Shown here: positions 1 to 64,000 of the stretch, one piece after another | Layout: each line of letters opens with the position of its first letter | Position numbering within the stretch: the first letter of the stretch is position 1 | Assembly: GCF_023380225.1 (NCBI RefSeq) | Contig: NZ_CP093362.1 | Location: forward strand, 620,001-684,000 | Reading direction: 5' to 3' | Source: Apilactobacillus apisilvae | GTDB taxonomy: Bacteria > Bacillota > Bacilli > Lactobacillales > Lactobacillaceae | Length of the DNA: 64,000 nucleotides | Made by a program: the position numbers and the translations under genes | The notes under the pieces: generated by a model | The model's input: the letters and a program-made list of their open reading frames with translations, nothing else | The model's database searches: none | What the model was told of the DNA's origin: nothing

Positions 1-1290
1 AGTAGTCCAAATTTTTAAAGTTTGTTTTACACTTAAATCAAAATATTCTTTAAACATCCAAAAGCCAGCATCATTAACATGTGAAGCAGCCAATGAACCT
101 GCCCCAATTGCTAAAGCCATTAATACTGGATTAACGTTTAGTGAATGCATTAAAGGTGTAACTAACCCGGCGGCAGTCATTCCAGCAACTGTAGCTGATC
201 CAAGAGAAACTCTTAAAATCACAGCAATCAACCATCCTAAAAGGATTGGAGATAAATTAGCATGTGCCATCATTTGTTGAACTGCTTTACCTACTCCACC
301 ATCAATTAAAATTTGTTTAAAAGCTGATCCTCCACCAATTACCATCAATAACATCGCAATAGATTTAATAGCTTCAGTAACAGTATTAGTAATGTCTTCC
401 ATCTTTTTACCACGACGGAATCCCATTGACCAAATTGCAAACAGCAACGTCACAATCATAGCAATTACTGGGTTCCCAATCATTGAAACAAATGCATCTA
501 ATCCATGTGGATTAGGTTGTGCTTTACCACCATTAAACAACATATCATAAACTGTTGAAATAGCCATTAAAATAACTGGTAGTAAAGAAGTAAAGGCCGC
601 CATTCCAAAACTAGGTGTATCTTTCAAATCATATTCTTTAATTTCACCAAAAGCTGGTAATGATTTTTTTACGACAAATGTTTCAGGAGCAAATTTTTTA
701 GCTAATTTAGTAAAAATTGGTCCAGCAACAATAACTCCTGGAATTGCAACAATAATGCCCAATAATAACATTTGACCAATGTTAGCGCCTAAAGCAGAAG
801 CAACCGCAGTTGGTGCTGGTTGTGGCGGTAAAAATCCTTGAGTTGCAGATAAAGCGGCAGCCATTGGAATTCCTAAATAAACAAATGGAACTTCAGCTTC
901 TAGAGCAACCGCAAAAACAATTGGTGTCAATAAAACTAAACCTACCTCAAAGAATAATGACATACCAATAATAAAAGAAGCTACTACAATTGCAAATTGC
1001 AATTTTCTTTTACCAAACCAACTAATAAGAGTTCTAGCAATTCGATAAGAACCTCCAGCATCGGAAACTAGTCGACCAATCATTGCTCCAAAACCAAAAA
1101 CAATAACTAGTTCACCTAACGATCCACCAATTCCATTTTTAATAGAAGTAGCAATATTAGCTGGATTCATTCCTAAACCTAAAGCCACTAAGACTGAAGT
1201 AACTATTAATGAAATAAATGTATTCAATTTACATTTAATAATTAAAAATAATAATAACAATATTCCTAATACTAAAACAACAAATGGCAT
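1..1290 (-). CDS. gntP: Gluconate:H+ symporter, GntP family (partial, C-terminus cut by window edge)
   Basis: The frame is open from an ATG at 1290 to the first base of the window, 430 codons without a stop; family members are about 440-450 residues, so only the last few residues are missing. The protein is a run of hydrophobic segments, with an N-terminal MPFVVLVLGILLLL and the GntP-typical stretches FGFGAMIGRLVSDAGG, LPPQPAPTA and ASHVNDAGFWMFKEYF. It should import gluconate across the cytoplasmic membrane. A gluconokinase gene lies 9.5 kb away on the other strand. AAAGGAAAGG precedes the start. The gene is divergent from the sugar permease at 1530 and has cre-like sites upstream, suggesting carbon catabolite or GntR-type control. 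Confidence 0.9.
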   Translation of the reverse strand, partial: MPFVVLVLGILLLLFLIIKCKLNTFISLIVTSVLVALGLGMNPANIATSIKNGIGGSLGELVIVFGFGAMIGRLVSDAGGSYRIARTLISWFGKRKLQFAIVVASFIIGMSLFFEVGLVLLTPIVFAVALEAEVPFVYLGIPMAAALSATQGFLPPQPAPTAVASALGANIGQMLLLGIIVAIPGVIVAGPIFTKLAKKFAPETFVVKKSLPAFGEIKEYDLKDTPSFGMAAFTSLLPVILMAISTVYDMLFNGGKAQPNPHGLDAFVSMIGNPVIAMIVTLLFAIWSMGFRRGKKMEDITNTVTEAIKSIAMLLMVIGGGSAFKQILIDGGVGKAVQQMMAHANLSPILLGWLIAVILRVSLGSATVAGMTAAGLVTPLMHSLNVNPVLMALAIGAGSLAASHVNDAGFWMFKEYFDLSVKQTLKIWTT

Positions 1291-1324
1291 TTGATTATAC
1301 CTAACCTTTCCTTTGTTTTTTTTG

Positions 1325-1338
1325 TGAAAGCGTTTTAT
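1325..1338 (-). promoter_or_regulatory. cre-like site in the gntP leader region
   Basis: TGAAAGCGTTTTAT matches the first twelve positions of the CcpA consensus TGNAANCGNWNNCA and fails at the last two. It lies 35 bp upstream of the gntP start, over the likely promoter, a position expected to repress. A gluconate-specific GntR regulator is an alternative reader. Confidence 0.5.
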
Positions 1339-1377
1339 AATATCAATAAAGTAATATTATCATATTTATAAACTTAA

Positions 1378-1391
1378 TGAAATCGTTTTCA
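1378..1391. promoter_or_regulatory. cre-like operator between gntP and the GRP permease gene
   Basis: TGAAATCGTTTTCA fits the catabolite-responsive element TGNAANCGNWNNCA at every position and is close to a perfect palindrome. It lies between the divergent genes, 55 bp upstream of the likely -35 of the plus-strand gene. Confidence 0.65.
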
Positions 1392-1446
1392 TTAATTAAA
1401 AAAATAAATTAGAATACATATCACTGTATTGTACTTTTCAAGCATT

Positions 1447-1475
1447 TTGTATATCTAATGAATAGTATTTATGAT
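1447..1475 (+). promoter_or_regulatory. Putative promoter of the GRP sugar permease gene
   Basis: TTGTAT (1447-1452) and TATGAT (1470-1475) are separated by 17 bp. The predicted start of transcription lies about 50 bp before the TTG start codon. Confidence 0.45.
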
Positions 1476-1529
1476 ATTATTTTTAAATATCTACTTATTT
1501 CAAATAAATATTATTGAGGAGGAATAACT

Positions 1530-2408
1530 TTGAGCGCTATTGCTTTATTAATTGGCCTAGGGCCATTATTAGGATGGGGATTATTCCCAACTGTATCTGC
1601 CAAATTTGGGGGTAAACCAACTAATCAAATTTTTGGTGCTACTCTTGGTACCTTGATTTTTGCTTTTATTTATTTATTGATATCTGGAAATAATATGCCA
1701 ACTGGAACAAAATTCCTCTTATCATTATTATCTGGTGCTGGATGGTCATTTGGTCAAATTATGTCATTTAAATCATTTAAGTTGATTGGATCTTCTCGTG
1801 TAATGCCTATTACAACTGCTTTACAATTAATTGTTACTGCACTATGGGGAGTTTTTGCACTAGGTAATTGGCAAGGCACTTCCAACAGAATCATTGGATT
1901 TATTGCTTTAATTGTAATTATAATTGGTGCAACTATGACTGCTTGGCAAGAACATTCAGATGCACAAAGTTCAACTAATTTAAAAAAGGCTGTTGGATTA
2001 TTATTGATTGGTGTAATCGGTTATTGGTTATATTCTGCCGCACCACAAGCTGCTCAAATTAATGGTAAAGAAGCTTTCCTACCACAAGCTTTAGGGATGT
2101 TCTTAACCGCTTTAATTTATTGTTTAATAAATGTTAAAAACAACAATATTTTTAAACAAAAAGAATCCTACTTACAAATTATTTCTGGCTTCTTCTTTGC
2201 CTTTGCTGCATTAACATACTTAATTTCTGCTCAACCAAATATGAATGGTTTAGCTACTGGATTTGTGCTTTCACAAACATCTGTAGTTCTAGCCACATTA
2301 ACTGGTATTTACTTCTTGCATGAAAACAAGACTAACAAAGAACTAATTATTACTATTTTAGGTTTAGTTTTCATTATTGCAGCTGCAACTACTACTGCAT
2401 TTCTTTAA
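1530..2408 (+). CDS. GRP-family sugar uptake permease (GlcU/RbsU-like)
   Basis: This 292-residue protein has about ten membrane segments arranged as two repeats and belongs to the glucose/ribose porter (GRP) family, which imports glucose or ribose by proton symport. Family marks include LLGWGLFPTVSAKFGG near the N-terminus, GAGWSFGQIMSFKSFK around residue 70 and the C-terminal LSQTSVVLATLTGIYFL. The start is TTG, fixed by GAGGAGGA seven bases upstream. The gene stands alone, divergent from gntP and convergent with the pst operon. The substrate (glucose, ribose or another sugar) cannot be told from sequence. Confidence 0.85.
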   Translation: MSAIALLIGLGPLLGWGLFPTVSAKFGGKPTNQIFGATLGTLIFAFIYLLISGNNMPTGTKFLLSLLSGAGWSFGQIMSFKSFKLIGSSRVMPITTALQLIVTALWGVFALGNWQGTSNRIIGFIALIVIIIGATMTAWQEHSDAQSSTNLKKAVGLLLIGVIGYWLYSAAPQAAQINGKEAFLPQALGMFLTALIYCLINVKNNNIFKQKESYLQIISGFFFAFAALTYLISAQPNMNGLATGFVLSQTSVVLATLTGIYFLHENKTNKELIITILGLVFIIAAATTTAFL

Positions 2409-2420
2409 AATAAAAAGATA

Positions 2421-2507
2421 AAAAGGACACCTTATAATGGAGTTCCTTATAAAAGTTATTTTTAAATGATTAACTTTTGTAAGGCAGTTCAAAAAAGGTG
2501 TCCTTTT
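2421..2507. terminator. Bidirectional terminator, unusually long nested palindrome
   Basis: Outer arms AAAAGGACACCTT (2421-2433) and AAGGTGTCCTTTT (2495-2507) pair perfectly; inner arms TTATAAAAGTTA (2447-2458) and TAACTTTTGTAA (2471-2482) pair with one G-T wobble. A-runs and T-runs flank it, so it can end transcription of both convergent neighbours. Confidence 0.7.
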
Positions 2508-2510
2508 ATT

Positions 2511-3224
2511 TTAGTTTAAAATATATCCAAATCCTCTAACAGTCTTTATATTAACTTCATTACCGGGCAATGATTTTAATTTATCTCTTAAATGACTAAC
2601 ATGCATATCAACAATCCTAGATGAAATAAAAATATCAGAATTATTTCTATCTTCTCTCCATACTCCGCTAAAAATTTGTTCTCTGCTCAAAACCTGATTA
2701 TTGTGTCTAACCATGTAATAAAAAATGTTAAATTCTTTAGGTGTTAAATCCAATTTTTTTTCACGATATTTAACTTGAAAATATTTTAAGCTTATTTCAA
2801 AATTTTTATAAGTTTCTTTACGAATTTTTTGCGATTCATTATTGATTAGGTAGGTATACAACTCAATTTTATGAAAAGTACGTTTTAAAATTCGTTTAGC
2901 AGTTAATACAGAAGAAATATAGTCATCAATCTTTAAATCAAAAAGTTCTTGCTCATGGTCTTCATTATACTTATTTGAAACAATAATAATTGGCTTAGTA
3001 AAACTACTTCTAATTTTTTTAATTACATCAATATTATCTTTAAAGCTATCTACGATGGATAAATCATAAATAATAGCTATAATATTATCCTTTTTAAGAA
3101 AAAAATTTATATCCTCTAAATTAATATTATTTAAATTACTAATAAATATACCATTATTAGCTGCTAAATTACTAATTTGAGATGATAGCTTCAAGTTATT
3201 CGTAATTAATAAAATGTTCTTCAT
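2511..3224 (-). CDS. OmpR/PhoB-family response regulator with degenerate receiver
   Basis: The 237-residue protein has a receiver domain (about 1-120) and a winged-helix DNA-binding domain (about 135-237, with LTPKEFNIFYYMVRHNNQVL, RIVDMHVSHLRDKL and VRGFGYIL). The receiver keeps the phosphoacceptor Asp54, but the acidic pair is Asn9-Asn10, the switch position is Ser83, and the invariant lysine is Ser105. Metal binding and phosphorylation should be impaired. It is the last gene of the pst operon, 20 bp after phoU, and no histidine kinase gene is nearby. By position it probably controls the phosphate genes, as PhoP does in other Firmicutes, but perhaps in a phosphorylation-independent way. ATG start; the AGGAAG motif is rather far upstream. 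Confidence 0.8.
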   Translation of the reverse strand: MKNILLITNNLKLSSQISNLAANNGIFISNLNNINLEDINFFLKKDNIIAIIYDLSIVDSFKDNIDVIKKIRSSFTKPIIIVSNKYNEDHEQELFDLKIDDYISSVLTAKRILKRTFHKIELYTYLINNESQKIRKETYKNFEISLKYFQVKYREKKLDLTPKEFNIFYYMVRHNNQVLSREQIFSGVWREDRNNSDIFISSRIVDMHVSHLRDKLKSLPGNEVNIKTVRGFGYILN

Positions 3225-3244
3225 AGAAATAGTTCACTTCCTGG

Positions 3245-3952
3245 TTATTTTAGTTCTTGTTTTAATTCCTTAGCAATTAGCTCTGGCTCTATTTTACCAG
3301 GATTTAACTCAACTATCTTGCCTGTTGCATTATAAACAATCCATTCAGATAAATTAACTATATGATCGCCAATTCTTTCAAGTAATCTAACAACCATTAA
3401 ATAACTAGTAACTAGTTCAATTTTATTTTGATCTTTTTCAATATTATCAATAATAATATTTTTAGCTAAAACAAACTTTTTATCAATTAATAAATCTTCT
3501 TCAGCTATCAAACGAGCTGCCTGTTCATCTTCATGAACATAAGCATCTAAAGAATATTCTAACATTCCTCGAATTTTTAATGACATTTGATTAATTGCTT
3601 CATTAACATCCGGCATTCTATTCTTGGTGTTCAAACGTAATGTTTCACGAGCAATAGTTGAGGCATGATCACCAATTCTTTCTAAATCCGAACTGGCCTT
3701 CAATAATGATATAATTGCTCTAAAATTATTAGCGACTGGTTGCTTTAATGCTATTAAATTAAGTGATTCTTTTTCTAAATCAACTTCTTCATCATTAATT
3801 TTACTATCTTTTTTAACAATTTTGTTAGCCAAAACTTGATCATTATCAGTAAATGATTTAATTGACTGATAAATTTGATCGCTAACTGTAATCCCCATCT
3901 TCATATAGGTACGTTGTAATTTTTTTAGTTCATTTAAGAATGATTCATTCAT
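3245..3952 (-). CDS. phoU: Phosphate transport regulator PhoU
   Basis: PhoU is a cytoplasmic all-helical protein with two three-helix repeats that couples the Pst transporter to phosphate signalling and limits uptake. The 235 residues contain the two PhoU metal-binding type repeats, SSDLERIGDHASTIARE around residue 90 and VRLLERIGDHIVNLSEW around 195. GGGGGA lies eight bases before the ATG. It follows the second pstB by 12 bp. Usually PhoU talks to a PhoR kinase; here the downstream gene is a regulator without a kinase. Confidence 0.95.
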   Translation of the reverse strand: MNESFLNELKKLQRTYMKMGITVSDQIYQSIKSFTDNDQVLANKIVKKDSKINDEEVDLEKESLNLIALKQPVANNFRAIISLLKASSDLERIGDHASTIARETLRLNTKNRMPDVNEAINQMSLKIRGMLEYSLDAYVHEDEQAARLIAEEDLLIDKKFVLAKNIIIDNIEKDQNKIELVTSYLMVVRLLERIGDHIVNLSEWIVYNATGKIVELNPGKIEPELIAKELKQELK

Positions 3953-3964
3953 AATAATTTCCCC

Positions 3965-4720
3965 CTATCCAAATTCACCATTTAAATAATCACTAGTTTT
4001 TTGCTTATTAGGATTAATAAACATTTTTTTGGTTGAATCGTATTCAATTAAATCACCGTTTAATAAAAATGCAGTCTTATCAGAAATTCTAGAAGCTTGT
4101 TGCATATTATGAGTAACCATAATAATAGTAAAATCTTTTTTCAAATTAACTAAAGTATCTTCAATTTTAGAACTAGAAATTGGATCCAATGCACTGGTAG
4201 GTTCATCCATCAAGATAATTTTAGGCTTTACCGCTAAAACTCTGGCGATGCAAATTCTTTGCTGTTGTCCACCTGAAAAAGATAATGCACTTTTATTTAA
4301 ATCATCTTTAACTTCATCCCAAATGGCAGCTTCTTTTAAACTATTTTCAACGATTTTATCAATTTTATCTTTATCCTTCATTCCTGATATTTTTAAACCG
4401 TAAGCTACATTATCATACACAGAAAAAGGAAATGGATTAGGTTGTTGAAAAACCATCCCGATATTTTTACGTAACTCGGTTAAATCAGTTGATGGTGCAT
4501 AAATATCTTCGTCTTGAAACTTAAAGCTGCCATTAATTGTCACATTGGGTCTTAAATCATTCATTCGATTCAAGCATCTCAAGAAAGTTGATTTTCCACA
4601 ACCAGATGGACCAATTAGTGCGGTAATTTCATTTTCATTAAAACTTAAATCAAAACCATGCAAGGCCTCAGATTCACCGTAATATAAATGAACGTTTTCT
4701 GTTTGTAAAATACTTGTCAT
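3965..4720 (-). CDS. pstB: Phosphate ABC transporter ATP-binding protein PstB (second copy)
   Basis: This 251-residue ATPase energises phosphate import. Walker A is GPSGCGKST (37-45), the signature is SFSGGQQQR, Walker B is [12 protein letters not shown], and the switch is [10 protein letters not shown]. It is the downstream one of two tandem pstB genes, 8 bp after the other. The two proteins share most core motifs but differ at the N-terminus, where this one lacks the 15-residue extension. AGGTGATAAC precedes the ATG. It presumably pairs with the other PstB as a heterodimer or replaces it. Confidence 0.93.
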
Positions 4721-4728
4721 GTTATCAC

Positions 4729-5523
4729 CTATCCAAAATTACCAGAAATATAATCTTCAGTCGCTTTAATTTTAGGGTTTGTAAAAATGTTAGCAGTCTT
4801 ATCAAATTCTAAAACGTGTCCAGAATGAAAAAAGGCTGTATAATCACTAACTCGTGATGCTTGTTGCATATTATGAGTAACAATGATTACTGTATATTTA
4901 TCTTTTAAATTTTTGAGAGTTTCTTCTACTTTAGAGGTCGATATCGGATCTAAAGCACTTGCAGGCTCATCTAATAATAAAATATCAGGTTTCATTGCAA
5001 TGGTTCTAGCAATACATAGTCTTTGGGCTTGTCCACCTGAAAGTGATAAAGCACTTTTATCCAATTTATCTTTAACTTCATCCCATAAAGCCGCTTCTTT
5101 TAAGCTACTTTCCACTCTTTGATTCAATTCATTTTTATTTTTAATACCATGTTTTTTTAAGGCAAACGTTATATTATCACGAATTGTTTTAGCAAATGGG
5201 TTTGGTCTTTGAAAAACCATTCCAATATGTTTTCTAACTTCGTAAACATTAACTCCTTTAGTATTGATATCTACATCACGGTACATAATATTACCATCAA
5301 CTTTTGCGACTGTGTCATTCATCCGATTTAAGCATCTTAGAAAAGTTGATTTTCCAGATCCAGATGAACCGATTAGCGCAGTAATACTAAATCGAGGAAA
5401 TTCTAAATCAGCATTAAAAATTGAATGATGAGTACCATAAAATACATTGATTTTTTTTGCAGCAATTGCTTTTTCGTTATCAAACTTGGCGATAAAATTT
5501 TCATTTAAGTTATATGTTTTCAT
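4729..5523 (-). CDS. pstB: Phosphate ABC transporter ATP-binding protein PstB (first copy)
   Basis: The 264-residue ATPase has Walker [10 protein letters not shown] (52-60), signature [10 protein letters not shown], Walker [14 protein letters not shown] and [10 protein letters not shown]. An extra 15 or so residues ([15 protein letters not shown]) precede the conserved core. It lies 13 bp after pstA and 8 bp before the second pstB. Tandem pstB genes are common in lactobacilli and streptococci. Acts at the inner face of the membrane with PstA and PstC. Confidence 0.93.
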
Positions 5524-5536
5524 TGATATCCCTCAT

Positions 5537-6424
5537 TTAACTATTAGAAGTCATTTTCTTATACAAAAGACGACCTAACCAATGGGCCGATAAATTAAAG
5601 ATTAGTATTACAATAATTAAAACTGCTGATGATCCACTAGAAACTAGATTAGCATCTGGGGTAATTCCTTCAGAATTAACTTTCCAAATATGAACGGCTA
5701 AAGTTTCGGCTGGTCGCATTGGATTTAAAAAACTATTATCAGAAAAGATATTCCAGTTTGCATAATCAATAATTGGTGCACTTTGACCAGCTGTGTAAAT
5801 TAATGCAGCTGCCTCACCAAAAACTCTTCCAGCACTTAAAATAATTCCAGTAATAATTCCAGGAACTGCAGCTGGTAAAACAATCCCCATGATTGTTTTC
5901 CAGTTCGATAAACCTAATGATAAACCAGCCTCCCTTTGTAGATTAGAAACTGATTTTAGTGAATCTTCAATATTTCTTGTTAATAAAGGTAAATTAAAGA
6001 ATGTTAGTGCAATGGCACCAGACAGAATTGAGAATCCAATATGCATTTGAACTACGAATAATAGGTAACAAAATAATCCAACTACTACTGAAGGCAATGA
6101 GCTTAGGACTTCAATTGTCGTTCTAATAACATCAGTAATCCAATTTTTTGGAGCATATTCTGCCAAATAAATTCCAGATCCTAAAGCAATTGGAAAAGAT
6201 AACAATAATGTTAAAAATAATAAGTAAACTGAATTAAATAACTGATCTCTAATTCCGCCACCTGCTAAAAATGATTGAGATTTTGCGGTTAAGAAGTGCC
6301 AAGAAATATGTGGAACTCCAGTAACCAAAATATAACCAATTAATGATATTAAAATTGCAACCACTAATGCTACAAATGAGTAAATAACACCAATTGCAAT
6401 TTTATTAGTTGTCTTTGGATTCAT
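5537..6424 (-). CDS. pstA: Phosphate ABC transporter permease PstA
   Basis: Membrane subunit of the high-affinity phosphate importer, 295 residues with six predicted membrane helices. The EAA-type loop that contacts PstB is REAGLSLGLSNWKTI around residue 165, followed by VLPAAVPGIITGIILS. The ATG start overlaps the last bases of pstC, so the two permease genes are translationally coupled. GAGGTAAT lies rather far (12 bases) before the start. Confidence 0.93.
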   Translation of the reverse strand: MNPKTTNKIAIGVIYSFVALVVAILISLIGYILVTGVPHISWHFLTAKSQSFLAGGGIRDQLFNSVYLLFLTLLLSFPIALGSGIYLAEYAPKNWITDVIRTTIEVLSSLPSVVVGLFCYLLFVVQMHIGFSILSGAIALTFFNLPLLTRNIEDSLKSVSNLQREAGLSLGLSNWKTIMGIVLPAAVPGIITGIILSAGRVFGEAAALIYTAGQSAPIIDYANWNIFSDNSFLNPMRPAETLAVHIWKVNSEGITPDANLVSSGSSAVLIIVILIFNLSAHWLGRLLYKKMTSNS

Positions 6425-7341
6425 TATTTTAGATTACCTCGCTTTCCAATCATTTTGACAATAATATTAAATACTAGTGACATTAATAACAATACTAATG
6501 CCAAAGACCATAGTGCATTGTTTCCGAGAGTGCCCATTACTGTATTACCAATTCCAGTTGTTAACTGACTAGTTAATGTTGAAGATGGAGTCAATAGGCT
6601 TTTAGGCATTAGCGTAGCATTTCCAATCACCATTTGAACTGCTAATGCTTCACCAAAAGCTCTTGCCATTCCAAAGATAATAGCTGTTAAAATTCCCGGT
6701 GTTGCTGACCTTAAAATAACTTTATAAATGGTTTGCCAACGAGTAGCACCTAATGCCAAAGAAGCATCGGAGAGGTACTTAGGAACAGCATTCAAACTGT
6801 CAACAGTTAATGAAGTGATTGTTGGTAACACCATTACGAATAAAACCAATGTGGCTGACAAAATACCAAAACCTGTTCCGCCAAAAATATTTCTCACAAT
6901 TGGTACAATAATTGTTAATCCTAAGAATCCATAAACTACTGATGGAATTCCAACTAACATTTCAATAATTATTTGTAAAAATTTACGACCTCTTTTAGGA
7001 GCTATGACTGACATGTAAATACCGATTGCAATTGCAAATGGAGTTGCTAATAATGCTGAAAAAATGGTTACCCCAAAAGATGTCACAATCATTGGTAAAG
7101 CACCAACCTCAGGTTTACCATCTTTTCCAATCGATGATGGAGACCAGTCTTGCTTAGTTAAAAAATCTAAAATATTAATATTATTAGTAGTAAATGTAGA
7201 TAACCCCTTTGAAATTATGAAATAAAGAATTAATGTAACTAATAAAATAATAAAACCAATGCTTAAATAACTAATTCCTTTGCCTAATCTATCTTGCCTA
7301 GTTTCTTTGGATGGCATTAATAGTTTTTTCTTTATCTCCAT
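6424..7341 (-). CDS. pstC: Phosphate ABC transporter permease PstC
   Basis: Second permease subunit of the phosphate importer, six membrane segments, with the EAA loop DASLALGATRWQTIYKV around residue 205. I place the start at the ATG at 7341 (MEIKKKLLMPS, 305 residues), because GGAGGT sits seven bases upstream; an in-frame ATG 39 bp earlier would put that motif inside the gene. It lies 50 bp after pstS and overlaps the pstA start. Confidence 0.92.
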   Translation of the reverse strand: MEIKKKLLMPSKETRQDRLGKGISYLSIGFIILLVTLILYFIISKGLSTFTTNNINILDFLTKQDWSPSSIGKDGKPEVGALPMIVTSFGVTIFSALLATPFAIAIGIYMSVIAPKRGRKFLQIIIEMLVGIPSVVYGFLGLTIIVPIVRNIFGGTGFGILSATLVLFVMVLPTITSLTVDSLNAVPKYLSDASLALGATRWQTIYKVILRSATPGILTAIIFGMARAFGEALAVQMVIGNATLMPKSLLTPSSTLTSQLTTGIGNTVMGTLGNNALWSLALVLLLMSLVFNIIVKMIGKRGNLK

Positions 7342-7391
7342 AGATAAACCTCCATAATTTAAAATGATTAGTTTCATCATTTTGTTAAAAA

Positions 7392-8255
7392 CTATTCAAT
7401 AATTTTGTTTTTATCATCTTTAGTAACTTTCATATTATGAATACTAATGTAACCTAACTTTTTAACCAATGAATTTTGCACATTCTTTGATTGAACATAT
7501 TCTAAAAATTTTTTAGTCTCTTTATTAATATCTTTATTAGTATACATATGTTCATAAGACCAGATTTTCCAAGAGTTATCTTCTACATTTTTATCATTAG
7601 GTTGAATATTATCAATAGATACAGGTTGCAATGTTTTATCAATAAAAGAAAATGCTAAATAACTAATTGCTCCAGGTGTACTTGCAACGATTCTTTTAAC
7701 CGTACCATTAGAATCTTGTTCTTGTGATTTAATCGCCGATTTTCCCTTTAAGACATTATCTTCAAAAGTTGCTCTAGTACCGCTACCTTTAACACGATTA
7801 ATAACTTCAATCTTTTGATTTTTACCACCAACTTGTTTCCAATTCTGAATTTCACCAGTGAATATAGCTCTTAATTGACTCATTGATAAATTTTTTACAC
7901 CAATTGATTTATTCAAAACTGGTGCCATGCCAACAACAGCAACTTTATGATCAATCATCTTTTTAGCATCAATTCCGTTTTGATTTTCAGCAAATACATC
8001 TGAATTACCAATGGTTACAGCCTTTGATTGTAATTGGCTAAGTCCAGTTCCTGATCCGCCACCTTGAACTGTAATTGAAACGTTATTATTACCTTCCTGA
8101 TATTCATTAGCAGTTTCTTCAACTAGTGGTTGTAAGGCCGTAGAGCCTACTACCGTAATTTTAGTTTTAGAACTACTACTGCCACAAGCTGTTAACAATG
8201 CACCAGAAATAATAAAGACCGAAATAATAGCTATAAATTTTTTTAAATTTAACAT
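7392..8255 (-). CDS. pstS: Phosphate-binding lipoprotein PstS
   Basis: Extracellular phosphate receptor of the Pst importer, 287 residues. A lipoprotein signal peptide ends at lipobox LLTAC (Cys24), followed by a serine-rich linker. Phosphate-binding loops are visible at VGSTALQP (from residue 36), GGSGTGLSQL and GSGTRATF. It is the first gene of a seven-gene operon, so transcription should start just upstream, where Pho-box repeats are found. GGGGAGG precedes the ATG. Confidence 0.95.
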   Translation of the reverse strand: MLNLKKFIAIISVFIISGALLTACGSSSSKTKITVVGSTALQPLVEETANEYQEGNNNVSITVQGGGSGTGLSQLQSKAVTIGNSDVFAENQNGIDAKKMIDHKVAVVGMAPVLNKSIGVKNLSMSQLRAIFTGEIQNWKQVGGKNQKIEVINRVKGSGTRATFEDNVLKGKSAIKSQEQDSNGTVKRIVASTPGAISYLAFSFIDKTLQPVSIDNIQPNDKNVEDNSWKIWSYEHMYTNKDINKETKKFLEYVQSKNVQNSLVKKLGYISIHNMKVTKDDKNKIIE

Positions 8256-8296
8256 AATGAAGCCTCCCCATAAGACTTAATCTAAATTACAAACAA

Positions 8297-8350
8297 ATTA
8301 TAACAATCGTTTGTAAATATAATATGGTTTTTATGTAAATTTTATGTAAA
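8297..8350 (-). promoter_or_regulatory. pstS promoter with four-hexamer Pho box
   Basis: On the minus strand TTTACA occurs at 8350-8345, 8339-8334 and 8317-8312, with a degenerate ACCATA at 8328-8323, so four hexamers are spaced exactly 11 bp apart. This is the layout of PhoP-dependent boxes in Bacillus (TTAACA-like hexamers, 5-bp gaps). A TATAAT -10 lies at 8302-8297, nine bases after the last hexamer, and no good -35 exists, as expected for an activator-dependent promoter. Confidence 0.75.
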
Positions 8351-8359
8351 TTTTTTATA

Positions 8360-8401
8360 AAAATAAAAGAAGCTGTTCATAATTAAATGAACAGCTTCTT
8401 T
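8360..8401 (-). terminator. Terminator of the tRNA-Arg gene
   Basis: Arms AAAGAAGCTGTTCAT (8366-8380) and ATGAACAGCTTCTTT (8387-8401) form a 15-bp stem; read leftward it is followed by a T-rich stretch. It separates tRNA-Arg from the pstS promoter. Confidence 0.8.
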
Positions 8402-8406
8402 ATTTA

Positions 8407-8479
8407 TGACCTCACTCGGAATCGAACCGAGATCAGCCGCTTAGGAGGCGGTCGCCCTATCCAGTTGTGCTATGAGGCC
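8407..8479 (-). tRNA. tRNA-Arg (anticodon CCT)
   Basis: A cloverleaf of 73 bases folds with acceptor GGCCTCA/TGAGGTC, anticodon loop CTCCTAA and T arm CTCGG-TTCGATT-CCGAG; it reads AGG. The 3' CCA is not encoded. The D stem GCAC/GGGC has an A-G mismatch and the first anticodon-stem pair is A-C, so the fold is slightly imperfect. Confidence 0.9.
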
Positions 8480-8489
8480 ATATACAACA

Positions 8490-8518
8490 ATTATAATTGT
8501 CGCATTTAATAAACACAA
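8490..8518 (-). promoter_or_regulatory. Putative tRNA-Arg promoter
   Basis: Minus strand TTGTGT (8518-8513) and TATAAT (8495-8490) are 17 bp apart, ending 10 bp before the tRNA 5' end. It sits in the short gap after the helicase gene. Confidence 0.5.
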
Positions 8519-8525
8519 TGTAAAG

Positions 8526-9863
8526 TTATTTAGAGTTTCTACTATCTAAATTACGCCACTTTTTGCGCATCCCTTTATTCTTAGTATGCTTGTTTTTCTT
8601 TTTACTCTTTTTAGAAGGATTAGATTCAATATGTTTAGTCCGATTAACTTTTTTAGGACTAGGAATAACTTTATTTTGCGCACTTTTTTTATTTTCTTGT
8701 CGTTTAATTGCTTCACGTTGCTTACGTTCTTTTTCTGCTTTAATAAATGATTCTGGAATTTCATCCACTATTTTATTTTTAAAGAAATAAATTGGATTTA
8801 AATCATAATCATATCCTTTTAATAAGTTTTTTAGATCTCTTAAATCATGATCATCACCAAAATTTATAACTAAACCATTCTCACCCATTCGACCAGTACG
8901 ACCAACTCGATGAATATATTCAATTGCTTGATCAGGTAAGTCATAGTTAACAACTGCTGGCAACTTGGGTACATCTAATCCACGTGCAGCGACATCAGTA
9001 GTAAAAAGTAACTTAATTCGTCCTAATCGAAAATCATTCATTGCTTTTTCACGTTTATTTTGATTTTGATCACTAGTTAGTTTAGCAACACCCGTGTAAT
9101 GATTATGAATGAAATAACTATAAGTCTTATTCAAATCAACAGTTTGATTGAAAAAGACTAAGGCTTTAAATTCAGAAATGTGTTGAAAACGAGCTAACAT
9201 TTTATTACGATTCCCACGTAAAACTTGCATCAATCCATGTTTAACTTCACCTTGTGTATGATCTTCAGAACGCACATCAATTATATGGATTTCACGATTT
9301 CCAAACCAATGGCCTAATTCTTTTAAAATTTCAGTTTCGGTAGCTGAAAAAAATTCTAGTTGAATTTCAGACATCATTGAATCAACGATTTCTCTAACAG
9401 TCGTTAAAGTTTCACCTTGTAATAGATCATCAGCTTCATCAATAATCAAAGTTTTAAATAAATGAGTTTTTAACTTTTTATCATCAATTAAGTTTTTTAA
9501 ACGACCGGCCGTTCCAACAATAACTTCTGGATGCTTCTTTAAGCGTTCGGTTTGTCGCTTAATATTAGCTCCACCAGTTAATGCCAAAACTTTTAGGCCT
9601 AAAAGATTAGCCCAATTTCTAGCTATTCTAGCAGTCTGAATAGCTAATTCTTGTGATGGTTCTATAATCATCAATTGACTACCTTCATTTGGCTTTAAAT
9701 TAGCTAAACTGGGCATTAAAAATGCGACTGTTTTACCAGAACCGGTTGGAGATAATCCTAATACACTATGATTTTTTTCAATTAGCGGATAAACTTTTGA
9801 TTGAATTAAGGTTGGTTGTTCATAACCTAATTTTTTAAAATATTTTTCAAATTGCTGTAACAT
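8526..9863 (-). CDS. DEAD-box ATP-dependent RNA helicase (CshB-like)
   Basis: The 445-residue protein unwinds RNA duplexes using ATP, probably in ribosome assembly, mRNA decay or cold adaptation. Seen are motif I SPTGSGKT (about 38-45), IEPSQELA (Ia), VGTAGRL (Ib, usually TPGR), motif II DEAD, motif III SAT, and motif VI HRVGRTGR. The last 70 residues are a lysine- and arginine-rich tail, typical of CshB-like helicases that bind RNA. AGGTGA lies seven bases before the ATG. It is monocistronic as far as can be seen. The exact ortholog (CshB or another lactobacillar DEAD protein) is not certain. Confidence 0.88.
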   Translation of the reverse strand: MLQQFEKYFKKLGYEQPTLIQSKVYPLIEKNHSVLGLSPTGSGKTVAFLMPSLANLKPNEGSQLMIIEPSQELAIQTARIARNWANLLGLKVLALTGGANIKRQTERLKKHPEVIVGTAGRLKNLIDDKKLKTHLFKTLIIDEADDLLQGETLTTVREIVDSMMSEIQLEFFSATETEILKELGHWFGNREIHIIDVRSEDHTQGEVKHGLMQVLRGNRNKMLARFQHISEFKALVFFNQTVDLNKTYSYFIHNHYTGVAKLTSDQNQNKREKAMNDFRLGRIKLLFTTDVAARGLDVPKLPAVVNYDLPDQAIEYIHRVGRTGRMGENGLVINFGDDHDLRDLKNLLKGYDYDLNPIYFFKNKIVDEIPESFIKAEKERKQREAIKRQENKKSAQNKVIPSPKKVNRTKHIESNPSKKSKKKNKHTKNKGMRKKWRNLDSRNSK

Positions 9864-9929
9864 TTATTTCACCTATTTTTATTATTAATACTTAATTTTA
9901 CCAAATATCACTGATTATTTCAGATAAAA

Positions 9930-10646
9930 TTATTGATCACGTGTTTTCATTAAATAATGTTCCCAACTTTTCTTATTACCATTAAATGCAACTTGATTCA
10001 ATGATACATTAGAACCGTCAATATTCATGGAACTATTGTTACTAATTGATATAAAAGACGAACTAGATAGCTTATTTAAACTGAATAGACTAAGATACGA
10101 TTTGCCATTTTTTAAAAGTTTATTAAAAATATTTTCACTAGTATTAACGACTATATCACTATTATAATAATGATGAACTAAGTACAAAAATTTAGATAGA
10201 CTATTAATTTGCTTATTGGTTAAATTATTATTTGCCATTATTAAAGGAGGAATTGAACCATAATTTGAGCCAACTTCATTCGTAAAATTGGTTAATTGAC
10301 TTTTAATATTGCTTTGAGTACTAAAAACATGATAGGCACCTATTTGCATCCCTGATCCTTGACTACGACTAAAATTATCATAAAAGTTATCATCAGTATA
10401 TGTAGATCCCTGACTAGCCCTAATATAAACAAATTTTTGATTATCATTAGCTAAAGATACAAAATCAATATAACCATCATATTGGCTGACAAGAACACCC
10501 TTTACTGCGTAATTATTTTTAGTTTGATTATGGTAAATATTAATACTAATGTAAGTAAGCATAATTATTAATAAAATAATAATTATAAATATAAGTCTAT
10601 GATGTTTATTATTTTTTAAATGATATAATTCTTTTCTAGTTTGGAT
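9930..10646 (-). CDS. GH25 lysozyme-like membrane-anchored protein, catalytic residues lost; start codon non-canonical
   Basis: The fold is recognisable as glycoside hydrolase family 25 from GVLVSQYDGYIDF, YIRASQGSTYTDDNF, IGAYHVFS and PPLIMANNN. In active members these read GVDVS, ATEG and DIE; here the nucleophile and acid positions are Leu, Gln and Met-Ala-Asn, so muramidase activity is unlikely. Before the first ATG (10562) the frame stays open and encodes a basic stretch and a hydrophobic helix. AAGGTGAT at 10659-10652 stands in front of an in-frame ATC (10646) but no ATG, GTG or TTG, giving about 238 residues as a type II membrane protein. Either a rare start is used or the gene is decaying. 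No operon partners. Confidence 0.6.
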   Translation of the reverse strand: MQTRKELYHLKNNKHHRLIFIIIILLIIMLTYISINIYHNQTKNNYAVKGVLVSQYDGYIDFVSLANDNQKFVYIRASQGSTYTDDNFYDNFSRSQGSGMQIGAYHVFSTQSNIKSQLTNFTNEVGSNYGSIPPLIMANNNLTNKQINSLSKFLYLVHHYYNSDIVVNTSENIFNKLLKNGKSYLSLFSLNKLSSSSFISISNNSSMNIDGSNVSLNQVAFNGNKKSWEHYLMKTRDQ

Positions 10647-10735
10647 TGTAAATCACCTTACTTAATAAAAACTAATTTATAATTTATTATAAAACTACTT
10701 AAATAACTTGAATAGAACCTTTGTTTTCAATATAA

Positions 10736-10750
10736 TGAAAGCGTTAAACA
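10736..10750 (+). promoter_or_regulatory. cre-like site upstream of gntK
   Basis: TGAAAGCGTTAAACA shares the TGAAAGCG core with the site near gntP. It lies 11 bp upstream of the -35 of gntK, a place where CcpA can activate; a GntR-type repressor is also possible. Confidence 0.45.
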
Positions 10751-10761
10751 ATAATTCAATA

Positions 10762-10790
10762 ATGACTTTTATTTACAATTTCATTATAAT
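10762..10790 (+). promoter_or_regulatory. gntK promoter
   Basis: ATGACT (10762-10767) and a perfect TATAAT (10785-10790) are 17 bp apart. About 60 bp of leader precede the start codon. Confidence 0.6.
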
Positions 10791-10858
10791 AGTAACCGCT
10801 ATTAAATAGTTAGTGAATAAATAATTTTATTCTGTTAATACCGAAAGGAAGTTTAAAT

Positions 10859-12406
10859 ATGAACTACATCATAGGTGTAGATATTGGTACTACCAGTGTT
10901 AAAACCCTATTATATGACACTGAAGGTAACGTTAAAGGTTACTCAAATAATGGATATCCTTTGTATCAAGATACCCCTGATATGGCCGAAGAAGATCCAG
11001 AAGAAATTTTCTCTGCTATGATTTCAGGTCTTACATCAGTTTTAAGAAAAGCTGACTTAAAACATGGTACTCTAAAAGGAGTATCATTTTCATGTGCAAT
11101 GCACAGTTTAATTTTATTAGATGAAAACCATAAACCATTAACTCGTGCAGTTACTTGGGCAGATAATCGTTCCGTTGATTATGCTGATCAATTGAAAGAA
11201 TCCGGTAAAGCAAAAGAACTATATGAAAGAACTGGTACCCCAGTTCATCCCATGACTCCATTAACTAAGATTATGTGGATTAGGGATCATAAAAAAGAAT
11301 TATATGACAAAGCAAGTTGGTTTGTCGGAATTAAAGAATATATTTTATATAAACTATTTGGTGAATTAAAAGAAGACTACTCAATTGCTAATGCAACCGG
11401 TATGTTTAATATCTTCAATATGGACTGGGATGAAGAAGCCCTTAAACTAACTGGTGTTTCTAGAGACCAACTTCCTGAATTAGTTGATACAACTTATCAA
11501 TTAAAAGGTTTAAATAAAGCATATGCTAAAGTAATTGGTATTGATGAAAATGTTCCTTTTGTCATTGGTGCTTCTGATGGTCCTCTAGCTAACCTAGGTG
11601 TTGATGCAATTAATCCTGGTGTAGTAGCTGTTACTATCGGTACTTCTGGTGCTGTGCGTGTTGTAACTGATAAACCTAAGATTGATCCTAAAGGCCGTGT
11701 ATTCTGCTACTATCTATCACCTGGTAAATGGGTTGTTGGTGGTCCAGTTAATAATGGTGGGATTGTTTTCCGTTGGGTTAAAAACCAACTATGTGCTCCG
11801 GAAAAAGTTACTGCTGAGCAATTAAATATGGATCCTTACGATTTATTAACTAAAATTGCAGAACAAGTTCCTGCAGGTTCAGATGGATTGATTTTCCATC
11901 CATTCTTGGGTGGTGAAAGAGCACCTATCTGGGATGCGAATGCACGTGGATCTTTCTTTGGTCTCACTAGAATTCATACTAGAGCACATATGATTCGTGC
12001 TGCACTAGAAGGCATTGTATATAACTTATATACAGTAAGTTTAGCACTAGAAGAAGTTGTGGGTGCACCAACAAGCATTCAAGCAACTGGTGGATTTGCT
12101 CGTTCAGGATTATGGCGTCAAATGTTAGCCGATATCTTTGAACAAGACGTTAATATTCCAGAAAGTTTCGAAGGTACTGCCTTAGGTGCTGCAACTCTTG
12201 GAATGTACAGTTTAGGAATTATTGATGACTTAGCTGATGTTAAAAACTTTGTCGGTATTACTAATGCTCTTAAACCTAAGCCCGAAAATTATGAAGCATA
12301 TCGTGAATTAGTTCCAATTTATATCCGCTTAAGTCGTCAATTACAAAGTGAATATAAAAATATTGCTGAATTTCAACGTAAGCATGATATTGCAAAAAAC
12401 AAATAA
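10859..12406 (+). CDS. gntK: Gluconokinase, FGGY family
   Basis: Phosphorylates gluconate to 6-phosphogluconate, which enters the pentose phosphate/phosphoketolase route. The 515 residues show the FGGY kinase pattern: N-terminal phosphate loop GVDIGTTSVKT, SCAMHS and TWADNRS around residues 80-100, the central TIGTSGAVR, GPVNNGG, and the C-terminal GGFARSGLWRQMLAD. Size and motifs match lactobacillar gluconate kinases; xylulokinase is a less likely alternative. AAAGGAAG precedes the ATG. The cognate-looking permease gntP is at the left end of the window. A terminator follows. Confidence 0.9.
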   Translation: MNYIIGVDIGTTSVKTLLYDTEGNVKGYSNNGYPLYQDTPDMAEEDPEEIFSAMISGLTSVLRKADLKHGTLKGVSFSCAMHSLILLDENHKPLTRAVTWADNRSVDYADQLKESGKAKELYERTGTPVHPMTPLTKIMWIRDHKKELYDKASWFVGIKEYILYKLFGELKEDYSIANATGMFNIFNMDWDEEALKLTGVSRDQLPELVDTTYQLKGLNKAYAKVIGIDENVPFVIGASDGPLANLGVDAINPGVVAVTIGTSGAVRVVTDKPKIDPKGRVFCYYLSPGKWVVGGPVNNGGIVFRWVKNQLCAPEKVTAEQLNMDPYDLLTKIAEQVPAGSDGLIFHPFLGGERAPIWDANARGSFFGLTRIHTRAHMIRAALEGIVYNLYTVSLALEEVVGAPTSIQATGGFARSGLWRQMLADIFEQDVNIPESFEGTALGAATLGMYSLGIIDDLADVKNFVGITNALKPKPENYEAYRELVPIYIRLSRQLQSEYKNIAEFQRKHDIAKNK

Positions 12407-12416
12407 ATAAAAATGT

Positions 12417-12447
12417 GGTTTGATGCTTTAGCATCAGCCTTTTTTTA
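12417..12447 (+). terminator. gntK terminator
   Basis: GG-TGATGC (from 12417), loop TTTA, GCATCA-GCC and seven Ts make a standard Rho-independent terminator. Confidence 0.8.
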
Positions 12448-12472
12448 TTAAAAACTATTGGAGGAAAAAATA

Positions 12473-13798
12473 GTGCAAGAAAATGAATTAAAACGCGGTA
12501 TAGGAATGATGGCTGCATTAGCAACAGTTATGGGAACTGTAATTGGTGGTGGTGTATTTTTTAAAACCGCTAGTGTTGTACAAAGCACACATTCCTTTAC
12601 ATTAACTGTATTAGCATGGATTGTTGGTGGACTCTTAACAATTTGTGCTGGATTAACAGTTTCTGAATTAGCGGCAGCAATTCCTAAAACTGGTGGAGCC
12701 ATTAAATATTTAGATTACACTTATGGTCCATTGACTGGTTTCTCAATGGGTTGGGCACAAATATTAATTTATTATCCAGCCAATATTGCGGCAGAATCGA
12801 TTGTTTTTTCCACTCAAATAATTAATCTTTTTCATTTGCAAGGTGGTCTATTAAATCCAATTGCCATTACCTGTGCATTAAGTATTTTACTAATTAACTT
12901 AATGGGTTCGAAAATTAGTGGTAATGTACAAACTGTATCATTAATTTTTAAACTAATTCCAATTTTTATTATTGCTATTATTGGATTCTTTATTCCTGGA
13001 GAAGTTCATGTATCATTATTCCCAATTGCCCCTACTAACCATGATGGTTTATGGACAGCTTTTGGATCAGGATTATTAGCCACTATGTTTGCTTATGATG
13101 GATGGATTGGTGTTTGTGATGTCGCTGGGGAAATTAAAAATCCTAAGAAGAATTTACCAAAAGCTATTATTTTAGGATTAAGTTTTATTACTATAATCTA
13201 TACATTAATTAATGTTGTATTTCTAAAAACATTACCAATTGATCAAATTGCTGGTAATCAAAATACTGCATCTGAAGCAGCCATTAAATTATTTGGAGAA
13301 TTTGGTGGTAAATTAGTTACTATTGGTATTTTGATTTCGGTATATGGATCATTAAATGGATATACCCTTAGTGGAATGAGAATTCCATATGCAATGGGTA
13401 AAACTAAATCATTACCATTTAGTGAAGCATTTACTAAGTTAACAAAAAAGACTTTAGTACCTTACGTTGCTGGTATTTTCCAATTATTAATTGCTATCAT
13501 TATGATTTTTGCTGGGAGCTTTGATTTACTAACTGATATGTTAGTATTTGTTATGTGGATATTTAACTGTCTATTATTCATTGCGGTATTTAAACTTCGT
13601 CATAAAGAACCTGAAATGATTAGACCATATAAAGTTCCATGGTATCCCATCATCCCTATTATTGCTCTAATAGGTGGTATTTTTATCTTATTTGCTACGA
13701 TTATAGCTCAAACTACGCTAGCAGTAATTGGTATTTTACTAACATTAATCGGAGTTCCAGTTTATTATTTACAACAAAGACATCTAAATAAAAACTAA
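12473..13798 (+). CDS. APC-superfamily amino acid permease (SteT-like)
   Basis: A membrane transporter of 441 residues with about twelve hydrophobic segments. The first helix carries the substrate-binding GTVIGGGVFF, followed by SELAAAIPKTGGAIKYL, both typical of the amino acid-polyamine-organocation superfamily, closest in feel to the LAT/SteT serine-threonine exchangers. The start is GTG at 12473, eight bases after GGAGG; the frame is open to a TTG upstream but that TTG overlaps the binding site. It is transcribed separately from gntK. The amino acid carried is not evident. Confidence 0.85.
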   Translation: MQENELKRGIGMMAALATVMGTVIGGGVFFKTASVVQSTHSFTLTVLAWIVGGLLTICAGLTVSELAAAIPKTGGAIKYLDYTYGPLTGFSMGWAQILIYYPANIAAESIVFSTQIINLFHLQGGLLNPIAITCALSILLINLMGSKISGNVQTVSLIFKLIPIFIIAIIGFFIPGEVHVSLFPIAPTNHDGLWTAFGSGLLATMFAYDGWIGVCDVAGEIKNPKKNLPKAIILGLSFITIIYTLINVVFLKTLPIDQIAGNQNTASEAAIKLFGEFGGKLVTIGILISVYGSLNGYTLSGMRIPYAMGKTKSLPFSEAFTKLTKKTLVPYVAGIFQLLIAIIMIFAGSFDLLTDMLVFVMWIFNCLLFIAVFKLRHKEPEMIRPYKVPWYPIIPIIALIGGIFILFATIIAQTTLAVIGILLTLIGVPVYYLQQRHLNKN

Positions 13799-13801
13799 AC
13801 T

Positions 13802-13836
13802 AAAAAAGATTGAAGAAATATCTTCAATCTTTTTTT
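13802..13836. terminator. Bidirectional terminator between the permease gene and rlmD
   Basis: GATTGAAGA (13808-13816), loop AATA and TCTTCAATC (13821-13829), with A-run before and T-run after. It overlaps the last codon region of the convergent rlmD gene. Confidence 0.85.
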
Positions 13837-15202
13837 ATTTCTTTTCAAAAACAGTAACTGATTCAATATGCACAGTTTGAGGAAATTGATCAACTGGTTG
13901 AACTGGTTCAGATATTTCATAACCATAATCTGCTAATCTTCTAGCATCACGAACCAATGTAGATGGATTACATGAAACATAAACAATTCGCTTAGGTGCA
14001 AACTTAGCTGCACTATCAATAAATGATGATGCAAGTCCCTTACGTGGTGGGTCAACAACAATTACATCTGGTTTTAGACCTTGTGATTGCCATTTTTCCA
14101 TTTGATCTTCAGCTTTGCCAGTAACAAACTTAGCATTATTTATATGATTCTTTTGTGCATTAATTTTAGCGTCTTCAATTGCTTCCTTAACAATTTCAAC
14201 ACCATAAACCATTTTGGCTTTTTTGGCCATTGCTAATGAAATTGTACCAATTCCACAATAAGCATCAATAACATTTTGGGTGCCATCTAAATTAGCTTTT
14301 TCAACTGCTAATGAATATAATTTTTCAGTTTGAATTGGATTAACTTGATAAAAAGAAGTTAATGAAATATAAAATTTTAATCCTAATAAATTATCTTCAA
14401 TATGTGAGCTACCATATAAGCAAATAGTTTTTTTACCCATTAATGCATTTCCATCGGTTAAATTAATATTTTGCATAATACTCTTAACTTCTGGTAATGA
14501 TTGAGAAATTTCTTTAGTAATCATATCAACCATTGGTAGCTTTTTAGTACGAGTAATCAAACCAATCATAATTTGATGACTGTAATGACCGCGTCTAACC
14601 ATAATATTTCGAATAACTCCACTATGATTAACTTCATCATAAGGAGAAACATGATATTTTCTTAAAATATCTCTAACTACAACAATCGCTTTATCGATTT
14701 CTGGGTCTTGAATATAGAAATCTTCAATTGGTACCAAGTCATGAGAGTGTTGGCGATAAAAACCTGTTTCTAATTGACCATTAATCTTCTTAACGGGAAT
14801 TTGTGCTTTATTACGATAATGATTAGGTGTTTCCATACCAATAGTTGGAAGTACCTTAATTCCCATTTTGGCTTTATCAAATAACTGTTGAATTTGATTT
14901 TGTTTAAATTGCAACTGAGCATCATATTTCAAATGTTGTAACGGCGCAATACCAGTTCTAGTATAATCTTTATCAACACTTTCAACTCTATATTTAGATG
15001 ATTTAATTAACTTAATTAACTTACCAAAGCCAAAATTTTTGTTAACCTTAATAACCTTAATTGTAGCTTCTTCGCCGGGCAAGGTATTTTCAATAAAAAT
15101 TGAAAAATCATTTATTTTAGCTAATCCCATTCCCTGATATGTTAAATCAATAATATTAACATCATAAGTTTCATTTTTTTCTACTGGTGCTTTATTTTTC
15201 AT
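13835..15202 (-). CDS. rlmD: 23S rRNA (uracil-C5)-methyltransferase, RlmD/RlmCD family
   Basis: Methylates C5 of uracil in 23S rRNA with SAM. The 455 residues comprise an N-terminal TRAM RNA-binding domain (about 10-65), a middle domain, and a Rossmann methyltransferase domain with DAYCGIGTISLA (motif I), VVDPPRKGL and the catalytic cysteine in VSCNPSTLVRD. The cysteine cluster that binds a 4Fe-4S centre in many relatives is missing: the matching stretch is TGIAPLQHLKYD. The ATG at 15202 is chosen because AAAGGGG stands just upstream; a TTG 21 bp earlier lacks a site. Whether it methylates U747, U1939 or both cannot be told. Confidence 0.88.
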   Translation of the reverse strand: MKNKAPVEKNETYDVNIIDLTYQGMGLAKINDFSIFIENTLPGEEATIKVIKVNKNFGFGKLIKLIKSSKYRVESVDKDYTRTGIAPLQHLKYDAQLQFKQNQIQQLFDKAKMGIKVLPTIGMETPNHYRNKAQIPVKKINGQLETGFYRQHSHDLVPIEDFYIQDPEIDKAIVVVRDILRKYHVSPYDEVNHSGVIRNIMVRRGHYSHQIMIGLITRTKKLPMVDMITKEISQSLPEVKSIMQNINLTDGNALMGKKTICLYGSSHIEDNLLGLKFYISLTSFYQVNPIQTEKLYSLAVEKANLDGTQNVIDAYCGIGTISLAMAKKAKMVYGVEIVKEAIEDAKINAQKNHINNAKFVTGKAEDQMEKWQSQGLKPDVIVVDPPRKGLASSFIDSAAKFAPKRIVYVSCNPSTLVRDARRLADYGYEISEPVQPVDQFPQTVHIESVTVFEKK

Positions 15203-15223
15203 ATTTTCCCCTTTAGTAAACAA

Positions 15224-15267
15224 AAAAGTTTTGTCGTATCTTTATCATATAATACAACAAAACTTTT
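15224..15267 (-). terminator. Terminator after dagK
   Basis: Arms AAAAGTTTTGTCGTAT (15224-15239) and ATACAACAAAACTTTT (15252-15267) pair over 16 bp with one wobble, ending in a T-run when read leftward. It closes the pcrA-to-dagK transcript. Confidence 0.75.
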
Positions 15268-15282
15268 CATTTTAAAAATAAA

Positions 15283-16263
15283 TTAAGATAATTTATCAAC
15301 TTTATCAATAAATTTTTTTTCAACTTTTACTTCATCATAACTAATTGATTTTGTAGGCATTTCATCCATATTTGCATATACTTCGATGTGTTGTTTTAAA
15401 TCTTTAAATGTCATTGGTGCATCTCCACCATATTCTCCATCTAGATTAATTTGCATTTTATCTTTAATTGGATTAGCAATTAATTTACTAGTTTTAGTAT
15501 AAATGATTCTAGGATCATTTATATGACGACCACCACTAATGACTTTGGCCAAAAGTTGAACAATTTCAACAATATTACTAGTTTTAACAATAATCATTGT
15601 AAAATTACCATCATCTAATCTAGCATCTGGGACAATTTGCTCTAATCCACCAATCGAGTTAGTCATTGCTAATAAAAACATTGAGGCTTTGCCTTTGAAA
15701 TGACCACCATCATATTCTAAGTCCATATCAATGGGCTTTATTCTAGGTAATAATTCAGCACCCCTTACAAGATATGCTAAATAACCAAAAATAGTTTTTA
15801 ATTCTGAAGGAACATCATAAGTTAATTCAGTTAGCAATCCTCCACCAGCAATATTAACGAAATACTTATTAGCAGCTTTACCAATATCCATTTTAAAATT
15901 TTGTTTCTTTAAAACAATTTTAGCAGCAGCAACTGGATTTTCTCTAGGAATATGCAATGCTCTAGCAAAATCATTAGTTGTTCCAGCAGGAATAATAGCC
16001 AACTGGGGACGTTTTTCTAAAGGCGCAATTCCATTAATAATTTCATTAATAGTACCATCGCCACCAGCAGCAACAACTAAATCAAAGCCAGCTAAACTAA
16101 CTCTTTTAGCTTCATCCCTTGCTGAAAATGGTTTAGGAGTTGTAGCGTATGCACTAGTTTCAAAACCAGCTTTTTCAAAAACACCGAGTATATCAATCAT
16201 ATTCTGTTTTAACGCTTCACGTCCAGATGTTGGATTGTATATTACACGTGCTCTTTTTTGCAT
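15283..16263 (-). CDS. dagK: Diacylglycerol/lipid kinase, DagK (YegS/BmrU) family
   Basis: Phosphorylates diacylglycerol to phosphatidate, recycling lipid left by lipoteichoic acid synthesis. The 326 residues have the family entry YNPTSGRE, the nucleotide-binding GGDGTINEIING (from residue 67), PAGTTNDFARAL, and a C-terminal DGEYGGDAP segment that contributes acidic residues. It follows gatB by 20 bp, an arrangement common in lactobacilli. AGGGGA precedes the ATG. Confidence 0.9.
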   Translation of the reverse strand: MQKRARVIYNPTSGREALKQNMIDILGVFEKAGFETSAYATTPKPFSARDEAKRVSLAGFDLVVAAGGDGTINEIINGIAPLEKRPQLAIIPAGTTNDFARALHIPRENPVAAAKIVLKKQNFKMDIGKAANKYFVNIAGGGLLTELTYDVPSELKTIFGYLAYLVRGAELLPRIKPIDMDLEYDGGHFKGKASMFLLAMTNSIGGLEQIVPDARLDDGNFTMIIVKTSNIVEIVQLLAKVISGGRHINDPRIIYTKTSKLIANPIKDKMQINLDGEYGGDAPMTFKDLKQHIEVYANMDEMPTKSISYDEVKVEKKFIDKVDKLS

Positions 16264-16283
16264 TCTAAATTCCCCTAATCCTA

Positions 16284-17705
16284 TTATTTATTCATTGAAG
16301 CCATTAATAATTTATTTACAACCTGTGGATTAGCTTTACCACGAGTTTGTTTCATAATTTGACCAACTAAGAAACCAATTGCACGATCTTTACCATTATG
16401 AAAATCCTCAATGGATTGTGGATTATTTGATAATACATCATCGATAATTGGTTGTAATTTGGCTGGATCAGATAATTGAACCATTCCATTATCGTTAACA
16501 AATTTCTTAGGCTCTTTACCCTCAGTAATTCCTTTAAATACTTTCTTAGCCATTTTACTAGAAATTGTCTTATCTTCAATTAACTTAATCATAGTAGTTA
16601 AGTTTTCTGGAGTGATTTCAGTCTCAGATAAATCAACTTGCTTATCATTTAGGTATGCATTGACATTACCTTGTAAATAATTAGATGCCATTTTAGGATC
16701 AGCACCTAATTCAATCATATTATCAAAGAAATCAGACATTTCTTTTGTTTGTGTTAATACCATTGCATCATAGTCGGTTAAACCTAATTTATTAACGTAA
16801 CGCTCACGACGATTATTAGGCATTTCGGGAATATTAGAATTGATTTCATTAATCCACTTATCTGAAATATTTAGAGATGGTAGATCAGGTTCTGGGAAAT
16901 ATCTATAATCATCAGAACCTTCCTTAACACGCATTAAAATGGTAGTACCGTTATTTTCATCAAAACGTCTAGTTTGTTGTTGAATCTTACCACCAGACAT
17001 TAAAATTTGACGTTGACGTTTTTCTTCGTAAGCTAAACCTTTACGAACATAGTTAAATGAGTTTAGGTTTTTTAATTCCACCTTAGTACCAAATTCTTTT
17101 TGTCCATATGGTCGAATTGAGATATTAACGTCAACACGCATAGAACCTTCTTCCATCTTAACATCAGAAATGCCAGTGAAAAGAATTCTTTGTCTTAAGG
17201 CTTCAAGATAAGCATAAGCTTCATCTGGAGATGCAATATCAGGCTTTGAAACAATTTCAATTAAAGGAGTCCCTTGACGGTTCAAATCAACGTAAGAGTA
17301 ATTCTTACCATGACTATTTTTACCAGCATCTTCTTCAATATGCATTTCATCAATCCCAATTTTCTTCTTTTTACCATCAACTTCAATTTCAATCCAACCA
17401 TCAGTTGCATCTGGGGTATCTTGTTGAGTAATTTGATAAGCTTTAGGATTATCAGGATAAAAGTAATTTTTACGATCAAAATGAGGATGTTGGTTTACAT
17501 TAGCATGTAAAGCTAAAGCAGCAATAATACCATCCTTAACTACTCCTTTATTGGTAGTAGGCAAAACACCAGGATATCCCCAATCAATAACATTAGTATT
17601 TAGGTTAGATTCTGCACCATAACCAACAGGAGAAGGACTAAAAATTTTAGAGTTAGTCTTTAATTCAACATGGACTTCTAGCCCAATTGTAGTTTCGAAA
17701 TTCAT
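16284..17705 (-). CDS. gatB: Aspartyl/glutamyl-tRNA(Asn/Gln) amidotransferase subunit B
   Basis: Kinase subunit of the GatCAB complex that turns Glu-tRNA(Gln) (and Asp-tRNA(Asn)) into the amide form. The 473 residues include the N-terminal [24 protein letters not shown] and [10 protein letters not shown] characteristic of GatB, followed by the helical tRNA-binding YqeY-like tail (about 330-473). Its ATG overlaps the gatA stop, so the two are coupled. GGAGGAGA precedes it. Confidence 0.96.
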
Positions 17706-19165
17706 TATTTGTCTCCTCCAATCTTAGGATATTGATTATGAAAATCAGTATTTTGTTCAAAAGCATAGGCAGCTTTATACATAGTAGTTTCATCAAATGG
17801 CTTACCGATCAATTGCATTCCAATTGGAAGTTCATTTGAGAACCCAGCAGGTAATGACATTCCAGGTAATCCAGCCATATTGACAGGAATAGTTAAAACA
17901 TCATTCATATACATAGTTAAAGGATCTTTGTTTTCATCTTTACCAAATGCTGTCGTTGGTGTAGTTGGTGTAAGAATTAAATCATAATCTTGGAATACAT
18001 TTTGAAAATCCTTTGTTATTAATGTTCTTACTTCAGCGGCTTTCTTGAAGTAAGCATCAAAGAAGCCAGCTGATAATGAATAAGTTCCTAACATAATACG
18101 ACGTTTTACTTCGTCACCAAAACCTTCTGAACGACTTTTTACATATAACTGTTCAAGATTTTTAGCAGCTTCAGAACGATATCCATAACGGATTCCATCA
18201 AATCTTTGTAAATTAGAAGATGCTTCTGAAGGAGCAATGATGTAGTAAGCAGCTACTCCATATTTACTATGTGGTAAAGATACTTCTTCAACAGTTGCAC
18301 CCATTTCACGATACTTATCTGCAGCAGCTTGGATAGAATTACGGACATCTTCACTAACACCTTCACCAAGGTATTCTTTAGGTAAACCAATCTTCATACC
18401 CTTAACACCTGCATCAATGTCCTTAGTGAAATCAGGTACTTCTTTGTCTGAACTAGTTAAATCATGTTCATCATGTCCAGCAATAGCATTTAAAACTAGT
18501 GCATTATCATAAACATTATTAGTTAAGGGACCAATTTGATCAAAACTAGATGCAAAAGCAATTAATCCCCATCTAGAAACACGACCATATGTAGGTTTCA
18601 TACCTACAATTCCATTAAATGCAGCTGGTTGTCTAATGGATCCACCTGTATCTGAACCTAAAGCTGCTAAAACATCACCAGCAGCCACAGAAGCTGCTGA
18701 TCCACCAGAAGAACCACCAGGAACTTTATCTAAATTCCAGGGATTGTTAGTGTCACCATAATATGATGTTTCAGTAGAACTTCCCATAGCAAATTCGTCC
18801 ATATTAGTTTTACCAATGCTAACAGTATCTGCATCTAGCATCTTATTTACAGCAGTTCCATTAATAATCGGTTTAAAATTAGATAACATCTTTGAACCAG
18901 CTGAGGTTAAAACACCCTTAGTTAGCATATTATCTTTCATTGCTACTGGAATACCTGATAGTACATTATCTGGATTAATACCGCGCTTATCAATTTCTTG
19001 AGCACGTTTAATTGCATTTTCTTCATCGATTGTAATAAATGCATTAATATCTTTTTCATTATTTTTAGTATTTTGAATAGCTTCTTTAGTTAATTCTTCA
19101 GCAGTAACATCGCCTTTAACTAAACTTTCATGGATACTAGCAATATCTTTTCCTAAAAAGTTCAT
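17705..19165 (-). CDS. gatA: Aspartyl/glutamyl-tRNA(Asn/Gln) amidotransferase subunit A
   Basis: Amidase subunit releasing ammonia from glutamine for the GatB active site. The 486 residues carry the amidase-signature Ser-cisSer-Lys triad: Lys in GIPVAMKDN (around 78), [14 protein letters not shown], and the glycine/serine-rich [15 protein letters not shown]. Lies between gatC (3 bp gap) and gatB (overlap). Confidence 0.97.
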
Positions 19166-19168
19166 CTA

Positions 19169-19474
19169 TTAATCCTCACTTTCATCAATAATTGTAGGTG
19201 TTCGGATTAGACCATCAGCAACGTCAGGAGCATTTTTCAATAATTGATCTCTTTCTCCCCAGTTGTCAGCAACGTCTTCTCTCATAACATTAATTTGATC
19301 AGTTACACTAAATGTTGGTTCAATATCATTAGTATCAACCTCATTTAATGAGTCGAAAATTCCCATGATATTATCTAATTGATCGGTAAAATAAGGTAGT
19401 TGTTCATCTGTTAATTCTAATTTAGCCAATGAAGCAACATGACTTACGGTGTCTTTACTTATTTTTTCAGACAT
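19169..19474 (-). CDS. gatC: Aspartyl/glutamyl-tRNA(Asn/Gln) amidotransferase subunit C
   Basis: Small subunit that wraps around GatA and GatB to hold the complex together. The protein has VSHVASLAKLELTDEQL at the start and the GatC-type RED-AD tail. I choose the ATG at 19474 (MSEKISK, 101 residues, the usual length) because GAAGGAG lies seven bases before it; a longer frame from 19498 would include that site. Follows camS by about 80 bp with no clear terminator between. Confidence 0.93.
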   Translation of the reverse strand: MSEKISKDTVSHVASLAKLELTDEQLPYFTDQLDNIMGIFDSLNEVDTNDIEPTFSVTDQINVMREDVADNWGERDQLLKNAPDVADGLIRTPTIIDESED

Positions 19475-19552
19475 TGAATAGCTCCTTCTTTCATTCATCT
19501 TTAAAATAATTCATACTTATAAAAACATTTTAACACAATCTTTTAATTAATT

Positions 19553-20659
19553 TTAATAACTAGTGAAAACATGGGTATAGAAATTATTACTCCCTGTTTT
19601 TCTAGATAGAAAACTTTGCATTCCTTCTGTCGAACTAATTTGAATATCAATTGGAATATTATTTGGTAAATATTTATTAGCCGTACTATTTACATATTGG
19701 GTAAAACTAATAATTTCACTTTGCCCATAAAATTGTGTAGTAATGTTAACATGCATTCCCCTGAGTTGTCCGTCTACATAATGTGCTTGTGCAGTAACCC
19801 CACTCAAGTTAGGAAAGAATTTTTGAATTTGGTTCTTAAAGTTTTCAAAAGCATTCTCATCATTACTATTAACACCTTTACTTGTTTCATCAGGTAAAAC
19901 ATAGTTTTTTACATTTAAAGATTTCCAATCACTGTTTTTAATGTTATTACCATTATTAACGGAAGAAGCAAAAAAGTTACCGCCCACTAAACTATCATTA
20001 GGAGCCTGTTTGTAAAGTGCAAAAACAATTGGAATATTCTTTAATTCTTTACGCTTTCTTAAACGTTGCAAAATTTTGTCAGCAATTTCTTTTCCTTGTT
20101 TAACAATATCTTTTTCGTTAAGAGTTTTTTGGTAAACAGCCCCATAGGCTTCTTTACGATAATAATAAATTGAGTTAATACCCAATCCAATTGTCATACC
20201 CTTAATTTTCAAAGAATCATGATCTTCAGTCATAAAATCTTGTTCATCCATTTGTTGTAGATATAAAGGCTCTTTACTATCTTTTCCTTCAGGATTCAAT
20301 CCATCTGGATTACTTTTACTTTTACGACCTAACCAATTTTCAACTGTATCAGTATTAATATATTGACCTTCTTGTAAAATATAATCATCAGTTGGGAAAT
20401 GATCCTTTGAAATGCTTAATAATCCATTTTCAAATCCTTTAAGATTTAATTGATTATCATTTTGTTGAACGGAAACACCACGTGACTTACTGGTCAAATA
20501 GTGACCCTTTTTAATTACACCTTGATAATAATTACTGTTAGTTTGAGAAATAACTTGCGTTCCTGAAGAACTATTTTCATTATTATTTTTGTTATTTCCA
20601 CAAGCTGCTAGAAAAACAGTTGTAAACATCACCAAGAATAATACTTTTAATTTATTCAA
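19553..20659 (-). CDS. camS: CamS-family sex pheromone lipoprotein
   Basis: A secreted lipoprotein of 368 residues: short basic start, hydrophobic core and lipobox LAAC with Cys20, then an asparagine/serine-rich linker and the CamS domain. In enterococci and staphylococci the cleaved signal peptide of this family yields a cAM373-like heptapeptide; here residues 13-19 are TTVFLAA. The start is TTG at 20659, eight bases after GGAGG; a GTG 15 bp upstream overlaps that site. Sits in the pcrA-ligA-camS-gat gene string usual for lactobacilli. The function of the lipoprotein itself is unknown. Confidence 0.9.
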   Translation of the reverse strand: MNKLKVLFLVMFTTVFLAACGNNKNNNENSSSGTQVISQTNSNYYQGVIKKGHYLTSKSRGVSVQQNDNQLNLKGFENGLLSISKDHFPTDDYILQEGQYINTDTVENWLGRKSKSNPDGLNPEGKDSKEPLYLQQMDEQDFMTEDHDSLKIKGMTIGLGINSIYYYRKEAYGAVYQKTLNEKDIVKQGKEIADKILQRLRKRKELKNIPIVFALYKQAPNDSLVGGNFFASSVNNGNNIKNSDWKSLNVKNYVLPDETSKGVNSNDENAFENFKNQIQKFFPNLSGVTAQAHYVDGQLRGMHVNITTQFYGQSEIISFTQYVNSTANKYLPNNIPIDIQISSTEGMQSFLSRKTGSNNFYTHVFTSY

Positions 20660-20680
20660 TTTGCTTGCCTCCACAAAAGA

Positions 20681-22720
<2,040 letters not shown>

Positions 22721-22738
22721 TCACCTCAATTAAAAACG

Positions 22739-25003
22739 TTATTTTTCAACTTTATTAATTGGTGCAAAGGCAGCAAGTAAACGTTTTAATCCTTGGTCAG
22801 GAAAAGCAATATCTAGTTCTGTATCTTCGCCACTACCATTAATTTTCACGACAGTACCAATACCCCATGCTTTATGTTGAACTTTGTCACCAACAATCCA
22901 CGACTTTTTATCTGCTCCACTACCTTTAGGCTTTTGAACTTTTTGGCTAGGTTGTCGATAAGCTCGTTGAGTTGAGAATTGTTGCATTCGACGACCTCTT
23001 GATGAATCGAATGGTGTTTTTAACGAATTATTTTTAGAAAAATTATTTTCTGAATGAATTAAATTATCCGAAATTTCATCAATAAAACGTGATTCTGGAT
23101 TAGTTTGCCTTCTACCATATAACATTCTAGAAAAAGCATTAGTTATAAATAATTTCTTTTGTGCTCTAGTAATTCCAACATATGCTAAACGACGTTCTTC
23201 CTCTAGTTCATCTTCATTTTCTAGAGATCTGCCTAATGGAAAAATACCTTCTTCCATCCCCATTAAGAACACTACAGGAAATTCTAGTCCTTTAGCAGCA
23301 TGTAAAGTCATTAAGGTCACTTGTGGAGTTTGCTCATCAACATCATCTTGTGCGGAAACTAAAGCTAAATCAGCAAGAAAATCCGTTAACGGCTCGTCAC
23401 CTTCGTCTTCAGTACGATTGTTATCAAATTGTTGAGTTACTGATATAAATTCTTCAATATTTTCAATTCTAGCTTTAGATTCTAATGATTTTGATTTTTT
23501 TAAGTTATCCAAATAACCACTATCATCCAAAATGTGTTCCGTAACATCAGTAACTTTATTTTCTTGAGCAATTTTTTGAAGTCCAGTCATCATTTTGCCA
23601 AATTGATCAATTGAGGTTCTTGCACGGTTAGATAAAGTAGTATTTAATTCAATATTCTTAGTTGCTTCTAACATGCTCCAATTGTTTTCTTGAGCAAAAA
23701 CTCTTAATTTTTCAATACTGGAAGCACCAATTCCACGTTTAGGCTCATTAATAATTCTTTCTAAACTCATCGAATCGCTTGGATTAGCAATCAAAGTTAA
23801 ATAAGCTAAAACATCTTGAATTTCTTTACGGTCATAAAACTTATGGCCACCAACAATCATATATGGAATATTAGATTTCAAAAATGTTTCTTCAATAATT
23901 CTAGATTGAGCATTGGTTCGATAAAGAATTGCAAAATCATTATATGAATAATTTTTCTCTTCAATAATTTTTTTAATTTGAGTGACAACAAAATGCGCTT
24001 CATCAACTTCACTTTGCCCACGATAATAAGAAACCTTATCGCCATCTTTGTTTTCAGTCCATAAATTTTTTTCTTTGCGAGAAACGTTGTTTTTTATCAC
24101 ATCGTTTGCAGCATTTAAAATATTTTTCGTTGAGCGATAATTTTGTTCTAACATCACAGTATTAGCATTTTTATAATCATTTTGAAAATTCAAGATATTA
24201 TTCATATTAGCTCCACGCCAACCATAAATACTTTGGTCAGCATCACCAACTACACAAATATTTTTATATTTTTTAGCTAACATTGTAACTAGTTTATATT
24301 GAGCTTCATTAGTATCTTGGTATTCATCAACGTGAATGTAGTGAAATTTATTTTGATAGTAATCAAGGACGTCAGGAACATCTTCAAATAATTGAATTGT
24401 CATCATAATTAAATCATCAAAATCTAGTGCTTGATTATTATGTAAACGTTTTTGATATTCTGTATAAACTTTACCAACTGTTTCCTCGAAAGGACTAGTA
24501 TGGTTTAGACTCTCTTGGTATTCATAAGGTGTTTTTAAGTCATTTTTAGCATTGGAAATAGCCGACAAAATGGCTCTTGGATCATTTTTTTTAGGATCAA
24601 TATTTAAGTCTTTTAGAATTCTTTTAACAAGTGTTCTTTGTTCACTACTACCTGCAATAGTAAAGGCACGATTGTAACCAATTTTATCGATATGGCTTCG
24701 CAAAATACGAACGCATAAAGCGTGAAATGTTGAAATCCATACTTCATTTCCACCATAGTCTAATAGATTAGAAACACGTTCTTTCATTTCTTTAGATGCC
24801 TTGTTAGTAAAAGTAATCGCTAATATATTCCAAGGTAAAACCTGTTTTTCTTCAATTAAGTAGGCAATTCGATGAGTTAGAACCCGTGTTTTACCACTAC
24901 CAGCACCAGCCATAATTAGTAATGGCCCTTCAGTACATAATACGGCTTCTTTTTGTTTACCATTCATTCCTGAAATTACATCATTTACTGACAAAAAAAA
25001 CAC
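22739..25003 (-). CDS. pcrA: ATP-dependent DNA helicase PcrA (UvrD family)
   Basis: Superfamily 1A 3'-5' helicase for repair, rolling-circle replication and removal of RecA. Walker A is AGAGSGKT (32-39 counting from the GTG), motif II is VDEYQDTN, and motif VI is VGITRAQKKLF; the C-terminal 60 residues include the Tudor-like VGDKVQHKAWGIGTVV that contacts RNA polymerase. The start is uncertain: GTG at 25003 is only three bases from GAGAGG, TTG at 24994 is twelve bases away. It heads the pcrA-ligA-camS-gatCAB-dagK string. Confidence 0.95.
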   Translation of the reverse strand: MFFLSVNDVISGMNGKQKEAVLCTEGPLLIMAGAGSGKTRVLTHRIAYLIEEKQVLPWNILAITFTNKASKEMKERVSNLLDYGGNEVWISTFHALCVRILRSHIDKIGYNRAFTIAGSSEQRTLVKRILKDLNIDPKKNDPRAILSAISNAKNDLKTPYEYQESLNHTSPFEETVGKVYTEYQKRLHNNQALDFDDLIMMTIQLFEDVPDVLDYYQNKFHYIHVDEYQDTNEAQYKLVTMLAKKYKNICVVGDADQSIYGWRGANMNNILNFQNDYKNANTVMLEQNYRSTKNILNAANDVIKNNVSRKEKNLWTENKDGDKVSYYRGQSEVDEAHFVVTQIKKIIEEKNYSYNDFAILYRTNAQSRIIEETFLKSNIPYMIVGGHKFYDRKEIQDVLAYLTLIANPSDSMSLERIINEPKRGIGASSIEKLRVFAQENNWSMLEATKNIELNTTLSNRARTSIDQFGKMMTGLQKIAQENKVTDVTEHILDDSGYLDNLKKSKSLESKARIENIEEFISVTQQFDNNRTEDEGDEPLTDFLADLALVSAQDDVDEQTPQVTLMTLHAAKGLEFPVVFLMGMEEGIFPLGRSLENEDELEEERRLAYVGITRAQKKLFITNAFSRMLYGRRQTNPESRFIDEISDNLIHSENNFSKNNSLKTPFDSSRGRRMQQFSTQRAYRQPSQKVQKPKGSGADKKSWIVGDKVQHKAWGIGTVVKINGSGEDTELDIAFPDQGLKRLLAAFAPINKVEK

Positions 25004-25029
25004 AATCCTCTCAATTTATTTATAGTCTA

Positions 25030-25038
25030 ATTATATCA
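25030..25038 (-). promoter_or_regulatory. Extended -10 promoter for pcrA
   Basis: On the minus strand TGATATAAT gives a TGn extension plus a perfect TATAAT (25035-25030), 27 bp before the GTG; no good -35 is present. Confidence 0.45.
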
Positions 25039-25069
25039 TAGCTATCTTTATTTTCATTTATGTGCAAAA

Positions 25070-25093
25070 TAAAAGTCGGCAAAATTACCGACT
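25070..25093 (-). terminator. Terminator after xpt
   Basis: AGTCGG (25074-25079) and CCGACT (25088-25093) form a short stem followed, read leftward, by a T-rich stretch. Confidence 0.7.
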
Positions 25094-25102
25094 AATTTTT
25101 GC

Positions 25103-25672
25103 TTATTCAAAAGTAACTTTTTCATTTTCTAAAGAAGCAATACGAGCTAATGATTCTAAATGAATTCCAGAATCTTTAATGATTTTATGGCCCTTTTGAA
25201 AACTTTTTTCAATTACAATTCCGACACCATTAACATTAGCACCAGCTTTTTTAGCAATATCTAGTAATCCTAAAACTGCTTGTCCATTTGCTAAAAAATC
25301 ATCAATAACAAGTATATTATCCGTGGAATTGATAAAACGTTTATCAATGCTAATTTTATTATTAGTTTGTTTAGTATAAGAATACACATCACTAGAATAG
25401 ATATTATCATTTAAAGTTAAACTCTTATGTTTTCTAGCAAAAACAACTGGAACTTCCATTTGTAGTCCAGTTAAAACAGCTGGAGCAATTCCTGAAGATT
25501 CGACTGTAATAATTTTAGTTATTCCATCATCTTTAAATAGTTTAGCAAATTCTTTTCCCATTTCATTCATGAACATTGGATCAATTTGATGATTCAAAAA
25601 CTGATCCACCTTTAGAATATTACCTGGCAAAACAAGTCCTTCTGATGCAATTTTATCTTCTAATAATTTCAT
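25103..25672 (-). CDS. xpt: Xanthine phosphoribosyltransferase
   Basis: Salvages xanthine to XMP with PRPP. The 189 residues match the family length, with [23 protein letters not shown] at the N-terminus in abbreviated form of the family and the PRPP-binding [11 protein letters not shown] at 120-130. In many Firmicutes xpt has a purine riboswitch and pbuX partner; neither is here. It lies 15 bp after a GH73 gene and is probably co-transcribed with it. AGGAGAATTTAT precedes the ATG. Confidence 0.95.
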
Positions 25673-25687
25673 ATAAATTCTCCTTAT

Positions 25688-26311
25688 TTATGTTTTATCA
25701 TATTGATTCAAATGATACCTTTTAATAGTTTCGATGATTTTTTTAGTATATTTAGGATCTGTTGCATACCCATCAATTTGTAATCCCTCAGCAGCTGCAA
25801 CATAATTATCGGAATTAACTACATCTTGATATTGATTACGATTCCAATTAGTTCCATTAAATAATAATCTAGCATGGCTTTGAACTGATTCGTCCCAATT
25901 TTTATAAACTCGAAAATTTCCATTTATTTTTATAAAGTTTCCATTAACAAATTCATTAGTTGATAATTTTACTGATGGTTGTCCTTCAAAAGCCTTTATG
26001 CCATATAAATTATTGTATTTCATAGCCAATTGACTAGTCCCCCAATCAGATTCAATTACTGCTTGAGCTAAACTGATACTAGCTAAAATACCATATTTTC
26101 TTTGCGCATCGTTAACGGAAGGCAATAACTTATTAATGAAATTACGATGATTTTTTTCGACATTTTTTTGATTATAAATATTATAAGTATAAGCTTTATT
26201 AAAATAATAATAACCAGTAGAAAAAATTAATATAGTTAAAATAAAAATTATAAATATCCAACCAAAATTAATAGTTATCTTTTTATTTTTAATATAATCA
26301 TCTCTTTTCAC
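25688..26311 (-). CDS. GH73 endo-beta-N-acetylglucosaminidase, membrane-anchored
   Basis: A peptidoglycan hydrolase domain of family GH73: SLAQAVIESDWG holds the catalytic glutamate (Glu87), NNLYGIKA is the conserved second motif, and the C-terminal part has SDNYVAAAEGLQIDGYATDPKY. One hydrophobic segment near residues 17-37 anchors it with the enzyme outside. The GTG at 26311 has no Shine-Dalgarno; an in-frame ATT at 26293 follows AAAAGAGATGAT at a reasonable distance, so the true start may be there (MKNKKITINFGW if so). Co-directional with xpt, 15 bp apart. Confidence 0.85.
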   Translation of the reverse strand: MKRDDYIKNKKITINFGWIFIIFILTILIFSTGYYYFNKAYTYNIYNQKNVEKNHRNFINKLLPSVNDAQRKYGILASISLAQAVIESDWGTSQLAMKYNNLYGIKAFEGQPSVKLSTNEFVNGNFIKINGNFRVYKNWDESVQSHARLLFNGTNWNRNQYQDVVNSDNYVAAAEGLQIDGYATDPKYTKKIIETIKRYHLNQYDKT

Positions 26312-26378
26312 TTTTAAACATAATTCTAAACTATTTTATATAAAAATAGCAATGTTATAATTAATAAAGACTAATAAA

Positions 26379-26407
26379 TTGACAAAAAGAATTTTTTTAG
26401 TTATTTT
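26379..26407 (+). promoter_or_regulatory. Promoter of the DUF2187-like gene
   Basis: A perfect TTGACA (26379-26384) and TATTTT (26402-26407) are 17 bp apart. It shows that the open frame from 26379 cannot be the real coding start. Confidence 0.6.
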
Positions 26408-26435
26408 TAAACTGTATGTTAGGAGATGTTTACCT

Positions 26436-26708
26436 TTGGTAAAAGATAAATTAACAAGTAATGATAAATCACCTTTCGATATTGGTGACCAAGTTTCATT
26501 TGATCTTGAAAAAACTGTTTTTAAGGGAATTATTGAAAAAGCATATAATAATTCATATTTAATCGCTTTTAAAACTAATGATCCTGTTCTAGAAGATAAG
26601 TATCATGATAAAGTTGTTATTAGTAACAAAAAATTAAAGATGGTTAAAAAAAGTCCTAATAACAGTAAAGGTAAAAATAAACCAGAAGAAGAAAATGAAA
26701 AAAAGTAG
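26436..26708 (+). CDS. Small DUF2187-like protein
   Basis: Starting at TTG 26436, nine bases after AGGAG, the gene encodes 90 residues: a short N-terminus, a small beta domain FDIGDQVSFDL...FKGIIEKAYNNSYLIAF...KVVISNKKLKMV that resembles the DUF2187/YkvS KOW-like fold, and a lysine-glutamate-rich tail. The function is unknown; such small beta barrels often bind RNA. The TAG stop is part of the left arm of a terminator now split by an IS element. It is divergent from the GH73 gene. Confidence 0.65.
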   Translation: MVKDKLTSNDKSPFDIGDQVSFDLEKTVFKGIIEKAYNNSYLIAFKTNDPVLEDKYHDKVVISNKKLKMVKKSPNNSKGKNKPEEENEKK

Positions 26709-26715
26709 TGATTTT

Positions 26716-26755
26716 AGGAACTGCAACTATTATTTTGAACAAATAAATAAAAGCA
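26716..26755 (+). repeat. IS terminal inverted repeat, orfB-side end
   Basis: Begins AGGAACTGCAACTATTATTT and ends AATAAAAGCA; matches the other end with about six mismatches in 40 bases. Confidence 0.75.
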
Positions 26756-26760
26756 GCTTT

Positions 26761-27612
26761 CTAATTATTTAATTGGGCAACTGATTTCCTGTACTCTACA
26801 GGTGATTGGTTGCCTAATTTTGTTAATATTCGTGTATTATTCCAAAATTTGATATAATTATTCACACACCTAATGGTATCTGCTAAACCTTTTGGTTTAG
26901 CTTGTGTGTATATCATTTCAGTCTTTAGGCTTGAGTGAAATGATTCAATGATGGCGTTATCAGCTGGCGTCCCTTTACGGGACATACTTCTGATGGCGCC
27001 TTTTTTGCGTGCTAATTCAAAAAATTCACGCAAAGTATAAGTAGAACCCTGATCACTATGAATGATAGCACCACTTAAATAGCCTAATTGATTTAGTGTA
27101 TCTAATGCCAATTGGGTATTTGGATGATTAGAAATTTTATGAGCAATAATTTCCGAATTAAAACTATCCATAATTGTAGAGAGGTACAACATTTTATTTC
27201 CGCAAGGAATATAAGTGATATCAGTGGTTAATTTACGATTTGGTAAACTAATGTTCCAATCACGATTGATTATATTATCAAATTGTTTGAACGGATTACC
27301 AGGTCGATGAGATCTTTTACGTTTAATACGACACCCCCAATTGTATTTAGCCATAATTCTTTGAACTTTACTAACACTGCATTTTAAGTGCTTATTAATT
27401 AGTGCATGAATTTTACGATAACCATATAAAAACTTTGTTTTTATACATAGTTGTTGAATCTCCTGTTCAATCTGACTTAAATTAAAATGAGCTGCATGTG
27501 TTTTATGATAGTAATAGGTACTTCTAGATATATTGAGATACTGACAAATCCTAACTAAAGGTATTTTGGATGTGAAAGTATCGATTAATTTAATAGTAGC
27601 TTGATTTACCAC
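26761..27612 (-). CDS. IS3-family transposase OrfB (DDE integrase domain)
   Basis: Catalytic part of the transposase, 283 residues, with an HTH_21 segment (RSTYYYH, YGYRKIHALI) and an rve integrase core. The DDE triad is Asp131 (TTDITYIP), Asp187 (HSDQGSTY) and Glu223 (DNAIIESFHSSLKTE), with 35 residues between the last two as expected. It starts at GTG, overlapping OrfA by 7 bp in the -1 frame, and the -1 frame is open back through the slippery run, so it is probably made as an OrfAB fusion. No truncation is seen. Confidence 0.93.
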   Translation of the reverse strand: MVNQATIKLIDTFTSKIPLVRICQYLNISRSTYYYHKTHAAHFNLSQIEQEIQQLCIKTKFLYGYRKIHALINKHLKCSVSKVQRIMAKYNWGCRIKRKRSHRPGNPFKQFDNIINRDWNISLPNRKLTTDITYIPCGNKMLYLSTIMDSFNSEIIAHKISNHPNTQLALDTLNQLGYLSGAIIHSDQGSTYTLREFFELARKKGAIRSMSRKGTPADNAIIESFHSSLKTEMIYTQAKPKGLADTIRCVNNYIKFWNNTRILTKLGNQSPVEYRKSVAQLNN

Positions 27613-27911
27613 AGCCCTTCCATGATTAAATATTTTTTTATAACTTCAAGTTCTTCCTTCATTTGTTTAATTTCCATATCTTTTCTGACATCACTAGGTA
27701 GTTCTAAATTGCCTTTATTATATTTATATTGTTTGCCAGGCTTTTGATTCAAACGATAATAATCACCATTTCTTACATATTTCCGCCATGTATAAATTAA
27801 GCCGTCACTCTTTAAACCAAGTATTTTACAAATCTTTCTACCAGGAATACCTTCATTAAGAAGCCGAACGGCTTCTAGTTTAGTTTCATATGAATATTTA
27901 TTATTAGTCAT
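27606..27911 (-). CDS. IS3-family transposase OrfA (helix-turn-helix)
   Basis: DNA-binding subunit, 101 residues, with an N-terminal HTH (SYETKLEAVRLLNEGIPGRK, then ICKILGLKS) and a C-terminal coiled-coil, leucine-zipper-like stretch (MEIKQMKEELEVIKKYL). It recognises the element ends and, as a frameshift product with OrfB, forms the full transposase. GGAGGTGTTTTTTGT precedes the ATG. Confidence 0.92.
   Translation of the reverse strand: MTNNKYSYETKLEAVRLLNEGIPGRKICKILGLKSDGLIYTWRKYVRNGDYYRLNQKPGKQYKYNKGNLELPSDVRKDMEIKQMKEELEVIKKYLIMEGLW
27633..27639 (-). other. Programmed -1 frameshift site (A7) in the transposase
   Basis: On the minus strand the OrfA codons ATA-AAA-AAA contain the heptamer A AAA AAA. 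After a -1 slip the frame runs without a stop into OrfB. Confidence 0.7.
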
Positions 27912-27971
27912 ACAAAAAACACCTCCGAATTATATTATTTTACCAAATTAAAATAATACTTTTATCGAAAG

Positions 27972-28011
27972 TGCTTTTATTTATCTGTTCAATATTATAA
28001 CTTCAGTTCCT
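27972..28011 (-). repeat. IS terminal inverted repeat, orfA-side end
   Basis: Read on the minus strand begins AGGAACTGAAGTTATAATAT and ends AATAAAAGCA. Confidence 0.75.
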
Positions 28012-28017
28012 TAATCA

Positions 28018-28596
28018 CTACTTTTTTATTTTTTGCAAAGGTTTAACAATTATTGGAACAAAAATTCCTGACAAGATTGCTTCTATTAGGCCATTAGTTC
28101 CAGCAATACCTAAAAGGTAAGGCAATAAATCACTAGTATTAATATGATAGATGTTAAAAGAATTATTACGATAGAATAAATAAATTAGTGATAAAACTAA
28201 TATTGTATTAACAAGAGATCCAATAACTCCCGAAAATACCATTAATAAATTTTTATTAATTCTAAAATTTATTAATCGATGGTAAAAAATTCCACTAACA
28301 AATCCCACTAATATTCTGGGTAACACTGAAATCAAAGGATTTACTAAAACAAAAACTGCCAAAGGACTAGTTGGCCACCAAAAAGCACGAACAAATGTTA
28401 TTAGTCCCCATATAAGGCCAAGGATAGATCCCTCTTTACTTCCCAATAAAATTGCAGCAACTATTATAGTAATCGGAATTATTGTAATACTTAGCGGGCC
28501 TATCGGTATATTACCAATTCCTGGTATAGTTGTCTGTATTATAATTATAGCTATAAACATTGTAAGAATATTCATACGATAACTTTTATTACTAAT
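28018..28596 (-). CDS. ECF transporter S component (vitamin-binding subunit, possibly pantothenate or folate)
   Basis: A very hydrophobic protein with about six membrane segments, of the family that captures vitamins and docks to the EcfA-EcfA-EcfT module encoded 2 kb away. Visible are IPGIGNIPIGPLSITIIP, GSKEGSILGLIWGL and VLVNPLISVLPRILVG, a pattern seen in S components annotated as PanT; the ligand is a guess. The first ATG (28575) is 30 bases from the Shine-Dalgarno AGGAG. In front of it, ATT at 28596, nine bases after AGGAG, adds SNKSYR, so I take ATT as the start (192 residues). The stop lies in the IS-split terminator. Confidence 0.75.
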   Translation of the reverse strand: MSNKSYRMNILTMFIAIIIIQTTIPGIGNIPIGPLSITIIPITIIVAAILLGSKEGSILGLIWGLITFVRAFWWPTSPLAVFVLVNPLISVLPRILVGFVSGIFYHRLINFRINKNLLMVFSGVIGSLVNTILVLSLIYLFYRNNSFNIYHINTSDLLPYLLGIAGTNGLIEAILSGIFVPIIVKPLQKIKK

Positions 28597-28654
28597 TTTT
28601 AATCACTCCTAAAATTTATAATATATAATTATTATACACATTAAAAACAGTAAA

Positions 28655-28691
28655 ATAAAAAAGTACTTTTCAGAAAATGAAAAGTACTTTG
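28655..28691 (-). terminator. Terminator after rpsI
   Basis: AAGTACTTTTCA (28661-28672) and TGAAAAGTACTT (28679-28690) pair over 12 bp, with a T-run when read leftward. Confidence 0.85.
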
Positions 28692-28711
28692 AAGGGTTAA
28701 TAAAATAAATA

Positions 28712-29104
28712 TTAACGTTTTGAGAATTGACCAGCCTTACGAGCTTTCTTAAGACCTGGCTTCTTACGTTCTTTCATACGAGCATCACGAGTTAATAAGC
28801 CAGCGCTCTTTAATGGAGCACGGAAATCAGGATCTACTTCTAGTAATGCACGAGCGATACCATGACGAGCTGCACCAGCTTGTCCTGAGAATCCACCACC
28901 ATTAACATTGATTAAAGCATCATAGTTACCTAAAGTTTCAGTAACATCAAATGGTTGCATAACCACTGCTCTTAGGTTAGGGAATGGAATGTAATCTTCG
29001 ATAGCTTTTTTGTTCATAACTACTTTACCAGTACCAGGTACTAAAAGTACTCTAGCTACTGAGTCTTTACGACGGCCTGTGCCGCGATATTGTACTTGAG
29101 CCAA
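28712..29104 (-). CDS. rpsI: 30S ribosomal protein S9
   Basis: S9 sits in the head of the small subunit and reaches the P-site tRNA with its C-terminal tail. The 130 residues begin [18 protein letters not shown], keep [19 protein letters not shown], and end in the basic [12 protein letters not shown] whose last arginine touches tRNA. It follows rplM by 13 bp; the pair is transcribed from the promoter and leader at 29562-29675 and by read-through from truA. Confidence 0.97.
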
Positions 29105-29117
29105 TTAAGTTTCCTCC

Positions 29118-29561
29118 TTAAATTAGGTTATTAATGTCTAATACTTCAGGGTTTTGAGCTTCATGACCATGACTACCATCAGCATGTACATGCAAGTGTA
29201 ATAATTGCTTGTGAGCTAATGAACCATCTGGCATCATACCCTTAACTGATGTTTCAATTAATTTTTCTGGAGTATTTTCTAACATTTGACCAGCAGTTTT
29301 TTGTTTAAGACCACCTAAATAACCTGTGTGGTGGGAGTATACTTTGCGAGTTGCTTTGCGACCTGTTAATGCAACCTTAGATGCATTAATAACAATAACG
29401 TGATCACCTGTATCAACGTTAGGTGTAAATGTTGGTTTATTTTTTCCTCGTAAAATAGAAGCAACTGTTGAAGTTAAGCGACCCAAACTAATGTCAGTTG
29501 CGTCGATAATGTACCACTTGCGTTCTACTTCACCTGGTTTTGCCATATATGTTGTACGCAC
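29118..29561 (-). CDS. rplM: 50S ribosomal protein L13
   Basis: An early-assembly protein of the large subunit. I start it at GTG 29561 ([20 protein letters not shown]), nine bases after GGAGG, giving the normal 147 residues; the open frame upstream overlaps truA and the leader RNA and is not coding. Conserved [25 protein letters not shown] and HTGYLGG are present. Precedes rpsI; a probable L13-type autoregulatory leader lies immediately upstream. Confidence 0.95.
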
Positions 29562-29640
29562 TTTAATATTCCTCCATGTTTCTGTGTTTGTTCGACACCA
29601 ATATAAGTTTCCGGGGCTTATTGTGGGGCAAACAATACCA
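29562..29640 (-). ncRNA. L13-type ribosomal protein leader
   Basis: Between the rplM promoter and its GTG, an outer stem TGTTTG/CAAACA encloses a CAATAAG/CTTATATTG stem with the loop CCCCGGAAA. Position, size and the GCCCC-CCCCGGAAAC pattern recall the L13 leader of Firmicutes, which L13 binds to repress its own operon. Confidence 0.6.
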
Positions 29641-29646
29641 TAATTA

Positions 29647-29675
29647 ATGATACAAACTTTTTTATATAAAGTCAA
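29647..29675 (-). promoter_or_regulatory. rplM-rpsI promoter
   Basis: Minus strand TTGACT (29675-29670) and TATCAT (29652-29647) with a 17-bp spacer. It ends just before the truA stop codon at 29683. Confidence 0.65.
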
Positions 29676-29682
29676 CCATAAA

Positions 29683-30483
29683 TCATCTTTGATATTTGGG
29701 CAATTTTGTTGGATGCTTAGGATCTTCATCTTCATAGTAAACATGTTTAAGATAGAGTCCACATGCAGGTACCGTTCTTCGCGCCTGTCTCCTATCTTTA
29801 ACATCATACAATCTTAAAACATCATTTTCTGGTCTATATCCAGATCCGATTTCAATACAAACACCTACAAGAATTCTAACCATATTATATAAAAATCCGT
29901 TACCATAAAATTCAAAAATTAATTCATTACTTTTTTCATCAATATAGCAATTCGCCTCATAAATAGTTCTTATGTTACTTCTGGCAGTTGATCCTGAAGC
30001 AACAAAACTTGTAAAATCATGTTCCCCTACCAAGTCTTCTAATGCATGATTTATTTTATCCAAGTCAACAGGTAATTTCCATTGTGCAGTATAAAATCTT
30101 TTAAAAGGATTTCGAAATTCTCCTAAATCGATTCGATACATATATCTTTTACCAGAGACATCATATCTAGCATGAAAATCATTACTAACTTTTTCAACTT
30201 TTAATATTTCAATGTCTAATGGTAACATACTATTTAATGCTTTTAACATACTTTTTTCTTGTAAATTATAGGGGAAATTGAAGTGTGCTACTTGTCCCAA
30301 TGCATGCACACCAGCATCAGTTCTTCCAGAACCATACACCACTATATGTTTCTCAGGATTTTTAGCCATTTTATTAACAATTTTTGTTAAAGTTCCTTCA
30401 ATAGTTCTTCGATTAGGTTGTCTTTGAAAACCTGAAAATTTGGTCCCATCATAAGACATTGTTATTTTATATCGATAAGTCAA
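29683..30483 (-). CDS. truA: tRNA pseudouridine(38-40) synthase TruA
   Basis: Makes pseudouridine in the anticodon arm of many tRNAs. The 266 residues contain the catalytic aspartate (Asp56) in [14 protein letters not shown], plus [16 protein letters not shown] and [14 protein letters not shown]. The start is TTG, six bases after AGGAGG. It lies between ecfT and rplM, the normal lactobacillar order; its 3' end overlaps the -35 region of the rplM promoter. Confidence 0.96.
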
Positions 30484-30493
30484 AATATTCCTC

Positions 30494-31288
30494 CTAATTT
30501 CTAACTATAAATAATAAAAACATAATTAATATAGAAAATAAAATTGAAAGTGCATCAATATAATTAAAATGATAGCTATTATAATGAGTACGCTTTTGAT
30601 TAATTTGATAACCCCTAGCTTCCATTGCGACACTTAAATTATCGGCATGTTTAAAAGCACTAACAAATAACGGGATTAATAATGGAACAAAAGATTTAAT
30701 TCGCTTAATTAATCCACCACTACCAAAATCTACTCCCCTGGATCTTTGTGCATCCATAATTGTTTTAACTTCATCATTTAAAGTTGGAACAAAACGAAGT
30801 GAAATGGAAATCATTAAGGAAAAAGTTTCAACTGGAAATTTTAATTTTTTTAAAGGCTTTAACAAAATACTAATTCCGTCTGCTATTTCTAATGGACTTG
30901 TAGTAATTGTAAGCGCAGTTGAAATAGATATTATTAATAAAAATCTAAAAAATAAAAAGATAGCGTTATGCACACCTAAATTGGTAATTCTAATAAACCA
31001 TAATTTATAAATAATCTCTCCACCGGAGCTAAATATTAACTGAATAATAATTGTAAATATTATTATCCAGATTAAAGGTATTATACCTCTAATAAAAAGT
31101 TTAAGCGGCGTTTTAGTGCAAAATATTAAAGAAGAGACAAATAAGATCATTGATAAATAGCTAAAAAAGTTATTAGCTAAAAATACTAAAATAACCAAAT
31201 AAAAACACAAAAATATCTTCACGGCTGGATTCATTTTATGAACGAAAGAACCTAAGGGTAAATATCTACCAAATATAAAATTATTCAT
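30494..31288 (-). CDS. ecfT: ECF transporter transmembrane subunit EcfT
   Basis: Shared membrane scaffold of energy-coupling factor vitamin/metal importers. The 264 residues have several membrane helices and the two coupling motifs that grip the ATPases: AQRSRGVDFG around residue 190 and AMEARGY about 35 residues later. It follows ecfA2 by 2 bp. The vitamins carried depend on S components such as the one at 28018. Confidence 0.93.
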   Translation of the reverse strand: MNNFIFGRYLPLGSFVHKMNPAVKIFLCFYLVILVFLANNFFSYLSMILFVSSLIFCTKTPLKLFIRGIIPLIWIIIFTIIIQLIFSSGGEIIYKLWFIRITNLGVHNAIFLFFRFLLIISISTALTITTSPLEIADGISILLKPLKKLKFPVETFSLMISISLRFVPTLNDEVKTIMDAQRSRGVDFGSGGLIKRIKSFVPLLIPLFVSAFKHADNLSVAMEARGYQINQKRTHYNSYHFNYIDALSILFSILIMFLLFIVRN

Positions 31289-31290
31289 AA

Positions 31291-32157
31291 TTATTTAACA
31301 TTCCTTAATTTTTTTAAAATAGAGCTTATTAAAGCTTCATCATTAAAATTAAAATCATTTAAATCAAATCCGTGATTATTTAATAGCGAAGCTATTATAG
31401 CACTATCTGGCATTTTTAAATCATACTCACTTAACAAAGATTCATTATTAAATAATTCATTGGGATGACATTGTTTTACTAATTCACCATTTTTCATTAT
31501 GAATATACTATCAGAATAGTTTGCAACATCATTCATCTGATGGCTAACCAAAATTATTGTTATATTTTTTTCCTTATTTAATTTGCTTATTAACTTCATT
31601 ATAAATTTTTGACCTTGTGGATCTAAGCCAGCTGTTGGTTCATCCAAAATAAGAATTTTAGGATGAGTTGCTAAAACATCAGCAATTGCCACTTTTCTTT
31701 GCTGTCCACCAGATAATTCAAATGGAGATTTAGTTAATAAGGACTTATCTAGTCCGACTAAATCAACTACTTTCTCAATTGTCCTAGATGTTTCATCATT
31801 ACTATAGCCGAAATTTAAAGGTCCAAAAGCGATATCTTCTTCTACAGTATCAGCAAATAATTGTTGTTCTGGAAATTGAAATACCATTCCAACGGTACTT
31901 CTCAGTTGATTCAAATTTTTATTATTTGTTTTAGAATTCAATTTAAATTTACCAATACTTATTTCCCCACTTGTAGGTTTTAATAAAGCATTAATGTGTT
32001 TTATTAATGTCGACTTACCACTTCCAGTTTTACCAACTATTGAAATAAAAGAACCTGATTTTATTTTAAAATTAATATTTTTTAAAGCACATTTAGCAAA
32101 AGGAGTATTATTTTGATATATATGACTTACATTTTTGAATGATATCGAATTATCCAT
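31291..32157 (-). CDS. ecfA2: ECF transporter ATPase EcfA2
   Basis: Second ATPase of the ECF module, 288 residues. Walker A GKTGSGKST (42-50), Q-loop FQFPEQQLFADTVEEDI, signature ELSGGQQRK, Walker B ILILDEPTAGLDP and the switch SHQMNDVANYSD. The ATG lies inside the 3' end of ecfA1 (31-bp overlap), eight bases after GAGGAG. Confidence 0.94.
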   Translation of the reverse strand: MDNSISFKNVSHIYQNNTPFAKCALKNINFKIKSGSFISIVGKTGSGKSTLIKHINALLKPTSGEISIGKFKLNSKTNNKNLNQLRSTVGMVFQFPEQQLFADTVEEDIAFGPLNFGYSNDETSRTIEKVVDLVGLDKSLLTKSPFELSGGQQRKVAIADVLATHPKILILDEPTAGLDPQGQKFIMKLISKLNKEKNITIILVSHQMNDVANYSDSIFIMKNGELVKQCHPNELFNNESLLSEYDLKMPDSAIIASLLNNHGFDLNDFNFNDEALISSILKKLRNVK

Positions 32158-32966
32158 TTGGCAATCTCCTCATTATTCATATAATTATTACCTAAATTAA
32201 AACCATTTTCGCTTAATTTAATCCTGATTTTTTCAGATAATGGCAATTCTAATCCATAATCTTCGGCATTAGAAATTTCATTAAATAAAGTTAGTGGTGA
32301 AATATACTTTATTAATTTACCTTTTTCTAACAACATTACTCTATCAGAATATTGAACTTCATCCATATCATGAGTTATTGAAATAACGGTTAAGTCATAT
32401 TTCTTTCTAAATTGATTAACCAAATTTATAAGCATATCTTTAGCCTTAGGATCAAGCATACTAGTGGACTCATCTAATATTATAATGCTAGGTAAAACAG
32501 CTAAAACTCCTGCCAAGGCTACTCTTTGTTGTTGGCCACCAGATAATCTTGAAGGATTACTATTTTCATATTGAGTCATACCAACTTCCACCAAAATATC
32601 ATGAACAGTTTTATGCATATTTTGATAATTATATTGTCTATTTTCTAATCCAAAAGCAACGTCCTCTTTAACAGTCGATGCAACAAATTGATTGTTAGGA
32701 TTTTGAAAAACAATACCAATTTTATCTCTTATATTATTTAAATTAGATTCGTTTAATTCTAATCCGTCAATAAATATATTTCCAGTTTCACATTGAATTA
32801 AACCATCTAATAAACTAATCAATGTAGTTTTACCACTACCATTTTTGCCTATTATGGATAACCATTCACCTTTATTAACGGAAAACGATAAATTATTAAT
32901 AGCATAATTACTATTATTGTCATATTTAAATTTTAAGTTCTTAACATTAATAATTTTTTTATCCAT
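32127..32966 (-). CDS. ecfA1: ECF transporter ATPase EcfA1
   Basis: First ATPase of the ECF module, 279 residues. Walker A GKNGSGKTT (40-48), Q-loop FQNPNNQFVASTVKEDV, signature RLSGGQQQR, Walker B IIILDESTSMLDP, where the usual Pro after Glu is Ser. It heads the ecfA1-A2-T-truA group, after a structured gap that follows rplQ. GGAG stands eight bases before the ATG. Confidence 0.94.
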   Translation of the reverse strand: MDKKIINVKNLKFKYDNNSNYAINNLSFSVNKGEWLSIIGKNGSGKTTLISLLDGLIQCETGNIFIDGLELNESNLNNIRDKIGIVFQNPNNQFVASTVKEDVAFGLENRQYNYQNMHKTVHDILVEVGMTQYENSNPSRLSGGQQQRVALAGVLAVLPSIIILDESTSMLDPKAKDMLINLVNQFRKKYDLTVISITHDMDEVQYSDRVMLLEKGKLIKYISPLTLFNEISNAEDYGLELPLSEKIRIKLSENGFNLGNNYMNNEEIAKWIIRYHSKM

Positions 32967-33004
32967 ACTTACAACTCCATAATAAATAATTTTATGTATA
33001 AAAA

Positions 33005-33105
33005 AATCACTATAAGTACATTAGCGCAAAGTTTTAAACTTCATTCAAGCTAGACTTGGATAAATTCCATCATCATAACGCTCTATACTAATATACCTAG
33101 TGATT
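33005..33105 (-). terminator. Large structured terminator-like RNA between rplQ and ecfA1
   Basis: Minus-strand arms AATCACTA (33105-33098) and TAGTGATT (33012-33005) enclose about 85 bases and continue into a weaker TATTAG/CTAATG pairing; small hairpins GGAATTTATCC and AAGTTTAAAACTT and a GAGCG/CGC pairing lie inside. Seven Ts follow directly. It starts 32 bp after the rplQ stop, so it probably ends the long ribosomal transcript; the size suggests more than a plain terminator. Confidence 0.55.
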
Positions 33106-33137
33106 CCTATTGTTGCTATTCATATGTCTATTTTAAA

Positions 33138-33521
33138 TTAGTCAACTAATTGTAAAATAACCATTGCTGCACCGTCACCACGACGAGGCATTGTTTTCAT
33201 AATACGTGTGTAACCACCATTACGTTCTGCATATTTAGGAGCAATTTCATCAAAAAGCTTTTGTAATGCAGTAGTAACAGTAACATCATCGCCATCTTCT
33301 TTAGCATCAGCCACAACATTTTGTAAGAATGAAGCTGCTTGACGACGGGCATGTAGATCTCCACGCTTACCTAGAGTAATCATTTTTTCAGCAGTTGAAC
33401 GTACTTCTTTAGCACGAGCTTCTGTAGTCTTAATTTCTCCGTTAACTAACAAATCAGTAGTTAGGTTACGTAATAATGAACGACGATGAGCACTAGTACG
33501 TTGTAATTTACGGTAACTCAT
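33138..33521 (-). CDS. rplQ: 50S ribosomal protein L17
   Basis: L17 lies near the exit tunnel of the large subunit. The 127 residues begin [20 protein letters not shown] and carry [26 protein letters not shown] in shortened family form near the C-terminus. Last gene of the S10-spc-alpha string, 21 bp after rpoA; GGAGG stands ten bases before the ATG. Confidence 0.97.
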
Positions 33522-33542
33522 AAATGGATATCCTCCTTTATA

Positions 33543-34493
33543 CTAATCTTCTTTTCGTAATGATAATCCAAGATCTTCTAACTTATGCATTACCTCAACA
33601 AGAGACTTGCGGCCTAAGTTTCTAACCTTCATCATATCATTTTCACTTTTACTAGTTAATTCTTGAACAGTGTTGATACCGGCACGTTTTAGACAATTAT
33701 ATGAACGAACAGATAAGTCTAGTTCTTCAATTGTCATTTCTAACATCTTTTCTTTATGTGTTTCTTCTTTTTCAACCATTACTTCAGCGTTTTTAGCTTC
33801 ATCGGTTAAATTAACAAACATTCCAAGATGTTCAGTTAGTATCTTAGCAGCTAAACTTACAGCTTCACTTGGAGTGATAGAACCATCCGTCCAAACATCC
33901 AAAGTAAGTTTATCATAATCAGATACTTGACCAACACGTGCATTTTCAACTTGATAATTAACACGTTCGATTGGGGTATAAATGGAATCAACTGGTAAGA
34001 CACCGATTGGCATTCCATCATTACGAGCCTTATTTTCATCTGCAGAAATATATCCACGGCCTTTGTTAGCAGTCATTCGCATATGGAATGTTGAACCTTC
34101 AGCAACAGTGGCAATGTGTAAATCTGGATTTAAAACAGTAACATCACCATCTGCTTGAATATCATCAGCAGTAACTTGTGCAGGACCAGTAACATTAATT
34201 TCCATTGACTTTTCTTCTTCATCAGAAGAATCAAGCTTTAATGAAAGTTTTTTAATATTCAAAATAATTTGTGTTACATCTTCTACTACACCAGGTACAG
34301 TAGAAAATTCATGTAATACATCATCAATTTGAATACTTGTAACAGCAGCACCAGGTAAAGATGAAAGTAAAATTCTACGCAACGAGTTTCCAAGAGTTGT
34401 TCCATAACCACGTTCTAATGGTTCAACAACAACTTCTCCATAATTATCAGTTTCATCAATCTTATGAATATTAGGTTTTTCAAATTCAATCAT
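33543..34493 (-). CDS. rpoA: RNA polymerase alpha subunit
   Basis: Scaffold subunit of RNA polymerase. The 316 residues have an N-terminal assembly domain (about 1-230, with [23 protein letters not shown] in family-typical form) and a C-terminal helix-hairpin-helix domain (about 245-316, [28 protein letters not shown]) that binds UP elements and activators. Between rpsK and rplQ as in all lactobacilli. Confidence 0.97.
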
Positions 34494-34565
34494 TCTTATC
34501 TTCTACCCCTTTCAAAACGCTATGAGTTAATATTAATATTTTCATCTATTATGATGAATATAAAA

Positions 34566-34955
34566 TTAAACTCTACGACGCTTTGGAGGACGAGATCCAT
34601 TATGTGGAACTGGTGTCACATCACGAATTGCAGCAACTTCTAAACCAGTTGATTGTAGCGCACGGATTGCTGATTCACGACCTGAACCAGGACCTTTAAC
34701 AGCAACTTCAACAGACTTCATACCATGTTCCATAGATGATTTAGCAGCAGCTTCAGCAGCCATTTGTGCAGCAAATGGAGTTGATTTACGACTTCCACGG
34801 AATCCTAAAGCACCAGCTGATGACCATGCAATAGCGTTTCCTTGCATATCAGTAATCATAACTAATGTATTATTGAAAGTAGAGTGAATATGAGCAACAC
34901 CGGCTTCGATATTCTTCTTTGCTCTACGTTTACGTGAACCTTTCTTTTGAACCAT
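34566..34955 (-). CDS. rpsK: 30S ribosomal protein S11
   Basis: Platform protein contacting the E site and the Shine-Dalgarno helix. The 129 residues include [30 protein letters not shown] and the basic end [13 protein letters not shown]. Lies 24 bp after rpsM and 72 bp before rpoA; the AT-rich gap before rpoA holds nothing evident. Confidence 0.97.
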
Positions 34956-34978
34956 GATTTACTAACCTCCTTTATTAA

Positions 34979-35341
34979 TTATTTTTTACCAGCCATTGTG
35001 GTTTTTTTACCCTTACGAGTACGAGCATTGTTCTTAGTATGTTGACCTCTAAGTGGTAAACCACGACGATGACGCATTCCACGGTAAGAACCAATTTCTT
35101 GAAGTTTCTTGATATTCATTCTTACTTCACGGCGTAAGTCACCTTCAATTTTATAATTGTCAACGACTTCACGAATTTTATCTTCTTGTTCAGAACTTAA
35201 ATCACGAACACGAACATCTTCAGAAACGCCAGCTTTTGAAAGAATTTCAGCAGCTCTACTTTGACCAATTCCAAAGATACTTGTTAGACCGATAACAACA
35301 CGCTTATCACGTGGTAAATCAATTCCGGCGATACGAGCCAT
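34979..35341 (-). CDS. rpsM: 30S ribosomal protein S13
   Basis: Head protein that bridges to the large subunit and touches P-site tRNA. The 120 residues begin [20 protein letters not shown], include [19 protein letters not shown] near the end, and finish in a lysine-rich tail. Follows rpmJ by 30 bp; AGGAGG precedes the ATG. Confidence 0.97.
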
Positions 35342-35371
35342 TAAAATACACCTCCTGTTTTATTAAATAAA

Positions 35372-35488
35372 TTACTTGCCTTGTCTTTGTTTATGTTTAG
35401 GATTAGAACAAATAACCATAACACGGCCTTTTCTTCTAATTACTTTACAGTTTTCACACATTGGTTTTACTGATGGTCTTACCTTCAT
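35372..35488 (-). CDS. rpmJ: 50S ribosomal protein L36
   Basis: A 38-residue protein, [19 protein letters not shown] and onward to KHKQRQGK, with the zinc ligands CENC, Cys27 and His32 of the C+ form. It stabilises 23S rRNA near the peptidyl transferase. Lies between infA (35 bp) and rpsM (30 bp), AGGAGGG precedes the ATG. Too short for most gene lists but clearly real. Confidence 0.96.
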
Positions 35489-35523
35489 TATAATAACCCT
35501 CCTATATTTAAAGACAGTACTAC

Positions 35524-35742
35524 TTATTTATAACGGTAAGTAATACGTCCCTTGCTTAAATCATATGGTGACATTTCAACAGTGACACGATCTCCAGGTA
35601 AAATTCTAATGTAATGCATTCTAATTTTACCTGAAACGTGAGCTAAAATTTCATGTCCATTTTCCAATTCCACACGAAACATAGCATTAGGTAAAGTTTC
35701 AGTAACCTTACCTTCAATTTCAATAACATTATCTTTAGACAA
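35524..35742 (-). CDS. infA: Translation initiation factor IF-1
   Basis: Single S1-like OB-fold domain of 72 residues that covers the A site during initiation. [37 protein letters not shown] strands and the final RITYRYK are standard. Start TTG, seven bases after GAGGAGG. Because non-AUG starts look frequent here, note that initiation factors normally police start-codon choice (IF-3 more than IF-1). Confidence 0.97.
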
Positions 35743-35853
35743 AGAATTTCCTCCTCGAAAATACGATTTTTATAATAATTAGGGTACACATAAATAGTAT
35801 TCAGTAATGTTTTAATCCCGAAATATCTATAAAATCGCAAATACACATGAGTT

Positions 35854-35882
35854 AGTCTATCACACAAACAAACTTACATCAA
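35854..35882 (-). promoter_or_regulatory. Putative internal promoter for infA-rpmJ-rpsM-rpsK-rpoA-rplQ
   Basis: Minus strand TTGATG (35882-35877) and TAGACT (35859-35854) with a 17-bp spacer in the 157-bp gap after adk, the largest gap in this part of the operon. Confidence 0.4.
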
Positions 35883-35899
35883 ATCCTATATTATCGTAA

Positions 35900-36556
35900 C
35901 TATAGTTTTTTTAGTATTTTGTCAATGTCTTCAGTAACATCATCAATATTTTGACTACCATCAACGGTATACAATAGGTCGAGACCTCTGTAAAAATCAA
36001 TTAATGGTGTATTCATTTTAATGTTTACATCTAAACGATTTTTAACAGTTTCAGGTTTGTCATCACTACGTTGATAAAATTCATGACCACCACAAACATC
36101 ACAAGTATCATCAACTTTAGGCTTTTTATATAATTTGTGATAAGTAGCTCCACAATTTTTACATATAAATCTACCGGAAAGTCGATCAATAAGAATTTTA
36201 GGGTCAACGTCAATATTTATAACAGCATCCAATGGACGATTTAGATCTTTACTAATTCTTTGCAAAGAATCAGCTTGATCAATTGTTCTAGGAAAACCGT
36301 CTAACATATATCCTTCTTTTGTATCATCTTTTGAAAGACGATCTTTAACAATTCCACATGTTACATCATCAGGAACTAAGTTTCCTTTATCAATATATTG
36401 TTTTGCCTTTATTCCCATTTCAGTTTGATTTTTTATAGCGGCCCTAAAAATATCTCCTGTAGAAATATGAGGGATCCCATAATTTTTAATAATGGTTTCT
36501 GCTTGAGTACCTTTTCCAGCACCCGGCAAACCCATTAAAATCAAATTCATTGTCAT
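35900..36556 (-). CDS. adk: Adenylate kinase
   Basis: Converts AMP and ATP to two ADP. With the ATG at 36556 (seven bases after GGAGG) the protein has 218 residues: P-loop GLPGAGKGT (9-17), [10 protein letters not shown], and a LID with four cysteines CKNC...CDVC that binds zinc, usual in Gram-positives. The open frame extends 21 bp upstream through the ribosome binding site, not coding. Directly follows secY. Confidence 0.97.
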
Positions 36557-36580
36557 CTTAATTCCTCCGAACACCAAATT

Positions 36581-37897
36581 TTATAAATCTTCAGGTCTTG
36601 GTTCTTTAATGAATCCAACATATTCTTGTTTCATCATTAAACCACGAATTTGACTAATTGTTTGAATTGCAACACCAACAACAATTAATAAACTTGTACC
36701 TCCAAGTCCAATGGACTCATCAAGATTCCAAACATTTTGTGCAACTAAAGGAATAAGTGCAACAATTCCTAAGAATAAAGCACCCACAACGCTAAGTCTC
36801 ATAAGAAGCTTAGAAACATATTTTTGTGTTCCGTTACCTGGCCAAACACCAGAAATATAACTTCCTTGCTTTTGCAAGTTCTTAGATAACTTTTCAGGAT
36901 TAACCTGAACAAAAGCATAGAAAAATGTAAATACAATAATTAAAAATGTATATAAAGTAGCACCCGGAATGGTTTGCATATTAAATATATCACTCATAAT
37001 TTTATACCAACCATCACCAGAATGTTTACTTGCAAAAAACATCAAGATAGCTTGAGGTGTTGAAATAAACGAACTAGCAAAGATTACAGGAATAACACCA
37101 GCAACATTTACCTTTAATGGTAAATAACTATTATCTGATGAACCTGTTTCTCTTCTCGTATATTGTATAGGAATTCTACGTTCAGCCTGTTGAACCCAAG
37201 TAACAAAAGTAACAATTATTAATACAATTATAAACAATACAACTATAAATATAATTGATTGCCATAATTCTGAAGAACTATCACCAACAATATATTCTTT
37301 ATAAAGTTGTTGAATTCCTACTGGAATTCTAGCGATAATTCCGGCAAAAATTATCATTGAAACACCTTGGCCGATTCCTCGGTCAGTAATCATGTCACCC
37401 ATCCAAGTAGTTAACATTGATCCACCGGTTAAAATTAAACCAATACTTAAATAAGTAGCTGGTCCTGGATGTTGTACAAGGTTTAAACTACTTAAAGTAT
37501 TAAATCCGGCTGTAATACCAATTGATTGTACAAATGCAAGAACTACTGACAAAATTCTAGTAACTTGATTTAATTTTTTACGTCCAACTTCACCTTGTTT
37601 ACTCCATTCAACAAAGCGAGGGACAATGTCCATTTGTAAAAGCTGAACAATAATTTGTGCAGTAATATATGGTGAAACACCCATAGCGAATAGTGAATAA
37701 TTTGTTAATCCACCACCACTAAAGGTGTTTAAAATGCTAACCAATCCAGATGAAGCAACGCTTTGGAGTGCTTTGGCGTTTATCCCAGGGACAGTAATAT
37801 ATGCCCCAAGTCTAAATACAATCAAAACTCCTAAAGTAAAAAGAACTTTATTACGAATACTTTTTACTTTAAAAGCGTTTTTCAAGGTTGATAGCAT
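36581..37897 (-). CDS. secY: Protein translocase subunit SecY
   Basis: Channel of the Sec pathway, 438 residues and ten membrane helices. Seen are TVPGINAKAL in loop 1, the plug region GGGLTNYSLFAMGVSPYI, and the cytoplasmic IPIQYTRRE loop that contacts SecA and ribosome. Between rplO (1 bp away) and adk. GAGGTGATCTAA precedes the ATG. Confidence 0.97.
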   Translation of the reverse strand: MLSTLKNAFKVKSIRNKVLFTLGVLIVFRLGAYITVPGINAKALQSVASSGLVSILNTFSGGGLTNYSLFAMGVSPYITAQIIVQLLQMDIVPRFVEWSKQGEVGRKKLNQVTRILSVVLAFVQSIGITAGFNTLSSLNLVQHPGPATYLSIGLILTGGSMLTTWMGDMITDRGIGQGVSMIIFAGIIARIPVGIQQLYKEYIVGDSSSELWQSIIFIVVLFIIVLIIVTFVTWVQQAERRIPIQYTRRETGSSDNSYLPLKVNVAGVIPVIFASSFISTPQAILMFFASKHSGDGWYKIMSDIFNMQTIPGATLYTFLIIVFTFFYAFVQVNPEKLSKNLQKQGSYISGVWPGNGTQKYVSKLLMRLSVVGALFLGIVALIPLVAQNVWNLDESIGLGGTSLLIVVGVAIQTISQIRGLMMKQEYVGFIKEPRPEDL

Positions 37898-38329
37898 TTA
37901 GATCACCTCAGTCTTACCGCCAGCATTTTCAATTGCTGATTTAGCAGCATTGGAAAATTTACTTGCTTTTACAGTTAACTTCTTATTAATTTCACCATTA
38001 CCAAGAATTTTAACGCCGTTCTTAACGTTATTAATAACACCAGATTCTTTAAGAGTTTCTGGAGTAACTTCAGAACCATTATCAAATTGATCTAAAGTAG
38101 ATAGGTTAACAATAGCAAATTCTTTACGGTTAATATTAGTGAAACCACGTTTTGGCATTCTACGGTAGAAAGGCATTTGACCCCCTTCAAATCCTAGACG
38201 GGTCTTACTACGAGCTTTTTGACCTTTTTGTCCACGACCAGAAGTCTTACCTTTACTTCCTAATCCACGACCAAGACGTTGTCTTGATGAACGTGAACCT
38301 TCAGCAGCTTTTAATTCATGTAATTTCAT
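37898..38329 (-). CDS. rplO: 50S ribosomal protein L15
   Basis: Large-subunit protein of 143 residues with the flexible, arginine-glycine rich N-terminal arm [19 protein letters not shown] that threads through 23S rRNA, and a globular C-terminal domain. Abuts secY with no gap. AAGGAGGTG precedes the ATG. Confidence 0.97.
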
Positions 38330-38354
38330 TAGAAGTGCACCTCCTTGTTATTTA

Positions 38355-38537
38355 TTAATCAACTTGTTCAACTTTAACTAAGTGTGCAATATGGAATAGA
38401 GCTCCACGAGTTGCTTCGTTATCAGGCTTAACAACGGTACTATTAATACGACCTAATCCTAGTGCCTTAACAATTTTACGTTGTTTGGGGAGACGGTGAT
38501 TTGCACTATGAGTTAAAGTAATCTTTAATTGAGCCAT
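38355..38537 (-). CDS. rpmD: 50S ribosomal protein L30
   Basis: Small protein of 60 residues, [20 protein letters not shown] and the [20 protein letters not shown] core. Bacterial short form. Between rpsE and rplO. Confidence 0.96.
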
Positions 38538-38552
38538 CTTATAAACCCCTCC

Positions 38553-39056
38553 TTATTCTGCTAAATGTTGAGCAGAAACGCCACGTAGTGTAGCAACTTT
38601 TTCTGCACTCTTTAATGCTTTTAATCCGGCAAAAGTTGCGCGAATAGCATTAATTGGAGTATCTGAACCTAAACGTTTACTTGTAACATCGTCGATACCA
38701 GCTAATTCCATAACTGAACGAACGGCACCACCAGCAGCGACACCAGAACCTTCTTCAGCAGGTTTTAACATGATCTTACCGCCACCAAAAGTACCGATAA
38801 TTTCATGAGGAATAGTTGTACCAACTCTTGAAACAGTAATTAAGTTCTTACGGCCATCATCAACAGCCTTACGAATTGCATCAGGAACTTCTTGGGCTTT
38901 ACCAGTTCCGAATCCAACATGTCCGTTTTTATCACCAACAACAACTAAAGCTGCAAAACGTAGACGACGTCCACCTTTAACTACCTTAGTGATACGGTTA
39001 ATAGAAACAACAGTATCTTCAAGTTCTAATTTATTTGGATCAATAAATTCTGCCAT
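38553..39056 (-). CDS. rpsE: 30S ribosomal protein S5
   Basis: Fidelity protein of the small subunit, 167 residues. The N-terminal double-stranded RNA-binding part has [20 protein letters not shown], the loop mutated in spectinomycin resistance, here with ordinary residues; [17 protein letters not shown] and [13 protein letters not shown] follow. 20 bp after rplR. Confidence 0.97.
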
Positions 39057-39076
39057 TTGTGGTTATTCCTCCTTTT

Positions 39077-39433
39077 TTAAAATTCTAATCCGTTTTCACG
39101 TGCAGCATCAGCTAATGCTTGAACACGTCCGTGGTATAAGTAACCGCCACGATCGAAAACAACATTTTTAACATTTTTTTCAGCAGCGCGTTTGGCAACT
39201 AATGAGCCAACAGAACTTGCTTGTTCTGTTTTATTTGCACCACTAACGTCTTTATCTAGAGTTGAGGCACTAGCAAGCGTAACACCCTCTACATCATCAA
39301 TAATTTGAGCGTAGATGTTTTTGTTAGAACGATAAACATTCAAACGTGGGCACACAGCAGTACCAGAGATCTTATTACGGACACGTAAGTGACGACGTTG
39401 ACGTGTCTTGTTCTTATCTGGTTTGTTAATCAA
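39077..39433 (-). CDS. rplR: 50S ribosomal protein L18
   Basis: 5S rRNA-binding protein. I choose TTG at 39433 ([19 protein letters not shown], 118 residues), eight bases after AGAGG; the GTG nine bases upstream lies within the binding site. [13 protein letters not shown] and [16 protein letters not shown] are conserved. Confidence 0.94.
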
Positions 39434-39489
39434 AATAGTCACCTCTTAATTGAATTTGTAAAATTGACTAAATAAAAAGCAAATGCTTA

Positions 39490-40029
39490 TTATTTACCAG
39501 TCTTACCTTCCTTACGACGAACAACTTCGTTTTCATAACGGATACCTTTACCTTTATAAGGTTCTGGTGAACGTACGGCACGAACGCGAGCAGCAAAGTC
39601 TCCTACATGTTCTTTGTTAATACCACTAATATTAATAGTTAAGCTATCAGGAGTTTCAACCTTTAAGTCATCATTAATATTAATTTCAACAGGATTTGAA
39701 TAACCAACATTTACTTCTAATACTGAACCCTTAGCTTGGGCACGGTAACCAACACCGACTAATTTAAGTGTCTTTGTAAAACCGTTAGTTACACCTTCAA
39801 CCATGTTGTTTAAGTTAGCACGCATAGTACCATGCATAGCACGGGTCTTATTATCGTATCTAACAGCTGGTTCAAAAGTAACGATATTATCGTTAACATT
39901 CATTTTAATGTTTGGTGAAAATTCACGAGTTAATGAACCTTTTTCACCTTTTACAGTTACATTGTTACCATCAGTAGTTAATTCAACACTTTCTGGTAAA
40001 ACAACTTTTCTATAACCAATACGACTCAT
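39490..40029 (-). CDS. rplF: 50S ribosomal protein L6
   Basis: Protein near the GTPase-factor site, 179 residues with two similar domains; [20 protein letters not shown] in the middle and the C-terminal [26 protein letters not shown] in shortened form are standard. 30 bp after rpsH. GGAGGTGT precedes the ATG. Confidence 0.97.
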
Positions 40030-40059
40030 TTATTACACCTCCAGTTCAAGCAAAGAATA

Positions 40060-40458
40060 TTACCAAATGTAAGCTAATACTTCTCCACCAATTTTTTTAG
40101 CACGAGCTTCTTTATCGGTAACAACACCTTCAGAAGTTGAGATAATTGCAACACCTAAACCATTTAATACCTTAGGAATTGAATCAGATTTTACATATGA
40201 ACGTAAACCTGGTCTTGAAATACGTTTCAAGCCAGAAATAACGTGTTCATCATTTTTACCATATTTAAGAAATACACGGATAACACCTTGCTTGTCATCA
40301 TCCATATATTCAACATCGCGAATAAAACCTTCACGTTTTAAAATTTCAGCAATGCTTTTTTTAATTTTTGAAGCTGGAACTTCAACAGATTCGTGACGAA
40401 CCATGTTAGCGTTACGAATTCTTGTTAAAAAGTCAGCGATTGGATCTGTCATGGACAT
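40060..40458 (-). CDS. rpsH: 30S ribosomal protein S8
   Basis: Central-domain assembly protein and translational repressor of the spc operon in E. coli. The 132 residues begin [19 protein letters not shown] and end with the rRNA-binding [19 protein letters not shown] and VLAYIW. AGGAGG precedes the ATG. Confidence 0.97.
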
Positions 40459-40487
40459 TAACGTAACCTCCTTTTTACTAAGTTATT

Positions 40488-40673
40488 TTACCAACTTGCC
40501 TTCTTCATACCAGGGATTTGACCTTTGTGGGCAAGATCTCTGATGCAGAGACGGCATAAATGAAATTTCTTGTAAACTGAATGAGGTCTTCCACAGCGTT
40601 CACAACGAGTGTAATTTCTAGTTGAAAACTTAGCAGGACGTTCACTCTTTACAATAAGTGCTTTTCTAGCCAT
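40488..40673 (-). CDS. rpsN: 30S ribosomal protein S14, zinc type
   Basis: Short 61-residue S14 with the zinc knuckle CERC...CRLC, as usual in Gram-positives; a zinc-free second copy is often encoded elsewhere under Zur control but not in this window. Ends [11 protein letters not shown]. Between rplE and rpsH. Confidence 0.97.
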
Positions 40674-40687
40674 ATTATACCCTCCTA

Positions 40688-41230
40688 TTATTTTGCAAAT
40701 GGCATACCGAATTGAGTTAACAATTCTTTTGATTCTTCATCAGTATTTGCAGTAGTTACAATAACGATATCTAAACCACGAACGCGGTTAACATTATCAT
40801 AATTAATTTCAGGGAAAATTAGTTGTTCACGTACACCTAATGTGTAGTTACCACGACCATCAAATGAACGTTTGTTAACACCATGGAAATCACGAACACG
40901 AGGTAATGAAACGTTAACTAATTTATCTAAGAAATCATACATACGTTCGCCACGTAATGTAACCTTGGCACCAATTGACATACCTTCACGTAAACGGAAA
41001 CCAGCAATTGATTTTTTAGCCTTAGTTACTAATGGCTTTTGTCCAGAAATTTGAGTTAATTCTGAAACAGCTTCGTCTAAGTTTTTAGCATTAGTAACGG
41101 CATCACCAACACCCATATTTAGAACGATTTTGTCAAGCTTAGGTGCTTGCATCATTGATGAATAGTTAAACTTTTCGATCAATGATTTTGAAATTTCATC
41201 TTTATATTTGTCTTGTAAACGGTTTGACAT
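40688..41230 (-). CDS. rplE: 50S ribosomal protein L5
   Basis: 5S rRNA-binding protein in the central protuberance. The ATG at 41230 is nine bases after AAAGGAGG and gives the normal 180 residues ([17 protein letters not shown]); the open frame 21 bp further contains that site. [11 protein letters not shown] and [14 protein letters not shown] are conserved. Confidence 0.95.
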
Positions 41231-41257
41231 GGAAAGGTATCCTCCTTTCAATTAAAA

Positions 41258-41566
41258 TTAATCGATTGATTTGTTAGTTTTTTTGGAAATACGAACTTTC
41301 TTACCATTTTCAATTTTGAAACCAACCTTTGTTGGTTCATTGTTTGATGGGTCAATTAACATTACATTTGAAACATGGATAGGAGCTTCAACATCATTAA
41401 TTCCACCTTGTGGATTTGATTGAGAAGCTTTTTGATGTTTCTTTACAATATTAATGCCTTCAACAATTACGCGATCTTGTGATGAGATAGTTTTAGTAAC
41501 GGTTCCTTCTTTACCCTTATCTTTACCACTAATTACGCGAACTTTGTCACCAGTTTTAATAAACAT
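41258..41566 (-). CDS. rplX: 50S ribosomal protein L24
   Basis: Assembly initiator protein, 102 residues. The KOW motif [20 protein letters not shown] is at the start, followed by [20 protein letters not shown]. Between rplN and rplE. Confidence 0.97.
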
Positions 41567-41598
41567 TTATTGGCACCTCCTTGGTTAACAGTAGTTAA

Positions 41599-41967
41599 TT
41601 AAAGTACTTCAGGCGCTAAGGAAACAATTTTCATGAATTTGTTATCACGTAATTCACGTGCAACAGGTCCAAAAATACGTGTTCCTTTTGGACTTTTATC
41701 GTCTTGAACTAACACAGCAGCGTTTTCATCGAAACGGATGTATGAACCATCTGAACGACGTGAAACAGCCTTAGTTCTAACAATAACAGCTTTAACAACG
41801 TCACCTTTTTTGACAACGCCACCTGGTGTTGCTTGTTTTACAGTAGCAACAACTATATCACCGATACCTGCATATCTTCTGCTTGATCCACCTAAAACCT
41901 TAATAGTTAAGATTTCACGCGCACCTGAGTTATCAGCAACTTTCAAACGACTTTCTTGTTGAATCAT
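41599..41967 (-). CDS. rplN: 50S ribosomal protein L14
   Basis: Protein at the subunit interface, 122 residues; [20 protein letters not shown] at the N-terminus and [20 protein letters not shown] at the C-terminus. GGAGGG precedes the ATG. Between rpsQ and rplX. Confidence 0.97.
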
Positions 41968-42021
41968 AGCTAATACCCTCCTTCCGGTATTTACTCAGAA
42001 TACGATAAGTTAAAAACATTT

Positions 42022-42282
42022 TTAGATAGTTACATCTTTTTTAACGATATTAACTAAACGGAAATGTTTTGTAGCTGACAATGGTCGTGTTTCCATAATT
42101 TCAACGATATCGCCATTTTTTGCTTCATTGTTTTCATCATGAGCTTTGTACTTCTTTGAGTACTTAACACGTTTTCCGTAAGTAGGATGTGTTTTATAAG
42201 TTTCAACAACAACAGCAATTGTCTTGTCCATCTTGTCTGAAACAACACGGCCTCTGTAGACCTTACGCATATTACGTTCCAT
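42022..42282 (-). CDS. rpsQ: 30S ribosomal protein S17
   Basis: Primary 16S-binding protein with an OB fold, 86 residues from the ATG at 42282 ([20 protein letters not shown]). An ATG six bases earlier is only three bases from AAAGGAGG, so the later one is preferred. Between rpmC and rplN. Confidence 0.93.
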
Positions 42283-42307
42283 TAACATTGACCTCCTTTA
42301 TCGTATT

Positions 42308-42502
42308 CTATTTGTTTAGTTCTTGTTGACGCAATGCAGTTTTGATACGTGCAATGTTCTTACGAACTTTCTTCAATCTTGCAGTATTTTCCAATTGACC
42401 AGTAGCTAATTGAAAACGAAGGTTGAATAATTCTTCTTTATAACTTTGTTCTTTTTCATGCATTTGAGCAGTGGTTAGTTCATTAATTTCTTTAGCCTTC
42501 AT
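42308..42502 (-). CDS. rpmC: 50S ribosomal protein L29
   Basis: Two-helix protein of 64 residues at the tunnel exit, a docking site for SRP and trigger factor. The start is ATG at 42502 ([19 protein letters not shown]), eight bases after GGTGG; it overlaps the rplP 3' end by 11 bp. Confidence 0.93.
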
Positions 42503-42926
42503 TTGATTCGCCACCTACTTCCTCACGTTTAATAATCTTTGTTCGAACAGGAAGTTTAGTAGAAGCTAAACGCAAAGCTTCTTTAGCAACTTCATCAGAA
42601 ACTTCTCCAATTTCAAATAGGATTTTTCCACGCTTAACTGGAGCAACCCAACCAGCAGGAGAACCTTTTCCGTTACCCATACGAACCCCTACACCTTTTT
42701 CAGTGTATGATTTATGAGGGAAAATTTTAATCCAAACTTTCCCACCACGCTTCATGTATCTTGTAATAGCAATACGACAAGCTTCGATTTGACGATTAGT
42801 GATCCAATGTGAATCAAGCGCTTGTAAACCGTAACTACCAAAGGCTACTGTGTTTCCACCTTTTGAATGTCCACGTAGTTTACCACGGTGTTCACGACGG
42901 AACTTAACACGTTTTGGTACTAGCAT
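42492..42926 (-). CDS. rplP: 50S ribosomal protein L16
   Basis: Protein near the A site, 144 residues, with [20 protein letters not shown], the functional Arg in [19 protein letters not shown] and a C-terminal acidic tail that overlaps the rpmC start. Abuts rpsC. Confidence 0.97.
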
Positions 42927-42928
42927 GT

Positions 42929-43597
42929 TTATTTCCCTCCTTTATTATCTTTCTTATCATTAGCTAATTCTGGTAGAATTTCTCCACGATAAATCCAAGT
43001 TTTTACACCAATTGAACCATAAGTAGTGTGAGCTTCTTCCCATGAATAGTCAATGTCTGCTCTTAATGTATGCAATGGAACAGTACCTTCAGCATATGAT
43101 TCAACACGTGACATATCGGCACCATTTAGACGACCAGAAACTTGAGTTTTAACACCCTTAGCACCAGATCTACTTGCACGTTGCATACCTTGGCGCATTG
43201 CACGACGGAAAGCTACACGGCCTTCTAGTTGACGGGCAATGTTTTCACCAACTAACTTAGCATCTAAATCAGGTTTCTTAATTTCAATAATGTTAATATG
43301 AACACGTTTACCTGTTAAAGTGTTCAATTCTTTACGAAGATTTTCTACTTCTGATCCACCTTTACCGATAACCATTCCTGGTTTAGCAGTATGAATTGAA
43401 ATATTTACACGTTTTGCAGCACGTTCAATTACAACTCTTGATACGGAAGCATCAGCAAGTCTCTTACTAATATATTCACGGATTTTCAAGTCTTCATTTA
43501 AATCAGTAGCAAAGTCTGCTCTTTCAGCATACCATTTTGCGTCCCAATCACGAATAATTCCGACACGTAATCCGGTAGGATTTATTTTTTGACCCAC
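42929..43597 (-). CDS. rpsC: 30S ribosomal protein S3
   Basis: mRNA entry-channel protein of 222 residues with a KH domain ([18 protein letters not shown]) and the C-terminal S3 domain ([20 protein letters not shown]). Start GTG after GGAGGG. The tail KKDNKGGK is short. Confidence 0.97.
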
Positions 43598-43611
43598 GGC
43601 TTAATCCCTCC

Positions 43612-43959
43612 TTATTTTTCTGAAACTACTACAGTTATATGACTAGTACGTTTATTAATTGGAGAAGCAGAACCTTTAGCACGAGGACGGAAACGTTTTA
43701 AAGTTGGTCCTTCGTTAACAAAAACTTCGCTTACTACCAAGTCTTCACGATCTAAATCAAAATTATTTTCTGCATTTGCTACAGCTGACATCAAAACTTT
43801 AGAAACAACTGGTGAAGCACTTCTTGGAGTGAACTTCAAAATTGCAGCGGCTTCTGAAACGCTTTTACCTCTAATAAGATCAACTACAAGGCGAACCTTA
43901 CGAGCGGCAATACGAACAGTTCTAGCAGTAGCTTGTGCTGATGTAACTTGTTCAGCCAT
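43612..43959 (-). CDS. rplV: 50S ribosomal protein L22
   Basis: Lines the exit tunnel through a beta hairpin ([20 protein letters not shown]), where macrolide resistance changes arise; here ordinary. 115 residues. Between rpsS and rpsC. Confidence 0.97.
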
Positions 43960-43975
43960 TTGTTATCCTCCTTGT

Positions 43976-44254
43976 TTAGACAGTTTTCTTGTCATCGCCA
44001 TTTCCATGTCCATGGAAAGTACGTGTTGGTACAAATTCACCTAACTTATGGCCTACCATATCTTCTTGTACATATACTGGAACATTCTTTCTTCCATCAT
44101 ATACAGCGATAGTATAACCAATAAAACTAGGGAAAATTGTTGAACGACGTGACCATGTTTTGATTACGTCTTTCTTTTCTTGGTCTTTTTGAGCATCGAT
44201 TTTCTTTAAAAGATGCTTATCGGCAAAAGGTCCCTTTTTCAAACTACGACCCAT
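43976..44254 (-). CDS. rpsS: 30S ribosomal protein S19
   Basis: Head protein that works with S13, 92 residues: [52 protein letters not shown]. The 62-bp gap to rplB upstream contains a short ATATAC palindrome but no clear signal. Confidence 0.97.
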
Positions 44255-44316
44255 TATGAAACCTCCTCTTTAATAACATTATAGGAAAATATATACATTA
44301 ATGTATATATCAGTTA

Positions 44317-45156
44317 TTACATTTTTGATCCCTTACGACGACGTACGATAAACTTGTTTGAACGAGCTTTTCTCTTACGAGTCTTCTTACCATTAGTTTT
44401 CTTATGCCATGGTGATAATGGTGATGGGTAACCAACTGGAGCTTTACCTTCACCACCACCATGAGGATGATCGTTAGGGTTCATTACAGAACCACGAACA
44501 TGTGGACGTTGTCCCTTGTAACGGTTACGACCAGCTTTACCAACATTTACTAATGAATGTTCTTCGTTACCCATACTTCCGATGGTTGCACGGTTAACTG
44601 AAAGAATCATACGAACTTCGCCAGAAGCTAATCTAACTAATGCGTATTTTCCTTCCTTACCTAATAATTGAGCTGAAGTACCAGCAGAACGAACTAATTG
44701 TCCACCCTTACCAGGTTTTAATTCAATATTATGAATTGTTGTACCAACTGGAATGTTGTTAAGTGGTAAAGAGTTACCAACTTTAATATCAGCATTTTCT
44801 CCAGATTGAACTTTATCGCCAACCTTTAATCCTTTAGGTGCAAGAATGTATGTCTTAATACCATCAGAATATACAACTAATGCGATATTAGCAGTACGGT
44901 TTGGGTCATATTCAATGGTCTTTACAGTACCATCAATATCATCATGGTTACGTTTAAAATCAATAATACGGTATTGATTTTTATTACCACCACCACGATG
45001 ACGAACAGTCATATGGCCATAATTGTTACGACCTGCAGTATGTGACTTAGCAGCTAATAATGACTTTTCTGGATTTGATGTAGTAATAACACCATAATCA
45101 AGGCTAGTCATATTACGACGACCATTGGTGGTTGCTTTATATGTTTTAATAGCCAC
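44317..45156 (-). CDS. rplB: 50S ribosomal protein L2
   Basis: Core protein needed for subunit joining and peptidyl transfer, 279 residues. The conserved histidine loop [17 protein letters not shown] lies near residue 225. Start GTG after GGAGGG. Between rplW and rpsS. Confidence 0.97.
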
Positions 45157-45182
45157 GGTATTTCCCTCCTATATTTATTATT

Positions 45183-45470
45183 TTATTTATCGCTAAATAA
45201 TTTAATTTCTTTTGAATCACTTGATAAGGTAACGATAGCTTTACGACGTTTCTTAGTGTAACCTTCGTAACGACCTTGGCGTTTCAATTTACCTTTAAGA
45301 TTCATAATATTAACATTTAATACCTTAACATCAAAGATGTCTTGAACAGCATTTTTCACTTGTGTTTTAGTTGCTCGTAAGTCAACATCAAAAGTGTATT
45401 TTTTATCGTCCATCATTGCTGTTGATTGTTCAGTAATTACGGGACGTAGAATAATATCACGTGCTTCCAT
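45183..45470 (-). CDS. rplW: 50S ribosomal protein L23
   Basis: Exit-site protein that docks trigger factor and SRP, 95 residues; [20 protein letters not shown] at the start and the basic loop [19 protein letters not shown]. Overlaps the rplD stop by one base. Confidence 0.97.
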
Positions 45471-46093
45471 TATGCGAGCACCTCCTCTACTTGAGAAAGA
45501 GCAGCCTTTGTGATGACAACTTTGCCACTGTTAACAACACTTAAAGTGTTTAAACTCTTAGCACTAATAACTTCAACGTTGCTAATGTTACGAGCTGATA
45601 AAGCAGCATTCTTATTGTCTTCTTCCAAAACTACTAATGTCTTAGCTGAAGCGTTTAATTTATTTAATGATTCTGAAAATTCCTTAGTTTTAGGAGCATC
45701 AAAATCTAATGAATCTACCACTACAAAGTTATCATTAGCAACTTTTTCTGATAAAACAGATTTAATAGCTAAACGATTAACCTTTTTAGGTAAATGGTAA
45801 CCGTATGAACGTGGAGTAGGTCCGAAGACGATTCCACCTCCACGAAATTGTGGTGAACGGATTGAACCTTGACGAGCACGTCCAGTACCCTTTTGACGCC
45901 ATGGCTTTTTACCACCACCACTAACGGCATGTCTATTTTTTACAGCATGTGTTCCTTGACGTAAAGATGCTCTTTGCATAGTTACAACGTCAAATACAAC
46001 ACTGTCATTTTGTTCAATAGCAAAAATGTCATCGTTTAAATCAACGTTACCATTTTTACTACCATCTTTTTTGTATAATGCTACGCTTGTCAT
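45470..46093 (-). CDS. rplD: 50S ribosomal protein L4
   Basis: Tunnel-wall protein of 207 residues with the long loop [20 protein letters not shown]. In E. coli L4 represses the S10 operon at its leader; the structured leader at 47087 could be a target of similar control, but this is not shown. Between rplC and rplW. Confidence 0.97.
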
Positions 46094-46110
46094 TTATGGT
46101 TCCTCCTTTC

Positions 46111-46746
46111 TTATTTTTGTGATCCGCGAGCTGCAGATTTAATTGTTAAGAATGATTTGTTAGCACCAGGAACGTTACCTTTGATTAAGATTACGTTGTT
46201 GTCAACATCAGCCTTTACAACTTCTAGATTTTGAATAGTAACTTGGTTATTACCCATTCTACCAGGTAATTCCATACCTTTTGTAACACGGTTAATAATA
46301 ACACCAAGTGAACCTGGACGACGGTGATATCTAGAACCGTGAGTTTCTGGTCCTCTAGCTTGACCATCTTTATGAATGTTACCTTGGTAACCATGACCTT
46401 TTGTAATTCCTGTTACATCTACGATGTCACCGGCTTCAAAAATGTCTGCCTTAACTTCATCTGATACATTGTAATCGCTAAGCTCAACATTTCTGATTTC
46501 TTTAATGAAGCGCTTAGGATTTGTATTTGCTTTTGCTACATGACCCTTTTCTGGTTTGTTACTTAAAACATCACGTTTGTCAGCATAACCAAGTTGAATA
46601 GCATTGTATCCATCAGTTTCAGTTGTCTTTGTTTGTAACACAACGTTTGGAGTTACATCAACAGCAGTAACTGGAATTAATTCACCATTTTCAGTGAAAA
46701 CTTGAGTCATTCCGACTTTTTTACCTAAGATTCCTTTTTTGGTCAT
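46111..46746 (-). CDS. rplC: 50S ribosomal protein L3
   Basis: One of the first proteins in 50S assembly, 211 residues. [19 protein letters not shown] at the start and the tip loop [18 protein letters not shown], which points to the peptidyl transferase centre. Between rpsJ and rplD. Confidence 0.97.
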
Positions 46747-46777
46747 GAGTACACCTCCGATATATTGTAATTTTTAA

Positions 46778-47086
46778 TTATAGTTTGATTTCGATATCAA
46801 CACCACTTGGTAAATCAAGTTTCATTAATGAATCAACAGTTTTTGGTGTTGGGTTTAAGATGTCAATTAAACGTTTGTGAGTTAACATTTCAAATTGTTC
46901 ACGTGACTTCTTAAATTTATGTGGTGAAGCTAGAACAGTATAAACAGTTCTATCTGTTGGCAATGGAATTGGACCAGAAATGTTGGCACCAGTTCTTTGC
47001 GCAGTAGCCACAATCTTTTCAGCTGATTGGTCTAAAGTACGGTGTTCATATGCCTTTAAACGAATACGAATTTTTTGTTTTGCCAT
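46778..47086 (-). CDS. rpsJ: 30S ribosomal protein S10
   Basis: First gene of the long ribosomal operon; also NusE, which links ribosome and polymerase. 102 residues, [20 protein letters not shown] at the start and [20 protein letters not shown] in the middle. AGGAGGG stands before the ATG. A 159-base structured leader precedes it. Confidence 0.97.
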
Positions 47087-47245
47087 TGTTTTCCCTCCTC
47101 GCCTTTATTTAAAAATAAGACTAGCTCCGTGTAAATTACCGCCACGCCCTATCATGGCAAAGCGGCCGGGTGTGTCGCAACCTTACACATCAAAGCCTGA
47201 ATTAGATAACTGTATAAGAACATAGATGTCCCTCAAACAGGTACC
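47087..47245 (-). ncRNA. Structured 5' leader of the S10 operon
   Basis: From the predicted transcription start to rpsJ. A GC-rich block in very AT-rich surroundings has arms GTGTAA/TTACAC enclosing CCGC...GCGG and GCC/GGGC pairings (about 47130-47195). Such size and structure suggest autogenous control by a ribosomal protein; there is no open frame in it. Confidence 0.5.
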
Positions 47246-47250
47246 TCTAT

Positions 47251-47279
47251 ATAATACAAAAAATATCGCAAAAGTTCAA
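47251..47279 (-). promoter_or_regulatory. Promoter of the S10-spc-alpha operon
   Basis: Minus strand TTGAAC (47279-47274) and TATTAT (47256-47251) with a 17-bp spacer, between the fusA terminator and the leader. Confidence 0.7.
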
Positions 47280-47323
47280 GTCCTTTTCGATATTTCTTCA
47301 CATAAATACATTATCTATATAAT

Positions 47324-47356
47324 AAAAAAAGTGTTGAATAAATTCAACACTTTTTT
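47324..47356 (-). terminator. fusA terminator
   Basis: AAAAAAGTGTTGAAT (47325-47339) and ATTCAACACTTTTTT (47342-47356) form a strong hairpin with a T-run, separating the str and S10 operons. Confidence 0.85.
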
Positions 47357-47360
47357 AAAA

Positions 47361-49454
47361 TTATTTTTCAGCACCATTTTTTTCAATAATTTCTTCTTGA
47401 ATAGCCTTAGGAACAGCTGAATAGTGATCAAATGTCATTGAGAAAGTACCTCTACCTTGTGAAGCTGAACGTAAAGTAGTAGCATAACCAAACATTTCTG
47501 ATAATGGAACAAATGCATGAATAAGTTGTGCCTTATTTCTAACTTCCATACCTTCAACACTACCACGACGAGAAGTAACTTGTCCCATAACATCACCCAT
47601 GTATTCTTCAGGGATAACAATGTCTACTTTCATAATTGGTTCTAAAATAACTGGACCAGCGCTCTTAGCAGCATTCTTAAGCGCAATTGATGCAGCAACC
47701 TTAAATGCAGCTTCAGATGAATCGACATCATGATAACTACCATCAAATAACTTAGCCTTAACATCAATTAATGGATAACCAGCAAGAACCCCATTATCCA
47801 TTGATTCTTTTAGACCTTGTTCTACAGCAGGAATAAATTCACGAGGAACAACCCCACCAACAATGGCATTTTCAAATTCGAAACCTTTACCAGTTTCATT
47901 TGGAGTGAATTCAATCCAAACATCACCATATTGACCTTTACCACCAGATTGACGAATAAATTTACCTTGTGCCTTAGTTGGCTTAGTAAATGCTTCTCTG
48001 TAAGCAACTTGTGGTTCACCAATAGTAGCTTCCACATTAAATTCACGTTTCATACGATCAATAATGATATTTAGGTGAAGTTCACCCATACCAGCGATAA
48101 TTGTTTCACCAGTTTCAGGGTTAGTTTCAGCCTTGAAAGTTGGATCTTCTTCAGCAAGTTTTTGTAAAGCAATATCCATCTTATCTTGGTCGGCCTTAGT
48201 CTTAGGTTCAACAGAAACACTAATAACTGGGTCTGGGAATACCATTGATTCAAGGTGTAATGGATGCTTTTGATCAGTTAAAGAATCACCAGTAGTAGTG
48301 TTCTTCAAACCAATAGCAGCAGCAATATCACCAGAGAATACTTCAGGAATTTCTTTTCTATGGTTTGAATGCATTTGTAGCAAACGACCAACACGTTCAC
48401 GTTTATCCTTAGTTGCATTAAGAACGTATGAACCAGCTTCAAGAGTACCTTGGTATACACGAATATAAGTTAAACGACCAACATATGGATCAGTTGCAAC
48501 TTTAAATGCTAATGAAGCAAATGGTTTACTATCATCAGCTTTAAGTTCAACATCTTCTCCACTTTCAGGGTCAGTAGCCTTATAAGGACGTACATCTAAT
48601 GGTGATGGTAAGTATTCAAGAACAGCATCCATTAACATTTGGATACCCTTATTCTTAAATGCTGAACCAGCTAGAACTGGGAAGAATTCAAGGTTTAATG
48701 TACCCTTACGGATAGCAGCCTTAATTTCATCATTTGAAATTTCTTCACCTTCAAGGTATTTGTCCATAACATCATCATCGATATCAGCAACGGCTTCAAT
48801 TAATGATTGACGAGCTTTATTAGCTGCATCTTTATATTCATCAGGAACATCAACAGTATCCCACTTTGCACCTAACTTATCTTCATCATAAATATCAGCT
48901 TTCATATCGATTAAATCGATAACACCTTCAAATGTATCTTCTTTACCAATAGGAATTTGGATAGCATGTGCATTAGCATCTAAACGATCATGTAATGATT
49001 GAACTGATGCAGCAAAGTCAGCACCTAACTTATCCATCTTGTTAGCAAAAACAATACGAGGAACATTATATTCTGAAGCTTGACGCCAAACAGTTTCTGT
49101 TTGTGGTTCAACACCAGCGGCAGCATCAAGAATAGTAATGGAACCATCTAGAACACGTAATGAACGTTCAACTTCGGCAGTAAAGTCAACGTGTCCTGGA
49201 GTATCAATAATATTGATACGGTAGTCTTTCCATTGAGCAGTAGTAGCAGCAGAAGTGATAGTAATACCACGTTCTTGTTCTTGTACCATCCAATCCATTT
49301 GTGAAGCACCATCATGAGTTTCACCAATTTTGTGGATTCTACCAGTATAGTACAAAATACGTTCAGTAGCAGTTGTTTTACCAGCATCAATATGAGCAGT
49401 GATACCAATATTACGTGTTTTTTCTAATGGGAATTCACGTTTGTTGTTAGCCAT
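47361..49454 (-). CDS. fusA: Elongation factor G
   Basis: GTPase that drives translocation, 697 residues. G1 is AHIDAGKTT (20-28), switch [11 protein letters not shown]4 NKMD, followed by domains II-V; the [14 protein letters not shown] stretch in domain IV is typical. Last gene of the str operon (rpsL-rpsG-fusA); EF-Tu is not here. A hairpin pair separates it from rpsG, so its expression may be tuned apart from rpsG. Confidence 0.97.
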
Positions 49455-49480
49455 TAAAATGTTTCTCCTCTCAAATAATT

Positions 49481-49540
49481 CACTTTTTTAAAAAAGTGGC
49501 TAATACCATTAGCCACTAATTAATTGTACATTAAGTACAA
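49481..49540 (-). promoter_or_regulatory. Overlapping hairpins in the rpsG-fusA gap (possible attenuator)
   Basis: Read leftward: a small stem TTGTAC/GTACAA (49524-49540), a terminator stem AGTGGCTAAT/ATTAGCCACT (49495-49517) followed by TTTTTT, and an 18-bp perfect palindrome CACTTTTTTAAAAAAGTG (49481-49498) that shares the T-run and stem base. The last two cannot form together. Confidence 0.55.
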
Positions 49541-49547
49541 ATTTATA

Positions 49548-50018
49548 TTACCAACGGTAGTGAGCAAATGCACGGTTAGCTTCTGCCATCTTATGAGTGT
49601 CTTCACGTTTCTTAACTGAAGCACCTGTATTGTTAGAAGCATCAATGATTTCGCGTCCTAGACGTTCAACCATAGTGTGTTCACCACGTAGACGTGCGTA
49701 GTTTACAATCCAACGTAAACCTAATGTAACACGACGATCAGGACGTACTTCGATAGGAACTTGGTAGTTTGATCCACCAACACGACGAGCCTTAACTTCT
49801 AGTACAGGCATAACGTTTTTCATAGCTTCTTCGAATACATCAACTGCTTCGTTTCCAGTTTCTTTCTTAATAAGGTCAAATGCACCATATAAAATTTCTG
49901 TAGCAGTTCCCTTTTTACCATCTAACATCAAACGATTGATTAAACTAGCAACCATTTTTGAGTTATAAATTGGATCAGGAAGAACTTCACGTTGTTGAAC
50001 ATTTCCTTTTCTTGGCAT
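49548..50018 (-). CDS. rpsG: 30S ribosomal protein S7
   Basis: Head-assembly protein contacting E-site tRNA, 156 residues: [37 protein letters not shown], and the final [14 protein letters not shown]. 34 bp after rpsL. AAGGAGG precedes the ATG. Confidence 0.97.
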
Positions 50019-50052
50019 TAAAAAATCCTCCTTGTATTATAGCTTATAAAAT

Positions 50053-50466
50053 TTATTCTTTAGGTTTCTTAGTACCGTATTTTGAACGACCTTGACGACG
50101 ATCAGTAACACCAGCAGTATCTAATGCACCACGGACGATATGATAACGAACACCAGGTAAATCCTTAACACGACCACCACGAATTAAAACAACACTATGT
50201 TCTTGAAGATTATGACCAACACCAGGAATGTAAGCAGTAACTTCAATTAAGTTTGATAATCTAACACGAGCATACTTACGTAAAGCTGAGTTAGGCTTCT
50301 TTGGAGTCATAGTACCAACACGAGTTGCTACTCCACGTTTTTGAGGAGCAGGATTGTTGGTTTGCTTCTTCTTGTAACTGTTATACCCATGGTTTAAAGC
50401 TGGGGCTTTTGATTTAGAACTTCTAGAATGACGACCTTTACGTACTAATTGATTAATAGTAGGCAT
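50053..50466 (-). CDS. rpsL: 30S ribosomal protein S12
   Basis: Decoding-centre protein, 137 residues. [39 protein letters not shown] and [17 protein letters not shown] are visible; the lysines where streptomycin resistance arises are the wild-type ones. Leads the str operon behind a separate promoter and leader. Confidence 0.97.
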
Positions 50467-50560
50467 CTAAAAATTCCTCCTTCCGAAAATTTTTTATATT
50501 ATATAAGTCCACACATCCAGGTGGTTCTTTTTATGATGAATCTCACCGAATGATTAAGCA
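50467..50560 (-). ncRNA. rpsL leader
   Basis: About 94 bases between the promoter and rpsL contain a CCACCTGGATGTGTGG hairpin (50512-50527 region) in AT-rich surroundings. It may be a ribosomal-protein binding site. Confidence 0.35.
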
Positions 50561-50567
50561 CTTAATA

Positions 50568-50596
50568 ATATTAACACGCAATAAAAATCTGGTCAA
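50568..50596 (-). promoter_or_regulatory. str operon promoter
   Basis: Minus strand TTGACC (50596-50591) and TAATAT (50573-50568) with a 17-bp spacer. Confidence 0.65.
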
Positions 50597-50617
50597 TGCA
50601 ATTTAATATATTTTATT

Positions 50618-50625
50618 TACGTATA
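50618..50625 (+). promoter_or_regulatory. Possible competence (com/cin) box upstream of the prepilin peptidase gene
   Basis: TACGTATA after a T-rich stretch differs at one base from the late-competence box TACGAATA used by ComX/SigX. It is 31 bp before the proposed ATT start, a fitting distance. Confidence 0.35.
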
Positions 50626-50648
50626 TTTATCTTGTAGGAGATGATAAA

Positions 50649-51314
50649 ATTCAAATATTTATTTTAATATTATTCAGTGCAATCTTGGGATCATTTATTG
50701 CACTAGCTGAATGCCGAACTAACCGTAATGAATCAATTATTTATCCAAGATCACACTGTGATTATTGTAATTACACTTTACAGTGGTTTGATTTAATTCC
50801 CATTGTTAGTTATATATTTTTAATGGGAAAATGCCGGGAATGTAAAAGAAAAATTAGTATTTCATTTTTTATGATTGAAATACTATCCATATTAATTAAC
50901 GTTCTTTTTTATTTGAAAACTAACAGTTTAATTTATGTCCCATTCATTTTATGTTTAATTTTTCTTTCATTACAGGATTTTCATAAAAAGTATGTTTCAT
51001 TGTATGCAATTATTATTTTATTAGTAATTGCAATTACAATTAATTATGATTTATTCAAAATATTAATTATTTTTTCTATTTATTTAGTTTTGACCATTTT
51101 AAATAGGTATGGAAAATTTATTGGAAGTGCAGATATTGATATTATTTGTATATGTGCGATAGTTTTTGATGTAAATACATTAATTAATATTGTCTTAATA
51201 TCATCTTCTTTATGTCTAATATTTTTTGTATATTTTAAAAACAAAGAAAATAAGCTCCCTTTTGTGCCATTTATTTTTGCAGGTATCATAATATCTATAT
51301 GTATACAAAAATAG
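50649..51314 (+). CDS. comC: Prepilin peptidase (A24, ComC/PilD-like), proposed ATT start
   Basis: Membrane aspartic protease that cleaves (and in some species methylates) the class III leader of competence pseudopilins. With the ATT at 50649 the protein has 221 residues, the N-terminal helix QIFILILFSAILGSFIAL, then four cysteines in CDYC...CREC, and active-site aspartates in LSLQDFHKK and GSADIDI. TAGGAG lies eight bases before ATT; the only canonical choice, TTG at 50685, would cut the first helix and has no Shine-Dalgarno. Divergent from rpsL; no other competence genes nearby. Confidence 0.8.
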   Translation: MQIFILILFSAILGSFIALAECRTNRNESIIYPRSHCDYCNYTLQWFDLIPIVSYIFLMGKCRECKRKISISFFMIEILSILINVLFYLKTNSLIYVPFILCLIFLSLQDFHKKYVSLYAIIILLVIAITINYDLFKILIIFSIYLVLTILNRYGKFIGSADIDIICICAIVFDVNTLINIVLISSSLCLIFFVYFKNKENKLPFVPFIFAGIIISICIQK

Positions 51315-51344
51315 CAATCACATATTAGTGATTGCTATTTTTTT
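51309..51344. terminator. Bidirectional terminator between comC and rpoC
   Basis: ATAGCAATCAC (51311-51321) and GTGATTGCTAT (51328-51338) with runs of A and T on either side. Confidence 0.85.
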
Positions 51345-51349
51345 AAACA

Positions 51350-54300
51350 CTATTTATTATTTACATCTTCAGGATTCATACGTTCATCAATTTCACTAAT
51401 TGAATAAACATCTTCTGAACTATTATCCTTTGCCTTACCTTCAACTTCTGGTTCAATACGACCATAAGTCTTCATACCAGTACCAGCAGGAATTAACTTA
51501 CCAATAATAACATTTTCCTTTAGACCAACTAATGGATCGTTCTTACCACGAATAGCAGCATCAGTCAATACACGAGTAGTTTCTTGGAATGAAGCAGCTG
51601 ATAAGAAACTGTTAGTTTCTAGAGCGGCTTTAGTAATTCCTAAGATTACCGGACGTGATGTAGCTGGAATTTTACCAGAGATAACTGCATCTGCATTAGC
51701 ATTCTTAAAGTCATCGATATCCATTAATGTTCCAGGAAGAACATCAGTATCACCAGCATCCATGATTCTTACTTTACGTAGCATTTGACGAACCATGATT
51801 TCGGCATGCTTATCACTAACTTCCACCCCTTGCATACGGTAAGTCTTTTGAACTTCACTTAGCAAGTAAACTTCAGTTGATAATGAATCGCGAACTTTAA
51901 TTAATTCTTTAGGATCGATAGAACCTTCATTAATTGCTCCACCACGGCGAATGAAGTCACCTTCAACAACATTCATACGTGCATTGATTGGAACTTTGTA
52001 AGTTCTAGTATCAGAATCACCTTTAATAGTTACTTCTTTAACTCTTTCAGCAGGGTTTTCTTCAATTAAGTCAACTGTACCTGTAACTTCAGAAATTTCT
52101 GCTTTACCTTTAGGATTTCTAGCTTCAAAAATTTCTTGAACACGAGGAAGTCCTTGAGTAATATCAGCATTACCAGCAACACCACCGGTATGGAAGTTTC
52201 TCATAGTTAACTGAGTACCAGGTTCACCAATTGATTGGGCAGCAACTGTACCAACAGCTTCTCCAACTTCTACAGGAGAACCGGTTGCCAAGTTACGACC
52301 ATAACATTTTTCACAAACCCCGTGAACAGTATTACAAGTAAATGCTGAACGAATTTCAACTTCTTTAATATCGGCATCCATAATAGCTTGAGCCTCAGGT
52401 TCATTAATCATTTGGTTATGTTTAACAATAACTTCGCCTGTTTCAGGATTCTTAATAGTCTTCATTGCGTAACGACCAAGAATTCTATCGTAAAGAGGTT
52501 CGATCATTTCATTACCTTGTTTCAAGGCAGTAACAATAACACCACGATCAGTACCACAATCTTCTTCACGAATAATAACATCTTGAGCAACATCAACTAA
52601 ACGACGAGTTAAGTAACCTGAGTTGGCAGTCTTCAAAGCAGTATCGGTCATACCTTTACGAGCACCGTGGGTAGAAATAAACATTTCCAAAACAGATAAT
52701 CCTTCACGGAAGTTAGCAGTAATAGGTAATTCCATGATTTCACCATTAGGAGCGGCCATCAATCCACGCATACCAGCAAGTTGAGTAAAGTTTGAAATGT
52801 TACCACGAGCACCAGAATCACTCATCATAAAGATAGGGTTTTGAGGATCAAAACTCTCCATCAATTTATTTTGAATGTCATCCTTAGCATCACTCCAGAT
52901 ACCAATAACTCTTTCATAACGTTCATGATCAGTAATCAAACCACGACGGAATTGTTTAGTAACATTATCAACTTTTTTATGAGATTCAGTAATAATTTCA
53001 GGCTTTTCTTTTAAATCAGTAACGTCAGTTATTCCAACAGTTAAGCCTGATTTAGTTGATTCATTGTAACCTAAATCTTTAATCTTATCTAATAAATGTG
53101 AAGTTTCAGTTACTTTATATTGCTTGTAAACTTCAGCAATAATATCTGATAAGAAACCTTTTTTGAATGATCCATTAATTGGAGCATTCTTTAAATGTTC
53201 ATGAATATCTTCACCAGGTTCTAAGAAGAACTTGTCAGATAAATGACCATGTAAATTAGTATCTGTAGGTTCATTTAGGTAAGTAAATGAACTTGGAAGA
53301 ATACCATTAAAAATAATCTTACCGATAGTAGTAACTAAAATTTTGTCTCTTTGTTCATCTGTAAATGGTTTATTTGGCATTGACTTAGCAGCAATTCCAA
53401 CACGAGTATGCCAATGAGTCAAACCACTTTGATATGATAACTTAGCTTCTTCTGGAGTATTGAAGATCATACCTTCACCTTCACGTCCAGCTTCTTCCAT
53501 AGTTAAATAGTAGTTACCAATAACCATATCTTGAGATGGTGTAACAATTGGATTACCATCACGAGGTGCCAAAATATGAGTAGCAGCTAACATCAATAGT
53601 CTTGATTCAGCTTGAGCTTCATCAGATAAAGGAACATGAATAGCCATTTGGTCCCCATCAAAATCGGCATTGTAAGCTTCACAAGCTAATGGATGAAGAC
53701 GCATTGCTTTACCTGAAACTAAAACTGGCTCGAAAGCTTGAATTCCAAGTCTATGAAGAGTAGGTGCACGGTTTAATAGAACTGGATGTTCTTTAATAAC
53801 ATCTTCTAATACATCAAAAACTTCTTCATCTTTACGTTCAATTTGACGTTTAGCTGATTTAATATTTGATGCAATTTCTCTAGAAACTAGTTCTTTCATA
53901 ACAAATGGCTTGAATAATTCAAGTGCCATTGGAACTGGTAGTCCCATTTGGTTAAATTTCAAGAATGGTCCAACATCAATAACTGAACGACCAGAATAGT
54001 CAACACGTTTACCAAGTAAGTTTTGTCTGAAACGACCTTGCTTACCTTTTAGCATATGTGAAAGTGACTTCAAAGGTCTATTACCTGGTCCGGCAACTGG
54101 ACGACCACGACGACCATTATCAATCAAAGCATCAACAGCTTCTTGTAGCATACGTTTTTCATTTTGAACGATGATACCAGGAGCATGTAAATCTAATAAT
54201 CGCTTCAAACGGTTATTACGGTTAATAACACGACGATATAAATCGTTCAAATCAGAAGTCGCAAAACGGCCACCTTCAAGTTGAACCATAGGTCTTAAGT

Positions 54301-55009
54301 CAGGTGGAACAACTGGAATTGCTTCCATAATCATCCAAGTTAAATCATTACCTGATTGAACGAATGATTCAAGAATATCTAGTCTTCTAACAGCACGAAC
54401 ACGTTTTTGACCGGTAGCTTTCTTTAATTGGTCTTTTAATTCAGCAACTTCTTTCTTAACATCAACATTGTTAAGTAAGGTTCTTATAGCTTCAGCACCA
54501 ATCTTACCTTCAAAACGGTTACCATATTCTTGTTTCTTTTGACGATAGTCTTGTTCTGACATAAGTTGTTTATTTTCTAGTGGTGTATCACCAGGATCAG
54601 TAACAACGTATGATGCAAAGTAGATAATTTCTTCCAATGCACGAGGACTCATATCTAAAATAAGTCCCATACGACTTGGAATACCTTTAAAGTACCAAAT
54701 ATGAGTAACTGGAGCAGCTAATTCAATGTGTCCCATACGTTCACGACGTACTTTTGAACGAGTAACTTCAACTCCACAGCGATCACAAACGATACCCTTA
54801 TATCTAATACGTTTATATTTACCACAAGCACATTCCCAGTCTTTAGTTGGACCGAAAATTCTTTCATCGAATAAACCATCTTTTTCTGGTTTTAGAGTTC
54901 TATAGTTAATGGTTTCTGGTTTTTTAACTTCACCAAATGACCAACTACGAATCTTGTCAGAAGATGCTAAACCGATTTGCATGCTTGAAAATTTATTTAC
55001 ATCGACCAA
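51350..55009 (-). CDS. rpoC: RNA polymerase beta' subunit
   Basis: Catalytic subunit of 1219 residues. The zinc ribbon [20 protein letters not shown] (about residue 60-80), the magnesium site [10 protein letters not shown] (about 455), the second zinc site [15 protein letters not shown] and the trigger-loop/bridge regions are present. Start TTG eight bases after AAGGGG. 18 bp after rpoB. C-terminal tail is acidic. No odd features. Confidence 0.98.
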
Positions 55010-55026
55010 TGGATAGTCCCCTTTCT

Positions 55027-58000
55027 TTATTCCTTAGTGTTGGTATTTGTTTTGTCAGCTTTAGCATTTTCTTGTTCTTGTTGTTCAGCCTTTTGTTTTT
55101 CAGCAAGCTTACTTAAAGCATCAACATTAACAACTTCATCATCTTCGCCATCTAAGTCACGAAGTTCGATTTCTTTGTCATCTGAATCAAGAACTTTCAT
55201 ATCTAATCCTAATGCTTGTAATTCTTTAACTAGAACACGGAATGATTCAGGAACACCTGGCTTAGGAATTGGTTCACCTTTAACAATTGCTTCATAAGTC
55301 TTAACACGTCCAACAACATCATCAGATTTATAAGTTAAGATTTCTTGCAATGTATAAGCAGCACCGTAAGCTTCAAGAGCCCAAACTTCCATTTCACCAA
55401 AACGTTGTCCACCAAATTGTGCTTTACCACCAAGTGGTTGTTGAGTAACTAGTGAATATGGTCCAATAGCACGGGCATGAATCTTGTCATCAACCATGTG
55501 AGCAAGTTTCAAGTAGTGCATTACACCAACAGCAACACGTTTATCAAATGGTTCACCAGTACGTCCATCATAAACGATTGATTTACCATCTGAAGCCATT
55601 CCAGCTTCTTTAACAGCCCCCCAAATATCAGTGTCACGAGCACCATCGAAAACAGGAGTACTTACATGAATACCTAATTTTCTTGCTGCCATACCTAAAT
55701 GCAATTCAAGAACTTGTCCAATATTCATACGGGAAGGCACACCCATAGGACTCAATAAAATATCTACGGGAGTTCCATCTGGTAAGTAAGGCATATCTTC
55801 TTCAGGGATAACAATAGATACGGTACCTTTGTTACCATGACGACCAGACATCTTGTCCCCTACTTGAATTTTACGTTTTTGAGCAATGTATACACGAACC
55901 ATCTTATTTACACCTGGAGATAGTTCATCACCATTTTTTCTAGTAAATACTTTTACATCTTGAACAATACCGCCACCACCGTGAGGTACTCGTAATGAAG
56001 TATCACGAACTTCACGTGATTTTTCACCAAAAATGGCATGTAGTAATCTTTCTTCGGCTGATAACTCAGTTACACCCTTAGGAGTTACTTTACCAACTAA
56101 AATATCACCATCATGAACTTCAGCACCAACACGAATAGTTCCTTCTTCGTTAAGATCCTTTAATGAATCTTCACCAACGTTAGGAATTTCTCTAGTCATT
56201 TCTTCAGGCCCAAGTTTAGTATCTCTAGTTTCTGATTCGTATTCTTCAATATGAATTGAAGTATATACATCATCACGAACTAATCTTTCTGAGATACCGA
56301 TGGCATCTTCGAAGTTATAACCTTGCCAAGTCATAAATGCAACAACTGGATTTTGTCCTAGTGCTAATTCTCCATTTTCCATTGAAGGACCATCAGCTAG
56401 AATTTCATCAGCATCAACATGATCATTTGCACGAACAATTGGACGTTGGTTGTAGTTTTTACCACCATTGGAACGTTGGAATTTCATCAATTTGTAAGTG
56501 TCTAATGTCCCATCTTCACGACGAACACGAACTTCTTCAGCATCAACATATTCAACATTACCTGGATGTTTACAAATTAAGGCAACTCCAGAATCATGAG
56601 CAGCTTTGTATTCAATTCCAGTTCCAACTAATGGAGCATGTGGATTAACCAAAGGAACTGCTTGGCGTTGCATATTAGCACCCATTAAAGCACGGTTAGA
56701 ATCATCATTTTCCAAGAAAGGAATACATGCAGTCGCAACTGAAACTACTTGCTTAGGTGAAACATCCATGTAATCGACGTTTTCAATTTTAGTTTCAATA
56801 TTGTTGGACTTATATCTAGCCATAACGATATCATTTGAAAATGAACCGTCTTCATCTAATGGAGAGTTAGCTTGTGCAACCACAAAGTTATCTTCTTCAT
56901 CTGCTGATAAGTAATCAATCTTATCAGTAACCTTATGAGTATCCCATGAAACACGACGATATGGAGTTTCAATAAATCCATATTTATTGATCTTAGCATA
57001 GCTTGAAAGTGAGTTAATCAAACCAATATTAGGACCTTCAGGTGTTTCAATTGGACAAATACGGCCATAGTGAGTGTAGTGAACATCACGAACTTCATAT
57101 CCAGCACGGTCTCTAGTTAAACCACCAGGTCCCAATGCAGATAGACGACGTTTATGAGTTAATTCACCTAATGGGTTGGTTTGATCCATGAATTGAGATA
57201 GTTGTGAAGAACCAAAAAATTCTTTGATAGATGCTACAACTGGACGAATGTTAATTAATTGTTGTGGCGTAACGGTACTAGTATCTTGAATAGACATACG
57301 TTCACGTACAACACGTTCCATTCGTGCTAAACCAATTCTAAATTGATTTTGTAATAATTCACCAACTGAACGAATACGACGATTACCCAAGTGATCGATA
57401 TCATCTGGTTCACCAATTCCTTCTTGTAGATTGAAGAAGTAGTTAATTGAAGAAACAATATCGGCAGGAGTAATGTGTTGATAGTCTAATGGAATATTGT
57501 CATTACCAATTACATTAACAACATGGTCTGGATCAGTTTCTGATTGAACCTTAATGATTTGTACAGTCATTGGTTCAGGAACAACTGATTGCTCTGAAGG
57601 ATTGAATGTATAAGCTTTAAAGTCTTCACGATCCAAGTATGAACTTAGAGTCTTCATAACATTTTTATCTATGACTGTTCCCTTGTTAGCAATAATTTCA
57701 CCAGTATCAGGATCTGCTAAAGTTTCAGCAAGAGTTAAACCTAATAAACGAGTCTTTAAACTTAGCTTGTTATTAGTTTTGTAACGTCCTACTGGAGCCA
57801 TATCATAACGCTTGTGATCAAAGAATCTAGTTGTTAGTAAACTACGAGAAGAGTCTGCAGTCTTAGGTTCACCTGGACGTAAACGTTCATAGATATCTTT
57901 TAATGATTCTTCAACACGAGAATCTTCAGTATCTTTATGAACATCTTTTTCCAATGTAAGTGATAGACTGTCATTACTACCTAAAATTTGAGTAATTTCA

Positions 58001-58614
58001 TCATCAGAACCGAATCCTAAAGCACGTACTAGTTCAGTGATAGGTAACTTTCTAGTTCTATCAATACGTACATATGAAAGATTCTTAGCATCTGTTTCAA
58101 ATTCCATCCATGCACCACGGTTAGGAATTACAGTAGTCCCGTATGAGAGACGACCATTTTTGGCTTTTTCTTCATGGAAAAAGACTCCTGGTGAACGTAC
58201 TAATTGTGAAACGATAACACGTTCAGCACCATTAATGATAAATGTTCCTTGATCAGTCATAAGTGGGAAATCACCAAAGAATACATCTTGAGTTTTAATT
58301 TCACCAGTTTCATGATTGGTCAATTTTAAAGTAATATGAAGCGGAGCAGAGTAGTTTGCCTCATGATCTCGTGCTTCAGAAACAGTATACTTAGGTTCTA
58401 ATAGTTGGTAATCAACAAATTCTAATGAAAGTTTTCCTTGAAAATCGTCAATTGGCATAATGCCATTAAACATTTCACGCAAACCTTCATCTAAAAACCA
58501 TTTGTATGAATCAGTTTGAATTTCAATTAAATTAGGTAAATCAAGAACTTCCTTGATTTGAGAGTAACTTCTTCGAATACGGTGTTTACCATATTTAACT
58601 AAATGTCCTGCCAA
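55027..58614 (-). CDS. rpoB: RNA polymerase beta subunit
   Basis: Beta subunit, 1195 residues from TTG 58614 ([20 protein letters not shown] follows), eight bases after GAGAGG; the GTG three codons earlier lies in that site. The rifampicin pocket [20 protein letters not shown], then [13 protein letters not shown], is of the sensitive type. The C-terminal 40 residues are acidic and Lys/Gln rich. Co-transcribed with rpoC behind a structured leader. Confidence 0.97.
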
Positions 58615-58705
58615 GTTCTTCACCTCTCCAAAATATTCTACGAAGGATTATATTACATTTTCATTACAATTAACTTTTTTTGCTTATTTTTACTAAAAAT
58701 GGGCA

Positions 58706-58749
58706 AAAAAAAACCAAAATAAGTAAATCAAATAAACTTATTTTTGGTT
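58706..58749 (-). terminator. Terminator hairpin inside the rpoB leader
   Basis: AACCAAAAATAAGT (58749-58736 on the minus strand) pairs with ACTTATTTTGGTT (58724-58712), followed by a run of Ts. It lies between the rpoB promoter and the start codon, so it would attenuate rpoBC. About 90 bp remain to rpoB, AT-rich, with a TAATAT but no clear second promoter. Confidence 0.65.
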
Positions 58750-58815
58750 AATTATAAGCGTGCTCGACGGACAATAGATCGCCAGCACACATTTAACTTC
58801 GTAGTTACATATATA
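58750..58815 (-). ncRNA. rpoB leader RNA (Lacto-rpoB-like motif)
   Basis: Directly after the promoter the RNA has GTGTGCT...AGCACGC arms (58790-58758) around a GGCGATC...CCGTCG loop region, GC-rich in AT-rich DNA. Position and lineage fit the Lacto-rpoB motif described upstream of rpoB in Lactobacillales; I recognise it by context and pattern, not by a covariance search. Confidence 0.55.
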
Positions 58816-58817
58816 GT

Positions 58818-58846
58818 ATAGTATACTTTTAAAAAAACAAAGTCAA
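58818..58846 (-). promoter_or_regulatory. rpoB promoter
   Basis: Minus strand TTGACT (58846-58841) and TACTAT (58823-58818) with a 17-bp spacer, just after the clpC terminator. Confidence 0.65.
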
Positions 58847-58855
58847 TAGTTATAC

Positions 58856-58884
58856 AAAAAAAGAGGAAAAATTCCCTCTTTTTG
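58856..58884 (-). terminator. clpC terminator
   Basis: AAAAAGAGG (58858-58866) and CCTCTTTTT (58875-58883) form a hairpin with a T-run read leftward. Confidence 0.8.
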
Positions 58885-58886
58885 TA

Positions 58887-61406
58887 TTATATTTTTACCG
58901 CATTTTTATTATCAGCGTTTTTTTTAGTAATACTAATCTTACCTTTAGAAGCACCAATGCTAATATTATCACCTGGTTTAATTTCTCCAGATAGCATTCC
59001 TTCTGAAAGTTTATCTTCAACTTCAGCTTGAATTGTTCTTCTAATTGGACGAGCACCAAATTCCGGATTAAATCCTTTATCAGCAATTAAATCAACAGAA
59101 CTAGGTGTCATTTTAACGTTAATTCCTTGTGCTCTAACACGATCAAGTAAGTCAGCAGTCATTAGCTTAACAATTTCTTGAACTTGTTTCTTATTAAGTT
59201 CATGGAAAATAATTGTTTCATCAATCCGATTTAAGAATTCTGGTCTAAAGAACTTCTTCATTTGAGCTTTAATAGTTGCAGACATAGCCTTATATTGATT
59301 TTCTTCTTGGTCTTCAGACTCGGCACCAAAACCAACAGTGGTTTTATCACGAAGAGATGTTGCACCCAAGTTAGAAGTCATAATAAGAACTGTATTTCTA
59401 AAGTCAACATGACGACCCTTAGCATCAGTTAAATAACCATCATCTAAAACTTGTAACAATAGATTAAATACATCTGGATGAGCTTTTTCAACTTCATCAA
59501 ATAAAACTACTGAGTAAGGATGTCTTCTAACCTTTTCAGTTAATTGACCACCTTCATCGTAACCAACATAACCAGGAGCAGAACCAACCATTCGACTAGT
59601 TGAAGTTTTTTCCATATATTCAGACATATCAATTCTAATAATATCATCCTTAGAGCCAAACATTTCTTCAGCTAAATCTTTTGCCAATTCAGTTTTACCG
59701 ACACCAGTAGGTCCTAAGAAGATAAATGATCCAATTGGACGATTTGGATTTTTTAGTCCACTACGTGCTCTTCTAATTGCACGAGAAACAGCAGATACAG
59801 CTTCATCTTGACCAATGATTTTTTTATGCAAAATATTTTCTAAGTTAACTAAACGGTTAGCATCCGATTTTTTCATCTTGGTAACTGGAACCCCAGTCCA
59901 TTCTGAAACAATCTTAGCAACATCTTCACCAGTATCTTTTAACTTGTAATCACGATTTTGCTTAGTTTGTTGTTGTTTAGCCTCTAATTTAGAAACGTCA
60001 GATTCAATTTCTAAACGAAGTGCCTGCTCTTTTTCACGAACAGCAACTGCATCTTCAAATTTTTGCTCTTCAATTAATGCTTCCATTTGGTTTTTATATT
60101 CATTTAATTTAGCTTCTTTTTCAGATAGCTTATCAGAATCATCTAAATTATCAATTCTTACCATTGCAGCAGATTCATCAATTAAATCAATAGCCTTATC
60201 TGGTAAAAATCTATCACTAATATATCTAGTTGATAATTCAACAGCTTTATCAATTGCATCATCAGTGATATTTACTTGATGATGGTCTTCGTACTTAGCA
60301 CGAATCCCTTTCAAAATTTGTTTAGTTTCTGACTTAGTTGGTTCAGGAACATCAACTGTTTCAAAACGTCTTGCTAAAGCGCCATCTTTTTCAATATGCT
60401 TTTGATATTCGTTTAAGGTAGTTGCACCAATAGTTTGAATTTCACCACGAGCTAACGCTGGCTTCAAAATATTAGAAGCATCAATCGCACCTTCAGCACC
60501 ACCGGCGCCCATTAAAGTATGCAATTCGTCAATAAATAGAATAACATGCCCATCATCTTTAATTTCTTGAATGATTTTCATTAAACGTTTTTCAAACTCA
60601 CCACGATACTTAGTTCCAGCAACTAAAGTTCCCATTTCAAGCATCATTAAACGCTTATTAGAGATATCTTCTGGAACTTCTTTCTTAACCATTTTACGAG
60701 CTAGCCCTTCAACTACAGCTGTTTTACCAACTCCAGCTTCACCTAATAATACTGGATTATTTTTAGTACGACGACTAAGGACTTGAATAACTCGTTTAAT
60801 AACGCCATCGCGGCCAATTGTAGGATCAATCAAGCCCTCATTAGCTTGTTTAGTCAAATCAGTAGCTAAAGAATCAAGTGTGGGTGTCCCAACTTTCTTT
60901 CGAGATTCTCTAGAACCTGGAAATGGAATGTGTTTAGTATTGTTATTATTACCAGAAACACCCATCTTGCGTAATAATACCGTTTTTATATTAGAAATTG
61001 AACTATCACCAGAGTTCATACTCCCCAATACCTTACTTGATAAAACATCAGGAGTATCAAGCAATGCTAATAATAAGTGTTCAGTTCCAATTTTAATAGA
61101 ACCGTACTTTTTAGCTAATTGTCCAGACATTGTCAAAATACTTTGTGACTTTGGAGAATATGGTAAGTAAGTATTCTTATCTGGATCCTTAAAATTACCA
61201 TAGCCAATCATAAGTTCAATTTCACCTTTAATATCATCTTCAGAAATACCACATTGTTGTAGTGCTGAATAAGCAATACCATTTTTTTCAATTGTTAAAG
61301 CTAGTAACAAATGTTCAGTACCAACAGCTTGGTGTCCAAAAGTTTTCGCCTGTTCTTGTGCTAAAATTAAAACGTTCTTTGCACTTGGAGTAAAAATGTT
61401 ATCCAT
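58887..61406 (-). CDS. clpC: ATP-dependent Clp protease ATP-binding subunit ClpC
   Basis: Hsp100 unfoldase of 839 residues that feeds ClpP and handles heat-damaged proteins. Two N-terminal Clp repeats (1-145), AAA1 with [13 protein letters not shown], a UVR/coiled-coil middle domain (about 430-480) and AAA2 with [13 protein letters not shown] are present. ctsR lies 16 bp upstream, so expression is under CtsR; the usual adaptor genes mcsA and mcsB are absent between them. Confidence 0.97.
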
Positions 61407-61422
61407 GAAATAGCCCCACTTT

Positions 61423-61890
61423 CTAGCTTTTATATCTCAAATCATTCAATATTGAGATCATAATTTTAGCTCTAATTTTATTTTCAAAAACTTTATTGCC
61501 AATGGATAAAGTATGCTTATTAGTAGCAGAAATCAATAATTCTGCTTCATTATCAGTAATCAGTTCATTCGCAAGTAAAGTGCCAATTACGGCCTTACCT
61601 TCACGCTGAGATATACTATCACCGATTGCAGTAATCAGTGTATCTAAAATATCTAAATTTTCAAGCAACTTAACCTTTTCAATTCTTATATATCCACCAC
61701 CGCCACGTTTACTTTCAACAGTATAACCATTTTGAATGGTAAATCTAGTTTTTATAACATAGTTAATTTGAGATGGAACAACATCGAAAAGGTTGGCAAT
61801 GTCAGACCGGCTAATTTCTACTTTTTCATCGTCGGCCAATATCTTCTTTAAATACGCTTCAATAATATCAGAAAGATTTTTACCTTGCAT
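61423..61890 (-). CDS. ctsR: Class III heat-shock repressor CtsR
   Basis: Repressor of clp genes, 155 residues: N-terminal winged helix-turn-helix (about 1-72) with the heat-sensing tetraglycine wing KRGGGGYIRI (61-70), and a C-terminal helical dimer domain. Transcribed with clpC and autoregulated through the operator at 61909. The site before the ATG is poor (GACGG). Confidence 0.96.
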   Translation of the reverse strand: MQGKNLSDIIEAYLKKILADDEKVEISRSDIANLFDVVPSQINYVIKTRFTIQNGYTVESKRGGGGYIRIEKVKLLENLDILDTLITAIGDSISQREGKAVIGTLLANELITDNEAELLISATNKHTLSIGNKVFENKIRAKIMISILNDLRYKS

Positions 61891-61908
61891 ATAAATAACC
61901 GTCCCATC

Positions 61909-61925
61909 TTTGACTAATATTGACT
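61909..61925 (-). promoter_or_regulatory. CtsR operator
   Basis: Minus strand AGTCAATATTAGTCAAA is a 7-3-7 direct repeat matching the CtsR box (GGTCAAANANNGGTCAAA) with A for the first G of each half. It lies right after the -10, so bound CtsR blocks the start. Confidence 0.8.
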
Positions 61926-61928
61926 TTT

Positions 61929-61934
61929 ATTATA
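61929..61934 (-). promoter_or_regulatory. -10 of the ctsR-clpC promoter
   Basis: TATAAT on the minus strand, three bases upstream of the CtsR box; -35 is weak (TTTTAA 17 bp upstream). Confidence 0.5.
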
Positions 61935-61975
61935 CGGAGTTATGATTCAAATTAAAAGTATTTTGAATTATTCAT

Positions 61976-62054
61976 ATACAAAAAATGAGAAAACAACTCA
62001 ACTACATCTCCACTTTCATATAAAAGTAAGAATTAGTCAAATTATTTTCTCATT
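61976..62054 (-). terminator. Terminator of the tRNA cluster, long-armed
   Basis: AATGAGAAAA (61984-61993) and TTTTCTCATT (62045-62054) enclose about 50 bases with a smaller hairpin around ACTTTCATATAAAAGT; T-run follows leftward. Confidence 0.6.
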
Positions 62055-62065
62055 ATAAAAGATTA

Positions 62066-62139
62066 TCGGGAAGACAGGATTCGAACCTGCGACCCCCTGG
62101 TCCCAAACCAGGTGCTCTACCAAGCTGAGCTACTTCCCG
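62066..62139 (-). tRNA. tRNA-Pro (anticodon TGG)
   Basis: Cloverleaf with acceptor CGGGAAG/CTTCCCG, anticodon loop TTTGGGA, T arm GCAGG-TTCGAAT-CCTGT. Last gene of the eight-tRNA cluster; CCA not encoded. Confidence 0.96.
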
Positions 62140-62150
62140 AAATAAAAAAA

Positions 62151-62224
62151 TGCACCCAGTAGGACTCGAACCTACAACCTTCTGATTCGTAGTCAGACAC
62201 TCTATCCAGTTGCGCTATGGGTGC
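62151..62224 (-). tRNA. tRNA-Arg (anticodon ACG)
   Basis: Acceptor GCACCCA/TGGGTGC, anticodon loop CTACGAA; A34 should be edited to inosine to read CGT, CGC and CGA. Confidence 0.96.
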
Positions 62225-62245
62225 AAAATAATATATTCAATTAAA

Positions 62246-62331
62246 TGCCGAGGACCGGGATCGAACCGGTACGGTTATTACTAACCGCAGGATTTTAAGT
62301 CCTGTGCGTCTGCCAATTCCGCCACCCCGGC
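62246..62331 (-). tRNA. tRNA-Leu (anticodon TAA)
   Basis: Class II tRNA of 86 bases with long variable arm CGGTTAGTAATAACCG; acceptor GCCGGGG, anticodon loop CTTAAAA. Confidence 0.96.
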
Positions 62332-62351
62332 AGGCATTTTACAATATAAAA

Positions 62352-62423
62352 AGCGGAAGACGAGATTCGAACTCGCGACCCCCACCATGGCAAGGTGATG
62401 TTCTACCACTGAACTACTTCCGC
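62352..62423 (-). tRNA. tRNA-Gly (anticodon GCC)
   Basis: Acceptor GCGGAAG/CTTCCGC, discriminator T, anticodon loop TTGCCAT. Confidence 0.96.
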
Positions 62424-62426
62424 ATA

Positions 62427-62500
62427 TGCCGACTAGATGATTCGAACACCCGACCTCTTCATTACTAGTGAAGCGCTCTAGCCAACTGAGCTAAGTCGGC
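62427..62500 (-). tRNA. tRNA-Thr (anticodon AGT)
   Basis: Acceptor GCCGACT/AGTCGGC, anticodon stem CTTCA/TGAAG and loop CTAGTAA, giving anticodon AGT. The T stem GGGTG/CATCT holds two wobble pairs. In many relatives this cluster position is Thr(TGT), so A34 (probable inosine) is notable. Confidence 0.93.
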
Positions 62501-62518
62501 AGTATATGCTGTGCATAA

Positions 62519-62602
62519 TGCGGGCGAAGGGATTCGAACCCCCACTTCCATATAGAAACTAGAACCTAAATCTAGCGCGTCTGCCAGTTCCGCCACGCCC
62601 GC
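62519..62602 (-). tRNA. tRNA-Leu (anticodon TAG)
   Basis: Class II tRNA of 84 bases, acceptor GCGGGCG/CGCCCGC, anticodon loop TTTAGGT, extended variable arm. Confidence 0.95.
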
Positions 62603-62624
62603 AAGTTGCTTTTTTAAATTGTAA

Positions 62625-62697
62625 TGAGCCGTGGCAGGTTCGAACTGCCGACCCTCTGATTAAAAGTCAGATGCTCTACCGGCTGAGCTAACGGCTC
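62625..62697 (-). tRNA. tRNA-Lys (anticodon TTT)
   Basis: Acceptor GAGCCGT/ACGGCTC, anticodon loop CTTTTAA. Confidence 0.96.
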
Positions 62698-62699
62698 AA

Positions 62700-62772
62700 T
62701 GGAGGATACAGGGCTCGAACCTGTGACCTCCTGCTTGTAAGGCAGATGCTCTCCCAACTGAGCTAATCCTCC
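62700..62772 (-). tRNA. tRNA-Val (anticodon TAC)
   Basis: Acceptor GGAGGAT/ATCCTCC, anticodon loop CTTACAA. First gene of the cluster; TTGTCTTAACAAGACAA (62792-62808) forms a hairpin in its 5' leader. Confidence 0.96.
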
Positions 62773-62815
62773 ATAAGGTCTTTCCGATAAATTGTCTTAA
62801 CAAGACAACTATTTA

Positions 62816-62844
62816 ATAATATCACTTAAGTTTTAGAAAGTCAA
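62816..62844 (-). promoter_or_regulatory. Promoter of the tRNA cluster
   Basis: Minus strand TTGACT (62844-62839) and TATTAT (62821-62816) with a 17-bp spacer, about 45 bp before tRNA-Val. The remaining gap to serS holds a weak AAAAATAG/CTATTTTT hairpin and nothing else I recognise. Confidence 0.65.
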
Positions 62845-62943
62845 TAACTTTTTTAAATTATATTTTTGCATATCTCAAAAACTCAACAAAAAATAGTATA
62901 TCTAAAATCAGACCATTTGTCTACCCTATTTTTAAATTTTTTA

Positions 62944-62973
62944 TAAAAAAGAGACAATCATCGAGATTGTCTC
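62944..62973 (-). terminator. serS terminator
   Basis: GAGACAATC (62951-62959) and GATTGTCTC (62965-62973) with a T-run read leftward. Confidence 0.85.
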
Positions 62974-62989
62974 AAATTTAAAATAATAA

Positions 62990-64000
62990 TTAGTCTTCTT
63001 TTGTAATCTTCTTCATACCATGCATATATGGTTGTAATACTTCTGGAATATCAACAGTTCCGTCTTCATTTTGATAATTCTCCAAAATAGCAGCAACTGT
63101 TCTACCAACAGCAAGTCCTGATCCATTTAATGTATGAACATATTGTAATTTACCATTTTCATCACGGTATTGGATATGAGATCTTCTAGCTTGGAAGTCA
63201 GTTGTATTTGAGCAACTTGAAATTTCACGATAGCGACCTTGTGCAGGCATCCATACTTCCAAATCATGAGTCATTGCAGCAGTAAAACTCATATCACTAG
63301 TAGTTAAAGTAATTACATGGTATGGAATCTTTAATAATTTAAGTAATGATTCAGCATGTTCAGTGATACTTTCTAACGCATCCCATGAATCTTCTGGCTT
63401 AGTGAATTGTACCATTTCAACCTTATTAAATTGGTGTAAACGAATTAATCCACGAGTATCACGACCAGCACTACCAGCTTCTGATCTGAATGCAGGTGTT
63501 AAAGCAGTAAACTTAACTGGTAATTTTTCGGTTGGAATAACTTCATCGCGATAGTAATTAACCAATGGCACTTCTGCTGTTGGAATCATTGTCAAATCAC
63601 TGTCAGCAATTTCGAATCCAGCTTTATTTTCTAAGAACTTAGGAAATTGACCAGTTCCATACATTGAGGCTGAATTTACCATGTATGGTGGCAATACTTC
63701 TTTATAACCTGCTTTATCATTTTGATCTAAGTAGAAATTATAAACAGCACGTTCTAGCTTAGCACCAGCACCCATATAGTAAACAAAACGACTACCAGCA
63801 ACTTTAGCACTAGCATCAAAATCTAAAATTCCTAATTTTTCACCAATGTCCCAATGATGTTTGGGTTCGAAGTTGAAATCACGAGTTTTCCCAATTTTAC
63901 GTAATTCAACAGCACCCTCTTCAGTTAAACTAACTGGAACGTCATCTGCAGGAATATTTGGTAAATGAGCTGCCAAATCTTGTTGGTCTTTTTCTACTTT
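62990..64000 (-). CDS. serS: Serine-tRNA ligase (partial, N-terminus outside window)
   Basis: Charges tRNA-Ser. The C-terminal 336 residues are here: [10 protein letters not shown] linker, then the class II core with motif 2 [25 protein letters not shown] sequence ([17 protein letters not shown]), [16 protein letters not shown], and motif 3 [16 protein letters not shown]. The frame continues unbroken through the window edge with the end of the coiled-coil arm ([12 protein letters not shown]), so the start lies outside. Confidence 0.96.

Follow-up and report, generated by a model that had tools for sequence, protein, structure and literature searches.

From which codon is the prepilin peptidase gene of Apilactobacillus apisilvae translated? 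In the window (the whole stretch of 64,000 nucleotides that was analysed, from contig NZ_CP093362.1), a comC-type gene, encoding the enzyme that processes the pilins of DNA uptake, is preceded by a Shine-Dalgarno (SD) sequence, and the codon at the proper distance from it is ATT, not one of the canonical starts ATG, GTG or TTG. The first-pass annotation had proposed initiation at this ATT and had suggested that start-codon proofreading could thereby keep a competence gene low. Both proposals were examined by comparison with the genus, the family and other genes of the same genome.

Start region and product of the comC-type gene

The gene sits between two genes on the opposite strand, which we take from their proteins to be rpsL and rpoC. 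The proposed arrangement, TAGGAG followed after eight bases (ATGATAAA, 50641-50648) by an ATT in the frame of a complete A24 peptidase, was reproduced at exactly the same coordinates (Table 1), and the frame opened by this ATT encodes a protein of 221 residues with its stop codon at 51312-51314. Together with 50641-50645, TAGGAG reads GGAGATGAT, which is one base different from GGAGGTGAT. The ATG adjoining the SD, whose short frame was recovered as described, is most likely part of an extended SD rather than a start codon. Among the five other orthologues with AUU or AUC, ATG at this position was absent in loci L004, L014 and L016, and in L002 and L003 it was immediately followed by TAA.

Table 1. 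Features of the window discussed in the text
Feature	Position	Strand	Basis or remark
Sequence similar to the -10 box of the competence sigma factor, TACGTATA	50618..50625	+	sequence
SD, TAGGAG	50635..50640	+	sequence; duplex of -10.1 kcal/mol for ATT 50649
ATG adjoining the SD	50641..50643	+	own frame of eight codons, then TAA
ATT start of the comC-type gene	50649..50651	+	sequence, alignment with relatives
comC-type A24 prepilin peptidase gene	50649..51314	+	221 codons and stop; Pfam, invariant residues
TTG, first canonical codon in frame	50685..50687	+	without SD; L of LGSF; rejected as main start
Probable ATC start, GH25 lysozyme-like gene (ORF 9933-10652)	10644..10646	-	relatives
Probable ATT start, ECF transporter substrate-binding component (ORF 28021-28602)	28594..28596	-	relatives

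The exact SD match comprised 5 nt only in the window, and 8, 8 and 7 nt in the congeners G010, A. quenuiae (G009) and A. ozensis (G012). When that stretch was shuffled 5000 times, an SD of at least 5 nt lying 6-10 nt 5' of an in-frame ATT, ATC or ATA appeared in 117 cases (2.3%). From the window sequence alone, a chance origin of the SD-ATT arrangement is unlikely, though possible, and the matter is settled by the relatives.

Just 5' of the SD, the motif CGTAWNT was present in 8/8 comC upstream regions examined (8 of 15 genomes). The streptococcal competence-promoter box is TACGAATA, and the element TACGTATA of the window, resembling it, could be a putative competence promoter element. In other Lactobacillaceae (loci L021, L022, L301, L315, L324, L328 and L329), comC begins with an ATG without SD a few bases 3' of a TTCGTC-like or TACGTA-like box, suggesting that leaderless competence mRNAs may be produced there.

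The product matched the Pfam family A24_N_bact (PF06750) with 91.2 bits (cut-off 23), and Peptidase_A24 (PF01478) with 25.3 bits, slightly below the cut-off of 26.5, while the NCBIfam search of the protein gave no match. Two catalytic aspartates and a CxxC...CxxC pair are characteristic of A24 prepilin peptidases, and D110, D162 and the four cysteines were invariant in 18/18 aligned sequences. With ATT as codon 1, the A24_N_bact match begins at residue 8, and the domain would be trimmed if translation began at TTG (residue 13). Between G010 and G008, dN was 0.034 and dS 0.202 (dN/dS about 0.17), and between G010 and G009 the values were 0.137 and 0.735; by dN/dS, comC is under purifying selection and functional. 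No relative was found in a single-protein scan of genome contigs.

Start codons of comC in the genus and the family

Sixteen Apilactobacillus genomes were compared, including that of the window (G000), and comC was present in 15 of them, with the exception of G007 (genome 86% complete). The codon at SD spacing was ATT in G000, G008, G010, A. ozensis and A. xinyiensis (G014) and ATC in A. quenuiae, that is 6/15 genomes, with SD and spacing preserved in all six species. It was ATG in the other nine: G001-G006, which include A. zhangqiuensis (G005) and A. apinorum (G006), as well as A. waqarii (G011), A. kunkeei DSM 12361 (G013) and G015. The comparison of the 5' end in close relatives, proposed beforehand as a check, thus yielded five further species with ATT or ATC and nine with ATG at the SD-spaced position, and it lends strong support to translation from AUU.

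In the alignment, the ATT of the window shares its column with the ATG of seven sequences of the A. kunkeei group; the ATG of G015 lies one codon and that of G006 two codons further in, meanwhile the ATT or ATC of the other five orthologues lies three codons further out. Relatives with an ATG at another aligned position had been named as a refutation, and those that were found do no damage to the proposal, all nine ATG codons being SD-spaced. In G010 (L002) the frame opens at ATT right after TAA, and the next canonical codon is found 85 codons past the anchor; in A. xinyiensis (L016) the first one is at +53. The first canonical codons past the anchor were TTG at 18 in A. ozensis and ATG at 6 in G008; A. 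quenuiae has a TTG at 23, preceded by a GTG at -6 that falls within the SD. Two of the six species have no ATG, GTG or TTG for more than 50 codons, and the set is therefore poorly explained by translation from TTG 50685, by an error in sequencing or by a frameshift out of ATG 50641. That AUU and AUC starts are found again at equivalent sites in the records of different species also makes a sequencing error unlikely.

In a survey of the family, 110/121 genomes have comC, and 105 of the 110 are outside Apilactobacillus. Of these non-genus orthologues, 91/105 were examined (7 + 24 + 60 loci), and four without a readable frame by the motif rule were dropped. Among the 87 readable ones, 75 have a canonical start with SD (at least 4 nt, lenient rule) and 11 a canonical start without SD; the remaining one (L271), whose frame is too short, has neither. 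An SD-supported ATT, ATC, ATA or CTG replacing the canonical start was found in 0/87. Fisher's test of 6/15 in the genus against 0/86 family orthologues with a canonical start gave 4e-6, a value that is only a guide given the kinship of the species.

In an unrooted comEC tree, the species with ATG fall into a single clade and those with AUU or AUC into two lineages, {G012, G014} and {G000, G009, G008, G010}; one change suffices for the split. Because the rest of the family is canonical, AUU was either acquired at the root of the genus, with a single later reversion, or acquired on two occasions.

Other genes with probable AUU or AUC starts

ORFs with an SD of at least 5 nt at ATT or ATC and no SD-supported canonical start were counted among 45 window ORFs having orthologues in the fetched regions. 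There were 3/45 in G000, 3/43 in both G010 and G009, and 1/27 in G012, against 0/40 in G015 and 0/38 in G011; the 37 ORFs compared in G006 included a single ambiguous case (ECF). Some other window ORFs lack an SD-supported canonical start and do contain a canonical codon without SD. The GH25 gene has ATT in G009 and G010, where the first 50 codons are free of canonical codons, and ATG at the aligned codon in G006, G011 and G015. For the ECF gene, ATT was also seen in G009 and G010 and ATG in G012 and G015; in G006 and G011 the start is ambiguous, because the same ATT is preceded, at a distance of two to three codons, by ATG codons nearer to the SD.

Elsewhere in G000, a LysR regulator has ATT in G000, G009, G012 and G014. 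Eight congeners have ATG at the corresponding alignment position, and so do all 14 loci not labelled Apilactobacillus among the 25 (of 42) that were listed. A helicase, which we take from its domains to be of the DinG/XPD type, has ATT in G000 and G010 and TTG in G011; in four additional stretches it was the sole AUU or AUC case, out of 76 ORFs for which orthologues were available.

The competence genes differed among themselves. For comGA, ATT after a long SD with no canonical start nearby was found in G012 and G014, and ATG in the other 14 genomes, while comFA and comFC have canonical start codons in the seven genomes examined. In 16/16 genomes (loci L079, L089, L092 and 13 more), comEC begins either right after the comEB stop or overlapping it, with no evident SD, the opening codon being ATT in 11, ATC in 2 (G008, G010), ATA in 2 (G006, G007) and ATA-ATT in G012, suggesting that translation could be reinitiated at a non-canonical codon after the comEB stop. 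In the first 60 codons of 11/15 comEC loci from other genera, no canonical start is supported by an SD either, and some of these loci have an SD-less canonical codon; comEC was therefore dropped as genus-specific evidence and is kept as weaker, secondary evidence. As expected, infC opens at ATT in 16/16 Apilactobacillus genomes.

Beside infC, seven genes are candidates for AUU or AUC starts by these comparisons, namely comC, comGA, comEC, GH25, ECF, LysR and the helicase, with the species varying from gene to gene. Five of the seven have ATG in close relatives, and these five are natural pairs for testing start-codon proofreading.

Two other arrangements were observed. For a gene 3' of the comG cluster (L067:3978-5045, L068:3972-5039, L072:3996-5051), the best SD-spaced codon in G000, G012 and G014 is CTG, a possible CUG start. 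An IS3-like two-frame transposase (window 26764-27645 with 27609-27929, both on the minus strand) is repeated, with more copies in L116, L127 and L129, and its second frame has no SD-supported start of its own.

Frequency in the genome

A strict rule was applied to 464 kb of G000 (the window and 20 stretches; 31.4% G+C) with 369 distinct ORFs. It returned five ATT, ATC or ATA starts: comC, GH25, ECF, LysR and an ORF of 129 codons for which the Pfam search gave no match. The helicase does not pass, since an SD-less GTG lies upstream. The count of 5/55 for ATT, ATC or ATA against 13/426 for other codons (p=0.044) is a weak excess, some of the 13 being neighbours of the five and others copies of an insertion sequence. 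In the control genome G023 the corresponding counts were 2/45 and 5/371 (p=0.17), one of the two being a plausible ATT start. An elevated genome-wide rate in the genus is thus possible; an excess over G023 was not demonstrated by the sampling. One gene of G023 (L140:18932-19726, minus strand) looks ATT-started, with a signal-peptide-like N-terminus after the SD, and the AUU habit may extend beyond Apilactobacillus.

Initiation machinery and proposed mechanism

A pattern search of the 16 genomes for an altered initiator tRNA gave 25 matches in 14 of them, all with the anticodon CAU, and none in G005 and G007; sequences far from the pattern would be missed by it. The 16 IF3 sequences, compared by eye for alterations, had no striking change. 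With only the CAU anticodon found and IF3 of ordinary appearance, AUU is presumably read by the ordinary machinery through SD support. Taken with the comparison of starts, comC is very probably translated from the weak, SD-supported AUU at 50649 by the ordinary initiator tRNA, and is one of several such genes in the genus.

In the mechanism that we infer, the SD would pair with the 16S rRNA tail and set AUU in the P site, where the initiator tRNA would pair with A and U, the third-base mismatch being tolerated, and formyl-methionine would come first. IF3 would disfavour this pairing, and the output per mRNA would stay well under that of AUG. In vitro, according to the accessible part of PMC10158994, the CAU initiator started a smaller share of the product at AUU as the IF3 level rose. 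In S. aureus grown in poor medium, non-canonical starts with extended SD yielded about 10% of what AUG gave (PMC13009471, available in part). It is by analogy with such other bacteria that low output and IF3 sensitivity would be expected of comC. The prepilin peptidase would be needed in small amounts, and a start of this kind, having arisen at several Apilactobacillus genes with comC among them, could persist over species divergence.

Alternative explanations

Several readings deny the AUU start altogether. Translation from TTG 50685 is what a standard gene caller would annotate, this being the first in-frame canonical codon, but it is very improbable: as had been claimed, no SD was found there and half of the first helix would be lost. 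Moreover its counterpart is missing in L002 and L016, the G010 and G014 orthologues, and the seven congeners of the A. kunkeei group have their ATG 12 codons upstream of its place. The ATG at 50641 with the AAAA run after it could feed the peptidase frame through a frameshift or an undetected indel, but zero spacing to the SD, together with its fate in the five relatives described above, makes this hardly credible. The mere loss of an ATG would look the same in a decaying pseudogene, which is equally far-fetched in view of the intact frame, the conserved aspartates and cysteines, the low dN/dS, and the SD and spacing kept in six species. After comparison with the relatives, these readings were rejected along with a sequencing error.

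The other readings accept the AUU at comC and differ about its meaning. It is fairly likely that the start is real, carries no regulatory meaning and reflects drift, neutral or mildly deleterious, in which a weak start is tolerated because the enzyme is needed in small quantity. The presence of such starts in the unrelated GH25, ECF, LysR and helicase genes, the AT-rich genome and the variation of the third base among T, C and A between genes and species favour this. All six species of both lineages have kept AUU or AUC with no reversion to ATG within those lineages, but this is weak evidence against drift because ATG would need a transversion. A dedicated device, in which IF3-sensitive initiation would limit prepilin processing and confine DNA uptake to low IF3 stringency, is a rather doubtful alternative. 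The starts of comGA in G012 and G014 and of comEC throughout the genus fit it, and there is a precedent in Streptomyces sigR, whose GTC start is repressed by IF3 (available part of PMC5472188); on the other hand comGA is ATG-started in most of the genus, comFA and comFC are canonical, comEC is not special to the genus, and AUU or AUC starts are not confined to competence genes. Because unrelated genes of the same clade share such starts, tolerated drift is rated above competence regulation. Of the two first-pass proposals, the AUU start therefore stands by comparison, and competence-specific control is not supported. It is quite unlikely that the AUU and AUC genes, comC, comGA and comEC included, would follow IF3 stringency jointly and that weaker proofreading would open competence.

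Comparison with known systems

Start prediction relies on ATG, GTG and TTG only, as stated in the available part of PMC5472188, so AUU- or AUC-started genes are truncated or mis-extended in annotation, and standard gene finders would misplace their starts in these bee- and flower-associated lactobacilli. One switch to AUU was counted among 61,358 reconstructed ancestral AUG starts (PMC5622118, accessible in part), a reconstruction that presumably rested on existing annotation. In the literature search, none of the titles among the best matches listed dealt with AUU initiation in lactobacilli or at a prepilin peptidase gene.

Like comC, infC has an AUU start after an SD. The product of infC is the proofreading factor itself, and the gene is autoregulated in E. 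coli, whereas comC encodes a membrane protease without such a loop. In E. coli pcnB, too, an AUU start reportedly limits translation; codon apart, gene and lineage are unrelated to comC. According to the accessible portion of PMC5472188, Streptomyces sigR has a non-canonical start with a long SD and is misannotated in available genomes; its codon is GTC and its repression by IF3 is experimental, whereas for the AUU of comC an effect of IF3 would be expected by analogy. In S. aureus, cvfC1 (AUU), ccpN (AUA) and citZ (AUA) combine non-canonical starts and extended SD with an output below that of AUG (PMC13009471, as far as available). They are different genes, and their starts were measured by ribosome profiling and reporters, whereas those of Apilactobacillus are deduced from sequence. 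The nearest comparison is comC of the other Lactobacillaceae, which belongs to the same protein family but begins with a canonical ATG, TTG or GTG in 86/87 readable orthologues.
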